Shown here piece by piece: positions 1 through 64,000 of a stretch of 64,000 nt of DNA (within the stretch, counting starts at the first letter, position 1; each line of letters starts with the position of its first letter). Both the position numbers and the translations under genes were made by a program. The DNA comes from Proteles cristata cristata (Eukaryota > Chordata > Mammalia > Carnivora > Hyaenidae). The stretch lies in assembly GCA_017311185.1 (NCBI GenBank), contig JAESUZ010000771.1, forward strand, positions 70,001 to 134,000, given 5' to 3'. The notes below the pieces were generated by a model. That model was not told the origin of the DNA. It saw nothing but the letters and a program-made list of their open reading frames with translations, and did no database searches.

Positions 1-600
1 TTTAGATTCTACTTGGAATTTTAAACTTCTTAAACATAAATGGTATTTATGTTATTAAACATAAAACTTTATAAAATGAATGAAGCCAGCCTCTTCCCAT
101 TGGAAGAACCATTGATCATAGCTTCATCTACCATCTATAAAATTCTGTTAGTGACTTGAATCCAACTCAAATAAATCATGGCACCGTGAAGCCAAAACCA
201 TTAGGACTGTGAACACACAAACTGGACTGTTCTGAGATGTGCCCTCAGATGACCTGAGGACAGATGCTCTCCTTTATCATTTTTAGTCCAGGTTAGCTTT
301 TGGCAAACATTCAGTGGCCAGGCTCTGCATGCAGGGGATTGCTGGCTGGTTTGGCACTATGTCTTCTCCTTACCAACTGTTATGTTATAATAGGACCCTC
401 TACTCTATCCCCACATCTACCAGTGTTATCTGATATATATTGTAAGCACCAGATGTCCTGTCTGGGCTATTGTCTCACTGAATCCTGGCTAAAGTTCTTG
501 TCACCAATTTCAGTGTGTCTGTGTGTGTCTGTGTGTGTTGTGGGGAGCAGGCATTCCTCACATCAATAAGAAATTCTGATACCAGCCAAGTGTTCTACAA
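1..600. other. Unassigned AT-rich sequence, no gene seen
   Basis: I recognise no exon, RNA gene or clear repeat here. The open frame at 300-569 has no family resemblance and ends in a TGTGTCTG-type low-complexity stretch near 510-540, so I do not call it a gene. The sequence looks like neutral mammalian intergenic or intronic DNA. Confidence 0.5.
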
Positions 601-619
601 TTCAACTCAATTTAGATAA

Positions 620-1310
620 TATCTACATGGAGACAGCATCAGATCCACAGGTTAAGGGCTCAGTCCTGCAAGACAGGCCTCTCACTTCAGAGGCTAGTGG
701 CAAGTTCAAATTATCACCTCTGTCTGATCTAATGGCTATAGATTAGAGATTCCAATGACCGCCTCCTGGGTTTCAATTAACTTGCTAGTATGGCTCACAG
801 AACTCTTTGAGTAACATTTTACTTACTAGATCATCAGTTTATTACAAATGGCTACAACTTAGGAACAGCCAGATGGAAGAGATGCCTAGGTCAAGGTGTG
901 TGCAAAGGGGCATGGAGCGTCTGAACCCTCTCCAAGCTCACCATTCTCCCTGAATCTCCACATGTTCACCAGCCTGGAAGCTCTCTGAACCCTGTCCTTT
1001 TGGGGTTTTTATGGAAGCTTCGTTACATTCATATGACTGATTAAAATCACTGGTGTTTAGTGATCCATTCAAATTCTAGTCCCTTTCTCCTACTCCCAGG
1101 TCTGAGGGGTGGGACTGAAAGTTCTAACCCTCTAATTACTGGGGTTGTTTCCCCTGGCAACCAGTCCCTTTCTTAGGTGACCTAGGGGCTTTCCAAAAGT
1201 CACCTCACTAAGATAACAAAAGACAATTTTCTCTCCTACCACATCTTCAGAACAAATTCCAAACAGTGTGGCATACAAGGTTTTCCAACCTAAGTTTTCA
1301 GCTTCCCTCC
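620..1310 (+). mobile_element. Ancient LTR-like interspersed repeat, family not assigned
   Basis: The stretch has the texture of a mammalian-wide LTR remnant. It runs from a conserved-looking block near 770-850 through GTGGGACTGAAAGTTC near 1110, a block on CCTCTAATTAC near 1128, and GGGGCTTTCCAAAAGTCACC near 1185-1205, followed by an AACAAAAG block. I remember this order of blocks from old ERVL/MaLR-type LTRs but cannot name the family. No internal retroviral genes accompany it. The frames at 1132-1536 and 1327-1612 are shadows. Confidence 0.4.
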
Positions 1311-2133
1311 TACGGAACTTTTTGCTGTGCCTCAAACATACTTCATGATAGTTATTAAGGCTGGTCACAAATATCCTGGCTCCCACTCTCTGGGAACATG
1401 GAAGAACGACTTTCCTGCCCACTTGAGTCATGGACGGCAACTTGTATTGTCCAGTGAAAGTTGGGTGGAGGTGCCATGTCACTTTCAGAGCTGGTTTGTT
1501 TTCTGTGTTTGTCTCTCCTGCAGGGGCAACAAGCAACTCTGGAGCCTGGTTCCGGGGTGATCACCACGAGCTGTGTGCTTATTGACCCATAATGAGCACA
1601 GAGTATAAACAAGAAATAAACCTTTGCTATTCTAAGATATTAATGTTTGTTGGTTGCTTATCACAGAAACAGCCTTATGTCCTGTTATTCCTGGTATGTC
1701 TACGAAAGTTCTATTTTTCCCAGCACTCAATGACCAGGGAAAGTGACCCCAATGTGAAACCTTCTCTGACTTCACTTTGCAGATAGCTACTTTTTCTTCT
1801 GAACACCATAGTTGATTTTCTTTCCAAGACCAATATATTGAAATAGTCGATGGTTTTAAGGTCTGCTTGAGTGTTCCAAAAGAAAGTAAAAATAACATTG
1901 CTTTTTTCCTACTTACTCTATCTAAAATGAGAAACTGCTCTCTACCTTTGTTTTTACTTCACAGAAGAGAATTAAGTGGCAGCTTCTTTGGCAATTTCTT
2001 TTCACTGTATAGGAAAACAAAGTTTATTGAGATGCTGAGGGTTGTCCAAAGTCCTGTTTTCAACTCAAAAAACTAGTTTAGCTGTTTTCTATCACAATAC
2101 TAGGTTGCCTAAATGTCTATTCAAACATGTTAT
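1311..2133. other. Unassigned sequence
   Basis: No gene or confident repeat. Short open frames on both strands (for example 1632-1898 minus and 1867-2076 plus) overlap each other, start at arbitrary ATGs and show no domain, so they are taken as chance. Confidence 0.45.
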
Positions 2134-2149
2134 AAGAAAAGTCACCACA

Positions 2150-2345
2150 TGGCTCAGTCGGTTGGGCGTCCGACTTCGGCTCACGTCATGACCTAACAGT
2201 TCATGGGTTCGAGCCCCGCATCAGGCTCTGTGCTGACAGCTAGCTCAGAGCCTGGAGCCTGTTTCGGATTCTGTGTCTCCCTCTCTCTTACCCTCCCTTG
2301 CTTATGCTGTCTCTCTCTCTCTCTCAGAAATAAGTAAAATTTAAA
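2150..2345 (+). mobile_element. tRNA-derived carnivoran SINE, 5' truncated, 16-bp TSD
   Basis: The copy starts inside the tRNA-like head at TGGCTCAGTCGG (A box) and keeps the B box GGTTCGAGCCC, the CT-rich region and an AAATAAGTAAAA tail. It is flanked by a perfect 16-bp target-site duplication, AAGAAAAGTCACCACA, at 2134-2149 and 2346-2361. The first dozen bases of the consensus head are missing, so reverse transcription stopped just short of the 5' end. Confidence 0.96.
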
Positions 2346-2361
2346 AAGAAAAGTCACCACA

Positions 2362-3889
2362 GCAATAAGGAGCACCAACATTAGAAGAAAAGAAAACTTT
2401 GTCCCCGTTATCATCTGAGACCCCTTCAGCACCCAGGAGGGTCTGGGGCAGGGACTCAGAACCACCATGGATAAAACTACTATGAAAAAGAGACAGGTTC
2501 TGGTTTGGTCTACTGCATCTGACTCCCCTCAGTGGGAGATGTGCATTCTTATCACATGAAAATATGTCTCCTCATCAGTATGGATGAGTAAACGGGAACA
2601 AGAATCATCAAGAAAAAAGAAATAGAGACACAAAAGGAGGCAGTTTCATGACTAAGTTAATGGTCAAGAGATGGCGTTGTTAATCACTTGTAGATATGGT
2701 ATGAGTTTTAGGGGCATTTGGAGGCTTTCCTTGTCTATCTTGCTTTGAGGTGCCTGAAATCCTACCCCTAAAGAGTAATTTTCTTTGGACTGTAAAGCCC
2801 TTTTGAATTTTAGGGTCTTCTCTTACATGGAACTTCTCTGGGAGGAGGTAAAACTTCCTCCACAAACTACATGAGAGTATTGAAAACAAGCAGAAGTCAA
2901 GGATGTGGGGGGAAAGGACAAATTTTGCCATCTGTTGGGAGGGTAAGGACACAATGCATGTCCACTGATTTTTTCTTCAATATTTAGCTTCTAGAATATT
3001 TGGCTTCAGTATTCAGCCTCCAGAACAAGGATCAAAGTGTGTTACTGAGCTAGATTCAGGCAGATTGAGGGGAAGAGATAACCTAGGAAAAAAGTAGCAA
3101 CAGCTAGGTATGTAAAATAGCTGATCTGAAATCATCCACTAATTAAAATTAAGGTGCATTAATTTCTCTGGAGGCCAGCAGGATGCCTTACCTAGATGGG
3201 GTGAGCTAAATGAAGCTGTTCTATAATTCATCACTAAAGTTACTGCCTATTACTTTCCTCTCTCATGGGGGTTTAGCAGTAAGTAAGCAGATTATACTAC
3301 TTTCTACCCAGAGGGTTGAAGTGTGCTTGTTTTATTTCTATTTAAATGCAGAGCTGAATCCAAGTCTTGTGGTGATATGATTGTCAGGGCCCTCAGTGGG
3401 AGATTTAATTCCTCAGTACACTGGAATATATCCAAGTTGTCCTGGTGGTGCTGAGCATAGATAGATGTGAATGGCATGATCAATTAAGAAAATCATCAAT
3501 TAATCAATTAATAAGCACTAATTGAATAACTACAGTACATTGTGTTAGCATTATGCGTAATATAAACATGCATAAGAACTGGTCCCGGTCCTTAAATTTT
3601 GTAGAAAACTGAAATGCCATTATCAGTCCTATTGACCCCACCTCACTCTACCAATATTTACCACCACCCATAGCTTCACTCCAAGTCTATGATAGACATA
3701 TTAGATCCTCTTTTCCCTGAGAGTGCTTTGGGAATTATTGTTATGGCCAGACTATCCTGAGTGACAGCTGCATGAGATTAAATTGGTATTACACAACCTT
3801 CCTTTCTACAATTGCTTGTCGATTATGTGTCCAGTTGGCCCTCTACCCTATTTCTTAGGCTTTTGTTTTGTTTGTTTGTTCCTGTTTAT
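2362..3889. other. Unassigned sequence, no gene seen
   Basis: About 1.5 kb with no recognised repeat or gene. A run of ATCAATTA-type units lies at 3480-3530. The block near 3490-3600 has the flavour of an old L2/MIR-type repeat (an AAGCACTAATTGAATAACTA-like start), but it is too decayed to assign. Confidence 0.45.
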
Positions 3890-3892
3890 ATT

Positions 3893-4190
3893 ATTAGTGG
3901 ATCTCAGCCCTGAAACCCCCTGACAAAGTACAGTCAGTGAGAGACTGGATGTCCTTTGCCCCTTTCCCCTTTGACACTATCAACATTTAGAACAGCATAC
4001 TTGTTTTTTGTGGGCGGCTGTCCTGTGTATCGTAGGATACTTCAGCAAGATCCTGGCCTCTATTCTCTAGATGCCATTAGAACCTACCTTCTCCCCTCCC
4101 AGTTATAGCAATCAAAAGCATCTCCTCCAGACATTGACAAATGTTCCTCAGTGACAAAATCACCCTCATTTGAGAACCTCTGCCCTAGAC
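3893..4190 (-). mobile_element. MER5A-like non-autonomous hAT (Charlie) DNA transposon
   Basis: Read on the minus strand, the element runs from TTCTCAAATGAGGGTGATTT past CAATGTCTGGAGGAGATGCT, then ATCTAGAGAATAGAGGCCAG and a CACAGGACAGCC block, matching the order of MER5A as I remember it. Degenerate inverted ends are visible (GATCTCAGCC on the left, TTTGAGAACC on the right). An extra stretch near 3910-3960 lengthens the left side. It is a dead fossil with no transposase. Confidence 0.75.
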
Positions 4191-4688
4191 TATCCCCTAT
4201 TTCTCTCCATTAACTCAAAAAGACCACCTTGAGGTAAAAGTCCATGACTATGATCATGGGCTTCTGATTCTTTTACTTTTCTTTCTCTCACCAATAGAAT
4301 AGGCATGTAATATTTATTTTCTGAATGCCAAAGTACCTCCAACCGTGAGTCAAGGACCCCTGGAGATAGGTGCTGGCTCGAATCAGTCTCAGGTTGGCAG
4401 CGTCTTTTAAGTTGTTCATTTGGGCAGCTAGCTACTTTGTCATGCCTGTTACACAGGTTGGCCTGTCTATCCCAACTTCTCCACCCCCACCCCATAGGAC
4501 AGGCTTATGTTCCCCTGACAACTGAGAACTCTCAGTAACCCTTGAGATATGGCCCAGCTGTTAATGACAAACATAAAATCACATCAAGGTTCCTAACATT
4601 ATAAAGCAGTATATAATAAATTCAGACCAAAAGATGGCTGCCACTAACTTGGCTAATTGTGGAGCATTTGAAACTTGAATTGGACTTT
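4191..4688. other. Unassigned sequence between MER5A and L1
   Basis: No gene or confident repeat. The 101-residue minus-strand frame at 4190-4495 partly lies in the transposon end and resembles nothing known. Confidence 0.45.
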
Positions 4689-4695
4689 AAACAAA

Positions 4696-6533
4696 GGGGT
4701 GACATTCAAAATTGTACAAAAAACCATAAAATACCTAGGAATAAACCTAACCAAAGATGTACAAGATACATATGATGAAAACTGTAGAAAGCTTATGAAG
4801 GAAATTGAAGAAGACACAAAGAAATGGAGAAACATTCCATGTTCATGGATCAGAAGAATAAATATTAAAATGTCAATACTACCCAAAGCAATCTACACAT
4901 TCAGTGCAATCCCAATCAAAATTGCACCAGCATTCTTCTCAAAACTAGAACAAATTATCCTAAAATTTGTATAGAACCACAAAAGACCCCGAATAGCCAA
5001 AGTAATATTGAAGAAGAAAACCAAAACGGGAGGCATCACTATCCCAGACTTTAGCCTCTACTACAAAGCTGTCATCATCAAGATAGTATGGTATTGGCAC
5101 AAAAACAGACACCTAGACCAATGGAATAGAATAGAGAACCCAGAATTAGACCCACAAATATAAGGCCAATTAATCTTTGACAAAGCAGGAAAGAGTATCC
5201 AGTGGAAAAAAGAAAGCCTCTTTAACAGATGGTGCTGGGAGAACTAGACAGCAACATGCAGAAGAATGAAACTAGACCACTTTCTTATGCCATACACAAA
5301 AAAACAAATTCAAAATGGATGAAGGACCCGAATGTGAGACAGGAAACCATCAAAACCCTAGAGGAGAAAGCAGAAAACAACTTCCTTGACCTTAACCGCA
5401 GTAATTTCTTACTTGACACATCCCCAAAGGCAAGGGAATCAAGAGCAAAAATGAACTATTTGGGACCTCACCAAGATTAAAAGCTTCTGCACAGCAAAGG
5501 AAACAACCCACAAAACTAGTAGTCAACTGAGATTGGCAAATAGTTGCAAAGGACAGATCAGATAAAGGTCTAGTATCCAAAATCTATAAGGAACTAATCA
5601 AACTCCACACCCAAAAAACAAATAATCCAGTGAAGAAATGGGCAGTGACATGAATAGACACTTCTCCAAAGAGGACATCCAGATGGCCAACAGACACATG
5701 AAACGATGCTCAGCATCCCTCCTCATCAGGGAAATGCAAATCAAAACTACACTCAGATACTACCTCACACTGGTCAGAGTGGCTAAAATGAATAAATCAG
5801 GAGACTATAGATGCTGGTGAGGATGTGGAGAAACGGGCACCCTCCTGCACTGTTGGTGGGAATGTAAACTGGTACAGCCCCTCTGGAAAACAGTGTGGAA
5901 ATTCCTCAAAAAAAATTAACAATAGAACTCCTCTATGACCCAGCAATTGCACTGCTAGGAATTTACCCAAGGGATCCAGGAATGCTGATGCATAGGGGCA
6001 CATGTACCTCAATGTTCATAGCAGCAGTTTCAACAATAGCCAAATCATGGAAAGAGCCTAAATGTCCATCAACTGGTGAATGGATCAAGAAGTTGTGGGG
6101 ATGAGCACTGGGTGTTATATGGAAACCAACTTGACAATAAACTATTTTTTAAAATAAATAAATAAGAAGATGTGGTTTATATATACAATGGAATATTACA
6201 TGGCAAGGGGAAAGAATGAAATCTGGCCATTTGTAGCAACATGGATGGAATTTCAGTGTGTTATGCTGAGCAAAATAAGTCAGGCAGAGAAGGACAGATA
6301 CCATATATTTTCACTCAATGTGGAACAGGAGAAAATTAACGGAGGACCATGGGGGAGGAGAAGGGGAAAATAGTTGGGGAGAGGGAGGAAGGCAAACCAT
6401 GAGAGACTCTTGAATACTGAAAACAAACTGAGGGTTGATGGGGGTGGAGGTGATGGGCATAGAGCAGGGCACTTTTTGGAATGATCACTGGGTGTTATAT
6501 GGAAACCAACTTGACAATAAACTATAAAATAAA
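4696..6533 (+). mobile_element. LINE-1 3' end: ORF2 C-terminal part and 3' UTR, 5' truncated
   Basis: The copy covers the last third of ORF2, from the region encoding [16 protein letters not shown] (4726 on) through the cysteine-rich end to the 3' UTR, which finishes GACAATAAACTAT near 6525. ORF2 is broken by stops (the frame ends at 4974) and frameshifts, so no product is possible. Flanks GGGGTGACATTC (4696 on) and AAGGGTGATTTG (6543 on) may be a worn TSD. A second, 71-bp L1 tail is nested inside at 6093-6163. Endonuclease and reverse transcriptase domains are absent. Confidence 0.93.
6093..6163 (+). mobile_element. 71-bp L1 3'-end insertion nested in an L1
   Basis: Between GGATCAAGAAG and ATGTGGTTTAT, which adjoin in the sister copies at 24105 and 61155, lies an extra block. 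It is the terminal L1 3' UTR (GATGAGCACTGGGTG to GACAATAAACTA) followed by an A-rich tail. The hexamer AAGAAG occurs on both sides (6087-6092 and 6164-6169) as a short TSD. The same terminal sequence recurs at the proper end of the host L1 (6480-6530), which shows that this block is an additional insertion. Confidence 0.88.
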
Positions 6534-6544
6534 AAAATAAAGAA

Positions 6545-6994
6545 GGGTGATTTGAAGAAGTAAAAGTGGGAGAGAAAAGGGAGCCATTAATTTCTAATAG
6601 TTAATGTGGGAAAAATAATATGAGCAGTGCAGAAAGTTGGGACAAAACACAGGACACTTTGGAGGGCCAGTGATACAAGAAAATGACCCAGATAGAAAGG
6701 AATGATGAAGACGCTCAGATATGAAAATACACAAAGCATTTTCAACAGTAGTTTGAAGATATGCCTGTATGGAGTGACAATTATGTAACAAAAGTAAAGT
6801 GTCTCTTAGAAGATTTGTCTCCTTTGGCAGAACCTGGGAAAAGGGTGTACTTTATCAGGTATACTATCACTTCAACAAAAATACATTGGCAAAATTACCC
6901 TAGGTTCTTAAGAGAAAATGAATACGCACGAATACCTATGAAGTTTTTGACAAAAGAAGACTTAGAGGCTTGCCTCCAATGTCAAGAATGAAAG
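6545..6994. other. Unassigned sequence
   Basis: No gene recognised. The 76-residue frame at 6761-6991 has no family resemblance, and I regard it as chance. Confidence 0.4.
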
Positions 6995-7150
6995 TTTGGA
7001 ATCTGAGAGCCACATGACGGTTTTGTGAGCTACAGTCAATTCCTTAAACTTCAGCCTTAAAATAAGGAACACAGTAACCTTTGCATGCTTGCTGTGAGGG
7101 TTAAAGATAATATTCCATGCATAGTAGATGTGCTCCAAATAGAAACTAAT
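6995..7150 (+). mobile_element. Possible MIR fragment
   Basis: The sequence follows the MIR 3' half: a tail of TTCCTTAAACTTCAGCCTT, an AATAAGGAACACAGTAACCT block (the AAATGGGGATAATA position), then GCTGTGAGGGTTAAAGATAA and GCATAGTAGATGTGCTCC. It is heavily diverged. The order of blocks supports the call, but no end is sharp. Confidence 0.55.
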
Positions 7151-8149
7151 TTTTTGTACACCAAATATTTAAAAATTTGCTTGAAGTTGCAATGGCTATC
7201 ACAGTCTTCTCCTGGCACATGAATGTAGATAGACAATAGGATATAAATGAAAATCCACAAATAAACAATAATACTATTATGTGTAACTCAATAGTACTAA
7301 GTAGGGTGTAAACAGAAAGCTAGTGTGTGTTTTTCTTATTGCTCCTACTAACTGGGTCTCTATGATCTTCCTTCTGTGACACTGGATGAAATATCAGGAA
7401 AATTATAGAATTTTTCTATGTATTCAGAGGTCTAAAACTTTAATGCCAAATTCTGAAAAGTTCGATCTTCAATCTAAAACTTCCCTTCTTTCTAAGCTCT
7501 GTCTGAATCAGATTCTGACATTGACCATAGAGAAAGGGACTGTGAAGATCCTTCACTGTTCTGCTCTATCTTGATGTTCTGTCCATCTTCCCCACTGACT
7601 CTGCATTTGGCTCCTCCAGGGTTGCAGATCCCCCAGCCGGACCCCTCTAATTACAGCTCCCTTCTATGCACAATGCCTCCTCCATAGGCCACTTGTGATT
7701 CTCCTGTCAGCTGCTGGCTTCCAGGAAAACTCAGAGTCCCCATGTGTACCACAGGAAACATTCTCTTTCCCAGTGGAAGTCAGGAGTCTCTCTCCTTCTC
7801 TGTGCTGTCACAACACTTAGCCAACCTCTTATCTTGGACTTTCTGAGGAGCTCTCATCTTCTTCTCTGTGGGTGGGGGATAACCTAGCACCCTGACTCCC
7901 CCTCTACCTCTTGGTGAACCCTTGGTTTGTCCTTAGATACCCTGGAGGTGATAGGCACTAATGATGGCAGAATTAGTTTTGTGTCTTCCTACTGCAGAGC
8001 TATTTGAGGAACTGGATTCTGAATGAGGGGTTAATTAATACCTATTTTCCCCAGGCTTAAGAGGTAAATTAAACCTCTAAAAAAAGGGAAAATCTCACTT
8101 TAACATCTTATTACATGTACAGTTAATGACAGTTGAGGCAGAAATGAAA
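7151..8149. other. Unassigned, largely unique-looking sequence
   Basis: No exon or repeat recognised. The part from 7580 to 7930 is less AT-rich than its surroundings and looks single-copy, but splice sites, a long frame or a CpG cluster are all lacking. Confidence 0.45.
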
Positions 8150-8169
8150 ATATAATGCTGTGTTGACAT

Positions 8170-8335
8170 TCATTGATAAATTGTTTCTAGTCACTGTGCA
8201 AAGAGAGAGACAATATTAACTCACTAAATCACTACAGCAGTCCTGTGAAGTATGAACTGTTATGAGGAGACTCTGACTCAGAGAGGTTATATGATCTGGT
8301 TAAGATCACACAGGTAGTAGTTAGGAAAACAAACA
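8170..8335 (-). mobile_element. MIR, minus strand
   Basis: On the plus strand the order is CACTACAGCAGTCCTGTGAA, a GAACTGTTATGAGGAGACTC block, CTCAGAGAGGTTATATGATC, and AAGATCACACAGGTAGTAG. This is the antisense of the MIR core (CTAGCTGTGTGACCTTGGGC and the following segment). The copy is well diverged, as expected for this age. Confidence 0.75.
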
Positions 8336-8999
8336 AAAATTCATACAATGGGACAGTTGATTATATCAATTGGAAAAAAGAACTTCAGGTTCTTGTCATC
8401 CACTGAACTTCAGAGTAAACTTCAGATTTTAAAACAGTCTAATATTAATGCATAAAAAAAACAAAAATAAAAGAGAAATGAATTTTATTACCATCCCTAA
8501 ATAGAGAACGTAAGTAACATAATATCTGATATGGAAAAAAAGAGGAAAAAGAAAAAGCAATTACATCAGATTTATAATTTTCATATACCATTACACATAA
8601 AATTAAAAGACAAACCACAACTAAAGAGCACATATTCAGAATATATAACAGAGAGACATGATTAACCACAGCGGCTTAACTACACGCATTTATCCTTCCT
8701 CTTCTTGGAAACCCACTTTTAAGTAGTACTTTAGAAGAAACCCACTTTTAAGTAGTACTTTAGAAGCACATGTATAGGTTTCATAAAGCCGGGAAGACAA
8801 AGAAAACAGGAGAGGACACCATATAATTTCAACAAAACTTTAAAAGACAAAAAGTAGACAAATGCACAACAACACGAATATATGTAATGTCAAAGATCTC
8901 TACACTTAAGAATGGGTAAAACTGTAAATTTGAAATAATGAAAAACTAATAAAAGTTAAAGAATTTGGGGGAAAAAACAAAGAAATACTGAGGTCTAAT
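8336..8999. other. Unassigned AT-rich sequence with a tandem duplication
   Basis: AT-rich with no gene. The frame at 8445-8669 (minus) is phenylalanine-rich chance coding across A-rich DNA. A perfect 29-bp tandem duplication lies at 8709-8766 (separate entry). The right part, from 8820, could be the start of the L1M remnant that follows. Confidence 0.45.
8709..8766. repeat. Perfect 29-bp tandem duplication (two units)
   Basis: The unit begins AAACCCACTTTTAAGTAGTA and ends CTTTAGAAG. It occurs at 8709-8737 and again at 8738-8766 with no mismatch, so the duplication is recent compared with the decayed repeats around it. Confidence 0.97.
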
Positions 9000-9645
9000 T
9001 TTCACTCAAGAGATACGCAAAATTAGAAAAAAAGACTCCAGCAATCCCAATTTTGGACACATACCCAAAAGAATTGAAAGCAGGAATCCAAGCAGATATT
9101 TGCACACTGTCTTCATTACAACTTTACTCACAAAAGCCAGAAGGTAAAAATAACTCAAATGTCTATCAACAGATGAATAGATAAACAATGTGAGGGATAC
9201 ACATGCAGTGAAACACCAGTATGCTTTTAAAAGGAAGGAAATTCTGATACACGGTACCATGTTAATGAAACTTAAAGACACATAGTTAAGTGAAATAATG
9301 ATGTGTTTATGATAGTCACAAAAAGAAATACTGTATGATTCTACTTATACAAGGGACCTAGAGTAGTAAAAGTTAGAGACAGAAAGTGAAAGGTGGTTGT
9401 CAGGGGAGAGGGTAGCAGGAGAGAGGATAGCAGAGCAAAGGGAGTTATTGTTTAAAGGGTACAGAGTTTCAGATTGGAATGATGTGAAGAAGTTCTAGAT
9501 ATGGACTATGGATGATGGGGATAGTTGCACAACAATGCAAATATTCTTAATATTCTTAATGCCACAGAACAGTACACTTAAAGATAATTAAAATGGTAGA
9601 CAATATGTATATTTCACAATTTTAAAAATTAAAAAGAAAAAGTAG
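9000..9645 (+). mobile_element. Ancient L1M-type 3' end, plus strand
   Basis: Recognisable L1 landmarks in order: CAGCAATCCCAATTTTGGAC, CAAATGTCTATCAACAGATG near 9155, an ATGATTCTACTTATACAAGG block near 9335, the purine-rich AGGGGAGAGGGTAGCAGG near 9400, GTACAGAGTTTCAGATTGGA near 9460, and a worn A-rich end after 9620. This is the standard order of old L1M 3' UTRs. No ORF survives. The minus-strand frame at 9006-9281 is its shadow. Confidence 0.78.
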
Positions 9646-10204
9646 ATCAAAGTGTGGCCACAAAATGTGAATGCCTCAGGAGGAGGACAGCCCAGAGAAG
9701 CAAGCTGTGTATTTCACGGGCTCTAGAAAAGCCCAGACACAGCTACCAGAAGTGAAGGTTGGGGCTGAACACAGAAGGAATGGATTAAAGTCAAGGTCAC
9801 TGCACCCTAGCCCACTGGTAGAGCTTCCATATTCTGGATTTTGCAGATGGCTTTTCTTGATAGTGACTATCAGAGAGATAGTCCTCTCTGCCTGAGGTTG
9901 AGGGCTCTTCTGGGACATGGGACTTTTCAGCATTTAAACCAGGGACAAATGGTCATATTAAATTTAATGTGCTTCTTTGTCCTGTATATTTCCTTTAAAT
10001 TGAGAGTTGGATTTAAGGCTGATCAGATTTAGATTTGTTTTTATGGCAAGACTATTTCATAGGTGGTACTGAGTTCTTTTATCAGAAGAAACATTGTTTG
10101 CTTGTGTCTCTTTTGAATGTGAGTGGTCACTGATGTTCAACACCTAAATTCATAAATTTTATAATATTGCTATATTGTAATTCTATTATTTTATGTTTAT
10201 TTAT
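9646..10204. other. Unassigned sequence
   Basis: No recognised gene or repeat. The overlapping frames at 9671-9933 on both strands cross the same 220 bases and show no domain. Confidence 0.4.
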
Positions 10205-10220
10205 TAGGTAAAGCATTTCT

Positions 10221-10425
10221 TTTTTTTATTTATTTATTTCTAGGAGAGAGAGAGACAGCGTGAGCAGGGGAGGGTCAGAGAGAGAGGGAGTCACAGACTG
10301 AAACAGGCTCCAGGCTGAGCTAGCAGTCAGCACAGAGCCCAACGCGGGGCTTGAACCCACGAACCGTGAGATCATGACCCAAGCGAAAGTCGGACGCTTA
10401 ACCGACTAAGCCACCCAGGCGCCCC
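10221..10425 (-). mobile_element. Young SINE, minus strand, 16-bp perfect TSD
   Basis: This complete copy is nearly identical to others of the young subtype: GGCGCCTGGGTGGCTTAG head, GACTTTCGCTTGGGTCATG spacer, B box GGTTCAAGCCC, CTAGAAATAAATAAATA tail, all read on the minus strand. The TSD TAGGTAAAGCATTTCT is perfect at 10205-10220 and 10426-10441, which indicates a recent insertion. Confidence 0.98.
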
Positions 10426-10441
10426 TAGGTAAAGCATTTCT

Positions 10442-11489
10442 ATGAAGACAAACTTCTCCCATCAATTAGTTGATGCTGTTTTTTTATTTACTACTTTTCA
10501 AAATAATAAGTTGATTCCCCACTATTCTCCAATGTTGACTAATGAAATTTTTTTATGCTTCTGAGCACGTGATTTTAAAAGTATTTGATATGTTTTAATA
10601 TGTTGCAGTTACTTTCCTTCTAAGGCTCAATTTGTCCTATCTTTGGCTATAAGAGCCTTTTAAAGTAGACTCTTGAGTCCTTGTGACATGATACCATTAG
10701 TCACTCATAATTTTCCCTGCTGTCTGTATGACTATTTATTCCAGCCAGGACTGAGCCATTTCTCTAAGTAACCCTGGTTGCTTTTAATGGGAAATGATAT
10801 TATAAGACTACAATCTGGCTGCTAGGGATACTTATTGCTACTGGACTGGTCATTATTTCTGGACCTTTACAGTAGACAGGGCTAGGATTAAAAAATAAAA
10901 TAAAATACAGGATGAATTTAAAATGATACTTTCAGTTCAAACTCAGGACAGAGCTTTTACTAAATATTTTCTATCTTGTCCTTTATCCAATGCTGATAAT
11001 CCTGATTTCAATAGTACTGAGGATGACAGAATTAGAATTTCACATGATTACTCATTTGCTTTACCCCACAATGCATATACTATGGTCTTAGAATAAAAAT
11101 ATCAATTTCTACAGACAATATTATTAATGAAAACAGTTTAAACATATTTCGTAGTCATTTTGTCTTTGGACTATAACCCACTAGAGTTGTATAGTCAAAT
11201 TATTGTATTTAAAAGTCATTTGGAATGACTTAATTGGAATCTCTTAATTACATTTTTTAATACAGAATAAGTATTAAATAAGAAATGACAACTTAAGTGA
11301 ATCTCCCAAATTGATCCTTTTTCTTTTCACTCCTTTTTTCTATCTTTTGGGGTTTGTTGTTGTTTCTCAGTTTCTGAAACATTTTCTTAGTTTTATCTTC
11401 ACACTCTTCTATTGCTTTTTACAAATGTGGATATCTCTGTTTTTTGTTTTGGTTGTTTGTTTTTCCATTCTGAAAGTTTTTTTAAAAAA
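10442..11489. other. Unassigned AT-rich sequence
   Basis: No gene or confident repeat. The frame at 11311-11619 begins in a T-rich stretch, giving a run of F and L codons, and then runs into HAL1-like sequence. It is not a protein gene. Confidence 0.45.
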
Positions 11490-12240
11490 TGGTGAACTTG
11501 ATAGGAATTCCAGAGAAATCAGAAAAAATAAAAAGCAGAGAAAAGTATTAGAGAAATTTCCAGAACCAAATGGCATGTTTCTAGGTCAAGAGGTCTCATC
11601 AAAATACCCAGAAGAATGAAAAAGAAACCCTAAATCATGGTAAAATTTTATTACTTCAGGGATAAAGAGAAGACTCTAGAAAGACTCTTGAAGAGAAGAC
11701 AAATAGGTCCCTAAAAAATGTGCAATCAGAATGTATTAGACTGTTTAATAGTTACACTTGAAGCTAAAAGACTATGGAATAATGCCTTCCAAATCCTGAG
11801 GAAAAATTAGTTCCAAGTATTACTTTATACCTTTCAAATTATAAACAAATGTAAGGGTAGAATAAGGATGTTATTAGACATAACTCATATGTATCCTTTA
11901 TCTACTCCTTCTCAGAGAAATATCAGAAGATGTGTTTTAGAAAAATTAAGGAATAAACCAAGGATAAGTAAAACAGGAGTCGAAGATACAGGAAATTCAA
12001 CACAGGGAAGAGAAAAAGGAAAGTCCTAGATCCACCAAACTAGATTAAAAGCAGTAGAATCAAGGACTTAGGGAGGGAGATACCAAAGGAAAACATATTT
12101 AACTGATAGATTATCAGTTATACTTAAATATTTACATAATTATATTGACAGACATTTACCGTATTTGTTAAGCAAACTTATTGGATAACGTGGAAAACAG
12201 ATGATTTGAAAAATAGTTACATAAATAAATTTAAAATGAG
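11490..12240 (+). mobile_element. HAL1/L1ME-type LINE remnant, plus strand
   Basis: A diagnostic stretch is present: GACTATGGAATAATGCCTTC (near 11771), CAAATCCTGAGG, TTCCAAGTATTACTTTATAC, GTAAGGGTAGAATAAGGATG, then TTCTCAGAGAAATATCAGAAG, AACCAAGGATAAG and CAGGAAATTCAACACAGG near 11989. This matches the ORF1-distal region of HAL1 or L1ME elements as I remember them. It has no open frame of meaning. Confidence 0.65.
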
Positions 12241-12359
12241 ACAAGTATTAACTCTAGAAAAAATGTTAAATGTTGTATTCCAAGGGAAACATAATAATGG
12301 CATACCACTTGGCTCAACAGCATATATATGTATATAATAATGTAAACACTAACTTGCTT

Positions 12360-13160
12360 TTGAAATTTTATTTTAAAGACTATTTTTAAGAGAAATTTTA
12401 GGTTCACAACAAAATCAAGAGGAAGATAAAAGGTTTCTTATATATCCCACGCTTGTACATATGCATAGCCTCCCTGTTATCAACATCACTCACCAGTATA
12501 GTATGTTGTTTTTTTTTTTTAAACAAGGATGAACCTATGCTGACACATTATTATCACACAAAGTCCAAAGTTTACCTTAAAATTCACCCTTAGTGTCATA
12601 TGTTCTAGGAATTTAGACAAAAGTATAATGTCATACATCCATCATTATAATGTACAGAGTATTTTCACTGCCCTAAAAATTCTCTGTGCTCTACCTATTC
12701 ATTTCCCCCCTTCACAACCCCACTTCTGACAACTACTGACCTTTTAACTCCATAGTTTTGCCTTTTCAGAAAGTCATATAGTTGGAATCATACAGTATGT
12801 AGCCTTTCCAGATTGGCTTCTTCCATCCACTAACATGCATTTAAGTTTCTTCCAGGTCTTCATATCTCATTTCTTTTTTAGTGCTGGATAATACTTCATC
12901 AGGAAGTACCACTGTTTACTTATCCATTCATATACTGAATGGCTGCTTTTCAAGTTTGGGCAATTATAAGTAAAAACCCTATCAGCATCTGTGTGCAGGT
13001 TTTTGTGTGGACAACTCCTTTAGCCAAACTGTGGCATTTTGCATTCCCACCAGCATTGAATGAGACTTGTGGTTGTTCCACATCCTCGCCAGCATTTAGT
13101 GTTGCCAATGTTCCATATTTTGCCCATTCTAAGAGGTGTGTTGTGCTATCTCATTGTTGT
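12360..13160 (-). mobile_element. Ancient L1M 3' end, minus strand
   Basis: On the plus strand the antisense L1M landmarks appear in order: TTTTAGGTTCACAACAAAAT (12398), GCATAGCCTCCCTGTTATCA (12463), ACAAAGTCCAAAGTTTACCT (12558), CATAGTTTTGCCTTTTCAG (12752), TTGGAATCATACAGTATGTA (12782), GTGTGCAGGTTTTTGTGTGG (12991) and TTGCATTCCCACCAGCA (13040). An A-tract at 12510-12520 interrupts it slightly. No coding capacity remains; the frame at 12939-13223 is a shadow. Confidence 0.85.
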
Positions 13161-13164
13161 TTTA

Positions 13165-13396
13165 ATTTAAAAAACACTGTATTTTGGAATAATTTTAGAC
13201 TTACAGAAAAGTTGCAAATATAGTACAGAGAGTTCCTGTGCACCTTTCACCCTGCTTCCCCCATGTTAAGACTTTATATAACCATGAACTTCATCACTAC
13301 TGTTAAACTCTTTTGCATTTTACTACTTTTTCCACTGATGTTTTGTTGTTGTTCCAGAATCCCGTACGGGATTCCACACTGCATTTAGAAATACTG
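13165..13396 (-). mobile_element. Second ancient L1M-type 3' fragment, minus strand
   Basis: AATAATTTTAGACTTACAGA, then AAGTTGCAAATATAGTACAG, TTCACCCTGCTTCCCCC and a TTTTTCCACTGATGTTTTG block follow the order of another L1M-type antisense 3' end. It adjoins the previous element directly. Its right end carries an 18-bp perfect palindrome at 13357-13374. Confidence 0.7.
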
Positions 13397-13400
13397 ATTT

Positions 13401-13506
13401 CTGGGACACCTGGGTGGCTCAGTTGGTTAAGCATCTGACTTCAGCTCAGGTCATGATCTCACTGCTCATGAGTTTGAGCCACATGTTAGGCTCTGTGCTG
13501 AGAGCC
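13401..13506 (+). mobile_element. 5' half of a SINE split by a double retrocopy
   Basis: The head GGACACCTGGGTGGCTCAG and the B-box region run normally to GCTCTGTGCTGAGAGCC, where the SINE stops abruptly at a 17-nt T tract. The matching 3' half resumes 2.0 kb later at 15507 (GGATTCTGTGCC). The SINE's own TSD confirms that the two halves are one element: AGAAATACTGATTT at 13387-13400 against AGAAATAAGGATTT at 15618-15631. Confidence 0.93.
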
Positions 13507-14346
13507 TTTTTTTTTTTTTTTTTGCCACTCAAATTTGTATTTATTTGAGGATCCAGGTGTGGCCCAGATCTCACAGGCAGCAGCACAGAGACACCCACTT
13601 CTAGTTTACTTGGAAGTGGGTCTCCTCTTGACTGTCCTAGGGCTTCCCCTCTCCCAGCCCTGGAGACAAGACTGAGGTCAGGAAAGCTACATGGGTGCAC
13701 AGAGAAGAAGACCCCGCTCTCTTTACTTGGGCCATGTGGGTGCTGACCAGCCCTGGAGAGCAGACTACCCTATCCCCCAGTTAAAACAGGACCTCTGGCA
13801 ACAAGGGGACCACACGGAGGGCCTGAGCTTCAGGGCCAGATCTCCAGGCTCTGTGTAGAGGCTCAGGAATGGAATGTAGAACTCTGAGAGAACAATCTAG
13901 AATTCTAAGAACAGAATGTAGCATCCCAGGAATGTAATCGGAAATTCTAGCAACACCTCTGAAGCTGATTGAGAATGTTGAGAGTGTTACTGAGTATTCT
14001 ACAGGCAGGCTCGACTTCCGGGACCTGACTTTACAAATCAGAGATGGGGGGCGGATATCTGGTAGTCAGGGCAGACTCTCTGGTTTTGGAGCCTGAGTCC
14101 CTGCGGACAGAGCCTGAACCTCTGAGAGTGAAGCCAGGGACTCTGAGGGCAGTTTGAGGTGCTCAGAGGGTGGGGTCCTACCTTCGGAAGGCTGAGTCAG
14201 GTCCTCCGGGAGCTGCTTCCCTGCCTCAAGGGGCGGGACCAATACATCAGGGGAGGGGTCACGGACTGCAGAGCTGCGTGACTGCGGAGGCAAGCGGAGT
14301 CCCCGGCCTTGTAGAAGCCTGCGAAGGTCTCTGAGGGTGTGGATTG
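13507..14346 (-). pseudogene. Processed retrocopy (3' part) of an unidentified mRNA, minus strand
   Basis: Read on the minus strand this is the end of a spliced transcript. An open frame of about 90 codons runs from the junction near 14345 to a TGA at 14066-14068. It is rich in Pro, Ser, Leu and Glu, with repeated SE-type units (EGRTPPSEHLKLPSESLASL). A 3' UTR of about 540 nt follows, with AATAAA at 13540-13545 and a 17-nt poly(A) at 13507-13523. I do not recognise the gene. Higher GC than its surroundings supports a host-gene origin. The upstream coding sequence is absent, so it is a truncated pseudogene. Its 5' end abuts the IQCB1 copy head to head. Confidence 0.8.
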
Positions 14347-15506
14347 GGTGTGCGGGGTGAATACAGCCGCCTAAAGCTACGTAGGCAGAACGAAGAAGAG
14401 GATCGCAGATTACAGTTGCTTCTTCAAAGACAGAGAGCCATGAGACTATCCCGAGAATTACGGCTGAGTATGCTCGAAATAGTTCATCCAGGTCAGGTGG
14501 AGAAATATAATTGGGAAATAGAAGAGAAATCAGCATTGATTACCCAGAAACATTGGAGAGGGTACAGCGAAAGGAAAAATTTTCGCCAACAGAGGCCATC
14601 TCTCACGGAGTATAAAGCAGCTGTCATACTTCAGAGAGCAACTCTTAAATTTCTAGCAAAGTGTCATAAGAAAAAGAAACCATTTGCTTCTTGGCAAGGA
14701 CTCCAAGATCTCACTGATGTACGCAGAGTTCAACTGAAGCAACAAGTGGATGACTATCTTCGAAGACATCCGAGCTCTCAGATGTCAGATGTGACTAGCA
14801 AAGAGCTCCATTCCCAAGCTCAAGAACAACTGCAACATTACCTTACGGGCAGAACCCTAGAAGAGAGAGCCCAGCAGCACAGGAAGGCTCTGATGGCTCA
14901 GATCAGCACCAACATTGAACAGTTGATGAAGGCACCAAGTCTGAAGGAAGCAGAAGAGAAGGAACCTGAGCTCTTCCTAAGTAGATCCAGGCCTGTGGCA
15001 GCCAAGGCCAAGTAGGCCCATCTCACCACTCTGAAACATACACAAGCACCCTGGTGGAAGAAGCTTGGGGAAGAAGCTGGAGAGGAGACTGATGTCCCAA
15101 AGGATGAGCTTAGTGTAGAACTAGGAACTTTACTCATTGGTGGAACCAAACCCCCTTAGGGAGCTACCCAAAGAAATCACACTTATTTCAGGAGATTATA
15201 TTGGTTCTGCCTCTGGCAAGCCAGTAGACCAGAGCTATCCTAACTCATGGTTTTCCAGATTCTTCTCCAGGTAAGATTTTCAGGCAGTAAGAAAAGAGTT
15301 ACCTTCTACCTCTATCTCAGTTCTCTTTTTCCTTTTCCACATCAACATACCAGGCCACACACAAATTAGTAGGGCTTTTATTGTGGAACTAACCTCATCC
15401 TGACATTCTGTTGGCTTAGATGAAATGTGGTAGTTCTTTTGTTTTTGCTGTTCTCCTACTAGAGATGTTTTCTAAATAAATATTTTCAACAATTCTAAAA
15501 AAAAAA
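14347..15506 (+). pseudogene. IQCB1: IQCB1 (NPHP5) processed retrocopy, 3' part, with premature stop
   Basis: The intronless frame at 14344-15015 (223 codons) resembles the C-terminal part of IQCB1/nephrocystin-5, a ciliary calmodulin-binding protein of about 600 residues. An Arg/Gln/Glu-rich helical stretch (residues 7-50) is followed by IQ-type segments at about 63-80 (LITQKHWRGYSERKNF) and 92-110 (AAVILQRATLKFLAKC). CAG has become TAG at 15013-15015. Reading on in frame gives about 47 more codons of family-like sequence to the natural-looking TAG at 15157-15159, so the last part is cut off. The 3' UTR has AATAAA at 15475-15480 and a 10-nt A tract at 15497-15506. No introns, promoter or 5' half. 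The gene assignment is from recall. Confidence 0.8.
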
Positions 15507-15617
15507 TGGATTCTGTGCCTCCCTCTTTCTTAGCTCCTCCCCCTTAGCCTTCCCCCACTTGTGTTCTGTGTGTGTCTCTCTGTCTCAAAATAATTAAGCA
15601 TTAAAATTTTTTAAAAA
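15507..15617 (+). mobile_element. 3' half of the split SINE
   Basis: This resumes the element interrupted at 13506: GGATTCTGTGCCTCCCTC, then a CT-rich run, CTGTCTCAAAATAATTAAGC and an A-rich tail. About 13 consensus bases between the halves are missing. The second TSD copy follows at 15618-15631 with two mismatches to the first. Confidence 0.92.
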
Positions 15618-15631
15618 AGAAATAAGGATTT

Positions 15632-16109
15632 GTAATTTAACAAAAAAACTGTACTTTAATTACGTTAAGAGGATGGCAGAGGGAAAAGTGAGAGATTTAT
15701 ATATAAAGGAAAGTGAAATTCTTGTCGTCCACAGCAGATCCTGTCTAAAACTCAGAAGTCAAAAAATGGCCTGGTAAGAATAATATTTTTAAAAACAGAA
15801 GTACAGAAGAAACACCTAAAAAATTGAAAGTGGTTACCTCTGACACCTGAGGCTAGAGCCTGAGGAGGCCTTTTGTGATAAAGCTTTTAGTACCCAGATG
15901 TTTTTAACTAAATGTAGGTGTTATTTTATAAAAATAAAATGCATTGAAATATATAACAGGCAAAAAAAACCTCCTCAATATTCTTAAAAATCAGCTGATT
16001 AGAAAATACTTCATTTCAAGGGATTAAAGATTACGAACCATTTTCTCAAGAAATTAAAAATACCTAATAAATGTGTGAAAATAAATTTACAATAAAGGCA
16101 AACTTAAAA
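15632..16109. other. Unassigned AT-rich sequence
   Basis: No gene or confident repeat. AT-rich, with several A runs. Confidence 0.45.
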
Positions 16110-16123
16110 TAGGTTAAAATTTT

Positions 16124-18059
16124 TTTTGTCATTTCCTAACTTTATTTTTTTTAGTTTATTGTCAAGTTGGTTTCCATATAACACCCAGTGCTCATCCCCA
16201 CAAGTGCCCTTCTCCATGCCCATCCCCCCTTTTCCCTCTCCCCACCTGCCCTGTTTGTTCTCAGCATTCAAGAGTCTCTCATAGTTTACCTCCCTCCCTC
16301 TCCCCACTATTTTTCCCCTTCTTCTCCCCCATGGTCCTCTGTTAAGTTCCTCCTAATCCTCCTATACGTGCACACATATGGTATCTGTCCTTCTCTGCCT
16401 GACTTATTTCGCTCAGCATAACACCCTCAACTTCCATCCATGTTGCTACACATGGTCAGATTTCATTCTTTCTCATTGCCATGCAGTATTCCATGGTATA
16501 GATAAACCACATCTTCTTGATCCATTCGTCTATTGATGGACACTTAGGCTCTTTCCATGTTTTGGCTATTGTTGACAGGGCTACTATTAATATTGGGGTA
16601 CACGTGCCCTATGCATCAACACTCCTGTATCCCTTGGGTAAATTCCTAGCAGTGCCATTGCTGGGTCATCGGGGAGTTCTAATGTTAATTTTTTGAGGAA
16701 CTTCCACACTGTTTTCCAGAGGGGCTGCACCAGTTTACATTCCCACCAATAGTGTAGGAGGGTGCCCATTTCTCCACATCGTTGGCAGCATCTAGAGTCC
16801 TCTGATTTGCTCATTTTAGCCACACTGACTGGCGTGAGATGGTATCTCAGTGTGGTTTTGATTTGTATTTCCCTGATGAGGAGGGATGCTGAGCATCGTT
16901 TGATGTGTCTGTTGGCGATCTGGATGTCCTCTTTGGAGAAGTGTCTGTTCATATCTTCTGCCCATTTCTTCACTGGGTTGTTTGTTTTTCGGGTGTGGAG
17001 TTTGTTGAGTTCCTTATAGATTTTGGATACTAGTCCTTTACCTGATATGTCATTTGCAACCATCTTTTCTCATTCTGTCAGTTGCCTATTAGTTTTTATT
17101 GTTTCTTTTGCTCTGCAGAAGCTTTTAATCTTGATGAGGTCCCAATAGTTCATTTTTTGCTCTTGATTCCCTTGCCTTTGGGAATGTGTCAAGTAAGAAA
17201 GTGCTGTTGTTGAGGTCAAGGAGGTTGTTTCCTGCTTTCTCCTCTAGGGTTTTGATGGTTTCCTGTCTCACCTTCAGACCCTTTATCCATTTTGAGTTTA
17301 TTTTTGTGTATGGTGTGAGAAAATGATACTCTACATAGAAAACCTGACAGTCCACCAGAAGCCTACTAGAGCTGATCCATGAATTCAGCAAAATTGCAGG
17401 ACACAAAATCAATGTACAGAAATCGGTTGCATTTGTATACACCAACAATGAAGCAACAGAAAGAGAAATCAAGAAACTGATCCCATTCACAATTGCACAA
17501 AAAAACATAAAATACCTAGGAATAAACCTAACCAAGGATACAAGAGATCTGTATGATGACAACTATAGAAAACTTATGAAGGAAATTGAAGAAGACACAA
17601 AGAAATGGAGAAACATTCCATGCTCATGGATCAGAAGAGTAAATATCATTAAAATGTCATCACTACCCAAAGCAATCTACACATTCAATGCAATTCCAAT
17701 CAAAATTGCACCAGCATTCTTCTCAAAACTAGAACAAATTATCCTAAAATTTGTATGGAACCACAAAAGACCCCGAATAGCCAAAGTAATATTGAAGAAG
17801 AAAACCGAAACGGAAGGCATCACCACCCCAGACTTTAGCCTCTACTACAAAGCTGTCATCATCAAGATAGTATGGTATTGGCACAAAAACAGACACCTAG
17901 ACCAATGGAATAGAATAGAGAACTCAGATTTGGACCCATAAGTGTACAGCCAACTAATCTTTGACAAAGCAGGAAAGAGTATCCAATGGAAAAAAGACAG
18001 CCTTTTTAACAGATGGTGCTGGGAGAACTGGACAGCAACATGCAGAAGAATGAAAATTG
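16124..18059 (-). mobile_element. LINE-1 with twin-priming 5' inversion
   Basis: The insertion is bracketed by TAGGTTAAAATTTT (16110-16123) and TAGGTTAGAATTTT (18060-18073), a TSD with one mismatch. From about 16142 to 17326 it reads as the antisense of the L1 3' UTR and ORF2 end. From 17323 to 18056 the upstream ORF2 segment, from just after the RT active site to AGAAGAATGAAA, lies in the opposite orientation. In an uninverted L1 (compare 23284) the two segments would adjoin with about 5 bases missing. The tail has an extra non-L1 stretch at about 16131-16141. Frames at 16587-17063 (minus) and 17576-17941 (plus) are ORF2 fragments. Confidence 0.93.
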
Positions 18060-18073
18060 TAGGTTAGAATTTT

Positions 18074-18361
18074 GCCAATCAAGTTATAAAAGAATGGTAA
18101 AAATAATAGTATTCAACATTGATTTTCATGTGGTGAGGCAGGCACTCACATTTTAGAAATGGGGAAGTGTACCATGGTACTAATTTTTTGTCAGACACTG
18201 TATAAATGTGTATGAAGTACCTGAAAACTATTTGTCCTCTTTGGTCCAGTTAAAATGACATTTTGGGTATTACCTCTGGGAATATATCTTAAGGAAATAA
18301 CCCAAATACAGAGAAATCTTTACATGTAAAAAAACTTCATCATTAAAAAAAGTGAAATTTA
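18074..18361. other. Unassigned sequence
   Basis: Short interval without gene or clear repeat. GGGGAAGTGTACC near 18160 and a GAATATATCTTAAGG block near 18281 suggest worn LINE debris only. Confidence 0.35.
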
Positions 18362-18545
18362 GGGGCACCTACCTGGGTGGCTCAGTCAGTTAAGTGGCTG
18401 ACTCTAGATTTCAGGTCAGGTCATGATCTCACGGTTTGTGAGTTTCAGTGCTGACAGAGCAAACCCTGGTTGGGATTCTCTCTCAATCTTTCTCTGCCCC
18501 TCCCCCTTACTCTCTCTCTCTCTCTCTCAAAATAAACTTAAAATA
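18362..18545 (+). mobile_element. Older SINE subtype, plus strand, rearranged middle
   Basis: The head GGGGCACCTACCTGGGTGG carries a small internal duplication (ACCT). The A box GGCTCAGTCAGTTAAG, TCATGATCTCACGG and the diagnostic old-subtype TGGGATTCTCTCTC with CTGCCCCTCCCCC are present. The B-box segment and part of the GCTCTGTGCTGACAG block are deleted. A CT repeat and an AATAAACTTAAAATAATAA tail end it. Confidence 0.88.
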
Positions 18546-18837
18546 ATAATAAGAATAATGTGATATTAAGAAATATCTCCATGAACATTAGAAAGTACTA
18601 ATGTAATAATATTAAAATTTAGATCAAAAGTAAATGTTTGTGTATATAGCATGATTTCAATTATATAAAAGAAATATTGTGGGTGAAACCTTAAAGGAAA
18701 TTCACTATTATTTATGTCAATGGCTAGTTTCAAAAAGGTGGCAGGATTATGAGTGGCTTGGATTTTACTCTTTACACATACTGAACTTTCTACATTATTT
18801 TATAGTAAGAATGCAGTGCATTTGCCACTTGGAAGAA
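18546..18837. other. Unassigned sequence between SINEs
   Basis: AT-rich stretch between two SINEs. AGCATGATTTCAATTATATA near 18649 and TAGTTTCAAAAAGGTGGCAG near 18724 hint at old LINE 3' sequence, too weak to call. Confidence 0.35.
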
Positions 18838-18853
18838 TCTTAAGTGTTATTTA

Positions 18854-19084
18854 TTTTCTTTTTCTTTTTTAAAATTTTATTTCTAGGAGGGAGAGAGAGA
18901 GAGAGGGAGGGACAGCGTGAGCAGGGGAGGGTCAGAGAGAAAGGGAGTCACAGACTGAAACAGGCTCCAGGCTCTGAGCTGGCAGTCAGTACAGAGCCCG
19001 ACCCAGGGCTCGAACCCACGAACTGCGAGATCATGACCTAAGCGAAAGTCGGACGCTTAATCGACTAAGACACCCAGGCGCCCC
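18854..19084 (-). mobile_element. Young SINE, minus strand, 16-bp perfect TSD
   Basis: Full-length young subtype on the minus strand, with the head at 19084 and the tail at 18854. The TSD TCTTAAGTGTTATTTA is perfect at 18838-18853 and 19085-19100. The plus-strand frame at 18844-19041 is only its antisense. Confidence 0.98.
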
Positions 19085-19100
19085 TCTTAAGTGTTATTTA

Positions 19101-20069
19101 AATAATGTGTGGTGCTTGCGAGTGATGCAAGGCAGAAATAGTCACGTTGCAAACATTGACTTTGATTCCACTTCCGTTCTGATGCCCCTGTCTGCCTCTT
19201 CTTTTCCCAGCACTCTGTCTCCAGACTTTGGGACCTGACTGCAGAGAGTTTATTTTTTCATTCATAGTTACTGAGTATCTACTTATTCCAATCCCTATAT
19301 GGTGTCATGTACTAGGCGACTCTATCTAGAGCAGAAGAAAGTATGATTTCCTCAATCGAAGAGCTTTGAGCCTCATGGGGAAACACAAGTACACAAATAA
19401 TTACAATACAATGTAACAAATGCTATTAAGCTGAAACTTGTGAAATTGCTACTTTTGTAGGTAAAAAACAGACACCTAGGGGAAATTTTATGTTTTAAAT
19501 GCCATGGGAACAGAGCAAAAGGTAGGATAAAAGACCTCAGGTATAATACACTTTCCAGTGGTAATATTTTTGTAAGAAGTTTCTTATGATGCAATTTTAA
19601 GCTCTGGAATGGTTGCTAGGTGACACGAAATGATCAGATGCTAGTGAGAAGAGCCTGATTCTCCTGGGTTGTTATTTGTGAGGGACAAACCACTAAGTAA
19701 GGTAACTGGAAATTATAGTGAGCTTTCTTAGAGCCAGAGATGTGAGTTGAAGGAGAGTTACCTACAGAGAGGTAGTAATAGAAACTATGAGAGTGGGTGG
19801 GTTTGGGAAGGGAGATGCCAAGCAAAAGAAGCGAGTGTACTGGGTGGTGAATGGAGAGGGCTGGGCAGAGGAGTGGCGGAAAGAGAAACAGCACAGGACC
19901 TGCAGAATCAAAGGGAACAAGAGCCTCAAGGATGCAGCTTGCAATAGTGTTAGAGTGGGTAGAGATGCTGACAATTAACCAAGGCTATTGGATCTGTCCA
20001 TAGGAGGGCACTGATTAACTTGAGAAGAGCTCAGGCTAAAGATGAACATAGGAGTAAAGCAGTGTGCAT
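19101..20069. other. Unassigned, mostly unique-looking sequence
   Basis: Nearly 1 kb without confident repeats. The overlapping frames at 19634-19978 on both strands come from a purine-rich stretch (GAGAGGGCTGGGCAGAGGAG near 19854) and show no homology I recognise. The 19840-20060 part has the style of an old mammalian repeat but is unassigned. Confidence 0.4.
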
Positions 20070-20215
20070 AATGTTTAACACCCATGGGCCATGGAGTCAG
20101 ACCGCAAGATTTATTTTCTGCTTCTACTGCTAACTAGCTAAGTGACATTAGGTATAGTACTTATCATCTGTTTCTGTATTCTCATTTATAAAATGAGTAA
20201 AATGACAACAGCCCC
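20070..20215 (+). mobile_element. MIR, first part, interrupted by an LTR-like insertion
   Basis: CATGGAGTCAGACCGCAAG, TGCTAACTAGCTAAGTGACA, then TGTTTCTGTATTCTCATTTA and AAAATGAGTAAAATGACAAC reproduce the MIR core in order. The 3' part resumes at about 20697 after 480 bases of other sequence. Confidence 0.78.
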
Positions 20216-20696
20216 TTCTGTGATAGATTGCTCTGATGCAATCTATTTCTCACCCTCCTGGTGTCCACACTCTTTGCCAGGTAACCTTGCAGTACTTTCC
20301 CACTCTGAATCTGGGCTCAGCCTTTTGATGATCTTTGGCTAATAAAAGGAGGTGGAAGGGACAGTGAGCCAGTTCTGACCTCTGTGTGTGTCTTTCTGCT
20401 TGCTTTCTTGACCCCCTACCAACACCTGGGATTATACTCCAACCATTCTGCTGGAAAAAGAGAGGCATATTGGAGTCAAGCTGAATCTCCCTGGTAGTCC
20501 CAGCTGAGGCCAGCCTTGACAGGCTGGCATGTGAGTGAGCCAGTCACCATCAGCAGAGCCATCTGACTACCACTGTAGACATCCCCTTCCACCCAGCTGA
20601 CCCCAGATACCTGGGCAAAAGATACTTATTGTCGAATGCACTGAGATTTTGTTGTTGCTTGTCAGGCAGCATTATTGTGAAAACAGGTGACTGATA
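20216..20696 (+). mobile_element. LTR-like repeat inserted in a MIR, family not assigned
   Basis: The block starts near TGATAGATTGCTCTGATGC and ends near ACAGGTGACTGATA. It contains GTGAGTGAGCCAGTCACCAT (20531), AAGATACTTATTGTCGAATG and a CACTGAGATTTTGTTGTTGC segment near 20639. That last motif (CACTGAGATTTTGGGGTTGT in better copies) marks a common mammalian-wide LTR-type repeat that I cannot name. A related remnant lies at 63590-63915. There is no internal coding region, so this is a solo element. Confidence 0.5.
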
Positions 20697-20802
20697 TGCC
20701 CACCTTGTGGGGTTGTTGCAAGATTAGATAACGTGTGTAGACCACTTTGGACAGTACCTAACACACAGTAACTACGCAAACAAATGTTAGTGGTTATCAT
20801 TA
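20697..20802 (+). mobile_element. MIR, second part
   Basis: CACCTTGTGGGGTTGTTGCA, AGATTAGATAACGTGTGTAG, CTAACACACAGTAACTACGC and AAATGTTAGTGGTTATCATT follow the MIR 3' end and complete the copy that begins at 20070. Confidence 0.8.
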
Positions 20803-21879
20803 TTGGAGACAGTGATTATTCTCCTGGGGCTACAAGACAGGCTGGGAAGGCTAATGATTTGATGCCTCTGAAAATTCATATTTTTCTATCTCTCACTGTT
20901 TATTTAGTGAGGAAGAGCTAATTTCTTTTAATAATTATTGTATACAAAGCCAATTTGTTTATTAGGCCATTTCCACTAACAGAAACAGAGCTGATGTCTG
21001 GGGGGGGGGGGAAGCAAAATATCTGCCACATTTCTGCAATTCTACTTCCTTTCAGGTGTTCTTTTGTGGTTTGGAAACAGGAAAACTTCTAGGGAACTAT
21101 TCTGAAGGGTAAAAACTCGGAAAACACAACAAACCTCGTATCTCCAGTAAATGACACTATGCCATGCATTATTAAGTTTGGAAGTTCCAGCTCAACCAGA
21201 CGTCTAACTCTTAGCTGACTGACTACATGTTGAGTCATAAAAATACTTGACAGAAATAGAATGCACTCACCATGAGGGTTTTTTTCCTTCTTTTTATTAT
21301 TTTCATAAGAAATCACAGCCTGCCTCTGCAGAAGCAATGCATATTTCTTTAGTTTATTTTGGTGGAGGTTTAATGTCCCTTAGATTAATCAAATGTCCTG
21401 GAATCTTTACAGTGAACCCACTCCTTGCTTGCTTTTTCATCATCTTCCTGTGGGGTAACTGTGTAATCTAATGTCCCCTTTGTAATGGCATCTGTAGATG
21501 CTGACAAAGAATTCAGGTGGAGCAGTGTGGCATCGCATGTCAGCATCTTGCTTTACAGTTGGAAAAGATTACCTACTTGTAATGGGAAGTGTAAAAAACA
21601 TGCTCTGTCAAACCAAAGGCTAAGAAGCCTCTAAAAGCTGGTCTGCACTTCTCTATCTGCCTTTTATTCCATGATTAATTGAAACAAAGTACAACAAGGC
21701 TATTAACTATTCCTTCAGCAATGAATGTTAAATGCAAGCAGCAAAGTACAGTTGAGGAGTTTATATCCCAACAGACTCAGGCTCAGCTTCCCTCCTGTTC
21801 AAGTGGCTCACAAGGATGAGGGTCCTCCTGGCAAGGTTCTTGGAGTTATTTGCAGTTGTCCCCTTTTGAGAGTGGAGTC
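20803..21879. other. Unassigned sequence with a 12-nt G run
   Basis: No gene recognised. An uninterrupted run of 12 G lies at 21000-21011. Frames such as 21089-21337 (minus) and 21247-21471 (plus) have no recognisable domain. The stretch around 21200-21700 looks single-copy. Confidence 0.4.
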
Positions 21880-24480
<2,601 letters not shown>

Positions 24481-24580
24481 AAATGAGGACTTTCATGAAG
24501 TTTTGTGAAGGTTCAAATCCGTGATTTGTGTAGTTAATGCATTACCTGCCGCATTGTCAGAACTCATTTATTAATTATTT
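24481..24580 (+). mobile_element. MIR, 3' part
   Basis: TTTTGTGAAGGTTCAAATCC, GTAGTTAATGCATTACCTGC and CATTTATTAATTATTTATTG continue the MIR interrupted at 22012. The bases at 24481-24494 are the second copy of the L1 target duplication. Confidence 0.7.
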
Positions 24581-25300
24581 ATTGAGCCAACTGTGAGTGT
24601 GAGGTAAAGGGAGGATTGAGCTGGAAGCAGGGAAAGTTACATTACTGAGTAGGAATCAAGAAGCCTCATCGAGGCAGAATTGGGGCAAAGACTCAAAGGA
24701 GGTGGAAGAGTGAACTGAATGGAGAACCAGGGAGAGGGCACTCCAAGCTCAAGTTAAAGCCCAATGGCAAGGGTCCAGCATGCTAAGAAGGAGCCAGGGG
24801 AGAGTGGTAGGAGATGAAGGCAAACCAGTAAGAGGTTCTGATCACTTGGAGCCTTGAAGGCTGCTCTGAGTTTGAGCTTTCACTCTGAGTGACATCTGCA
24901 GGATTTTGAGAGAAGGAGTGGCACGATATGACTTCTATTTTAAAGGAATCACTCTGGTTCTCTGTTAAGAATAGATTGTAAGGGAGAAAAGTAACGTCAG
25001 GGAGACCTGCTGCTATTACTATATCTCCCGTGAGAGGGGATGAACGCTCAAACTGGAGCTTGGGATGGGGGGAAGGAGAGGGAAGGTAAGAAAGAGGAGG
25101 AGAGCCACAGAGGTGGGAGGAAATGGTTGGACTTGGGATGTAACTGAAAATGAAGTTAACTGCCTTCCCTGACGAATTACATACGGACTGTGAAATGAAT
25201 GGTCACGGCTTCCAACAGGAGCACCTGGAAAGATGTTATCTGTTGGAATGTGGACTGCTATGGGTGGGACAGAGCAACAATTCAATCTTGTTCCTTAAGA
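24581..25300. repeat. Probable ancient mammalian repeat, unassigned
   Basis: A long purine-rich run has the style of a known but here unnamed mammalian repeat: CACTCCAAGCTCAAG, GGAGCCAGGGGAGAGTGGTA, CTTTCACTCTGAGTGACATC, GCAGGATTTTGAGAGAAGG, AAAGGAATCACTCTGGTTC and AAGAATAGATTGTAAGGG, in order. The minus frame at 25019-25285 is not a gene. Confidence 0.4.
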
Positions 25301-25339
25301 AACCTTAGCTACTTCTGTTAGTATCATATGCCCCCTGTA

Positions 25340-25445
25340 CTGTTGCAAATGCATCTGCCTGTTTTATCTCTTTCCCCAGATGGTAAACTGCTTAAGACTA
25401 GGGACCATATCATGTTCTTCTTTTAAATGGACCCCAGTGCTACCC
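25340..25445 (+). mobile_element. Possible L2 3' end fragment
   Basis: TAAACTGCTTAAGACTAGGG, ACCATATCATGTTCTTCTTT and GACCCCAGTGCTACCCAG follow the L2 3'-end order (AGGGCAGGGACC, then CCCAGCACCTAGCAC). It is short and diverged. Confidence 0.45.
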
Positions 25446-25544
25446 AGTTCGGTTGATATGGCTAAATTCCAAATTTGCAACACACACTAACCACACTCCT
25501 GGTACTTGCTGAGTAAGCAAAACAACTGTCCATCCTTTAAATTT

Positions 25545-25775
25545 TTTTTAAATTTCTTTAATGTTTTATTTACTTCTGAGAGAGAGAGAGACAGACAGAC
25601 AGAAGCATGAGCAGGGGAGGGTCAGAGAGAGAGGGAGATATGGAATCTCAAGCAGGCTCCAGGCTCTGAGCTAGCCATCAGCACAGAGCCTGACGCAGAG
25701 CTCAAACCCACAAACTGTGTGATCATGACCTGAGTTGAAGTCAGACCCTTAACCAACTGAGCCACACAGGCGCCC
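25545..25775 (-). mobile_element. SINE, minus strand, diverged
   Basis: Head at 25775 (GGGGCGCCTGTGTGGCTCAG), tail at 25545. The flanking CCATCCTTTAAATTT (25530-25544) and CCATCCTTTGAAGTT (25776-25790) are a 15-bp TSD with two mismatches. A GACA repeat sits in the CT-rich part. Confidence 0.93.
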
Positions 25776-26551
25776 CCATCCTTTGAAGTTTTATCAGGAA
25801 AAAGAAAAATCAATGGAGGATGACCTGAATGTATAGAGGACATTCCTTCCCCAATACATAAATGCTACCCCTCCGTTAAACTAGGGCATTGTGAAGCCAG
25901 ATCCCTGAATTGCACACTGTCACCCCTAAAATATTTCTACAAACAGTATTTTGAAGTGTTGCCTTTGGCCAATATGGTGGGCTGTTATAAGAAACGGCCT
26001 TTTCAATTTCCTTTTGTTTCATATTATTTCATTTCATTTATTTTAATTCCAGTTAGTTAACATGAAGTGTAATATTAGTTTCAGGTGTATAATATAGTGA
26101 TTCTATACTTCCATACATCACCCAGTGTTCATCCCCTTCATCTATTTAACCCATCCCCCACTCTTTTCCCCTCTGGTAACCATCAGTTTGTTCTCAGTAG
26201 TTAAGAATCTGTTGTTACTTGGCTTGTCTCTCTGTTTCATTCCTTGTTTGTTTTGTTTCTTAAATTCCACATATGAATGAACATATAGCATTTGTCTTTC
26301 TGATTGACTTGTTTCACTTAGCATTATATTCTTTAGCTCCATCCATGTCATTGCAAATAGCAAGATTTCATTCTTTTCTATGATTGAATAATATTCCATT
26401 ATATATACATATACATATATATATGTATAACCTCTTTGTCCATTCATCTGTTATATTCATCTATTCATTCATCTATGGATATATTCACCTATAATATATA
26501 GATATTTTTTATATTCATCTATTATATAATGTAATATGTAATATTCCCTTA

Positions 26552-26577
26552 TACACACACACACACACACACACACA
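26552..26577. repeat. (AC)n microsatellite inside the old L1
   Basis: An ATACACAC...ACACAT dinucleotide run of 13 units, grown from the ATATATAC-type stretch that is common at this point of L1 3' regions. A TACATATACATATATATATG stretch lies just upstream at 26404 on. Confidence 0.95.
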
Positions 26578-28027
26578 TGCCATCTCTTTGTCCATTCATC
26601 TATTGATGGACACTTGGGCTGCTTCTATAATTTAGCTATTGTAAATAATGCTGCTATAAACACAGGGGTGCAAGTATCCTTTGAATTAGTGCTTTTGTAC
26701 TTTGGGAGTACAAAATAGCATAGCACCCAATAGCATGATTACTGGATGGTAGGGTAGTTCTATTTTTAACTTCTTAAAAACTCTCCATACTGTTTGCCAG
26801 AGTGGCTGTACCAGTTTGCATTCCTACCAACTGTTCCCCTTTCTCCACATCCTCACCAACACTTGTTTTTTTGTGTTTATGATATTAACCATGCTGACAA
26901 GTGTGAGGTAATATCATATTGTAGGTTTGATTTGCATTTCCATGATGATGAGTGATGGCAAGCATCTTTTCATGTGTCTATTAGCCATCTGATGTCTTCT
27001 TTGGATAACTGCCTGTTAATATCTTCTGCCGATTTTTAAACTGGATTATTTGTTTTGGGGGTGTTAGTTTATATAAGTTTTTTAATGTATTTTAGATACT
27101 AATCCCTTTAGATACTAAATCCTTATGGGTAATATCCTTATGGGATATATCATTTGCAAATATCTTCTCCCATTCAGTACACTTTTAGTTTTGTTGATTA
27201 TTTTCTTCACTGTGCAGAAGCTTTTTACTTTGATATAGTCCCAATAGTTAATTTTGCTTTTATTTCCCTTGCTTCAGGAGACATATCTGGAAAAGTGTTG
27301 CTACAACTGATATCAGAGACACTACTGTCTGTGCTCTCTTCAAGGATTTTTATAGTTTCAGGGTTCACATTTTGGTCTTTAATCCATTTTGAATTTATTT
27401 TTGTGTCTAGTATAAGAAAGTGGTCCAGCTCCATTCTTTTGCATGTAGCTGTCCAGTTTTCCCAACACCATTTGTTGAAGAGACTGTCCTTTTTCTACTG
27501 GGTATTCTTTCTTGCTTTGTTGAAGATTAATTGGCCATGTAATTGTGAGTTTATTTCTGGGGTTTTTATTCTATTCTGTTAACACAGGTATCTATTTTTC
27601 AGCCAATACTATACTCTTTTGATTACTACAGCTTTGTAATATAACTTGAAGTCTGGAATTGTGATATCTTCAGCTTTGCTTTTCTGTTTAAAAATTGCTT
27701 TGTCAATTCAGAATAGTGATTCCATAAAAACTTTAGGATTTTTTTGTCCAACTTCTGTGAAAAAAAATGCTCTTGGTATTTTGATAAAAATAGTATTAAA
27801 TATGTAGATTGCTTTGAGTAACACACATTTTAACAATATTTATTCTTCTAATAGATGAGCATGAAATGTCTTTCCATTTCTTTGTGTTATCTTCAATTTC
27901 TTTCATCAAATTTTTATAGTTTTCAGAGTACAGGTCTTTCACACCTTTGGTTAGTTTTATTCTTAGGTATCTTATTATTTTTGGTGCAATTGTAAATGTC
28001 ATTGTTTTCTTAATTTCTTTGTTTTTT

Positions 28028-28237
28028 TTAATTAAAAATCGTTTTCAATGTTTTATTTTTGAGAGAGAGAGAGAGTATGAGTGTGGCAGAGAGAGAGGGA
28101 GACACAGAATCCGAAGAAGTCTCCAGGCTCTGAGCTGTCACCACAGAGTCCAATGTGGGGCTTGAACCCACAAACCATGAGATCATGATCTGGGCTGAAA
28201 TCAGACACTTAACTGACTGAGCTAACCCAGGCTCCCA
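28028..28237 (-). mobile_element. Diverged SINE inside the old L1, minus strand
   Basis: The head at about 28237 reads GGGAGCCTGGGTTAGCTCAG on the minus strand, with an extra base in the GGGTGGCTCAG motif. The B box is GGTTCAAGCCCC, and the tail is AAAACATTGAAAACG. No clean TSD was seen. Confidence 0.88.
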
Positions 28238-28876
28238 TTTTTGTTTCTTCTTTATTAGTGTATAGAAATTCAGTGGATATTGATTTTGTATTCTGTGATT
28301 ACTAAAATTGAATAATGAATTTAGCAGATTTTTAGTGGAGTCTTTAGGGTTTTCTATATATAATATCATGTCACCTGCAAATAGTGAAAAGTTTTACTTA
28401 TTAATTTGGATGGCTTTTACTTATTTTTATTGTCTAATTTATGTGGCTAGGACTTCCAGTACTATGGTAAATAGAAGTGGTAGGAGTGCACATCCTTGTC
28501 CTATTCATGATCTTTGGGAGAAAGGGCTAAGTTTTTCCCCGTTGAGCATGATATTTGCTTTAGGGTTTTCATATACGGCCTTTATTATATCAAGGTAGGT
28601 TCCCTCTAAACCTACTTTGTTCAGGTTTTTTATCATAAATGGATGTTGTACTTCATCAAATGCTTTTTCTGCATTGATTGAAATGATATGGTTTTTATTC
28701 TTTTATTGATGTGATATATCATGTTGACTGATTTGTGAATATTGAACCACACTTGCATACTGGCAACAAATCTCACTTGATCATGGTAAATGATTTTTTA
28801 AAAATGCTTTGTTGGAGTCTGTTTGCTAGTATTTTGTTGAGAATTTTTACATCTATGTTCATCAAGGATATTAACT

Positions 28877-29101
28877 GTGTGGCACCTGAGTGGCTCAGTT
28901 GGTTGGGAATCCAATCTTGATTTTAGGCTTAGTTCATGATCTTGTGGTTCATGGGATGGTGCCCGGTGTTGGACTCTGCACTGATAGCATGAAGTCTGCT
29001 TCAGATTCTCTCTCTCCTTTTCTCTCTGCCCCTCCCCTGCTTGCATGCATGCTTTCTCTTTCTCTCTCTCCTTCCTCCCTCCCTCAAAAATAAATAAACT
29101 T
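28877..29101 (+). mobile_element. Old-subtype SINE inside the L1, plus strand
   Basis: Starts GTGGCACCTGAGTGGCTCAG and carries the older CTTGATTTTAGGCTTAG spacer and CTCTGCCCCTCCCCTGC block, ending in AAAATAAATAAACTTAAAG. TSD: AAGGATATTAACT (28864-28876) against AAAGATATTGACT (29102-29114). Confidence 0.92.
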
Positions 29102-29527
29102 AAAGATATTGACTTATAGTTCTTTTTTTTTCTGTGTGTCTTTATCTGGTTTCGGTATCAATGTAATGCTGGCCTCATAGAATAAATTTGGAAGTTTTCC
29201 TTCCTCTTCTAATTTTTGGAATAGCTTGAGAAGAATAGGCATTAACTATTGTTTAATTGTTTGGTAGAATCTGCCTGTGACACCATTTGGTCCTGGACTT
29301 TTGTTTGTTGGCAGTTTATTTTTTTTTATTACTGATTTAATCTCCTTTCTAGTAATTAGTCTATTCAAATTTTCTATTTCTTCCTCCTTCATTTTTGGTA
29401 GCTTATATGTTTCTAGAAATTTATCCATTTCTTCTAGGTTATCCAACCTGTTGGCATATAGTTTTTCATAATATTCTCTTAAAATTGTTTGTACTTCTGT
29501 GGTGTTGGTTGTAAGAAACAGACATTT

Positions 29528-29759
29528 AAAACTCAGTGCTGTGTTTCTCTCTTAGAGTTGTAGCTGAAGATGTAGTTCAGTACATTATAGTCTTTCTCTT
29601 CACGATGAATTCTTCCCGTGACTCCACTTTATTTCCCTAATACAGCCTAATTTCTGCCCCATTTTGAAATAAAACTCAAAATTATTGTCTATAGCATAGG
29701 TTAGCAAACATTTTTTTTTTAATCCCAGAGATTAAAGGCCCCTGTAGGCTTTCTTATTT
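29528..29759. other. Unassigned sequence, possible Charlie fragment
   Basis: GGTTAGCAAACATTTTTTTT near 29700 resembles the end of a MER1-type hAT element (GGTTGGCAAACTTTTTC) but extends only a few tens of bases. The rest is unassigned. Confidence 0.3.
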
Positions 29760-30054
29760 TTGTTAGTGGCTATCCCATACTTTCAGTTACCCCCAAATCT
29801 TGGAGTTTTCCTTGTCCCAGTGCTCTCACACCCTTCATTCAACCTATCAACAAATCCTATTGACTGTATTTACAAAATTATATTGACAAAATATGTTCTC
29901 ATCACACCTGTTACCTTGCTGGTCCACGCCCCCTCATCTCTCATCTGGATGTTTGATATACCCTTCATCTTATTTTCTCTGATTCCCCTTTCCTTCTTGC
30001 AACAATTCTCAGTACAGCAATTAGAGATATCCTTTAAAAACAGAAGCCAGGTCA
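29760..30054 (+). mobile_element. L2, first part, split by a young L1
   Basis: Pyrimidine-rich L2 landmarks: TCTTGGAGTTTTCCTTGTCC, CAACAAATCCTATTGACTGT, ATCTCTCATCTGGATGTTTG and CAATTAGAGATATCCTTTAA, ending at AAGCCAGGTCA. The continuation GGTCATATCACTCCTC after 31043 is the next segment of the L2 consensus. Confidence 0.72.
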
Positions 30055-31029
30055 AAGGAAACAATCCATAAAACTAATAGGCAACCGATGGAATGGGAAA
30101 AGATAGTTGCAAAGGACATATCAGATAAAGGGCTAGTATCCAAAATCTATAAGGAACTCGATAAACTCCACACCCGAAAAACAAACAACCCAGTGAAGAA
30201 ATGGGCAGAAGACATTAACAGACACTTCTCCAAAGAGGACATCCAGATGGTCAACAGACACATCAAACAATGCTCAGCATCCCTCATCAAGGAAATACAA
30301 ATCAAAACCACACTGAGATACCACCTCACGCCGGTCAGAGCGGCTAAAATGAGTAAATCAGAGGACTCTAGATGCTGGCAAGGATGTGGAGAAATGGGCA
30401 CCCTCCTACACTGTTGGTGGGAATGTAAACTGGTGCAGCCCCTCTGGAAAAGTGTGGAGATTCCTCAAAAATTAACATTAGAACTCCCCTATGACCCAGC
30501 AATAGCACTGCTAGGAATTTGCCCAAGGGATCCAGGAGTGCTGATGCACAGGGGTACATGTACTCCAATGTTCATAGCAGCACTTCAATAGCCAAAACAT
30601 GGAAAGAGCCTAAGTGTCCATCAACGGATGAATGGATCAAGAAGCTGTGGTTTATCAATACAATGGAATACTACACGGTAATGAGAGAGAATGAATCTGG
30701 CCATGTGTAGCAATATGGATGGAACTTGGGGGTGTTATGCTAAGCGGAATAAGTCAGGCAGAGAAGGACAGATACCATGTGTTTGCACATATAGGAGGAT
30801 TAGGAGGAACTTGACGGAGGACGATGGGGGAGAAGGAGGGAAAAAATAGTGGGAGAGAGGGAGGGAGGTAAACCATGAGAGACTCTTGAATGCTGAGAAC
30901 AAACTGAGGTCTGATAGGGGTGGGAGTAAGGGGAGGGGGGATGATGGGCATGGAGGAGGGCACTTGTCGGGGTGAGCACTGGGTATTTTATGTAAACCAA
31001 CGTAACAATAAATTATTTAAAAAAAAAAA
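30055..31029 (+). mobile_element. Very young LINE-1 insertion, 0.98 kb, inside an L2
   Basis: Only the ORF2 end and 3' UTR were copied. The frame 30088-30591 covers the C-terminal cysteine region ([21 protein letters not shown]), whose His/Cys pattern is typical of L1 ORF2p. The TSD AAAAACAGAAGCCAGGTCA is perfect over 19 bp (30036-30054 and 31030-31048, the leading As shared with the tail), and the poly(A) is uninterrupted. Small deletions (CAGCACTTCAATAGCC instead of the longer form at 24044) are shared with the copy at 57812. Confidence 0.96.
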
Positions 31030-31048
31030 AAAAACAGAAGCCAGGTCA

Positions 31049-31545
31049 TATCACTCCTCTATCAAACCCCCATTTCATTCACCACAAATGCCATAGTCTG
31101 TACAATGCCTAACACAGACCTGCATTATCCCATGCCCTTGCTGATCGGGTATCTTAGTCTTCTTCCCTTGACTTATTTTACTCAAAGTGCCTCAGACTTA
31201 CCCTTGTGCTGCTGTTTGGTGAGGCTCTTGTCCCTGCGGTTTCTTCCACCTAAAACAAAGGCTCTCTCCTTTAGCGTTCAAGACTTTCCTCAAATATCAT
31301 TTTCTCATTGAGTTCTACCCTTGCCATCTTATTTAAAATTGTAGCCTCCTCACTCCTCAGAATCTTTCATCCTCCTCCTGCTTTATTCTTTCTATGCCAT
31401 CTACCTCCTTCTAATGGGTGTCTCTGTGCATGTCAGGTCCACAAGGGCAGAGGTCCTATTTGTGTTATCCACTGTTATATCAGTGGATATAACACCAGGA
31501 ACGATGCCTGTTTATAATAAGAACTTGGTAAATCTTTATTGAGCG
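31049..31545 (+). mobile_element. L2, second part
   Basis: ATCACTCCTCTATCAAACCC, then AGACTTTCCTCAAATATCAT, CAGGTCCACAAGGGCAGAGG, CACCAGGAACGATGCCTG and AATCTTTATTGAGCGAATGG follow L2 order to its 3' end. Together with 29760-30054 this is an L2 of about 790 bp. Confidence 0.8.
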
Positions 31546-31704
31546 AATGGATGGTCTTAGCACTAGAGATTACTGTGTTCCTAGAACTGGTTTGTTTTAT
31601 GGACAATGTAAATTTTGTAACTGATCATATTTTCCTCTTCACTTTGACTATTTGGAAACTTAGAGCCAAACTTATAGCACTTATAGAGGGCCTCAATGCA
31701 TTTT

Positions 31705-31960
31705 ATGGCTTGTGGTAGAGAACTTCAGTTCTGGAGTTCAGGATTCTGGCTTTGAATCCCAGCCCCACCATATAATAGATGTGTGACTTTGGACAAGTTA
31801 TTTAGCAATTTTGTGATTCAGTTTCTTCTTAAAAAAAATGGGCATGAAAATAATAACTTCTTTCAAAGGGTCACTAGGAGAATAAAATGAGATAGTAGAT
31901 ATTGACAGGGCCACCCAGGTGCCCCAAAAAGTGCTTAGAATAAGGTTCAATAAATTGAAA
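31705..31960 (+). mobile_element. MIR, plus strand, containing a SINE-head remnant
   Basis: TTGAATCCCAGCCCCACCAT, ATAGATGTGTGACTTTGGAC, AAGTTATTTAGCAATTTTG, AAAATGGGCATGAAAATAAT and AGTGCTTAGAATAAGGTTC, TCAATAAATTG form a nearly full MIR. Some 20 bases reading GGCCACCCAGGTGCCCC near 31910-31926 are out of place (next entry). Confidence 0.87.
31910..31926 (-). mobile_element. 17-bp remnant of a SINE 5' head
   Basis: The reverse complement is GGGGCACCTGGGTGGCC, the first bases of the carnivoran SINE. Nothing of the rest of the SINE is present. It could be what is left after a deletion, or a chance match helped by the common GGGTGGC motif. Confidence 0.5.
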
Positions 31961-33399
31961 GAGCAAAATATCGTTTACTTATATTATTAAGATGGCCAAC
32001 TATCTTAGTTTTCCTGGGACTCAGGGATTTCCCTGGACATGGGCTTTCAGCGCTACAAGCAGGACAGTCCCCCCAGCTACTTTTTTTTTTTTTAACACTG
32101 GTCTTTCCCTTCATCTGTATTTATTTTATTTTGCCATACAAGATTTTGAAAGTTGCCCTACACTTTTGATGAAACAAAATGCAATATGAATAAATCATAC
32201 ATAAATTCATATATAATGCTGTGTACATTATGTGCTAACAAATACCAATAAACCATATGCTTTAGAAAGGAAAAATAAATTACTAAAGGGAGGCATAGCC
32301 ATTTCTTCTCTAACAGGGTTTAAATCCACTCTTCTCAGTACTATATGCAAAACAGATGCAGAAAAAGATATGGCAGAGATGACAAAGCCTGAAAGACTCC
32401 ATCACAAGCAAAGTTTAGTATCATATAGTAGCCATAAGATTATGCAAATGAAAAGACTAACACTGTTAAGTGTCACACAAATGTTGGTTGATATTGTTAT
32501 AATATCTGGTCTTATGATATCCTGAGGCTTTTTGAATAACAGAGAAGTGCTAATAAAATGAGGCCACACATTTTAGAAATACAATATAAAGTGTGTGTGT
32601 GCCATCCTCTGCATATCCTCCATGTCATTAGCCTCTCAAATAGCTGTCTTGTTGGCATTTCTCCTCTCCTATAACTTTTGTGAATATGTGAAATTTGAAA
32701 CAGGTATCAACATCTTTCTTAACACATAGTCATCAGGGTTTCTGGAATGGCAATGTGAGTTGTTCTACAGACTCCTCAGGAAAACAACTGTTAACTGGTG
32801 ACAAGTATTAAAAGATTCTTTTTCAAGTCTCTAGAAATTGTCCTAAGGGCTTATGGCAAATAGAGAAACATCCATTTAAGAAAACTTGGTATGTTGGTAA
32901 AAAGAGTGAGAACTTGTTGCATTTGATCCATGACCTGCTCCTCCTCCGTCCCCCAGCTTGGCAGGATGGGAGCTTTCCTATGGGCAGGTGAAGCCAGGAA
33001 CATAGGCTGCCTCTTCTCTAGCTCCCAGTCCATGATTAGGATATCATCCCAGGAGAAATAGGCCACTAATCATCCTTACCCCAAATCCAGGCTTCCTGTT
33101 GCAGAAGCTCTATTCTAGGCATGAGCAGCTGAGAGATCTGGAGCTCTCTTCTTCCATTTAGTCCCCACTCATAGGGCAGTCTATTGTGTAGCAGGATGAG
33201 AATACTGGGCCCAGTTATTCCAGCTTGCTCACAGGGTTAAAGTTTCATGCCAGAAGAGGGACATCAGGAAGACCAGAGTTAATGCTGCCACACAGTGTCC
33301 CCTTCATAAAGCAAGGATGTCATTCCAAGAGAAGTGGCCTGTTGTCCCCACATATATCTCTGAAACAGTGGCGTAGAAATTTTGTCTAGGGGGAAATGC
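31961..33399. other. Unassigned sequence, no gene seen
   Basis: No gene or confident repeat. The frame at 32232-32525 (97 codons) is not recognised and has unremarkable codon use. A GTGTGTGTGTG run is at 32591. Part of 33060-33400 may already belong to the HAL1-like element. Confidence 0.4.
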
Positions 33400-33785
33400 A
33401 GACCATAAAAACATAGAGCTTCAGCCCTCCCCCAAAGGAGCTGAATTTATTTGGAACAGAATGTGGAAGTTCAAGACCAAGGATGCTGTCAAAACAATGA
33501 GAACAACCAATTCAACTTTAGAGCAGCTATTAGTTTAACTAGAGAACCAAGAGATAGATATCTAGGAAGAGCCTTGCTGGAATTAATATAACCTTCAAAG
33601 ATTGTCTTCAAAACCACCCTTTCAAAGGCACCTGTACTGAACTAGATCAGACTGTGAAGCAACTCACAGCCTCACTGTTTGATCTATAGCACTGCTGAAA
33701 ACAATAGAGCAACAGCTGGCATTTCGTGGGAGCTAACAGTTGGGTGTGATATCAATAGAGGCACTTTAAGAGAGAGATCAGGGAA

Positions 33786-34013
33786 GGAGCACCTGGGTGG
33801 CTCAGTTGGTTAGGTGTCCGACTTCGGCTCAGATCATGGTCTCGCAGTTAGTGGGTTTGAGCCTCTCATTGGGCTCTGTGCTGACTGCCAGCTCGGAGCC
33901 TGGAGACTGCTTTGGATTCTGTGTCTCCCTCTCTCTCTGACCCTCCCCTACCCACACTGTCTCTCTCTCTCAGAAGTAAATTTTAAAAATCAAAAAAAAA
34001 AAAAAAAAAAAAG
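33786..34013 (+). mobile_element. SINE, plus strand, long pure poly(A)
   Basis: GAGCACCTGGGTGGCTCAG head, A and B boxes recognisable, ending in ATTTTAAAAATC and about 22 A. TSD: GAGATCAGGGAA (33774-33785) against GAGATCAAGGAA (34014-34025), one mismatch. The length of the A run suggests moderate youth. Confidence 0.94.
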
Positions 34014-34213
34014 GAGATCAAGGAAATAAATTGCCAAAGAGAACCATACTAAAACCATTGTCACTCGAGAATGTGCATGACCAAAACTGCGTCCCCTGAG
34101 GAGCAACATCAGACGCTGCCCACTGAGGGAAATAGGCTGAAATTGCCTAGGTAAATCAATTAACAAATAAACAAGCAAGCAAATAACACCACCAAGCCCC
34201 AGAATTGAGGGGG

Positions 34214-34215
<2 letters not shown>

Positions 34216-34257
<42 letters not shown>

Positions 34258-34270
34258 GTGTGTACACACA
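34216..34270. repeat. (GT)n microsatellite with a short inverted AC end
   Basis: About 23 GT units with one GC step near 34253, then GTACACACA. The whole 55 bases alternate purine and pyrimidine, a known favourable pattern for Z-DNA. Confidence 0.96.
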
Positions 34271-34922
34271 GAGGGAGTAAATCAGTAACAAAATTGCTAC
34301 CGTAGATTATCTAAATGTTCACCTTTCAACTATGACAAATGAAATCAGGAAGTGTGACCCATACAAAGGAAAAAGTAGGCAGTAGAAACAACCTCTGAGA
34401 GAGTCCAGATATTGGACTTAGCAAAGACTCCAAAACAGATACTATAAACATGTTCAAAGAATTAAGAGAAAGGAGATGACAATTTCTCACGAAATAGATA
34501 ATGTCAGTAAAGAGAGAGAAATTATAAAACAAAAACAATGGAAACTTTACAATTGAAAACTACAGTAACAAAAATGAAAAATTCAGTAGAAGTCTCAACA
34601 GTAGAGTTGGCAGAAAAAAGAATTAGCAGAGTTGAACATAGAAGAGTAGAGATTATGCAATTAGAACAGAAGGAAAGAATGGAGATAGAAAAATAAACAG
34701 TCTCAGAGAAATCTGAGACATCGTTAAGGACTAAAAAATATTCATAATAGAATAAAGAGAAAAATTAGCAGAAATAATATTAAAAGAAAGAATGGCTGAA
34801 AACTTCTCAAATTGAAAAGAAAGCCACATTAATCTACACAGGCCAAAAACCCAACAGACTCCATTGCAGAAATACGGGAGATCTAGACTCAGACACAACA
34901 GAGTTAAAAAGCCAAAGACAGG

Positions 34923-35346
34923 GGCACCTGAATGGCCACATCATTTAAGTGTTCAACTCTTGATTTTTGCTCAGGTCATGATGTTTCATGAAATCTGTCA
35001 GCATAGAGCCTGCTTGGGATTCTTGCTCTCTGTCTCTCTCTGTCCCTCCTCAGCTCACGCACATGTGATCTCTCGCTTGCTTACTCTCTCTCTCTCTCTC
35101 AAAATAAATAAACTTTATTTTTATAAATTTTTTTAAATGTTTTATTTCTAGGAGAGAGAGAGAGCGTGAGCAGGGGAGGGCCAGAGAGAGAGGGAGTCAC
35201 AGACTGAAACAGGCTCCAGGCTCTGAGCTGGCAGTCAGCACAGAGCCCGACGCGGGGCTCGAACCCACGAACCGCGAGATCATGACCTAAGCGAAAGTCG
35301 GACGCTTAACCGACTAAGCCACCCAGGTGCCCCAAACTTTATTTTT
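34923..35346 (+). mobile_element. Old-subtype SINE with a young SINE nested in its tail
   Basis: GGCACCTGAATGGCCACATC head, TCTTGATTTTTGCTCAGGTC spacer, TGCTTGGGATTCTTGCTCTC and a CT repeat, ending AAATAAATAAACTTTATTTT. Its tail was then hit by the SINE at 35124-35333. The outer TSD is AAAAGCCAAAGACAGG ending at 34922 against AAAAGCTAAAGACAAG near 35348-35363. Confidence 0.9.
35124..35333 (-). mobile_element. Young SINE nested in another SINE, minus strand
   Basis: Young subtype, near consensus throughout, head at 35333. Perfect 14-bp TSD AAACTTTATTTTTA at 35110-35123 and 35334-35347, lying within the A/T-rich tail of the older SINE. Confidence 0.97.
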
Positions 35347-35479
35347 AAAAAAGCTAAAGACAAGAAAAAAATCTTGAAAGCAGCAAAAGAAAAGTAACTT
35401 GTCACATACAAGAACTCCACCATATGATCTAGCAATTCTCCTTCTGGGTATATAACTGAAGGAGATAAAAATCACTATC

Positions 35480-35711
35480 ATTTTTTAAAAAAATATTTTT
35501 TAATGCTTTTTTTTTTTACTTTGGGGAGAAAGAGGGAGACAGAGCATGAATGGCAGAGGGGCAGAGAGAGAAGGAGACACAGAATCTGAAGCAGGCTCCA
35601 GGCTCTGAGCAGTCAGCACAGAGTCCGACATGGAGCTCGAACTCACGAATCTGAGATCATGACCTGAGCTTAAGTTGGATACTTAACAGACTGAGCCACC
35701 CAGGTGCCCCC
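35480..35711 (-). mobile_element. SINE, minus strand, diverged
   Basis: Head GGGGGCACCTGGGTGGCTCAG-like at 35711, TCATGATCTCAGATTCGTG spacer, B box GAGTTCGAGCTCC, tail AAAAAAAGCATTAAAAAAT. TSD AAATCACTATC at 35469-35479 and 35712-35722. Confidence 0.95.
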
Positions 35712-35722
35712 AAATCACTATC

Positions 35723-36400
35723 TTAAAGAGATATCTACACTCCCCTGTTCATGGCAGCATTATTCACAATAATCAAGGCATGAAACAACCTAAGTGTACA
35801 CTAATGGATGAATCGATAAAGAAACATTAAATTTGTAAACACTTATTACATTATATATTATATGCATTCCATGTTGTACACACACACACACACACACACA
35901 CACAATGTAACAGTATTCAGCCATAAAAAAGAAGGAAATCCTGCCACTTGCAACAATATGGATGAAATCCGAGGGCATTATACTAGGTGAAATAAGTCAG
36001 TAAAAGAAAGAAAACTATGATCTCAGTTATATGTGGAATCTAAAATCATAAAACTTATAGAAACAGTAGAATGGTGATTATCAGAAGATGGGGGGAAGGA
36101 ATGGGGATATTTGGTCAAAGGTACAAACATTTAATTATAGTATGAATAAGTTACAGGGATCTAATGTACAGCATGGTGACTCTAACAATATTGTATTACA
36201 TACTTGAAAGTTGCTATGAGAGTAGAACTTTAATGTTCTCAACATAATAAAAACAAGAACAAGAACAACAAAATAGTAATTATGTGAGGTAAAGAATGTG
36301 TTCACTAACTTTACTGGGGTATTTCCCATGATATTTATGTATTAAATCATCACATTATTCACCTTAAACTTACACAATGTTACAAAACAATTATTTTTAA
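35723..36400 (+). mobile_element. L1M-type 3' end, plus strand
   Basis: TTCATGGCAGCATTATTCAC, AACAATATGGATGAAATCCG, ACTAGGTGAAATAAGTCAG, TTATATGTGGAATCTAAAAT, GGATCTAATGTACAGCATGG and ATACTTGAAAGTTGCTATGA are the classical L1MB-like 3' order. It continues the L1 part that starts near 35404. An (AC)14 run at 35878-35904 sits in it. Confidence 0.87.
35878..35904. repeat. (AC)n microsatellite
   Basis: Uninterrupted ACACAC run of about 13 units within the L1M 3' region, flanked by TGTTGT on its left, so a short hairpin is possible. Confidence 0.95.
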
Positions 36401-36806
36401 AACTGAAAGAAATATGAAATAACCCAAATATTCCATCAAATGAAGGATAAACAAAATGTAGTATATTCATATAGTGGTCTATTATTCATCTAAAGAAAAG
36501 AATGAAAGTACTGATACATGCTATAACATGGTTAAGGAAGCCATTTGCAAAGGTCTACAATTTCATTTATATGAAATTTTTTAAATAGGCAAATACATAG
36601 AAAAAAGAAGGCAAATTGTGGTTTCTATGGACTAGAGAAAAGGGAGAATGGAAGCAACTGCTAATGAGTTGGGGGTTTCCTTTGGGGCTGGTGACAATAT
36701 TCTAAAATTGATCATAGTGATGGTTGTTCAAGTCTATTAAAAACCATTGAATTGTATATTTACAGTGAGTGAATTGTATGGTATGTGAATTAGATACCAA
36801 TAAAGC
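36401..36806 (+). mobile_element. Second L1M-type 3' end, plus strand
   Basis: AACCCAAATATTCCATCAAA, then AGTGGTCTATTATTCATCTA, TATGGACTAGAGAAAAGGGA, GAGTTGGGGGTTTCCTTTGG, AAAATTGATCATAGTGATGG, GTGAATTGTATGGTATGTGA and ATTAGATACCAATAAAGCTC end a separate old L1 3' UTR. Confidence 0.82.
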
Positions 36807-37930
36807 TCTTTAAAATGTTATTAGATAACTGTTTTAATTGACAAAGAATGTACAACAGTGTCATTCTTTCAATGAACATTTATTTTTTAAACCTCTACTA
36901 TGTACTTGACACTGAGGCACAACAGATACAGTAGTGAAAAAGACCTAGATTTCTGCCCTCATAGAGGGCGGACATTCTAGCAGAGGACACAGATACTAAA
37001 CATACATGGAGAATGCATTTTTCAAAAAGTATTACTGCAGATTTTTCAGTGAATAATGTCCCTGCCCTCACAGATTTTGTCATCGTGTATCTTCATGTTT
37101 GTATCTCTGATGCCTAAAGGTCCTTATGAAAATGGGCTTACAGATGCTAAAGATTCGCATGCTACCCAAAGCATTCATTTTGAAAGTCATTATTCATCTC
37201 CCATGCATAATGGCTAAAGAGACAGAGATTCCCTGGTGCAGCAGTAGATTCTCCTGTTTCTCTTCCCTGCTCCAGGGTGTCAGGATTTAGAGTCAGCACT
37301 TTCAACCCATCTGCTCAGTACCTTGGACTTCCCTGAAATTTTTCCCACATTCATCTTTCTAAGAAACTATGTCTGTACTTTCTCTGTGGATTAATAATTT
37401 ACTAGTCCTGAAACCTTGACTTCTGTGGCTTCTGGTAATTCACCAGGGGATGTACCCTAAAATATCGAACTAAATTCCTATTGTGGAACATTTAGTTACC
37501 TCCTCCCTCCAAGATTTTGGTCTATTTTAAATAATGTGAAGACACCTCTCAGCATAAGGTCTTCATTTGACCTTTGCCTACCAGTGAGAGGTCCTTTCAG
37601 GTGGGTTTCCCAGAGCTGAGGAACAGTTTGTCCAAAGGTCCTCAGTCTACATTCTTGTAAATCATAGAAGTACCGAAAACTTTCAAACTATACGTATTTT
37701 TTCTGCATTATAGACTTCCTGTGTCAGACAGAATCCTGGTAGAAAACAGAAGCAAACTAAAGTGGGGGAAACCAAGGAGCCTTAAAAAGAGAGGGAGACT
37801 ATTTACCAAGAGTGAGCAGAGTTTAAGGAAGCCTGTTAGAGGGAGAGGACAGTAACCTGGGATAGTAGTCAAAGGGCTGATGACAGCTCCTCTTATCTGA
37901 AGGGGCAAAGAGAGAAAGCAGTTACTAGAT
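36807..37930. other. Mostly unassigned; ancient repeat-like start
   Basis: 36870-37080 (AACATTTATTTTTTAAACCT, CTACTATGTACTTGACACTG, CTGCCCTCATAGAGGGCGG, CATTCTAGCAGAGGACAC) follows a very common mammalian repeat order that I cannot name. The remainder, 37080-37930, shows nothing I can support as a gene or repeat. Confidence 0.4.
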
Positions 37931-38290
37931 TTCTTTCATTCAACAAATATTTTTTGAACACATATTATGCACTATGGGAAGTGTAGATACTACAAATGAG
38001 ATTATTTAGATAGGTAGGTATTATATTGCTATTACTATCATGTAGGTGATCAATGTAGTGCTAAAGAAATACACATTATCTCCTATACCCCTCCAAACTG
38101 CCCTTGAGGAAGATGATATCAACAGCATTCCCAATTCACAGATGAGTGAATTGAGGCTAAGAGTGTTGCCTGTGTTTATAGAGCTTGTGTTTGGCACAGC
38201 TAAAACATTTAGTTCAGGTGTGCCTGGCTCTAAAACGTTTAGCCTCTATGTATATTTGTTCTTCCACATGAACTGCTACTAAGAAAGCAA
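37931..38290 (-). mobile_element. Possible MIR/L2-type remnant
   Basis: CAACAAATATTTTTTGAACA with CATATTATGCACTATGGG, then TTCACAGATGAGTGAATTGA, GGCTAAGAGTGTTGCCTGTG and GGCACAGCTAAAACATTTAG suggest an antisense MIR-type core. The match is loose. Confidence 0.5.
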
Positions 38291-39729
38291 GACTGTGGTG
38301 ATCTCTACCTCTGAGAAATAAATGTGGCCTTAGAAAGGGAAGGACTGCTTGAAATCTTTACAGTGTAATCAGATTAGTTGTACCTTATTTATCAGGTGTG
38401 AAATTGGTTTTTAATACTCTGCTGGTAAGCACACATGCACTCCTAGTTTTAGCTGACTTTTCTTGATCTACTCATTTATTTACTTAAAAAAGATTGACCC
38501 ACCACAAGCAAATGCAGCTATCCCTGCATTCTCTTAGGTTTTGGAAATTAACAGGTGAAGGGCTGACCAAGTCCCCGTATGATACAGCTACTCATTAAAT
38601 TCGATATTTAATGGAAACTAAGCCCATCCATTTACTAGCAATCCCAGAGGCACCAGAGCAAGAAAACCATACTTCTATAATTCCACAATACTAGAGAAAG
38701 GGGTGTAAATTAGACCTGGCCCATTTCGCTATCAGTTTCCATCTTAATTAATCACAAATATTATAAATAGAACATTGTCTCTAGACAACAATTCTCCTCA
38801 GATCCAGCAATTCTTAAATAACTGCTACTGAAAATATTTGCATAATTCCTTTCAGAAGTCAGCTAGGAAGATTTATATGGCAAGACAGTATCTGAGTAGA
38901 TAGAAAACTTTCAATAGTAAGCTTTTTTTTATAGGGCTTTATGATGTTGAAAATAATATGCAAACTAATTTACAAATTATAGAATTTTATTATGATAGTT
39001 TTAACTGTATTTAGCAAAGGGAAAAAGAAGATCAGAAAATAAAATTGTCCAAGGTTACACAGGTTTATATTGGAAGAGTTGGTATAGAGCCCACTGCCTC
39101 TGATCCTTGAAACAATCATCTTTCCAGGCTACTACAAACCAAAAAAGCAGACTGGGCTCCATCCTGCATTTCACTTAAGGTTAATGAATCCATTAATAGG
39201 TAAGCCTTTGAAGCTGCATGAATACATCAGATGCTGATATTCCTCCCCTTAGGATAAATGTATGGATATAATGAGGGTCAAGGAGACTAAGCAATGGGTT
39301 GATGAATTTGCCAGTAATTACCCAACTCTATCAGCCAGACAAACTTTATTAATCTTTTGAATTCTGAAATTAATTTAATTACTTCATATCCTACTGACAA
39401 TATTGCTGGATATAGAATTGTACGTTGGAAATAATTTCCCCTGTAAATTTTATACTTGTTAATTTTACACTTATATTTTGAATTTTCATTTAACATAATG
39501 TTTATTGTTATTACTTTTATATAAACTTGATTATCATAATCAAAGTAAAGCATATTCATTGTAGAAAATTTGAACACTATAGAAATGTATCAAGAAAAAA
39601 AAATTACCCAATATCTACCATTTAGATAGCCACTGTTAATATTTAGTATATCTCCCCCATCTTCTTTTTTATGTATTTTTATATAAAGCTTGTAACAATT
39701 TTGAATCCTGTTTAGTAAGATACTATCCA
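38291..39729. other. Unassigned AT-rich sequence, no gene seen
   Basis: About 1.4 kb without a recognised gene. It includes AATTACCCAATATCTACCAT (39602) and neighbouring blocks that may be a worn LINE or LTR, but I cannot name one. The 96-codon minus frame at 39287-39577 is in AT-rich DNA and is not credible. Confidence 0.4.
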
Positions 39730-40430
39730 TTTCAAGATCTAACAAATGTACACTTTTGTTTTATTCTGATTATTTTATTGTTGAAGTTTTTGTAGTTAAA
39801 ATTTTGCATTTGGGGATATAGAACCATAAGTTAAGAATCTAACTTTCTTTCCCCAAATAATTAATTTTCCTCACATTATTTCTTTAAAAATCCATTTATT
39901 CTTTTATCATTAGTTTGTGATTTTCCTTTTATCATAAAGTATTTTGTGTCTATTTTTGTGTCTGTCTACATTATTAACATAATAATTATTGCAATAGTTT
40001 CACACTGATTATTGTAGCTTAACAACATGTTTTACTACTTGGTGTTACCAACCACCCTTCCACACATTCCCATTCCTTTTTATTGCTGTCTTTTTCCCAG
40101 CATTGGCTCCATTCTTATTTTTTCTTGCTTTTAATCAGAATTTTACTATCGGAAGTTATTTTTTGTACTTAACTTTTTAATTCTTTTGGGATGTATTTTG
40201 CTTTGTAATATGAAGATATAAATTGATTTTTTCCCTAATAGTTAATCCATTGTTCTAGAGCCATTTATTGAATTCCCTTTCTCTTCTTCATGAATATGTG
40301 ATTCAACTTGTATCATTATCTCTTTCCATAGACTATAAAAATGATTAACTAGTTCTCATTTATTGAGCTCTCCTAAATTACCTATTTCAGCTAATGCTAT
40401 AAAACTTTCACAGTGAACTGAAAAAAGAAC
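39730..40430 (-). mobile_element. Possible ancient L1 remnant, minus strand
   Basis: CCCTAATAGTTAATCCATTG and TAGAGCCATTTATTGAATTC near 40233-40275 match the antisense ORF2 block seen elsewhere as CCAACACCATTTGTTGAAG (27462). The rest is weak. Confidence 0.45.
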
Positions 40431-43026
40431 AAACTAAACCAAAATTAGAATAAGAAAGGAAATAATATATATTAGGGCAGACATAAATGAAACAGAATAG
40501 AAACATAGTGAGGGAAAAATCAGTGAGATGAAAATTTGATTTTTTGAAAAGATAAACAAAATCAACAATTTCTTAGCTAGAGTAAGGAAAAAGGAGGAAA
40601 TACTCAAAATAAGAAAAATCAGAAATGAAGGAGGAGACTTTGTAACTGATGCCATAGAAATGAGAAGGATTATAACAGTCAACTATGAACAATTATGTGT
40701 CAACAAATTAGATAGCTTAGGAAAAAAAATGGATAAATTTCTAGAAATATATAACCTACCAAGAATGAGTCATAAAGAAATAGAAGAGTCTGAACACGCT
40801 TATACTCTTTCTTTGGAGTTAGATATGGTGAGTATTAATTCCTCCTTAAATGTTTGGTAGAACTCACCAGTGAAGCCATCATCTCAAACTCTTTCAAAAA
40901 ATTGAATAAGAAATACCAATTCCAAAATCAGTAGATGAGACCAGTATTGCCCTGATACTAAAATCAGACTGCCAAAACAAACAAATGAAAAACTATAGAC
41001 CAATATCTCTGATGACTATTGATTAAAACTATCATCAACAAAATACTTTAACCAAATTCAACAACATATTTAAAAGATTGTACATCATGACCAAGTGGTA
41101 TTTATTCCTGAAGTGCAAGGATGGTTCAACATATAAAAATCAGTGTAATATACCACACTAAAGAATGGGGGAAAAAAGAAACCTGACCATCTCAATTGAT
41201 GCAGGAAAAGCATTTGGCAAAATTCAATGTTCTTCATGAATAAAAACACTTAAACTATGAATACAAGGAAGTTACCATATTATGTATAGTCATACATGCA
41301 TGGAAAGTCCACAACCGACATCATAATCAATGGTGAAAAATTGAAAGCATTTTCTTTAAGATCACAAATAAGGCAAGGATACTAATTCTTACCACCTCCA
41401 TTTAACATATTACTGGAAGACCTAGCCAAAACAATTAGCTAAGAAAATGAAATAAAAGACATCAAAATAGGAAAGGAAGAACACCTCTGTTCACAGGTGA
41501 CATGACCTTGTATGCATGTAGAATATCCCAAATATTCCACAAAAAAATCTGTTAGACTAACAAAAATTCACCAAAGTTGGACGATATAAAATCAATATAC
41601 AAAAAAAAATCAGTTGCATTTCTATAAACTAACAATGAATAATCTGAAAAATTTTAAGGAAAACTTCCATTTATAATAGCATATTTAAAAAACCAAATAT
41701 TTGGGAAAAGGCTTAATAAAGGAGGCAAAAATGTGTGCTCTGAAACTATAAAATACTGCTGAAAGAAATTAAAGAAGGCACAAATTAATGGAAAACATCC
41801 TATATTCATGGATTGAATGATTTAATATTGTTAAAGTATCCACATTACTCAAAGTGATCTATACATTTAATGTAATTCCTACCAAAGTCCCATTGATATT
41901 TTGTGTAGAAATAGAAAAAAAATCCTGAAATTCATATGTAATATCAGAGGACCCTAAACATTCAAAAACAATCTTGAGAAAGTAAAATAAAGCTGGAGGC
42001 TTCATACTTCCGGATTTCAGAACATATTACAAAGCTACAGCAGTCATGAAAACATGGTACTGGCATAAAGACAGACAAAGAGACCAGCATAATAGAGAAC
42101 CTGAAAATAAACCCTCACATATACAGTCAACTGATCTTTGGCAAAGGTGCTAAGGCTACACAATAGGGATAGTCTTTCCAACAAATGAGGTTGAGAAAAT
42201 TGGATATCCAAGTGCAAAATAACAAAGTTGGATCCTTATTTTACACCAAATACAAAAAGTAACACGAAGTAGATTAAAGATCTGAATATAAGGCCTGAAA
42301 CCACAATATTCCTAAAAGGAAACAAAGGGGGAAGCTTTTTGACACTGGATTTGACAAGGATTTCTTGGATATGATATCAAAAACACAAGCAAAAAATAAA
42401 AGCAAAACTGGGCAAATGAGACCCTATCAAATCTAAAAACTTCTCTGCAGGAAAGAAAACAATAAATAGAGTAAAAAGGCAACCTATGGAAGACAGTATT
42501 TCCAAACCAAATATGTGATAAAAGGTATATATCCAGAATATACAAAGAACTCATACCCATTAGGACAGCCATTATAAAAAAAATTGAAAAACCACATTTT
42601 TGATGAGGATGTGGAGAAACTGAAACCCTGGTGCACAATTTGTTGGTGGGAATGGAAAATGATGCAGCTGCTATAGAAAGCAGTATGGACATCCATCAAA
42701 AAATTAAAAATAGAATTAACATATAATATAGCAATCCTATTTCTAGGTATTTATCAAGAGTTGAAAATGGAATCATAAAGACATATTTGCACAACCATGT
42801 TTACTGCAGCATTATTTTGCAATAGCTAAGAGGCAAAAGCAACCTACATGTCAACAGGTCAGTAGATAAAGAAAACATTATATATACAATGGAATATTAT
42901 TCAGGCTTAACAAAGAAGGAAATCTTTTTACATGCTGTATCATGGATGAATCCTGAGGATATTAAATGAAATAAGCCAGTTACAAAAAGATAAAGCCTGA
43001 ATGATTAGACTTATATGAGATATTTT

Positions 43027-43253
43027 TAAAAACTTTTTTTTTAATATTTTTATTTATTTCTAGGAGAGAGAGAGAGAGACAGCGTGAGCAGGGGAGGGTC
43101 AGAGAGAGAGGGAATCACAGACACTGAAACAGGCTCCAGGCTCTGAGCTGGCAGTCAGCACAGAGCCCGACGCGGGGCTCGAACCCACGAACCGTGAGAT
43201 CATGACCCAAGCGAAAGTCGGACGCTTAACCGACTAAGCCACCCAGGCGCCCC
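43027..43253 (-). mobile_element. Young SINE, minus strand, 21-bp TSD
   Basis: Close to consensus: head GGGGCGCCTGGGTGGCTTAG at 43253, tail ATAAAAATATTAAAAAAAAA. The flanking TAGACTTATATGAGATATTT plus one T is perfect at 43006-43026 and 43254-43274, which is long for this family. Confidence 0.98.
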
Positions 43254-43289
43254 TAGACTTATATGAGATATTTTAAATAGTCAAACTTA

Positions 43290-43526
43290 GAGGCACCTGG
43301 GTGGCTCAGTTGATTAAGCGTCTGACTTCAACTTAGGTCATGATCTCAGGGATTGCGAGTTTGAGCCCTGTGTCAGGCTCTGTGCTGACAGCTGAGAGCC
43401 TACAGCCTGCTTCAGCTTCTGTGTCTCCCTCTTCTCTCTGCCCATCCTCAACTTGCAGAGAGAGAGAGAGAGACAGTGTGTGTGTGTGTGTGTGTGTCTC
43501 AAAAATAAACACTAAAAATTTTTTAA
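43290..43526 (+). mobile_element. SINE with a (GT)n expansion in its tail region, plus strand
   Basis: GAGGCACCTGGGTGGCTCAG head, good A and B boxes. The CT-rich part has become AGAGAGAGAGAGAGACAGTG and a run of about 11 GT (43476-43497). TSD AAATAGTCAAACTTA (43275-43289) against AAATAGTCAAATTC (43527-43540). Confidence 0.95.
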
Positions 43527-43725
43527 AAATAGTCAAATTCCTAGAAATAGAAAGTAGAGTTGCAGGACTCAGGGGAGAGGAAAAAGGAGAGTTGTTTAAT
43601 GGATATAGAGTTTCAGTTTAGTAAGATGAAAAGGTTCTAGAGCTCTGTTACCTAATAATTTGCATAGAGTTAAAACTACTGTACTGTAACAGATGGCTAA
43701 GGTTTTGAACAAAATGTATTTTTGA

Positions 43726-44759
43726 CTGTCATAAAATGATGTTATATCTATATCTACATCTATCCATCTATAAGGAGTTAACATAAAGGAACAGGAAAAC
43801 ATGAAACCCCTAGCAGAATATAGATAAGTGATATGAACTAGCAATTTAACTCCCCAAATGGTCAAAAGATATACAGGAAATTATTTTTCTTACTTATAAT
43901 CAATTAGTATAAACTAAAGCTATTTTAAATGTCAGAAATCCTGGATTAATCTTAGTGCATTTCCTTTTCACCATTCTCCTCCATGTACAGTCACTGAGGA
44001 TATATATATACACACATATGATTGATTATATGTATACATGTATATGCATATGATTATATGCATGTATTTCTATATAAAAAGTGAGTATATATAATTATTT
44101 TATATTATTATGGCACAATTCCTCCCAGCAATAAAAAGCAAAGGCTTTAACAAATCACTGGTTCAAAGAACATCACCTTCACTTTCGTTCATTTCAGTTT
44201 GATGAAGAAATGATGCTTTGTCACAGTCACTTACTACTGAGTTTCAATTCTCTGGGAAATTAGTTCAGAAGCCAGCTGTGCCCCCACCTTTATCCCTTAT
44301 CCTTCCCTCACCCCAACCACAACATCTTGAAACATATCTAAGAATCCTTGTGCTTGTTCACTGGAGAAAATATTTTATCAGTGATAAACAGTCTTGTCAC
44401 TTTTCTTCTGCTCAGTAATTCAGTAGCTTCAACCTGGGATCACTTTAGAGTGAAAAGCCAGATGTTTCCAAAAGGTTTACTCTTATGAGGCTTATTACTA
44501 CTTGTAAATATTAATACAGCGTATCCTGGGTGAACAAGGCCAGGGCAGGGGATGCTTTCAGGAGAAAAACGGTGCTGAAAGCAAATTCAAAAATATTCTC
44601 AGAGAGGGATTACAGTGGCAAAGCTGTGTGATTTAAGCATTAATCAGTTTGTGGGCCTGTGTGTGACTAAGTCAGCTCTCTGTTGTGTTCTCTTATATCA
44701 TCCCAGACTCCTCCTTCGAAGCAGTTATCAAGATTCATAATTATGTATCTATTTATGGG
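43726..44759. other. Unassigned sequence with an AT-rich palindrome-prone stretch
   Basis: No gene seen. 43999-44095 is a TATATATATACACACATATG and ATGTATACATGTATATGCAT stretch with several self-complementary parts. The rest to 44760 appears single-copy. Confidence 0.4.
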
Positions 44760-44905
44760 ATCATTTTTTCAATGCCTGTCTTGTCCACTAGCTTCCTTGA
44801 AGGAAGACATCACGCTTGTTTTGCTTAGCACCATATTTTCATTACTTAGCTGACTGCTGGGAACAAAGTAGGTTCTCCGTAAGTATTTATTGAACAAATA
44901 AAGAT
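44760..44905 (+). mobile_element. L2 3' end, plus strand
   Basis: CTAGCTTCCTTGAAGGAAGA, ATCACGCTTGTTTTGCTTAG, GACTGCTGGGAACAAAGTAG and TATTTATTGAACAAATAAAG keep the order of the L2 3' terminus. Confidence 0.75.
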
Positions 44906-45545
44906 CCTGCAAACAGCGAGACTTGACAATAACTTCCTTTCCTTCCCAATTTCCAATTCTAAGCTATTTGCTTCTCCTAAGCCACAGGACTTCTCAGGCC
45001 TATGGGCTTCAAGCAGAAGGATTTAGACTTTTTGTGAAGTCTCAGCAAAGAGAACTATTGTGGTTCTTTCTCCTCATGGAAAGGATGCGTATCAGGAGAG
45101 GAGCATCACAGCCTAGAGATGAGAGAATCAGAAAGCAGGGAATCTTGGGAAGAACTTGATGCTCAGAGATCTAGAGTATGGAGAGGGATTGGACATTGTC
45201 TTTACATGAGTACAGGGGTCACTTGACTCAGAAAAGGTGAAGGGGGATCTGAATGGACTGAGTTTTCTTGCCCCAGAAATGTGAAGAGTACACAGAGCCC
45301 AGGGGTCAGGGGAGCTTCCTCAGAAGAGGTCTGACAGTCGGTCTGCTTCTACAGAACAGGCGTCCTACCAGCAGCAGGATGTTTGCTGTGTATGGTGTTC
45401 TAACAATTGGCTCTTAGACCAGGTGAGGCAACAGAGAAAGTAACAACCCACTTAATGGGACAGAGAAACCAAAGAGAGGAAAAGGGAAGAAAGAAAAAGG
45501 ATAGGACCAGTGAAATTTTTCACATACAACTTTGCCAAAGCAGCC
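44906..45545. other. Unassigned sequence
   Basis: About 640 bases without recognised repeat or gene. The 78-codon frame at 44923-45159 and the one at 45407-45613 are lysine/arginine-rich readings of purine-rich DNA with no domain. Confidence 0.4.
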
Positions 45546-45555
45546 ATGCCACAGA

Positions 45556-45775
45556 GCAGGCTTTGGCAAACTTTTTCCATAAAGGGTCTGATAGAAAATA
45601 TTTTAGATTTTGAGGTTCATACATCCTCTGTTGCAACTACTCAAGCTGTAGTATCAAAGGAGGTAAACAACCTATGAAAAAATATGGCTGTTTTTCAACA
45701 GATTTTATTTACGAAAATATGTGGTGGACCATATTTGGTCAACTGGCCATATTTTCCTGACTCTTGCTCTATAGT
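45556..45775 (+). mobile_element. MER1-like Charlie (hAT) DNA transposon fossil
   Basis: CAGGCTTTGGCAAACTTTTT, AAAATATTTTAGATTTTGAG, TCTGTTGCAACTACTCAAGC, ATATGGCTGTTTTTCAACAG, ATTTTATTTACGAAAATATG and ACCATATTTGGTCAACTGG keep the whole order of a short internally deleted MER1-type element with degenerate inverted ends. Non-autonomous, no transposase. Confidence 0.82.
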
Positions 45776-46900
45776 AAGATCACAAATCACTCTCCATCTT
45801 TCTCCCTTTGCCCTTCCTTCAACTCTCCTCCTCCATCTATCTTATCTCATCATATCATCATCTATCTTATCTCACTAGCAAGGGTAGACTTGTATAATAC
45901 TATTGCTAAATAAGGACTCTTAAATTGATAGGGAAATCCAATACATATTAAATGATACCGGCAAAACCTAAAAGATGGATTTGGAGGTAGAAGGAGAAAA
46001 GGAATAGTGAAAGCGTCTAAATGGCTCACTTAAGGAGAAGTCAGAAGTTGCAGATTAGGGGAAGAAATAATATTATTTAAAATATTACAGAGTTTAATGG
46101 GCCATAGTGAACATCTTCATAAGAAAAATGGGCATCTGGGTAGGGGGATAATTGGCGTGCAGAAGAGTTAACAGAGCAAGTCTGTTAGCCTTTGAAAGGC
46201 ATACTTACAAAAGTTGGTTTTGGGGGGCGTCTGGTATCTTGGATTTTGGAAGGCTTCCCTCTATCCTAACTAGAATATCTCACTCTTCATAAACTGTACA
46301 ATCTGGTTTAAGCTATCTGCTTTTCTTTTGGGAGCCTGAAATTTTGGTTTGTGCAAGGCAGAAGGTGCCTACGCTACCAGTCCCCAGTAAAACACCTGGG
46401 TACTGAGTCTCTGAGCCTCTCTGGTAGATAACATTTCATATGTGCTGTCACAACTTGTTGAATTAAGTCCATCCTGTGTGACTGCACTGGAGAGAGCTCT
46501 GGGAATTGGTGTGTGATTTCTCCCCAACTCCACCCCATGCCCTTTTTCCTTTTTCTGATTTTGCTTTGTATCTTTTTGCTATAATAAATAATAATTATGA
46601 GTGTGGCCATAAGCAAATCATTGAATCTAAGGGTGGTCACAGGGACCTTCCCACTCAGTTGCTATCTATTTAGTAACTTCGAGACATATAAAAAGATAGA
46701 AAATATTGAATTTTACATTATGAGACCAACATAATTTTTTAAATAAACCTAATTGTCAAACAGTACCAAAAAGGGAAAAAGAGACCAATATAAATTAAAT
46801 AACAAGAATTCATTTCAAAGATGATGAAGTCAGTCTTAAACAGGGTAATTAACTTGTCATAAGAAAAACCAGAACCAAGGAATTATATGTGACTTCACAT
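45776..46900. other. Unassigned sequence
   Basis: No recognised gene. A CTATCTTATCTCA-type repeat is at 45836-45878. The 88-codon minus frame at 46374-46640 overlaps no known domain. 46680-46830 is A-rich debris. Confidence 0.4.
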
Positions 46901-46909
46901 AAAACAGCA

Positions 46910-47302
46910 GAAATGCACTCTCTTACAGTTTGGAGGTCAGAAGTCTCAAATCAAGTACTGGCAGGGCTGCGTTCCTTTTGGAGACGGCAGGGGAGAATCT
47001 GTTTCCTCGCTTTTCAAAGCTTCTGAAGGCCTCCCTCCCGTCCCTCTTATATCACTACCACCTTTGTTTCCGTTCTCACGTCTCCTACTCTGACTTTGCT
47101 CCCATAGCCTTCCTCTTAATTACAGACACTTGTGATTACATTGGGCCCACCTGGATAATCCAGGGTACTCTCTCCATGTGAAAACATTTAACTTAATCAT
47201 GTTTGCAAAGTCCTCTTGGCCAAATAAGGTAACATATTCACATGTTCCAGGGATTTGGACAGGGACACCTTTGGGAGCCATTGTTCAGCCTGCCACATTG
47301 AC
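46910..47302 (+). mobile_element. LTR-type mammalian repeat, family not assigned
   Basis: TTTGGAGGTCAGAAGTCTCA, CAGGGCTGCGTTCCTTTTGG, GGGGAGAATCTGTTTCCTCG, CTTGTGATTACATTGGGCCC, ACCTGGATAATCCAGGGTAC, AAATAAGGTAACATATTCAC and CCAGGGATTTGGACAGGG are blocks of a very common mammalian-wide repeat. The 5' end is missing. Frames here (46930-47479) are shadows. Confidence 0.7.
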
Positions 47303-47499
47303 CTTTCTTCCTCCTCCCAAGGCAGAACACAGGTACCAGGCAGGAGCTTCCCCAATACCCATCCTCACTCCTCTGGGACACATTTATTCAGGCTCCTCCT
47401 GACCTCTCTCTTCCCAGTTTCAATGGAGAAGATATTTTTCCCACCAAAGGCTGACCGCCCCCCCAATCTTTTCCTGTAACCCAAGAATTACTGGGCTAT

Positions 47500-47616
47500 A
47501 GAAAAATGTATTACTCCATTAATATCTTTTACTTTAAATTCTTCCTTGTCTGATATTAAGATTGCTACCTCAGCTTTCTTTTGGTCTATTTTTGCTAGTA
47601 TAGTTCATTTAAAAAC
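47500..47616 (-). mobile_element. Short L1M-type fragment, minus strand
   Basis: TTCTTCCTTGTCTGATATTA, AGATTGCTACCTCAGCTTTC and TTTTGGTCTATTTTTGC resemble the antisense of an old L1 region, recalled with moderate certainty. It is cut by the SINE that follows. Confidence 0.5.
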
Positions 47617-47828
47617 ATTTTTTAATGTTTTATTTATTTTTTAGAGAGAGAGGGAGACAGCATTAGCAGGGGAGGGTCAGAGAGAGAGGGAGACACAGAA
47701 TCCGAAGACAGGCTCCAGGCTCTGAACTGTCAGCACAGAGCTCTCCGCCGGGGCTCGAACCCTCGAACTGTGAGATCAAGACCTAAGACAAAGTCGACGC
47801 TCAACCAACTGAACCACCCAGACGCCCC
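47617..47828 (-). mobile_element. SINE, minus strand
   Basis: Head GGGGCGTCTGGGTGGTTCAG at 47828, GACTTTGTCTTAGGTC spacer, B box GGTTCGAGCCCC, tail AATAAAACATTAAAAAATG. Weak TSD (TCATTTAAAAA near 47607 and TCATTTCTTAAA at 47829). Confidence 0.92.
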
Positions 47829-47984
47829 TCATTTCTTAAATATTAAGCTTTTTAGGTCATTATTCTGTATCAATTAATGTTTAAAAACACAGAGGGTTCT
47901 ACTGTAATATGACATATACATTCTTAAAATTACCACAGTGTGATGATAAAAATCTGTGATGCAATAAAAATCACAGGGCTTATG

Positions 47985-48194
47985 GAGTTCCTGGGTGGCT
48001 CAGTTAGTTAATGCCCGATTTCAGCTCAGGTCATGATCTCCCCCATTCTCGAGTTTGAACCACACCTCGGGCTCTATGCTGACAGCTCAGAGCCTGGAGC
48101 CTGCTTCAGATTCTGTGTCTCCCTCTCTCTTTGCCCCTGCCTCTCTCATGCTCGCTCTCTCCCAAAAATAAATAAACGTTAAAAAATATTTTTT
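47985..48194 (+). mobile_element. SINE, plus strand, 17-bp TSD
   Basis: GAGTTCCTGGGTGGCTCAG head, CAGCTCAGGTCATGATCTC spacer, CTCTTTGCCCCTGCCTC block, AAAATAAATAAACGTTAAAA tail. TSD AAATCACAGGGCTTATG is perfect at 47968-47984 and 48195-48211. Confidence 0.97.
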
Positions 48195-48211
48195 AAATCA
48201 CAGGGCTTATG

Positions 48212-48640
48212 AGAAGAGTGGGTTTAGAGGAACAATCCTCAAAAACATCATCAGTAGCATAGTTTTAAAAGATAGAAAAACGAAGTAGCACAGTTTTATA
48301 TGCTTTATACTGCAATAGATTTGACATTTTACCTTGAAAACACCTGAAGTTTGCTTGTGGAAGTAGCTGTCAGGAGGGTGGCAGTTACTAGGACCCTGTG
48401 GAAGGAGGGCCATCTGGAAGTGGTGTGGATGGGTGTGGCTCACCAGCACCTGGGGTGAACCCAAGAGCTGATGGGTGTTTGGAGCACTTGCATCCTGTGT
48501 ACTCCTACACAGCTCGGTCTGGTTGGGCGCCCTTTTCAGTATCCATCCAGTGTTTCTTGCTGACAGAATCATACAAAAGGAAATGTAAAATTTCTGTTAT
48601 GCTCCAAATACCCCCTAATACATCAATCATGTTGTAATAA
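48212..48640. other. Unassigned sequence
   Basis: No repeat recognised. The 121-codon minus frame at 48207-48572 has no family resemblance and overlaps a plus-strand frame over the same bases, so neither is called. Confidence 0.4.
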
Positions 48641-48647
48641 ATTCCCA

Positions 48648-48849
48648 TTTAAAAAAAAAAACAGTGTATTTATTTGAGAGAGAGTGTGTGTGCATGAACA
48701 GAGGAGAGGAAGAGGGAGAAGACCCCAAGCAGGCTCTGCACCATCAGCACAGAACCTAATGTGGGGCTCGAACTCACAAACCATGAGATCATAACCTGAA
48801 CTGAAACCAAGAGTCAGATCTTTAACCAACTGAGCCAACCAGGCACCCC
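48648..48849 (-). mobile_element. Diverged SINE, minus strand
   Basis: Head GGGGTGCCTGGTTGGCTCAG at 48849 with an inserted CTTGGTTTCAG element in the spacer, B box GAGTTCGAGCCCC, tail AAATACACTGTTTTTTTT-type read in antisense. Older subtype. Confidence 0.9.
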
Positions 48850-48862
48850 AAATCCTATTCCT

Positions 48863-49011
48863 TTTTAAAATATTTTTATTTATTTACAGAGGATATGAAC
48901 TAGGCTCTGAGCTGACAGGAATGAGCCAGGTGTTGGGCTTAAACTCAAACTGTGAGATCATGACCTGGGCCACAGTCAGTCAATTAACCGACTGAACCAC
49001 CCAGGTTTCCC
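48863..49011 (-). mobile_element. Old, internally deleted SINE, minus strand
   Basis: Head GGGAAACCTGGGTGGTTCAG at 49011, CCAGGTCATGATCTCACAG, AGTTTAAGCCCAACACCTGG, then CTCAGAGCCTAG and directly a short tail. The CT-rich part is lost. It stands 14 bases from the preceding SINE in the same orientation. Confidence 0.88.
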
Positions 49012-49169
49012 TTATTTCTACCATTTTACTTTGTGTTTTTTATGATGTATTCTTTTCCTCTCTCCCTATCATCGGTTGAATTTATTGAATTCCTTTTCCC
49101 TTTTTTTTCTTTACTGTTTTGGAAATTATTTTGTTTATATTCTTTTATTTGCTATCCTTAAACTTTATG

Positions 49170-49690
49170 TTACTTTTTAAAGTTTTGAGTATAGTTGACA
49201 CATGTTACATTAGTCTCAGATGTACAACAGTGATTCAACTTCTCTATACATTATGCTATGCTCACAAGTATAACTACCATCTACCACCATACAACTCTAT
49301 TACAATATCATTGACTATATTCTTTATGCTATACCTTCTAGCCCCATGACTTACTCATTCCATAATCAGAAGCCTGTATCTCCCACTCCCCTTCACCCAT
49401 TTTGCCCATCCTCCATCTCCCTACCTTCTGACAACCATCAGTTTTTTCTCTGTATTTATAGGTCTGATTCTGCTTTTATTTATTTGTTTGTTTTCGTTTT
49501 CATATTCCCACATATGATTGAAAACATAAGGTATTTGTCTTCCTCAGTCCAACTTATTTCATGTAGCATAATATCCTCTAAGTCCATCCATGTTGTCATA
49601 AATGGCAAGATCTCATCTTTTTTATGGCTGAGTAATATTCCAGTGTGTGTTGGTCTATCAATGGACACTGAGGTTGCTTCCATGCCATCC
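49170..49690 (-). mobile_element. L1M-type 3' end, minus strand
   Basis: TTTGAGTATAGTTGACACAT, CATTAGTCTCAGATGTACAA, TTCACCCATTTTGCCCATCC, CCTTCTGACAACCATCAGTT, CCACATATGATTGAAAAC, TATTTCATGTAGCATAATAT and CCATCCATGTTGTCATAAAT are ordered as an antisense L1 3' UTR/ORF2 end. A related copy is at 54718. Confidence 0.85.
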
Positions 49691-49829
49691 TTAAGTTGTG
49701 AAGTGCATACTCTACTTCAAAATTAGTCAATATACCTATCACTCTCCAGAATAAGTACCTTAGAACATTTCAACAAACTAAGAAAACTTCTCCCATATTC
49801 CATGTTATTGTTGAAATATAATTTCACCT

Positions 49830-51330
49830 TATTTTTGAATAAAACTTTTAAAAAATATTTTTAGTCAATCATTGTTGGATTGCATTTTACAAATATCTTT
49901 GTTGAACTATTATTCTTCTCACTATTTTTTTCCTGAGTTCAATTTACTTCTTATTGAAGTGAATCCATCAGCAATTGCTTGAGGATGTGCCTGTGGGCAA
50001 TAAATTTCTTTATGAAAATATTCTTATTTAGCACTTCCTCTTGAGTGATCATTTAACCTGACAGAGTTCTGGGTTTACTTTCCCCTCTCAGCACTGAGAA
50101 GATATCTTTTCTTTGTCCCTGGCATCTGTTGTTGATGAGAAATCTGCTGTCAGTCTGACTGTCATTTCCTTATAAATAATCTGTTCTTTCTACTTGGTAG
50201 CTTCTAAGGGTTTCTCAATATTCACGATGGCTGAAATTTTATTATAAGTTGTCTAATTACAGATTTCTTTGACTTATCCTGCTGAGGATTTGGCATATCA
50301 TTTTTCTCTAAAGACTCAAACCAGTTTTTAATATTGAAAAATTGTTCACCACTATTCCTTTAGAAATTCTCTCTCCTTTATCCTCTTTAGGCCCTCCTTG
50401 AATTCTCTTTAGATGTATATCGAAGCTACTCATTAGGTTCTAAATATCTTTTAATTTCTTCTTCATGTTTTCCATTTCTTTATCCCTCTGTGATACATTC
50501 TGGGTCATTTCTTCAGATATTTCAGTTTGCTAATGCTCTAGCTATCTAGTCTTATGTTTAACCTATTCATTCAGATTTTTTAAATTTCAATAAATGTTTT
50601 TCATTCTAAATATTTATTTTGTCTACTTGTTCTTTATTCATACTGTCCCACACTAGTTTTAGATATTTTATTCCTTCCCTTATTCTTGTAAATTTTTAAA
50701 CAAATTGATTTTAAAATTTCTTCCCGAATGTTTTATTATCTGTGAATTCTGTCATTTTTTTGTTCTTTCTGACTCTCTTGGTAGGGATGGTCTACCCTCA
50801 CTTGTTGCCTCATGTACTTTTCCCACAGGACACCAATCACAAAGAAATCAACACAGCATTAGATTGAGGTTCTAATTTCTCCAAAATTACTTTTTTCCCA
50901 GAATGATTCAAAACAGGTGGCCTGCTTCATGCTTGTTCAGAGATATGGCAGCACCTTTCAACTTCGTACAGAGGTTCCTGTTTTAGTTTAGATCCTTCAC
51001 TTTAGACCTTACATAAGTAGGAATATTTCCTATTCCTCTCTGGGATCTTTGGTTTCAACTTTAGCTCAGCAAAATGGTTTAGGATTTTCTGTTCCTTTCT
51101 GAACCCAAAAAATTCAGCTTTCTTATTTTAAAGATTGACTGTATGTTTAAAGTAAACTTATTCCAAATTATCTGGCATAGATAGATGATAGATAACAGAC
51201 AGATAGAGGACAGAGGTTTTCCTGTTGACCAGAAGTCTTTCCAAATACTATTTATTTGTACCTGACTCCCAAGTCTCTATTTGCAACCTAGCTCTGATGG
51301 CTGAGCTGTAGAACCATATCACACCATCTA
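49830..51330 (-). mobile_element. Ancient L1/HAL1-type sequence, minus strand (tentative)
   Basis: T-rich sequence with TTGATGAGAAATCTGCTGTC (50133), TGTCATTTCCTTATAAATAA (50160) and TTCATTCTAAATATTTATTT near 50600 has the style of antisense L1ME-type sequence. Strong decay. From 50780 to 51330 nothing is clear. Confidence 0.4.
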
Positions 51331-51339
51331 AAAATCTCC

Positions 51340-52690
51340 AGTGGATATTGCATTATCACCTAAGCCCAGCATGTCCAAAATTGCTTTTTTTATATTACCC
51401 AGATACCAACTCTGCAACTCTTCTCTCCATTTCCCTATCTTTTATAAATGATGCCACGGTTGGCCAAGATGACCAACCTAAAACCCTGAAAGTCACATTT
51501 GACTTCTCTTCCTACCTATTCCTCTCACTGCAGGGTTAATTTCATCAAGGACTGCTAATCATCTTTTCCCAGGATTGAGGGGTCCTAACATTTTGAACTC
51601 TCACTGCTAAAACCAGGAAGGTCTCAAGTAAACCAAAACCTTAATTTCACTCCTAAGTATTTCTCAAAATCCTCCACTTCCCTTCATTCAGACTGCTTTA
51701 ACTCAGACAAACACAAACACAAGGATTCCTTTGAAGGCTTTTCCTGTAGTCTCCCTACCTTAATCTCACCTTTCCCCCATATTCTCTGTATTATTGATAA
51801 AGTGTTCTTTCAAGGGAAAAAAATGTGGTTAGTCTCAAATTAAGTTATCCACTAGCTTCCATTGTTTCAAGGATAATTTCTAACTTTTTAACATAACCCA
51901 CTACAAATCCCTTGGGAATGTGGCTTCTGCCTGCCTCTCCAGTCCCATTTCCTGCTCTCCTTCCATTTCCCATACACGTGCTCCAGTCATATTGAATGAC
52001 TCATAATTCATCAAATATGCCACTGGATTGGGTGCTTCTGAGCCTTCTAAAGGAAAAGAAGGCTTTCCAGGAAAGTATCTGGACTGCGTTCCTTGAATTC
52101 TTTACCTGGTGACCACCTAATTTTCATCCAAGCTCAGCTCCAAAATCACCTGATTCCCCTTCCTGACCACAGTCAGAATGGAATGTTACCTTTGCACACA
52201 TCATAAATTCTATGTGCTTGAAGCTATCAAATACTCATCTCATCGTGTTGTGTTTGCTTATATACTTATTTCTCTATCAGGCGATGGGACTATTGAAGGA
52301 AGGGGGTGTGATTTCTTCTCTATAACTCTATGCCTTAGTATTTACCATTATGTGTTCCATGAATGAACAAGATACTGGAAATTTGAGGGTTTGAGAAATA
52401 GTCATGGCTCTACTCTTAATTTCTCTGGCCTCAGTTTCCTGCCCTCACTTTGCCCAGCTGCTCCTTCTCATCCTTCAGGTCCCAGCTCATCTGTCATTGG
52501 CTCCAGGAAACCTTCCCTGGTCCCTCAGGGAAAGGGTAGGGTCTGCCCCAATGGAATTTCATGGCACCCAATTTTACCCCTGTCTGTCCATTTGTAAATG
52601 CCATCAGTGTAGGAGTCACTTCCGTCTTGTTCATCTCTGTAGCTCCAGCATCTAGCATAGGGGGATTGTCAATAAATAACTACTGGCCTA
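51340..52690 (+). mobile_element. Long L2 LINE remnant, plus strand
   Basis: CAGCATGTCCAAAATTGCTT (51368), AGTCACATTTGACTTCTCTT (51490), then GTGGCTTCTGCCTGCCTCTC (51920), GTGCTCCAGTCATATTGAAT, CTCATCCTTCAGGTCCCAGC (52468), CCAGGAAACCTTCCCTGGTC and TCAGTGTAGGAGTCACTTCC to CTAGCATAGGGGGATTGTCA (52654) keep the whole L2 3' kilobase in order, with a second L2-end-like block near 52270-52380. No ORF. The frames at 52391-52655 are shadows. Confidence 0.8.
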
Positions 52691-53044
52691 ATAAACTATA
52701 AACTATCCAATGGAATAAGTTGATGTCTAAGATAACTTCAGGCTCTAACCTGTCAAGCAGAGATAAAGCTCTGTATGTCTATAGTGACCCAGAGGCATTA
52801 GTGATAGTTGCTGCCTTTGGAAACCACTCTGAATGTCACAGTGTCAGCATTGCTAAAGCAAATGCACATTCCATGAGATTTTGGCCCAAAGTAGGGATAT
52901 CATGAAAGCAGAAACTTGGATAAAGAGAAACGAGTTTCTCTAACAGTGAAGCTAGAAAGAGAAAGGACTCTAATGTTCCTATGTGTTCCTCATGAGTATG
53001 GGAAGTGATGCATACCCGCTGAAAGAGGTGCTTGCAGCCCAAGC
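52691..53044. other. Unassigned sequence
   Basis: No gene or confident repeat. Overlapping short frames at 52720-52905 and 52836-53051 have no recognisable domain. Confidence 0.4.
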
Positions 53045-53061
53045 AGGCCACGTGGTTTTCT

Positions 53062-53100
53062 TTTTCTTTTCTTTTTTTTAAAATACTTTTTATTTATTTC

Positions 53101-53138
<38 letters not shown>

Positions 53139-53307
53139 CGTGAGCAGGGGAGGGTCAGAGAGAGAGGGAGTCACAGACTGAAACAGGCTCCAGGCTCTGA
53201 GCTGGCAGTCAGCACAGAGCCCGACGCGGGGCTCGAACCCTCGAACCGCGAGATCATGACCTAAGTGAAAGTCGGACGCGTAACCGACTAAGCCACCCAG
53301 GCGCCCC
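53062..53307 (-). mobile_element. Young SINE, minus strand, 17-bp perfect TSD, expanded GA tract
   Basis: Near-consensus young copy with head GGGGCGCCTGGGTGGCTTAG at 53307. Its CT-rich block has grown to about 16 GA units on the plus strand (53105-53134). TSD AGGCCACGTGGTTTTCT is perfect at 53045-53061 and 53308-53324. Confidence 0.98.
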
Positions 53308-53324
53308 AGGCCACGTGGTTTTCT

Positions 53325-53592
53325 AACACCTAAGTGCTGGAAGGTTTTCTATCTCCTAAATCTGTGGAAAGCCAAGGTTATACTAGTTTCACTTTATCCA
53401 CTCCACCTATCTCTGCCACAAGTAACAGTGCAAGCCCACAGGTCAGCCCTCATGGGAGAGCAAGCACTTTGTGTGCTCAGCCCTTGCTCCTACTACTGCT
53501 GATATGCAGAACCATAACTATCTCATTCCACTGGCATCCCCACCACCAGCCTGAACTAAGCCTCCCTGGATGTCTAGACTCTCTCTCTCTCT
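53325..53592. other. Unassigned spacer between two young SINEs
   Basis: No recognised repeat. The 91-codon frame at 53334-53609 ends in the antisense poly(T) of the next SINE and is not called. Confidence 0.4.
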
Positions 53593-53811
53593 CTTTTTTT
53601 TTTTTTTAATTTATTTCTAGGAAGAGAGAGAGAGAGACAGCATGAGCAGGGGAGGGTCAGAGAGAGAGGGAGACACAGACTCTGAAATAGGCTCCAGGCT
53701 CTGAGCTGGCAGTCAGCACAGAGCCTGACGTGGGGCTCGAACCCATGAACTGCAAGATCATGACCTAAGCGAAAGTCGGACGCTTAACCGACTAAGCCAC
53801 CCAGGCGCCCC
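53593..53811 (-). mobile_element. Young SINE, minus strand
   Basis: Head GGGGCGCCTGGGTGGCTTAG at 53811, GACTTTCGCTTAGGTCATG spacer, tail CTAGAAATAAATTAAAAAAA. The left flank is a CT repeat (TCTCTCTCTCTC), so the TSD is unclear. Confidence 0.96.
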
Positions 53812-54715
53812 AAGACTTCAGTCTCTTTACTCACTTCTCACTTTGAAAAAAAAAAAGCCCCAGAGCTTCTGCCTCTCTAGTCTACCTTTCCTCTGACAGC
53901 ACACTCTTGAATAATGGCAAACAGAATTTATTTTATAATCACTGGCAGCACTATCTTGCTATCTTGTTTTTCCTATTCCTGTATCAATTTTATTACTCCC
54001 CAGAGAGTCACTTTCTGTGTCCTCCAATTACCACCAGAGCTTTTTGCCCTTTATCCTCCAGAATACAGCTCTATGCCAGAGTAATTTTATATCTAAAGAG
54101 AATATGGACAATTAAGCCTTGTCAAATGGTTTTCTTAAATTTTTCATCAAGAATCGCTCTCAAGCCAAAACTCAAACTTTCAAATGGAACAAGAAGATTA
54201 ATACATTTCTTTGGGGAACATTACTTGGATCCTAAAGATTTTTCCATTTCTTCTTCCTATTATTGCCATGGCCTTTCAAATTCAACTCCACTTATAAAGA
54301 AGTATCTTAATGCAGAAAAAGTTTTAAAGTAAAATGTAAGTCTGATATCAACAGGGCTGATTTTAGAACTCTTGGGGGTATGTAAATGATTGAAAAGAAG
54401 GCATTGTTGAGGAAGAATGGAAATTACTTCTGTGACGGCTCATGAGTGTGTCCTGGGAGAAGATCAGCTGCAAACAAAACTGGGTGAATTATTTCACTGA
54501 AACGCTGTAAGACACTGAGGTGCAAAGAGAATCATTCAGAGGGGGCATGAACAACACACCAACTTCTGCTTAGACTGGCTATCAGTGAGGCATGTTGGAG
54601 TTAGAGATCTTAGAGGATGGCTGCTCACTAGTGGGCAGTTGAGATGACAGGCCTCATGAAAGAGAGCTGGAGCCGGAGTTCAGGAATAGCAAGTATTATG
54701 TGGTGGCTGACAGGA
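53812..54715. other. Unassigned sequence, no gene seen
   Basis: About 900 bases. The 141-codon plus-strand frame at 53907-54332 is the longest non-repeat frame of the right half, but it has no signal, domain or Kozak context I recognise. Unknown rather than gene. Confidence 0.4.
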
Positions 54716-54717
54716 TT

Positions 54718-54979
54718 CTTTTTCTACTCCCCTTCACCCATTTTGCCCACCTCCCACTTCCCTCCCCTCTGGTAACCATCAGTTTGTTCTCTGTATTTAT
54801 GGCTCTGATTCTGCTTTTTTGTTTGTTTAATCATTTTTTAAAGATTCCCCTTAGGAGTGGAATCATATGGTATTTGTCCTCCTAACTCTGATTTATTTCT
54901 CTTAGCATAACACCCCATAGGTCCATCCATGTTGTCTCGGATGGCATGATATGAGCCTTTTTATGGCTGTGTAATATTC

Positions 54980-55020
<41 letters not shown>

Positions 55021-56033
55021 CGCGCGCTTTATGGCCGTGTAATATTCCAGTGTGTGTGTGCTCATGTGTCTGTGTGTGTGTAAACCACACTTTTATTATC
55101 CATTCATCTGTTGATGGGCTTAGGTTGCTTCCAGGTCTTGGTATCATAAATAATGCTGTTGCAACAAACACAGGGGTGCAAATATGTTTTTGAGCTAGTG
55201 TTATTGTATTCTCTGGGCAAATACCCAATAGTGGAGATATTGGATCATATTCTATTTCTATTTTTAATATTTTGAGGAACCTCCATACTATTTTCCACAA
55301 TGACTATACCAATTCACATGAGCATTCTTTTTCCTCCACATCTAAACTAATCCATGTTGCTTCTGGCCTTCTTGATTTTAGCCATTCTGACAGGCATGAG
55401 GTGATAGCTCAATGTGGTTTTGGTTTGGATTTCCTTGATGATGAGCATCTTTTCATATACCTGTTGGCCATCTGTATTTCTTCTTTGGAAAAATGTCTGC
55501 TCATTTTTAAAATCAGATTGTTTGTTTGATATTGAGTTGTACAAATTCTTGATATACTTTGGATATTAACCCTTTATTAGATATATCATTTACAAATATC
55601 TTTGTCCATTTATTAGGTTGTCTTTTTGTTTTCTTTTGCTGTACAAAAGCTCTTTATTTTGATGTAGTTCCTATAGTTTATTTTTGCTTTTGTCATTGCA
55701 TTTGGAGACACATCTAGAAAAATATTACTATAGCAGATGTCAAAGAAATGACTACCTGTGTTCTTTTCCAGAATTTTTATGGTTCAGGTCTCACATTTAG
55801 GTCTTTAATCCACTTTGAGCTTATTTTTGTGTATGGTGTTAGAAACTAGTCCAATTTTATTATTTTACATGTAGCTGTCCAGCTTTCCCAGCACCATTTA
55901 TTGAAAAGACTATCTTTTCCCTATTGTATATTCTTTCCTCCTTTGTCATGATCCTATTTATAAGTGTAAATTTGGTATACTCTGTGGAGACGGTGAGTTC
56001 AAAGTCTTCCTAAATCGCCATCTTGAACTGGAA
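54718..56033 (-). mobile_element. Internally deleted LINE-1, minus strand: 5' start joined to ORF2 end
   Basis: From 54718 to about 55940 the sequence is antisense L1 3' UTR and ORF2 C-terminal part (minus frames 54902-55300, with WKIVWRFLKILKIEIEYD, and 55347-55544). The order then breaks at about 55948. The last 85 bases, to 56033, read on the minus strand as AGTTCAAGATGGCGATTTAG, then ACTCACCGTCTCCACAGAG and ACCAAATTTACACTTATAAA. These look like the start of an L1 5' UTR. Most of the 5' UTR, ORF1, and the EN and RT domains would thus be missing. 5' identification is from recall. Confidence 0.75.
54958..55061. repeat. Tandem duplication with (GT)n(GC)n between the units
   Basis: The unit TTTATGGCTGTGTAATATTC (54959) recurs as TTTATGGCCGTGTAATATTC (55028), each followed by CAGTGTGTGTG. 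Between them 54982-55027 is 46 bases of strictly alternating GT then GC. Confidence 0.95.
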
Positions 56034-57544
56034 TCTGAAAGGATATGTTAATAAGTACCCACAAAAGACTTCGTGGAAATTCCTAGAAAAAATTGGAGGA
56101 GAGTTTGCAGGGGCCAATGGTTCTCTTAATAATAATGGATGAGGCCAAGAACAGTGTAATCAGATTTCTTGTAGTTAATATAACCCCACATTTAAGTATG
56201 GTTTCTGTAAATGGAGGTTATATTTTGGAGGATTTAGTTCTAGGTTATAGATAAATTCTGAAATAATGTCCATCAACATAATAAAATAATCATTTTCCAG
56301 AAAAAAGAGTCAGGAGGGCATCGGCATCATGACTGCCCAACCACTGGCAGAGTCATACCTCAAAATATGTGCCAATTCCCAAGGGTTAGGCCAGTCCTAC
56401 CCAAGAAAGAGAATAGTTGTTGAAGTTAGTTAATTTCCTGGGGACAAACATGTATATGGATTTAGATAGAAGACTTATGGCTATATATAGCCAACATAGA
56501 ATGGGAAATTCACAAATTTGCATGAGTTGCTTTAGGTAAAAGAAGTGTCAAATGAAGAGAGGTCCTAGAAGCTTTGGGTAAGCCAGCATCAACTGAAACC
56601 AAACTTGTTAATTTTTTTTAAGTGGAGAAAGAGACACTCATGATAGCAATTAAGTTTGGATTGATCCACATCCCCTGACCTGCCTCATTTCTCTCGGCAG
56701 AATCCCTTGGGAGGAGCCTCCATGACAGGCAAGAGGGAAAGCAATAAAAATTCAGGGAAGAAGCAAATGGTATACCAAATATGCATGTTTGGGACTCTGT
56801 GATGCCTAATTCATGCAGAAAGAGATTTTAAAATTGTATCTGCAATATGCTACTGAAATGGTGCCCTACTGGCAAATCCCTGACACAGGGAAGAAAAGAA
56901 AAATTGTAGAAAGTCCGTGTTTTCTGCACTAGAGGTCATACATAAGCTCAAAATTATTAGAGCCTTTGTTGTGACTAAAAAAACTCATGGACATTTAACA
57001 CTGCATCAAATGCAGGCAAAACCTTCTAGCAATTGGAGCTATGTCAAAAGTGCTAATCACAAAAAACAAACAAACAAACAAACAAAACCAGGGAATAAAG
57101 TCCAGTAATTGGAGACTGGCCAAAGCAGGCCTGTTTGAAACCTGTGACAGCAGAGACTAAACAGTGACTTGCTATTGTAGACACTCAAATTGTATTAATG
57201 TCTTGAGGCCTCTTTAGACCCTCACTGTCACTGTTTATTAGAAAAACCAAACGAGTAGATGGAAAAGCCGGAAGACATAGAAGTTCTGCTACAGGCCTAA
57301 GTGGTAGAAGTTAAAGTTAACATGGCCCAGCAATCTGAGGTCATGTTGGGATTGTTAATCTTTTTAGGGACTAAGAGTGACCGGGCCCCATCCCTATTAA
57401 GATTAGGCCCTCCCCACCACACACACACTAGCACTATTCCACTACTGGAGCAGGGAGGAAGATAGACACACTTTATCTGCTCCGTTGGTCAAAACAAAAT
57501 ACCCTCTGATTGAAAAAAAAAATGGGGAGCATTTCAGAAAAGTA
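56034..57544. other. Unassigned sequence, no gene seen
   Basis: About 1.5 kb with no recognised gene or repeat, apart from an (AAAC)5-type run at 57060-57086. A promising-looking frame at 56917-57108 includes that run and is not called. Nothing supports an exon. Confidence 0.4.
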
Positions 57545-57811
57545 ACATAACTAGATTTCTTTTAAAAACATTTTTACATTATAGGGAAAAGTTATAAAAT
57601 GCTGTAAACATAAATGAGTGGTATATTGAATAATTATGAGTGAAGACTCACATACCACCACCCAGGGCAAAAAATACAACACTGCTGGCACACAGAAGTC
57701 TCCTATATGTTTTTTTTTATATCCCCTAAAAATAACTACTCTCCAGCATTTTTTGGTAATTGCTTCCTTTTTGGTTTCTTTATAGTGTTACCACTTATGA
57801 ATCCATCCTTA
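57545..57811 (-). mobile_element. Older L1M-like repeat, left part, split by L1
   Basis: ACATTTTTACATTATAGGGA, CATACCACCACCCAGGGC, TTTGGTAATTGCTTCCTTTT and GTTACCACTTATGAATCC look like one old repeat that resumes after 61550 (ATCCTTAAAATTATAATTTA, GTATGCCTACAGCACAATTT). The family is uncertain. Confidence 0.45.
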
Positions 57812-58270
57812 GGACTTGAATGACATATTGGACCAGATGGATTTGACAGATATATTTAGAACTCTACATCCTGAAGCCATCGAATTCACTTTTTCTCAAA
57901 TGCGCATGGCACATTCTCCAAGATAGATCACATACTGGGACATAAAGTAGCCCTCAATACATGTAAAAGAATTGAGATCACACCATGCACACTTTCAGAT
58001 CACAATGCTATGAAACTCGAAATCAATAACATGAAGAAGTCGGGAAAACCTCCAAAAATATGGAGGTTAAAGAACGCCCTACTAAAGAACGAATGGGCCA
58101 ATCAGGCAATTAGAGAAGAAATTAAAAAATATATGGAAACAGATGAAAATGAAAATACAACAATCCAAACTCTTTGGGATAAGGCAAAGGCAGTCCTAAG
58201 AGGAAAGTACATTGCACTCCAGGCCTATTTCAAGAAATTAGAAAAAGTGCAAGTACAAAATCTAACAGCG

Positions 58271-58476
58271 CACAGGGGCTTAGTCGGTTAAGCGTCCGAC
58301 TTTCGCTTAGGCATGATCTCACGGTTCGTGGGTTCGAGCCCCGCATCGGGCTCTGTGCTGACTGCCAGCTCAGAGCCTGGAGCCTGTTTCGGTCTGTGAC
58401 TCCCTCTCTCTCTGACCCTCCCCTGTTCACGCTGTCTGTCTCTCTCTCTCCTAGAAATAAATAAAACATTAAAAAA
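58271..58476 (+). mobile_element. Young SINE inside the L1, plus strand, 14-bp TSD
   Basis: Starts CACAGGGGCTTAGTCGG with a damaged extreme head. The spacer CGACTTTCGCTTAGGCATG and B box GGTTCGAGCCCC are kept, with tail CTAGAAATAAATAAAACATT. TSD AAAATCTAACAGCG is perfect at 58257-58270 and 58477-58490. It is the only one of seven young copies on the plus strand. Confidence 0.98.
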
Positions 58477-61343
58477 AAAATCTAACAGCGTACCTTAAGG
58501 AACTACAAGGAGAGCAACAAGAGCACCCCAAACACAGGAGAAGAGAAATAATAAAAATCAGGGCAGAAATAAACAATATAGAAACCATTAAAACAATTGA
58601 ACAAATCAATGAAACCAAGAGTTGGTTTTTTGAAAAAATAAACAAAATTGGCAAACCTCTAACCAGGCTTCTCAAAAAGAAAAGAGAGAGAGCACTCAAA
58701 CAGACAAAATTACAAATGAAAATGGACTTATTACAACGAACCCCTCAGAAATACAAGCAATTATCAGGAAATACTATGAAAAACTATATGCCAACAAATT
58801 GGACAACTTAGAAGAAACGGACAAATTCCTAAACACACACTCACTACCAAAATTCACACAGGAAGAGACAAAAAACCTGAACAGACCCATAACTAGTGAA
58901 GAAATTAAATCAGTTATCAAAAATCTCCCAACAAATAAGGGCCCTGGGCCAGATGGCTTCCCTGGGGAATTCTACCAGACATTTAAAACAGAATTAATAC
59001 CCATTCTTCTCTACCTATTCCAAAAAATAGAAATCGAAGGAAAACTTCCGGACTCATTTTATGAAGCCAGCATCACTTTGATTCCCATGCCAGACAGAGA
59101 CCCAGCAAAAAAAGAGAGCCACAGGCCAATATCCTTGATGAATACAGATGCAAAAATCCTCAATGAGATACTTGCAAATCGAATTCAACAGCACATAAAA
59201 AGAATTACCCACCATGATCAAGTGGGATTCATTCCTGGGCTACAGGGCTGGTTCAATATTTGCAAATCAATCAATGTGATATATCACATTAACAAAAGAA
59301 AAGATAAAAACCATATGATCCTGTCGATAGATGCAGAAAAAGCATTTGACAAAATACAGCATCCCTTCTTAATAAAGACCCTCGAGAAAGTCGGGATAGA
59401 AGGAACTTATGTAAACATCATAAAAGCCATCCATGAGAAGCCCTCAGCTAACATCATCCTCAACGGGGAAAAACTGAGAGCTTTCCCCCTGAGATCAGGA
59501 ACACGACAGGGATGTCCACTCTCCCCACGGTTGTTCAACATAGTGCTGGAAGTCTTAGCATCAGTCATCAGACAACAAAAGGAAATAAAAGGCATCAGAA
59601 TTGGCAAAGAAGTCATACTTTCACTTTTCACAGACCACATGAAAACCCAACAGACTCCACCAGAGTCTACTAGAACTGATCCATGAATTCAGCTAAGTCA
59701 CAGGGTACAAAATCAACATACAGAAATTGGTTGCATTTTTATACACCAACAATGAAGCAACAGAAAGAGAAATCAGGAAACTGATCCCATTCACAGTTGC
59801 ACAAAAAACTATAAAATGCCTAGGAATAAATCTAACCAAAAACATAAGAGATCTGTATGATGACAACTATAGAAAACTTATGAAGGAAATTGAAGAAGAC
59901 ACAAAGAAATAGAGAAACATTCCATGCTCATGGATTGGAAAAATAAATATAGTTGAAATGTCAATACTACCCAAAGCAATCTACACATTCAATGCAATCC
60001 CAATCAAAATTGCACCAGCATTCTTCTCAAAACTAGAACAAACTATCCTAAAATTTGTATGGAACCACAAAAGACCCTGAATAGCCAAAGTCATATTGAA
60101 GAAGAAAAACAAAACAGGAGGCATCGCCATCCTAGACTTTAGCCTCTACTACAAAGCTGTCATCATCAAGACAGTATGGTATTGGCACAAAAACAGACAC
60201 ATAGACCAATGAAATAGAACAGAGAACCAGAATTGGACCCGCAAATATACGGCCAACTAATTTTTGACAAAGCAGGAAAGAGTAATGGAAAAAAGACAGC
60301 CTCTTTAACAGATGGTGCTTGGAGAACTGGACAGCAACATGGAGAAGAATGAAACTAGATCATTTTCCCACACCATACACAAAAATAAACTCAAAATGGG
60401 TGAAGGACTTGAATGTGAGACAGGAAACCATCAAAACCCTAGAGGAGAAAGCAGATAACAACCTCCTTGACCTCATCCGCAGCAATTTCTTACTTGACAC
60501 ATCCCCAAAGTCAAGTGAATCAAGAGCTAAAATGAATTATTGGGACCCCATCAAGAATAAAAACTTCAGTACGGCAAAGGGAACAATCCATAAAACTAAC
60601 AGGCAACCGACAGAATGGGAAAAGATAGTTGCAAAGGACATATGAGATAAAGGGCTAGTACCAAAATTTATAAGGAACTCACCAAACTCCACACCCAAAA
60701 AACAAATAATCCAGTGAAGAAACGGGCAGAAGACATGAACAGACACTTCTTCAAAGAGGACATCCAGATAGCCAACAATCAAAAGATGCTCAGCATCCCT
60801 CATCATCAGGGAAATACAAATCAAAACCATGCTGAGATACCACCTCACACCAGTCAGAGTGGCTAAAATGAGCAAATCAGAGGACTCTGGATGCTGGCGA
60901 GTGTGTGGAGAAATGGGCACCCTCCTACACTGTTGGTGGGAATGTCAACTGGTGTAGCCCCTCTGGAAAACAGTGTGGAGGTTCCTCAAAAAATTAACAA
61001 CAGAACTTCCTTATGACCCAGCAATAGCACTGCTAGGAATTTACCCAGGGGATCCAGGAGTGCTGATGCATAGGGGTACATGTACCCCAATGTTCATAGC
61101 AGCACTTCAATAGCCAAAACATGGAAAGAGCCTAAGTGTCCATCAACGGACTAATGGATCAAGAAGATGTGGTTTATCTACATAATGGAATACTACATGG
61201 CAATGAGAAAGAATGAAATCTGGCCATGTGTAGCAATATGGATGGAAGTTGAGGGTGTTATGCTGAGCGAAATAAGTCAGGCAGAGAAGGACAAATATCA
61301 TATGTTTGCACATATAGGAGGATTAGGAGGAGCTTAAAGGAGG

Positions 61344-61400
61344 ACCATGGGAGAGAAGAAGGGGAAAAATAGTGGGGGAGAGGGAAGGAGGCAAACCGTG
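61344..61400 (+). repeat. G-rich polypurine tract of the L1 3' UTR
   Basis: The 3' UTR of this L1 has GGGAGAGAAGAAGGGG, GTGGGGGAGAGGGAAGG and further G runs within about 55 bases. Equivalent tracts lie at 6350-6395, 24290-24340 and 30825-30880, and antisense near 16270-16330. Mammalian L1 3' UTRs are known to carry such tracts, which can fold into G-quadruplexes. Confidence 0.85.
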
Positions 61401-61562
61401 AGAGACTCTTGAATGCTGAGAACAAACTGAGGGCTGATGAGGGTGGAGGAGACGGGAAGCGGGGTGATGGGCATGGGGGAGGGCACTTGTGGGGACGAAC
61501 ACTGGATATTATGTGGAAACCAGCTTGACAATAAAATATTTTTAAAAAAGAATGCATCCTTA

Positions 61563-61935
61563 AAATTATAATTTACTTTTGTTTGTTTTTGAAATGTATA
61601 TGGATGGAGTTTGTTATGTATAGTTTTCTGTATCTTCCTTTCCTTCCATTCATAGTTATGTTCATAAGATTCATTCATGTTTGTGTGTGTGTCATTTATT
61701 ATATTCATTTCATTCATTTACTGTGTATCATTCCATTGTATGCCTACAGCACAATTTGTCTATATATTCTACTGTCTTACATTTATGTAGTTATAGTATA
61801 GGACAAATGTAAACAATGCCAACAAATGTGAACAATGTTACTATTAACATTCTTGCATGTGTACAAGAATGGTACTCATTTGCTTGTGTTTCTCTGGCAT
61901 ATACCAAGGGGTAGAGTTACAAGGTTACATGGTTA
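61563..61935 (-). mobile_element. Older L1M-like repeat, right part
   Basis: TTTGTTTTTGAAATGTATAT, ATGTTCATAAGATTCATTCA, TGTGTATCATTCCATTGTAT, GCATGTGTACAAGAATGGTA and CTGGCATATACCAAGGGGTA continue the repeat split at 57811. The order resembles antisense old L1 3' sequence. Confidence 0.5.
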
Positions 61936-61944
61936 GTATATGTA

Positions 61945-62375
61945 TTACTCAGAGCTTTCCAGAGAAATAGAACCAATATCATGTTTATACACATATATAA
62001 ATTAATACCTATCTATCTATTGAAATATTTTAAAGGACTGGCTCACATGATCATGAAGACTGGCAAGTCCAAAATCTACAGTTGTACCAGCAGGCTAGAG
62101 ACCTAAGAAACGGCTGATGTTGCAATTCAAGTCCAAAAGCCATCAGCTGCATAATTACCTCTTGCTTGGGAAAGATCTTTTATTCTACTCAGGCCTTCAA
62201 ATGATTAGATGAGCCCTACTCACATAATGGAGGTCAATATACCTTAGTCAGAGTCCACTGATTTAAATGTAAATCTTATCTAAAACACCCTCACAGAAAC
62301 ATCTGGAATAATGTTTGACCTCATATCTGGACACCACAGCCCAACCAAATTGACACATAAAATTTATCATCATAG
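61945..62375 (+). mobile_element. LTR-type mammalian repeat, family not assigned
   Basis: ATTACTCAGAGCTTTCCAGA, GAAATAGAACCAATATCATG, GACTGGCTCACATGATCATG, AAGACTGGCAAGTCC, CAGGCTAGAGACCTAAGAAA, GGCCTTCAAATGATTAGATG, CTAAAACACCCTCACAGAAA and AATTGACACATAAAATTTAT are the blocks of a common mammalian LTR-like repeat in order. No internal genes. Confidence 0.7.
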
Positions 62376-62515
62376 TATATATTCTAACTTTTGTAGGTAA
62401 TACTACACTATTTTTCCAAAGTGGCTATACTAACACAGGGTCATTAGTGAGCCTTCAGCTTCTTGTTAGGAAAGGGTTGATACTGAAAAGCAGCCCGTGT
62501 TTTTTTCCCCTGCAG

Positions 62516-62532
62516 ACACACACACACACACA
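62516..62532. repeat. Short (AC)n run
   Basis: About eight AC units just before an A-rich stretch and the SINE at 62560. Confidence 0.85.
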
Positions 62533-62559
62533 AAACCACAAAAGAAACAAAAATTAGGG

Positions 62560-62753
62560 GGCACCTGGGTAGCTCAGTCAGTTAAGCGTCTGACTTCAGC
62601 TCAAGTCATGATCTCACAGTTCGTGTGTTCGAGCCCCACGTCGGGCTCTGTGCTGACAGCTAGCTCAGAGCCTGGAGCCTGTTTCAGATTCTGTACCTCT
62701 GTCTCTCTCTGACCCTCCCCTGCTCACACTGTCTCTCTCAGAAATAAAAAAAA
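62560..62753 (+). mobile_element. SINE, plus strand
   Basis: GGCACCTGGGTAGCTCAG head, A and B boxes well kept (CAGTTAAGCG, GTGTTCGAGCCCC), CTCTGACCCTCCCCTGC block, tail CAGAAATAAAAAAAAAAAG. No clear TSD because both flanks are A-rich. Confidence 0.95.
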
Positions 62754-62929
62754 AAAGAAAAAAAAAAAAGCTAGGTTGAAAGAAGGCCTTGTGTCTTGAT
62801 ATCCAGGTGGCTAATATAATTAACAAGTCTTTTAAGCAGCCAACATCAAGCCAGGTTTCTACTATAAAATATGACAAGGTAGGGTAACATCTGAGGGCTT
62901 CTGCCTGTGTTTCCCTTCAGTGATGATGC
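62754..62929. other. Unassigned spacer
   Basis: Sequence between the SINE tail and the L2, with nothing recognised. Confidence 0.4.
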
Positions 62930-63550
62930 TACAGTCTACACAGTTGTCCAATCAGAAACTTGGGTTTTATCCCTGACTCCTCTGCCTGTTTAGAGATAAT
63001 TAGCCATCAATTCCTGTTGACTTTACCTCCTATGACTCTCTCACACATATCTGCATCACTCTATCCTTTCTGAAACTACTCAACTTCAGGCAATCTCTTG
63101 TCTGGACTGCTGCAACAATGTCTTAACTGGACCCCTGTCTCAGGTCTTACCCACTCCAATTTGTTCTGGACTCCACGGAGCCAGAATGATTTTCTAAGAA
63201 GTATCTATGAAATTATCACTCCTCTCCTTACAACACTTTGACATAAGATAAAGTCCTTCCTCCTGAATAAGGTTTACAAGGCTTTGCATGATGGCAGCCC
63301 CTACCTGGTTTTCCTTTAGTCCTTTCTACTTCCTTCATCTCATATTGCCCTCATAAAGATTCAACCACAGAACACTTCTGTCACTTCCCCAAATGATTCA
63401 CTGTCTTTCCAGACTCCAGGCTTTCACACAGGTAATCCCCTTTACCTGGAATACTCCCCATATCCCATTCATCTGACTTAACTCCTTCTAAACCTTCAAG
63501 TTCTCAGCTAAGCAAACAATGCTCTGTACTCATCAAGTCCAATTCCATAT
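62930..63550 (+). mobile_element. L2 LINE remnant, plus strand
   Basis: CAATCTCTTGTCTGGACTGC, GCAACAATGTCTTAACTGGA, GAGCCAGAATGATTTTCTAA, ACATAAGATAAAGTCCTTCC, AAGGCTTTGCATGATGGCAG, ACCTGGAATACTCCCCATAT and TAAACCTTCAAGTTCTCAGC are classical L2 blocks in order, covering roughly 600 bases of the 3' part. Confidence 0.87.
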
Positions 63551-63589
63551 TCCCTCTTTTGGGACACACAGAAGCACACTTCTCAGCCT

Positions 63590-63920
63590 TAGTGATTAAT
63601 GTTAGGTGGAGCCATATTAGCAGCTTTATCCAATGAAATATGATCAGAAGTGATATGTGTCATGCAGTTGAAAGCTTCTGCCTGGTTCTCATGTCTCTTG
63701 GCTTCTCATATCCTGGAAAACTGAGTGCCTCCTATTGAGAAGGCAGAGCTGTAAGTTGAAGAAGTGGGATCTCTGAGTGGCCATAAGGAAGAGAGTCACC
63801 CAAGTTTACTACAGGGTTTGTGAGCAAAAAACCAGGAGACATTTTGTTAACCCACTAGGTTTTGAGAATGTCTGTTGCCATAGCATGGTCTAGTATCCTC
63901 TGGATAATACAGAAAATTGT
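63590..63920 (+). mobile_element. LTR-like repeat remnant, related to that at 20216
   Basis: CCAATGAAATATGATCAGAA (63631), GTGATATGTGTCATGCAGTT, CACTAGGTTTTGAGAATGTC and TGCCATAGCATGGTCTAGTA near 63872 follow the order of the unnamed LTR-type repeat family also found at 20216-20696. Diverged, no internal region. Confidence 0.5.
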
Positions 63921-64000
63921 ATTAGTCGTTGGGTACTACACAGAAAAACCTAATATATGTCACATCGACGTAGCAGATGGGTGGCAGAGGTAAGAAAATT

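What the first reader, a model, noticed from the sequence alone, without database searches (positions are those of the whole stretch)
13387..15631. Two unrelated mRNA copies, head to head, at one site inside one SINE
A SINE whose own TSD lies at 13387-13400 and 15618-15631 is split by 2.0 kb. That insert starts with a 17-nt T tract and ends with a 10-nt A tract. Each half is a processed mRNA 3' end with its own AATAAA 16 nt from its poly(A), pointing outwards: an unknown gene on minus, IQCB1 on plus. No target duplication surrounds the insert, and about 13 SINE bases are missing. The site GAGCC/TGGAT is not an L1 endonuclease TTTT/AA site. The simplest single-event reading is that both 3' ends of a double-strand break primed reverse transcription on the poly(A) tails of two different mRNAs, and the cDNAs were then joined. 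This is like twin priming, but on two templates. Two separate insertions at the same point is the less economical alternative.
Basis: partly seen in the sequence, partly recalled or inferred. Interest (0 to 1): 0.85.

Follow-up and report, generated by a model that had tools for sequence, protein, structure and literature searches.

The report
Two mRNAs copied into one break
In this mammalian genome, tail ends of two unrelated gene messages (DNAAF3 and IQCB1) sit nose to nose at one point inside an older repeat, most simply because one DNA break was patched by copying two different RNAs from its two sides, an arrangement proposed in 2010 but left unproven.

Summary
One SINE (its own 14-nt flanking duplication matches 12 of 14) is interrupted at 13507-15506. 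Left part: T17 plus the reversed 3' end of DNAAF3 mRNA (849 nt, 5.0% diverged). Right part: the 3' part of spliced IQCB1 mRNA (five exon blocks, four introns removed, 3.4% diverged) ending in A10. The parents lie on different contigs; the search showed no further copy. Both copies are 5'-truncated inside an exon and meet at 14371/14372, sharing only 'CT'. Neither half, nor the whole, has a target duplication; about 12-13 SINE bases are missing; neither end resembles an L1 endonuclease site. Ages are not separable (overall p = 0.08; non-CpG p = 0.28), but the test is weak: divergence is uneven within the DNAAF3 half itself. Template switching on one strand cannot give opposite orientations with both poly(A) tails outward. 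Best reading: the two 3' ends of one break each primed reverse transcription on the poly(A) tail of a different mRNA, and the cDNAs were joined. Meyer et al. 2010 postulated this as 'dual priming' but could not tell it from twin priming, all their templates being L1. Two insertions plus a deletion is not excluded: no related genome was available. New variant of a known kind.

The parts
13387..13400 (+). left copy of the SINE's own target duplication
   Evidence: 12/14 match to 15618-15631
13401..13506 (+). left part of the interrupted SINE, ending GAGAGCC
13507..13523 (-). [quoted passage not shown] no A run at this point in the parent gene
13524..14372 (-). 5'-truncated retrocopy of part of the DNAAF3 terminal exon (3' coding end and 3' UTR); 42 mismatches in 846 aligned bases
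13540..13545 (-). AATAAA of the DNAAF3 copy, 16 nt from the poly(A)
14371..14372 (.). junction of the two 5' ends: CT shared by both parents at the breakpoint
14371..15496 (+). 5'-truncated retrocopy of spliced IQCB1 mRNA (exon blocks 14371-14491, 14492-14640, 14641-14772, 14773-14929, 14930-15496); 38 mismatches in 1125 aligned bases
15475..15480 (+). AATAAA of the IQCB1 copy, 16 nt from the poly(A)
15497..15506 (+). A10, poly(A) tail of the IQCB1 copy
15507..15617 (+). right part of the same SINE, starting TGGATTCTG
15618..15631 (+). right copy of the SINE's own target duplication

Best explanation
One germline event. A double-strand break (or two offset nicks) opened the SINE. A reverse transcriptase, most likely that of L1, extended each of the two 3' DNA ends on the poly(A) tail of a different mRNA: DNAAF3 from the left end, IQCB1 from the right end. 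Both cDNAs stopped short of the mRNA 5' ends and were joined 5' end to 5' end at a 2-nt match, with loss of about 12 target bases. Shown: two mRNA-derived copies, opposite orientation, both poly(A) tails outward, direct junction, no duplication. Inferred: that it was one event, that L1 protein did it, and that no canonical endonuclease cut started it.
For: Parents on separate contigs, and no further copy among the 7 matches found. IQCB1 introns removed. Poly(A) placed where the DNAAF3 genome sequence has none. Junction with no SINE or other bases and 2-nt overlap. No target duplication for either half or the whole. One SINE, not two. Overall and non-CpG divergence not separable. Orientation rules out template switching along one strand. 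Dual priming was described in advance as a possible mechanism, with internal microhomology expected (PMC2837659 section 11).
Against: No orthologous empty or half-filled site could be examined. Coding-part divergence differs between the halves (26/338 against 24/786, p = 0.001), although it also differs inside the DNAAF3 half; overall p = 0.08. A 2-nt match arises by chance in about one joint in six (my estimate). Neither break end carries Ts that could pair with poly(A), which priming on a tail would favour. A scan that picks out oddities favours rare coincidences.
Confidence: 0.67

Rival explanations
1. Two independent retrocopy insertions within about 13 bp of each other in the same SINE, in opposite orientations, followed by a deletion that removed both 5' ends and the inner target duplications (or a second insertion exactly at the 5' boundary of the first, without duplication).
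For: Needs only ordinary events; about 12-13 SINE bases are missing; the ages are only loosely constrained and the coding parts differ in divergence.
Against: Needs three events, or one of exact position without target duplication. No half shows a duplication. Neither outer end looks like an L1 endonuclease site, whereas 69.6% of 23 human processed pseudogene insertions have one (PMC12016303, passage). Neither gene shows another retrocopy among the 7 matches found.
Confidence: 0.17
2. Ready-made cDNAs of the two mRNAs were captured at a break by end joining, without priming on the break ends.
For: Capture of spliced-mRNA sequences, and of several fragments with 1-5 nt matches at one break, is reported in mouse zygotes (PMC4516963, passages). 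No duplication here.
Against: Those captured mRNAs had no poly(A) tails, while here both tails are kept and both face outward; random capture gives that arrangement in about one case in four (my estimate).
Confidence: 0.13
3. Ordinary twin priming on a single mRNA, or a template switch on one strand.
For: Twin priming makes composite insertions with inner microhomology (PMC3996531, passages).
Against: The two segments are different genes on different contigs, each with its own poly(A) signal and tail. A template switch would put both in the same orientation.
Confidence: 0.02

Closest known systems
Dual priming (postulated by Meyer et al. 2010, PMC2837659; abstract and sections 8, 9, 11 read)
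   Same: Two mRNAs, one on each side of the break, each primed at its poly(A) tail; opposite orientations, joined inside.
   Different: Their 39 loci were L1 with a bare 5' poly(T), could not be told from twin priming, showed no internal microhomology, and had target duplications and an endonuclease motif at one side. Here both templates are identifiable, neither is L1, and there is no duplication or motif.
Twin priming (Ostertag and Kazazian 2001, recalled; passages in PMC12016303, PMC2912911 and PMC3996531)
   Same: Two cDNAs of opposite orientation joined inside the insertion, usually with short microhomology.
   Different: One RNA, with the inverted part primed inside it; here two RNAs, both primed at the tail.
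Antisense LINE-1 chimeras (Law and Burns 2026, PMC13174262; abstract, sections 12 and 13, and passages read)
   Same: A second RNA in opposite orientation, explained there by priming at the other end of the break; [quoted passage not shown]
   Different: One partner is L1 by definition, and their examples carry target duplications; here two ordinary mRNAs and no duplication.
Endonuclease-independent L1 retrotransposition (passages in PMC4516963 and PMC2912911)
   Same: No target duplication. Atypical site and target loss are recalled features.
   Different: Those insertions are often truncated at the 3' end as well (passage); here both poly(A) tails are intact and two templates are used.
Reverse-transcript-mediated break repair in mouse zygotes (Ono et al. 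2015, PMC4516963; abstract and passages seen)
   Same: Spliced mRNA copies at a break; multiple fragments mostly joined with 1-5 nt matches.
   Different: No poly(A) tails on the captured genes.

Membership tests
L1-mediated processed pseudogene | introns removed | tested here: met
   IQCB1: 4 of 4 introns in the covered stretch absent. The DNAAF3 piece lies inside one exon, so it cannot show this.
L1-mediated processed pseudogene | poly(A) tail not encoded in the parent | tested here: met
   T17 and A10; parent DNA continues TAAGAGG (DNAAF3) and CAAAAACTTG (IQCB1; the short A run there makes IQCB1 less clean)
L1-mediated processed pseudogene | target site duplication | tested here: not met
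   none of 5 nt or more within 3 nt of the ends, whole or halves
L1-mediated processed pseudogene | TTTT/AA-like endonuclease site | tested here: not met
   ends AGCC/ (top) and TCCA/ (bottom), read; TCCG/ if the T is a mutated C as in other copies
Dual priming (Meyer et al. 2010) | two different RNA molecules in opposite orientation | tested here: met
   DNAAF3 and IQCB1
Dual priming (Meyer et al. 2010) | both primed at poly(A), tails outward | tested here: met
   T17 left, A10 right, each 16 nt from AATAAA; priming itself is inferred from the position of the tails
Dual priming (Meyer et al. 2010) | single insertion event | tested here: inconclusive
   direct junction; overall divergence not separable but coding parts differ; no relative genome available
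Dual priming (Meyer et al. 2010) | L1 endonuclease nick and target duplication, as at their 39 loci | tested here: not met
Twin priming | both segments from the same RNA | tested here: not met
   different contigs
Endonuclease-independent retrotransposition | no duplication, atypical site | tested here: met
Endonuclease-independent retrotransposition | dependence on a pre-existing break and on L1 reverse transcriptase | not testable with these tools
   needs a cell assay

The most novel reading that the evidence does not exclude
A mammalian germline break was bridged by two reverse transcriptase reactions running at once, one from each end on two different ordinary mRNAs, and closed by joining the two cDNAs. 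It would be a locus in which dual priming is told apart from twin priming by the identity of the templates, and I found no earlier one in the searches named. Both templates are genes of cilium biology (recalled), so both may have been abundant in one germ cell type.
Probability: 0.57. Interest if true: 0.72.

Novelty: new variant of a known kind. Interest (0 to 1): 0.57.

Why it matters
Meyer et al. 2010 could not separate dual from twin priming because their templates were L1, and wrote that they hoped future studies would validate dual priming. Two different mRNAs remove that ambiguity, so the question becomes testable by counting retrocopy pairs in any genome. It bears on whether both ends of one break can be extended on separate RNAs, and on how L1 activity patches breaks.

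Tried and rejected
Template switching on one strand: rejected by orientation. A single parent transcript: rejected, two contigs. Two different SINEs brought together by a deletion: judged unlikely, because the outer duplication fits one SINE and the SINE positions on both sides nearly meet. A snoRNA-like Rfam hit at 13488-13556 was below its gathering score (26.2 against 45, E 0.15) and was ignored. Pfam on seven frames: only the IQ motif of the IQCB1 frame passed its cut-off; four weaker hits did not. PDB: one weak myosin match (E 0.25) and none. A first alignment script used the wrong strand for the IQCB1 loci (that part is useless) and was replaced. Age could not be made absolute: no relative and no outgroup.

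Literature searches for a two-mRNA case: 1 paper; 76 papers, 20 listed; 1 paper: 'dual priming' with 'retrotransposition'; 7 papers; 22 papers, 15 listed. None of the passages I read described two ordinary mRNAs head to head. For most listed papers I saw only the title and the start of the abstract, and subscription journals are largely absent. Term searches inside PMC9237045, PMC8082928 and PMC7058536 showed no such case in the passages returned. Zumalave et al. (concurrent L1 events and reciprocal translocations in tumours) was seen only as a reference entry.

Full report
What is there. The window holds a SINE at about 13401-15617 with its own flanking duplication, 13387-13400 and 15618-15631, matching 12 of 14. 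Random pairs of window positions reach 12 of 14 in 0 of 20,000 at fixed register, 4 of 20,000 with 2 nt of play, 12 of 20,000 with 4 nt, and 21 of 20,000 when both are AT-rich with 2 nt of play; with 15 nt of play 3 of 300 do. So the two SINE parts very probably belong to one element. At 13507-15506 the SINE is interrupted by T17, two gene-derived segments and A10.

The parents. A search of the window's own assembly (2.39 Gb, 5412 contigs) with the 2-kb insert gave seven matches: the insert itself, one block of 852 query bases at 94% on contig C2559, and five blocks at 96-98% on contig C3090. The C3090 blocks are exons: four introns with GT and AG ends are missing from the insert (exon by exon alignments). 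The parent protein has 34 matches, several of them named IQCB1 or IQ calmodulin-binding motif-containing protein 1. The C2559 block is part of a terminal exon. Its frame matches Pfam DUF4471 weakly (E 0.00086, 19.1 bits, below the cut-off of 25), two upstream frames match it clearly (E 8e-17 and 8e-27), and a troponin gene lies beside it. The terminal exon frame has 21 matches, two of them named DNAAF3 or dynein assembly factor 3. That human DNAAF3 neighbours TNNI3 is recalled. The genome search scores only its best candidates, so absence of further copies is not proof.

Why both are mRNA copies. IQCB1 is spliced. The DNAAF3 piece lies in one exon, so splicing cannot be shown, but the T17 stands where the parent continues with DNA that is not A-rich (TAAGAGG), 16 nt from its AATAAA, as for a polyadenylated transcript.

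The junction. DNAAF3 similarity runs to T14372 and IQCB1 similarity begins at C14371, sharing CT. The parents differ on both sides of it (DNAAF3 continues GAGCTAGC; IQCB1 is preceded by GATGTTA). No SINE base or filler lies between. Both pieces are truncated inside an exon.

The outer ends. No direct repeat of 5 nt or more lies within 3 nt of the ends of the composite or of either half. Other SINE copies have a segment like TGGAGCCTGCTTC between GAGCC and the GATTCTG stretch. By my reading 13 of the 18 hits aligned keep it; the other five are three divergent forms, one with a different shortening, and one that is not a SINE. None of the 18, and none of the 46 other hits (many of which are chance or partial), has the joint seen here, so about 12-13 bases were probably lost with the insertion. 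A further 7 nt is missing just to the left, and the alignment there has more than one solution. The intended genome-wide count of this SINE form got no answer from the tool. Neither break end resembles TTTT/AA.

Age. DNAAF3 half: 42 of 846 mismatches; IQCB1 half: 38 of 1125 (Fisher p = 0.08). Excluding CpG: 28/791 against 29/1089 (p = 0.28). 3' UTR only: 16/508 against 14/339 (p = 0.45); non-CpG UTR 10/490 against 13/337 (p = 0.13), where DNAAF3 is the lower. Against equal age, the coding parts differ: 26/338 against 24/786 (p = 0.001), non-CpG 18/301 against 16/752 (p = 0.003). But the DNAAF3 coding part also differs from the DNAAF3 UTR within the same half (26/338 against 16/508, p = 0.004), so divergence from the parent is uneven for reasons other than insertion age; faster change of the DNAAF3 parent tail is my inference. 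The age test neither refutes nor strongly supports one event, and no outgroup was available.

Mechanism. Two segments in opposite orientation with both poly(A) tails outward cannot come from one reverse transcriptase jumping between templates, which would keep one direction. They are what results if each 3' end of a broken target primes on a different tail and the cDNAs are then joined. Meyer et al. 2010 described this as dual priming, as a speculation, and could not separate it from twin priming; they expected internal microhomology under it but saw none at their own loci. Twin priming proper uses one RNA. Law and Burns 2026 attribute antisense L1 chimeras to priming from the opposite end of the break; 15 of their 17 mRNA or lncRNA chimeras are sense, and the antisense ones they call more consistent with twin priming. 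So the general idea is in print; two ordinary mRNAs head to head I did not find (searches, open-access library only). Lack of duplication and of an endonuclease site points to a pre-existing break or atypical nicks. In 23 human processed pseudogene insertions 69.6% had duplications, 4.3% target deletions and 69.6% an endonuclease site (PMC12016303, passage), so this locus is of a minority type either way.

Rivals. Two independent insertions in one SINE within about 13 bp plus a deletion remain possible. My rough estimate, assuming 10,000 retrocopies placed at random in 2.4 Gb, is about 0.1 head-to-head pair that close per genome before the extra deletion, and a scan that picks oddities raises that prior. 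Capture of ready-made cDNAs is possible, but the published mouse cases lacked poly(A) tails, and random capture would orient both tails outward in about one case of four. Hence 0.67 for one event primed at both ends.

Function. Nothing seen suggests that the locus does anything: the IQCB1 copy has a premature stop and both pieces lack their 5' ends. Expression could not be tested. Its value is as a record of mechanism.

Noticed in passing
window 13501-13506 and other SINE copies: The interrupted SINE also lacks 7 nt (CAGCTCA) just left of the insertion point; this may be a second loss at the break or an older deletion.
   Followed up: partly
window 14371-15159: The IQCB1 retrocopy keeps the parent frame over its coding part with one premature stop (TAG at 15013-15015).
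   Followed up: no
window 13524-14372: Within the DNAAF3 retrocopy the coding part is more diverged from the parent than the UTR part (26/338 against 16/508, p = 0.004), which may mean fast change of the DNAAF3 C-terminal tail in the parent.
   Followed up: partly
L008 4351-4581 and 7315-8355: The DNAAF3 parent gene has a GC-rich 37-nt minisatellite just beyond its poly(A) site and a longer one (about 29 copies) of the same period upstream.
   Followed up: no
window 43233-43310: Two SINE heads in opposite orientation start only about 50 nt apart.
   Followed up: no
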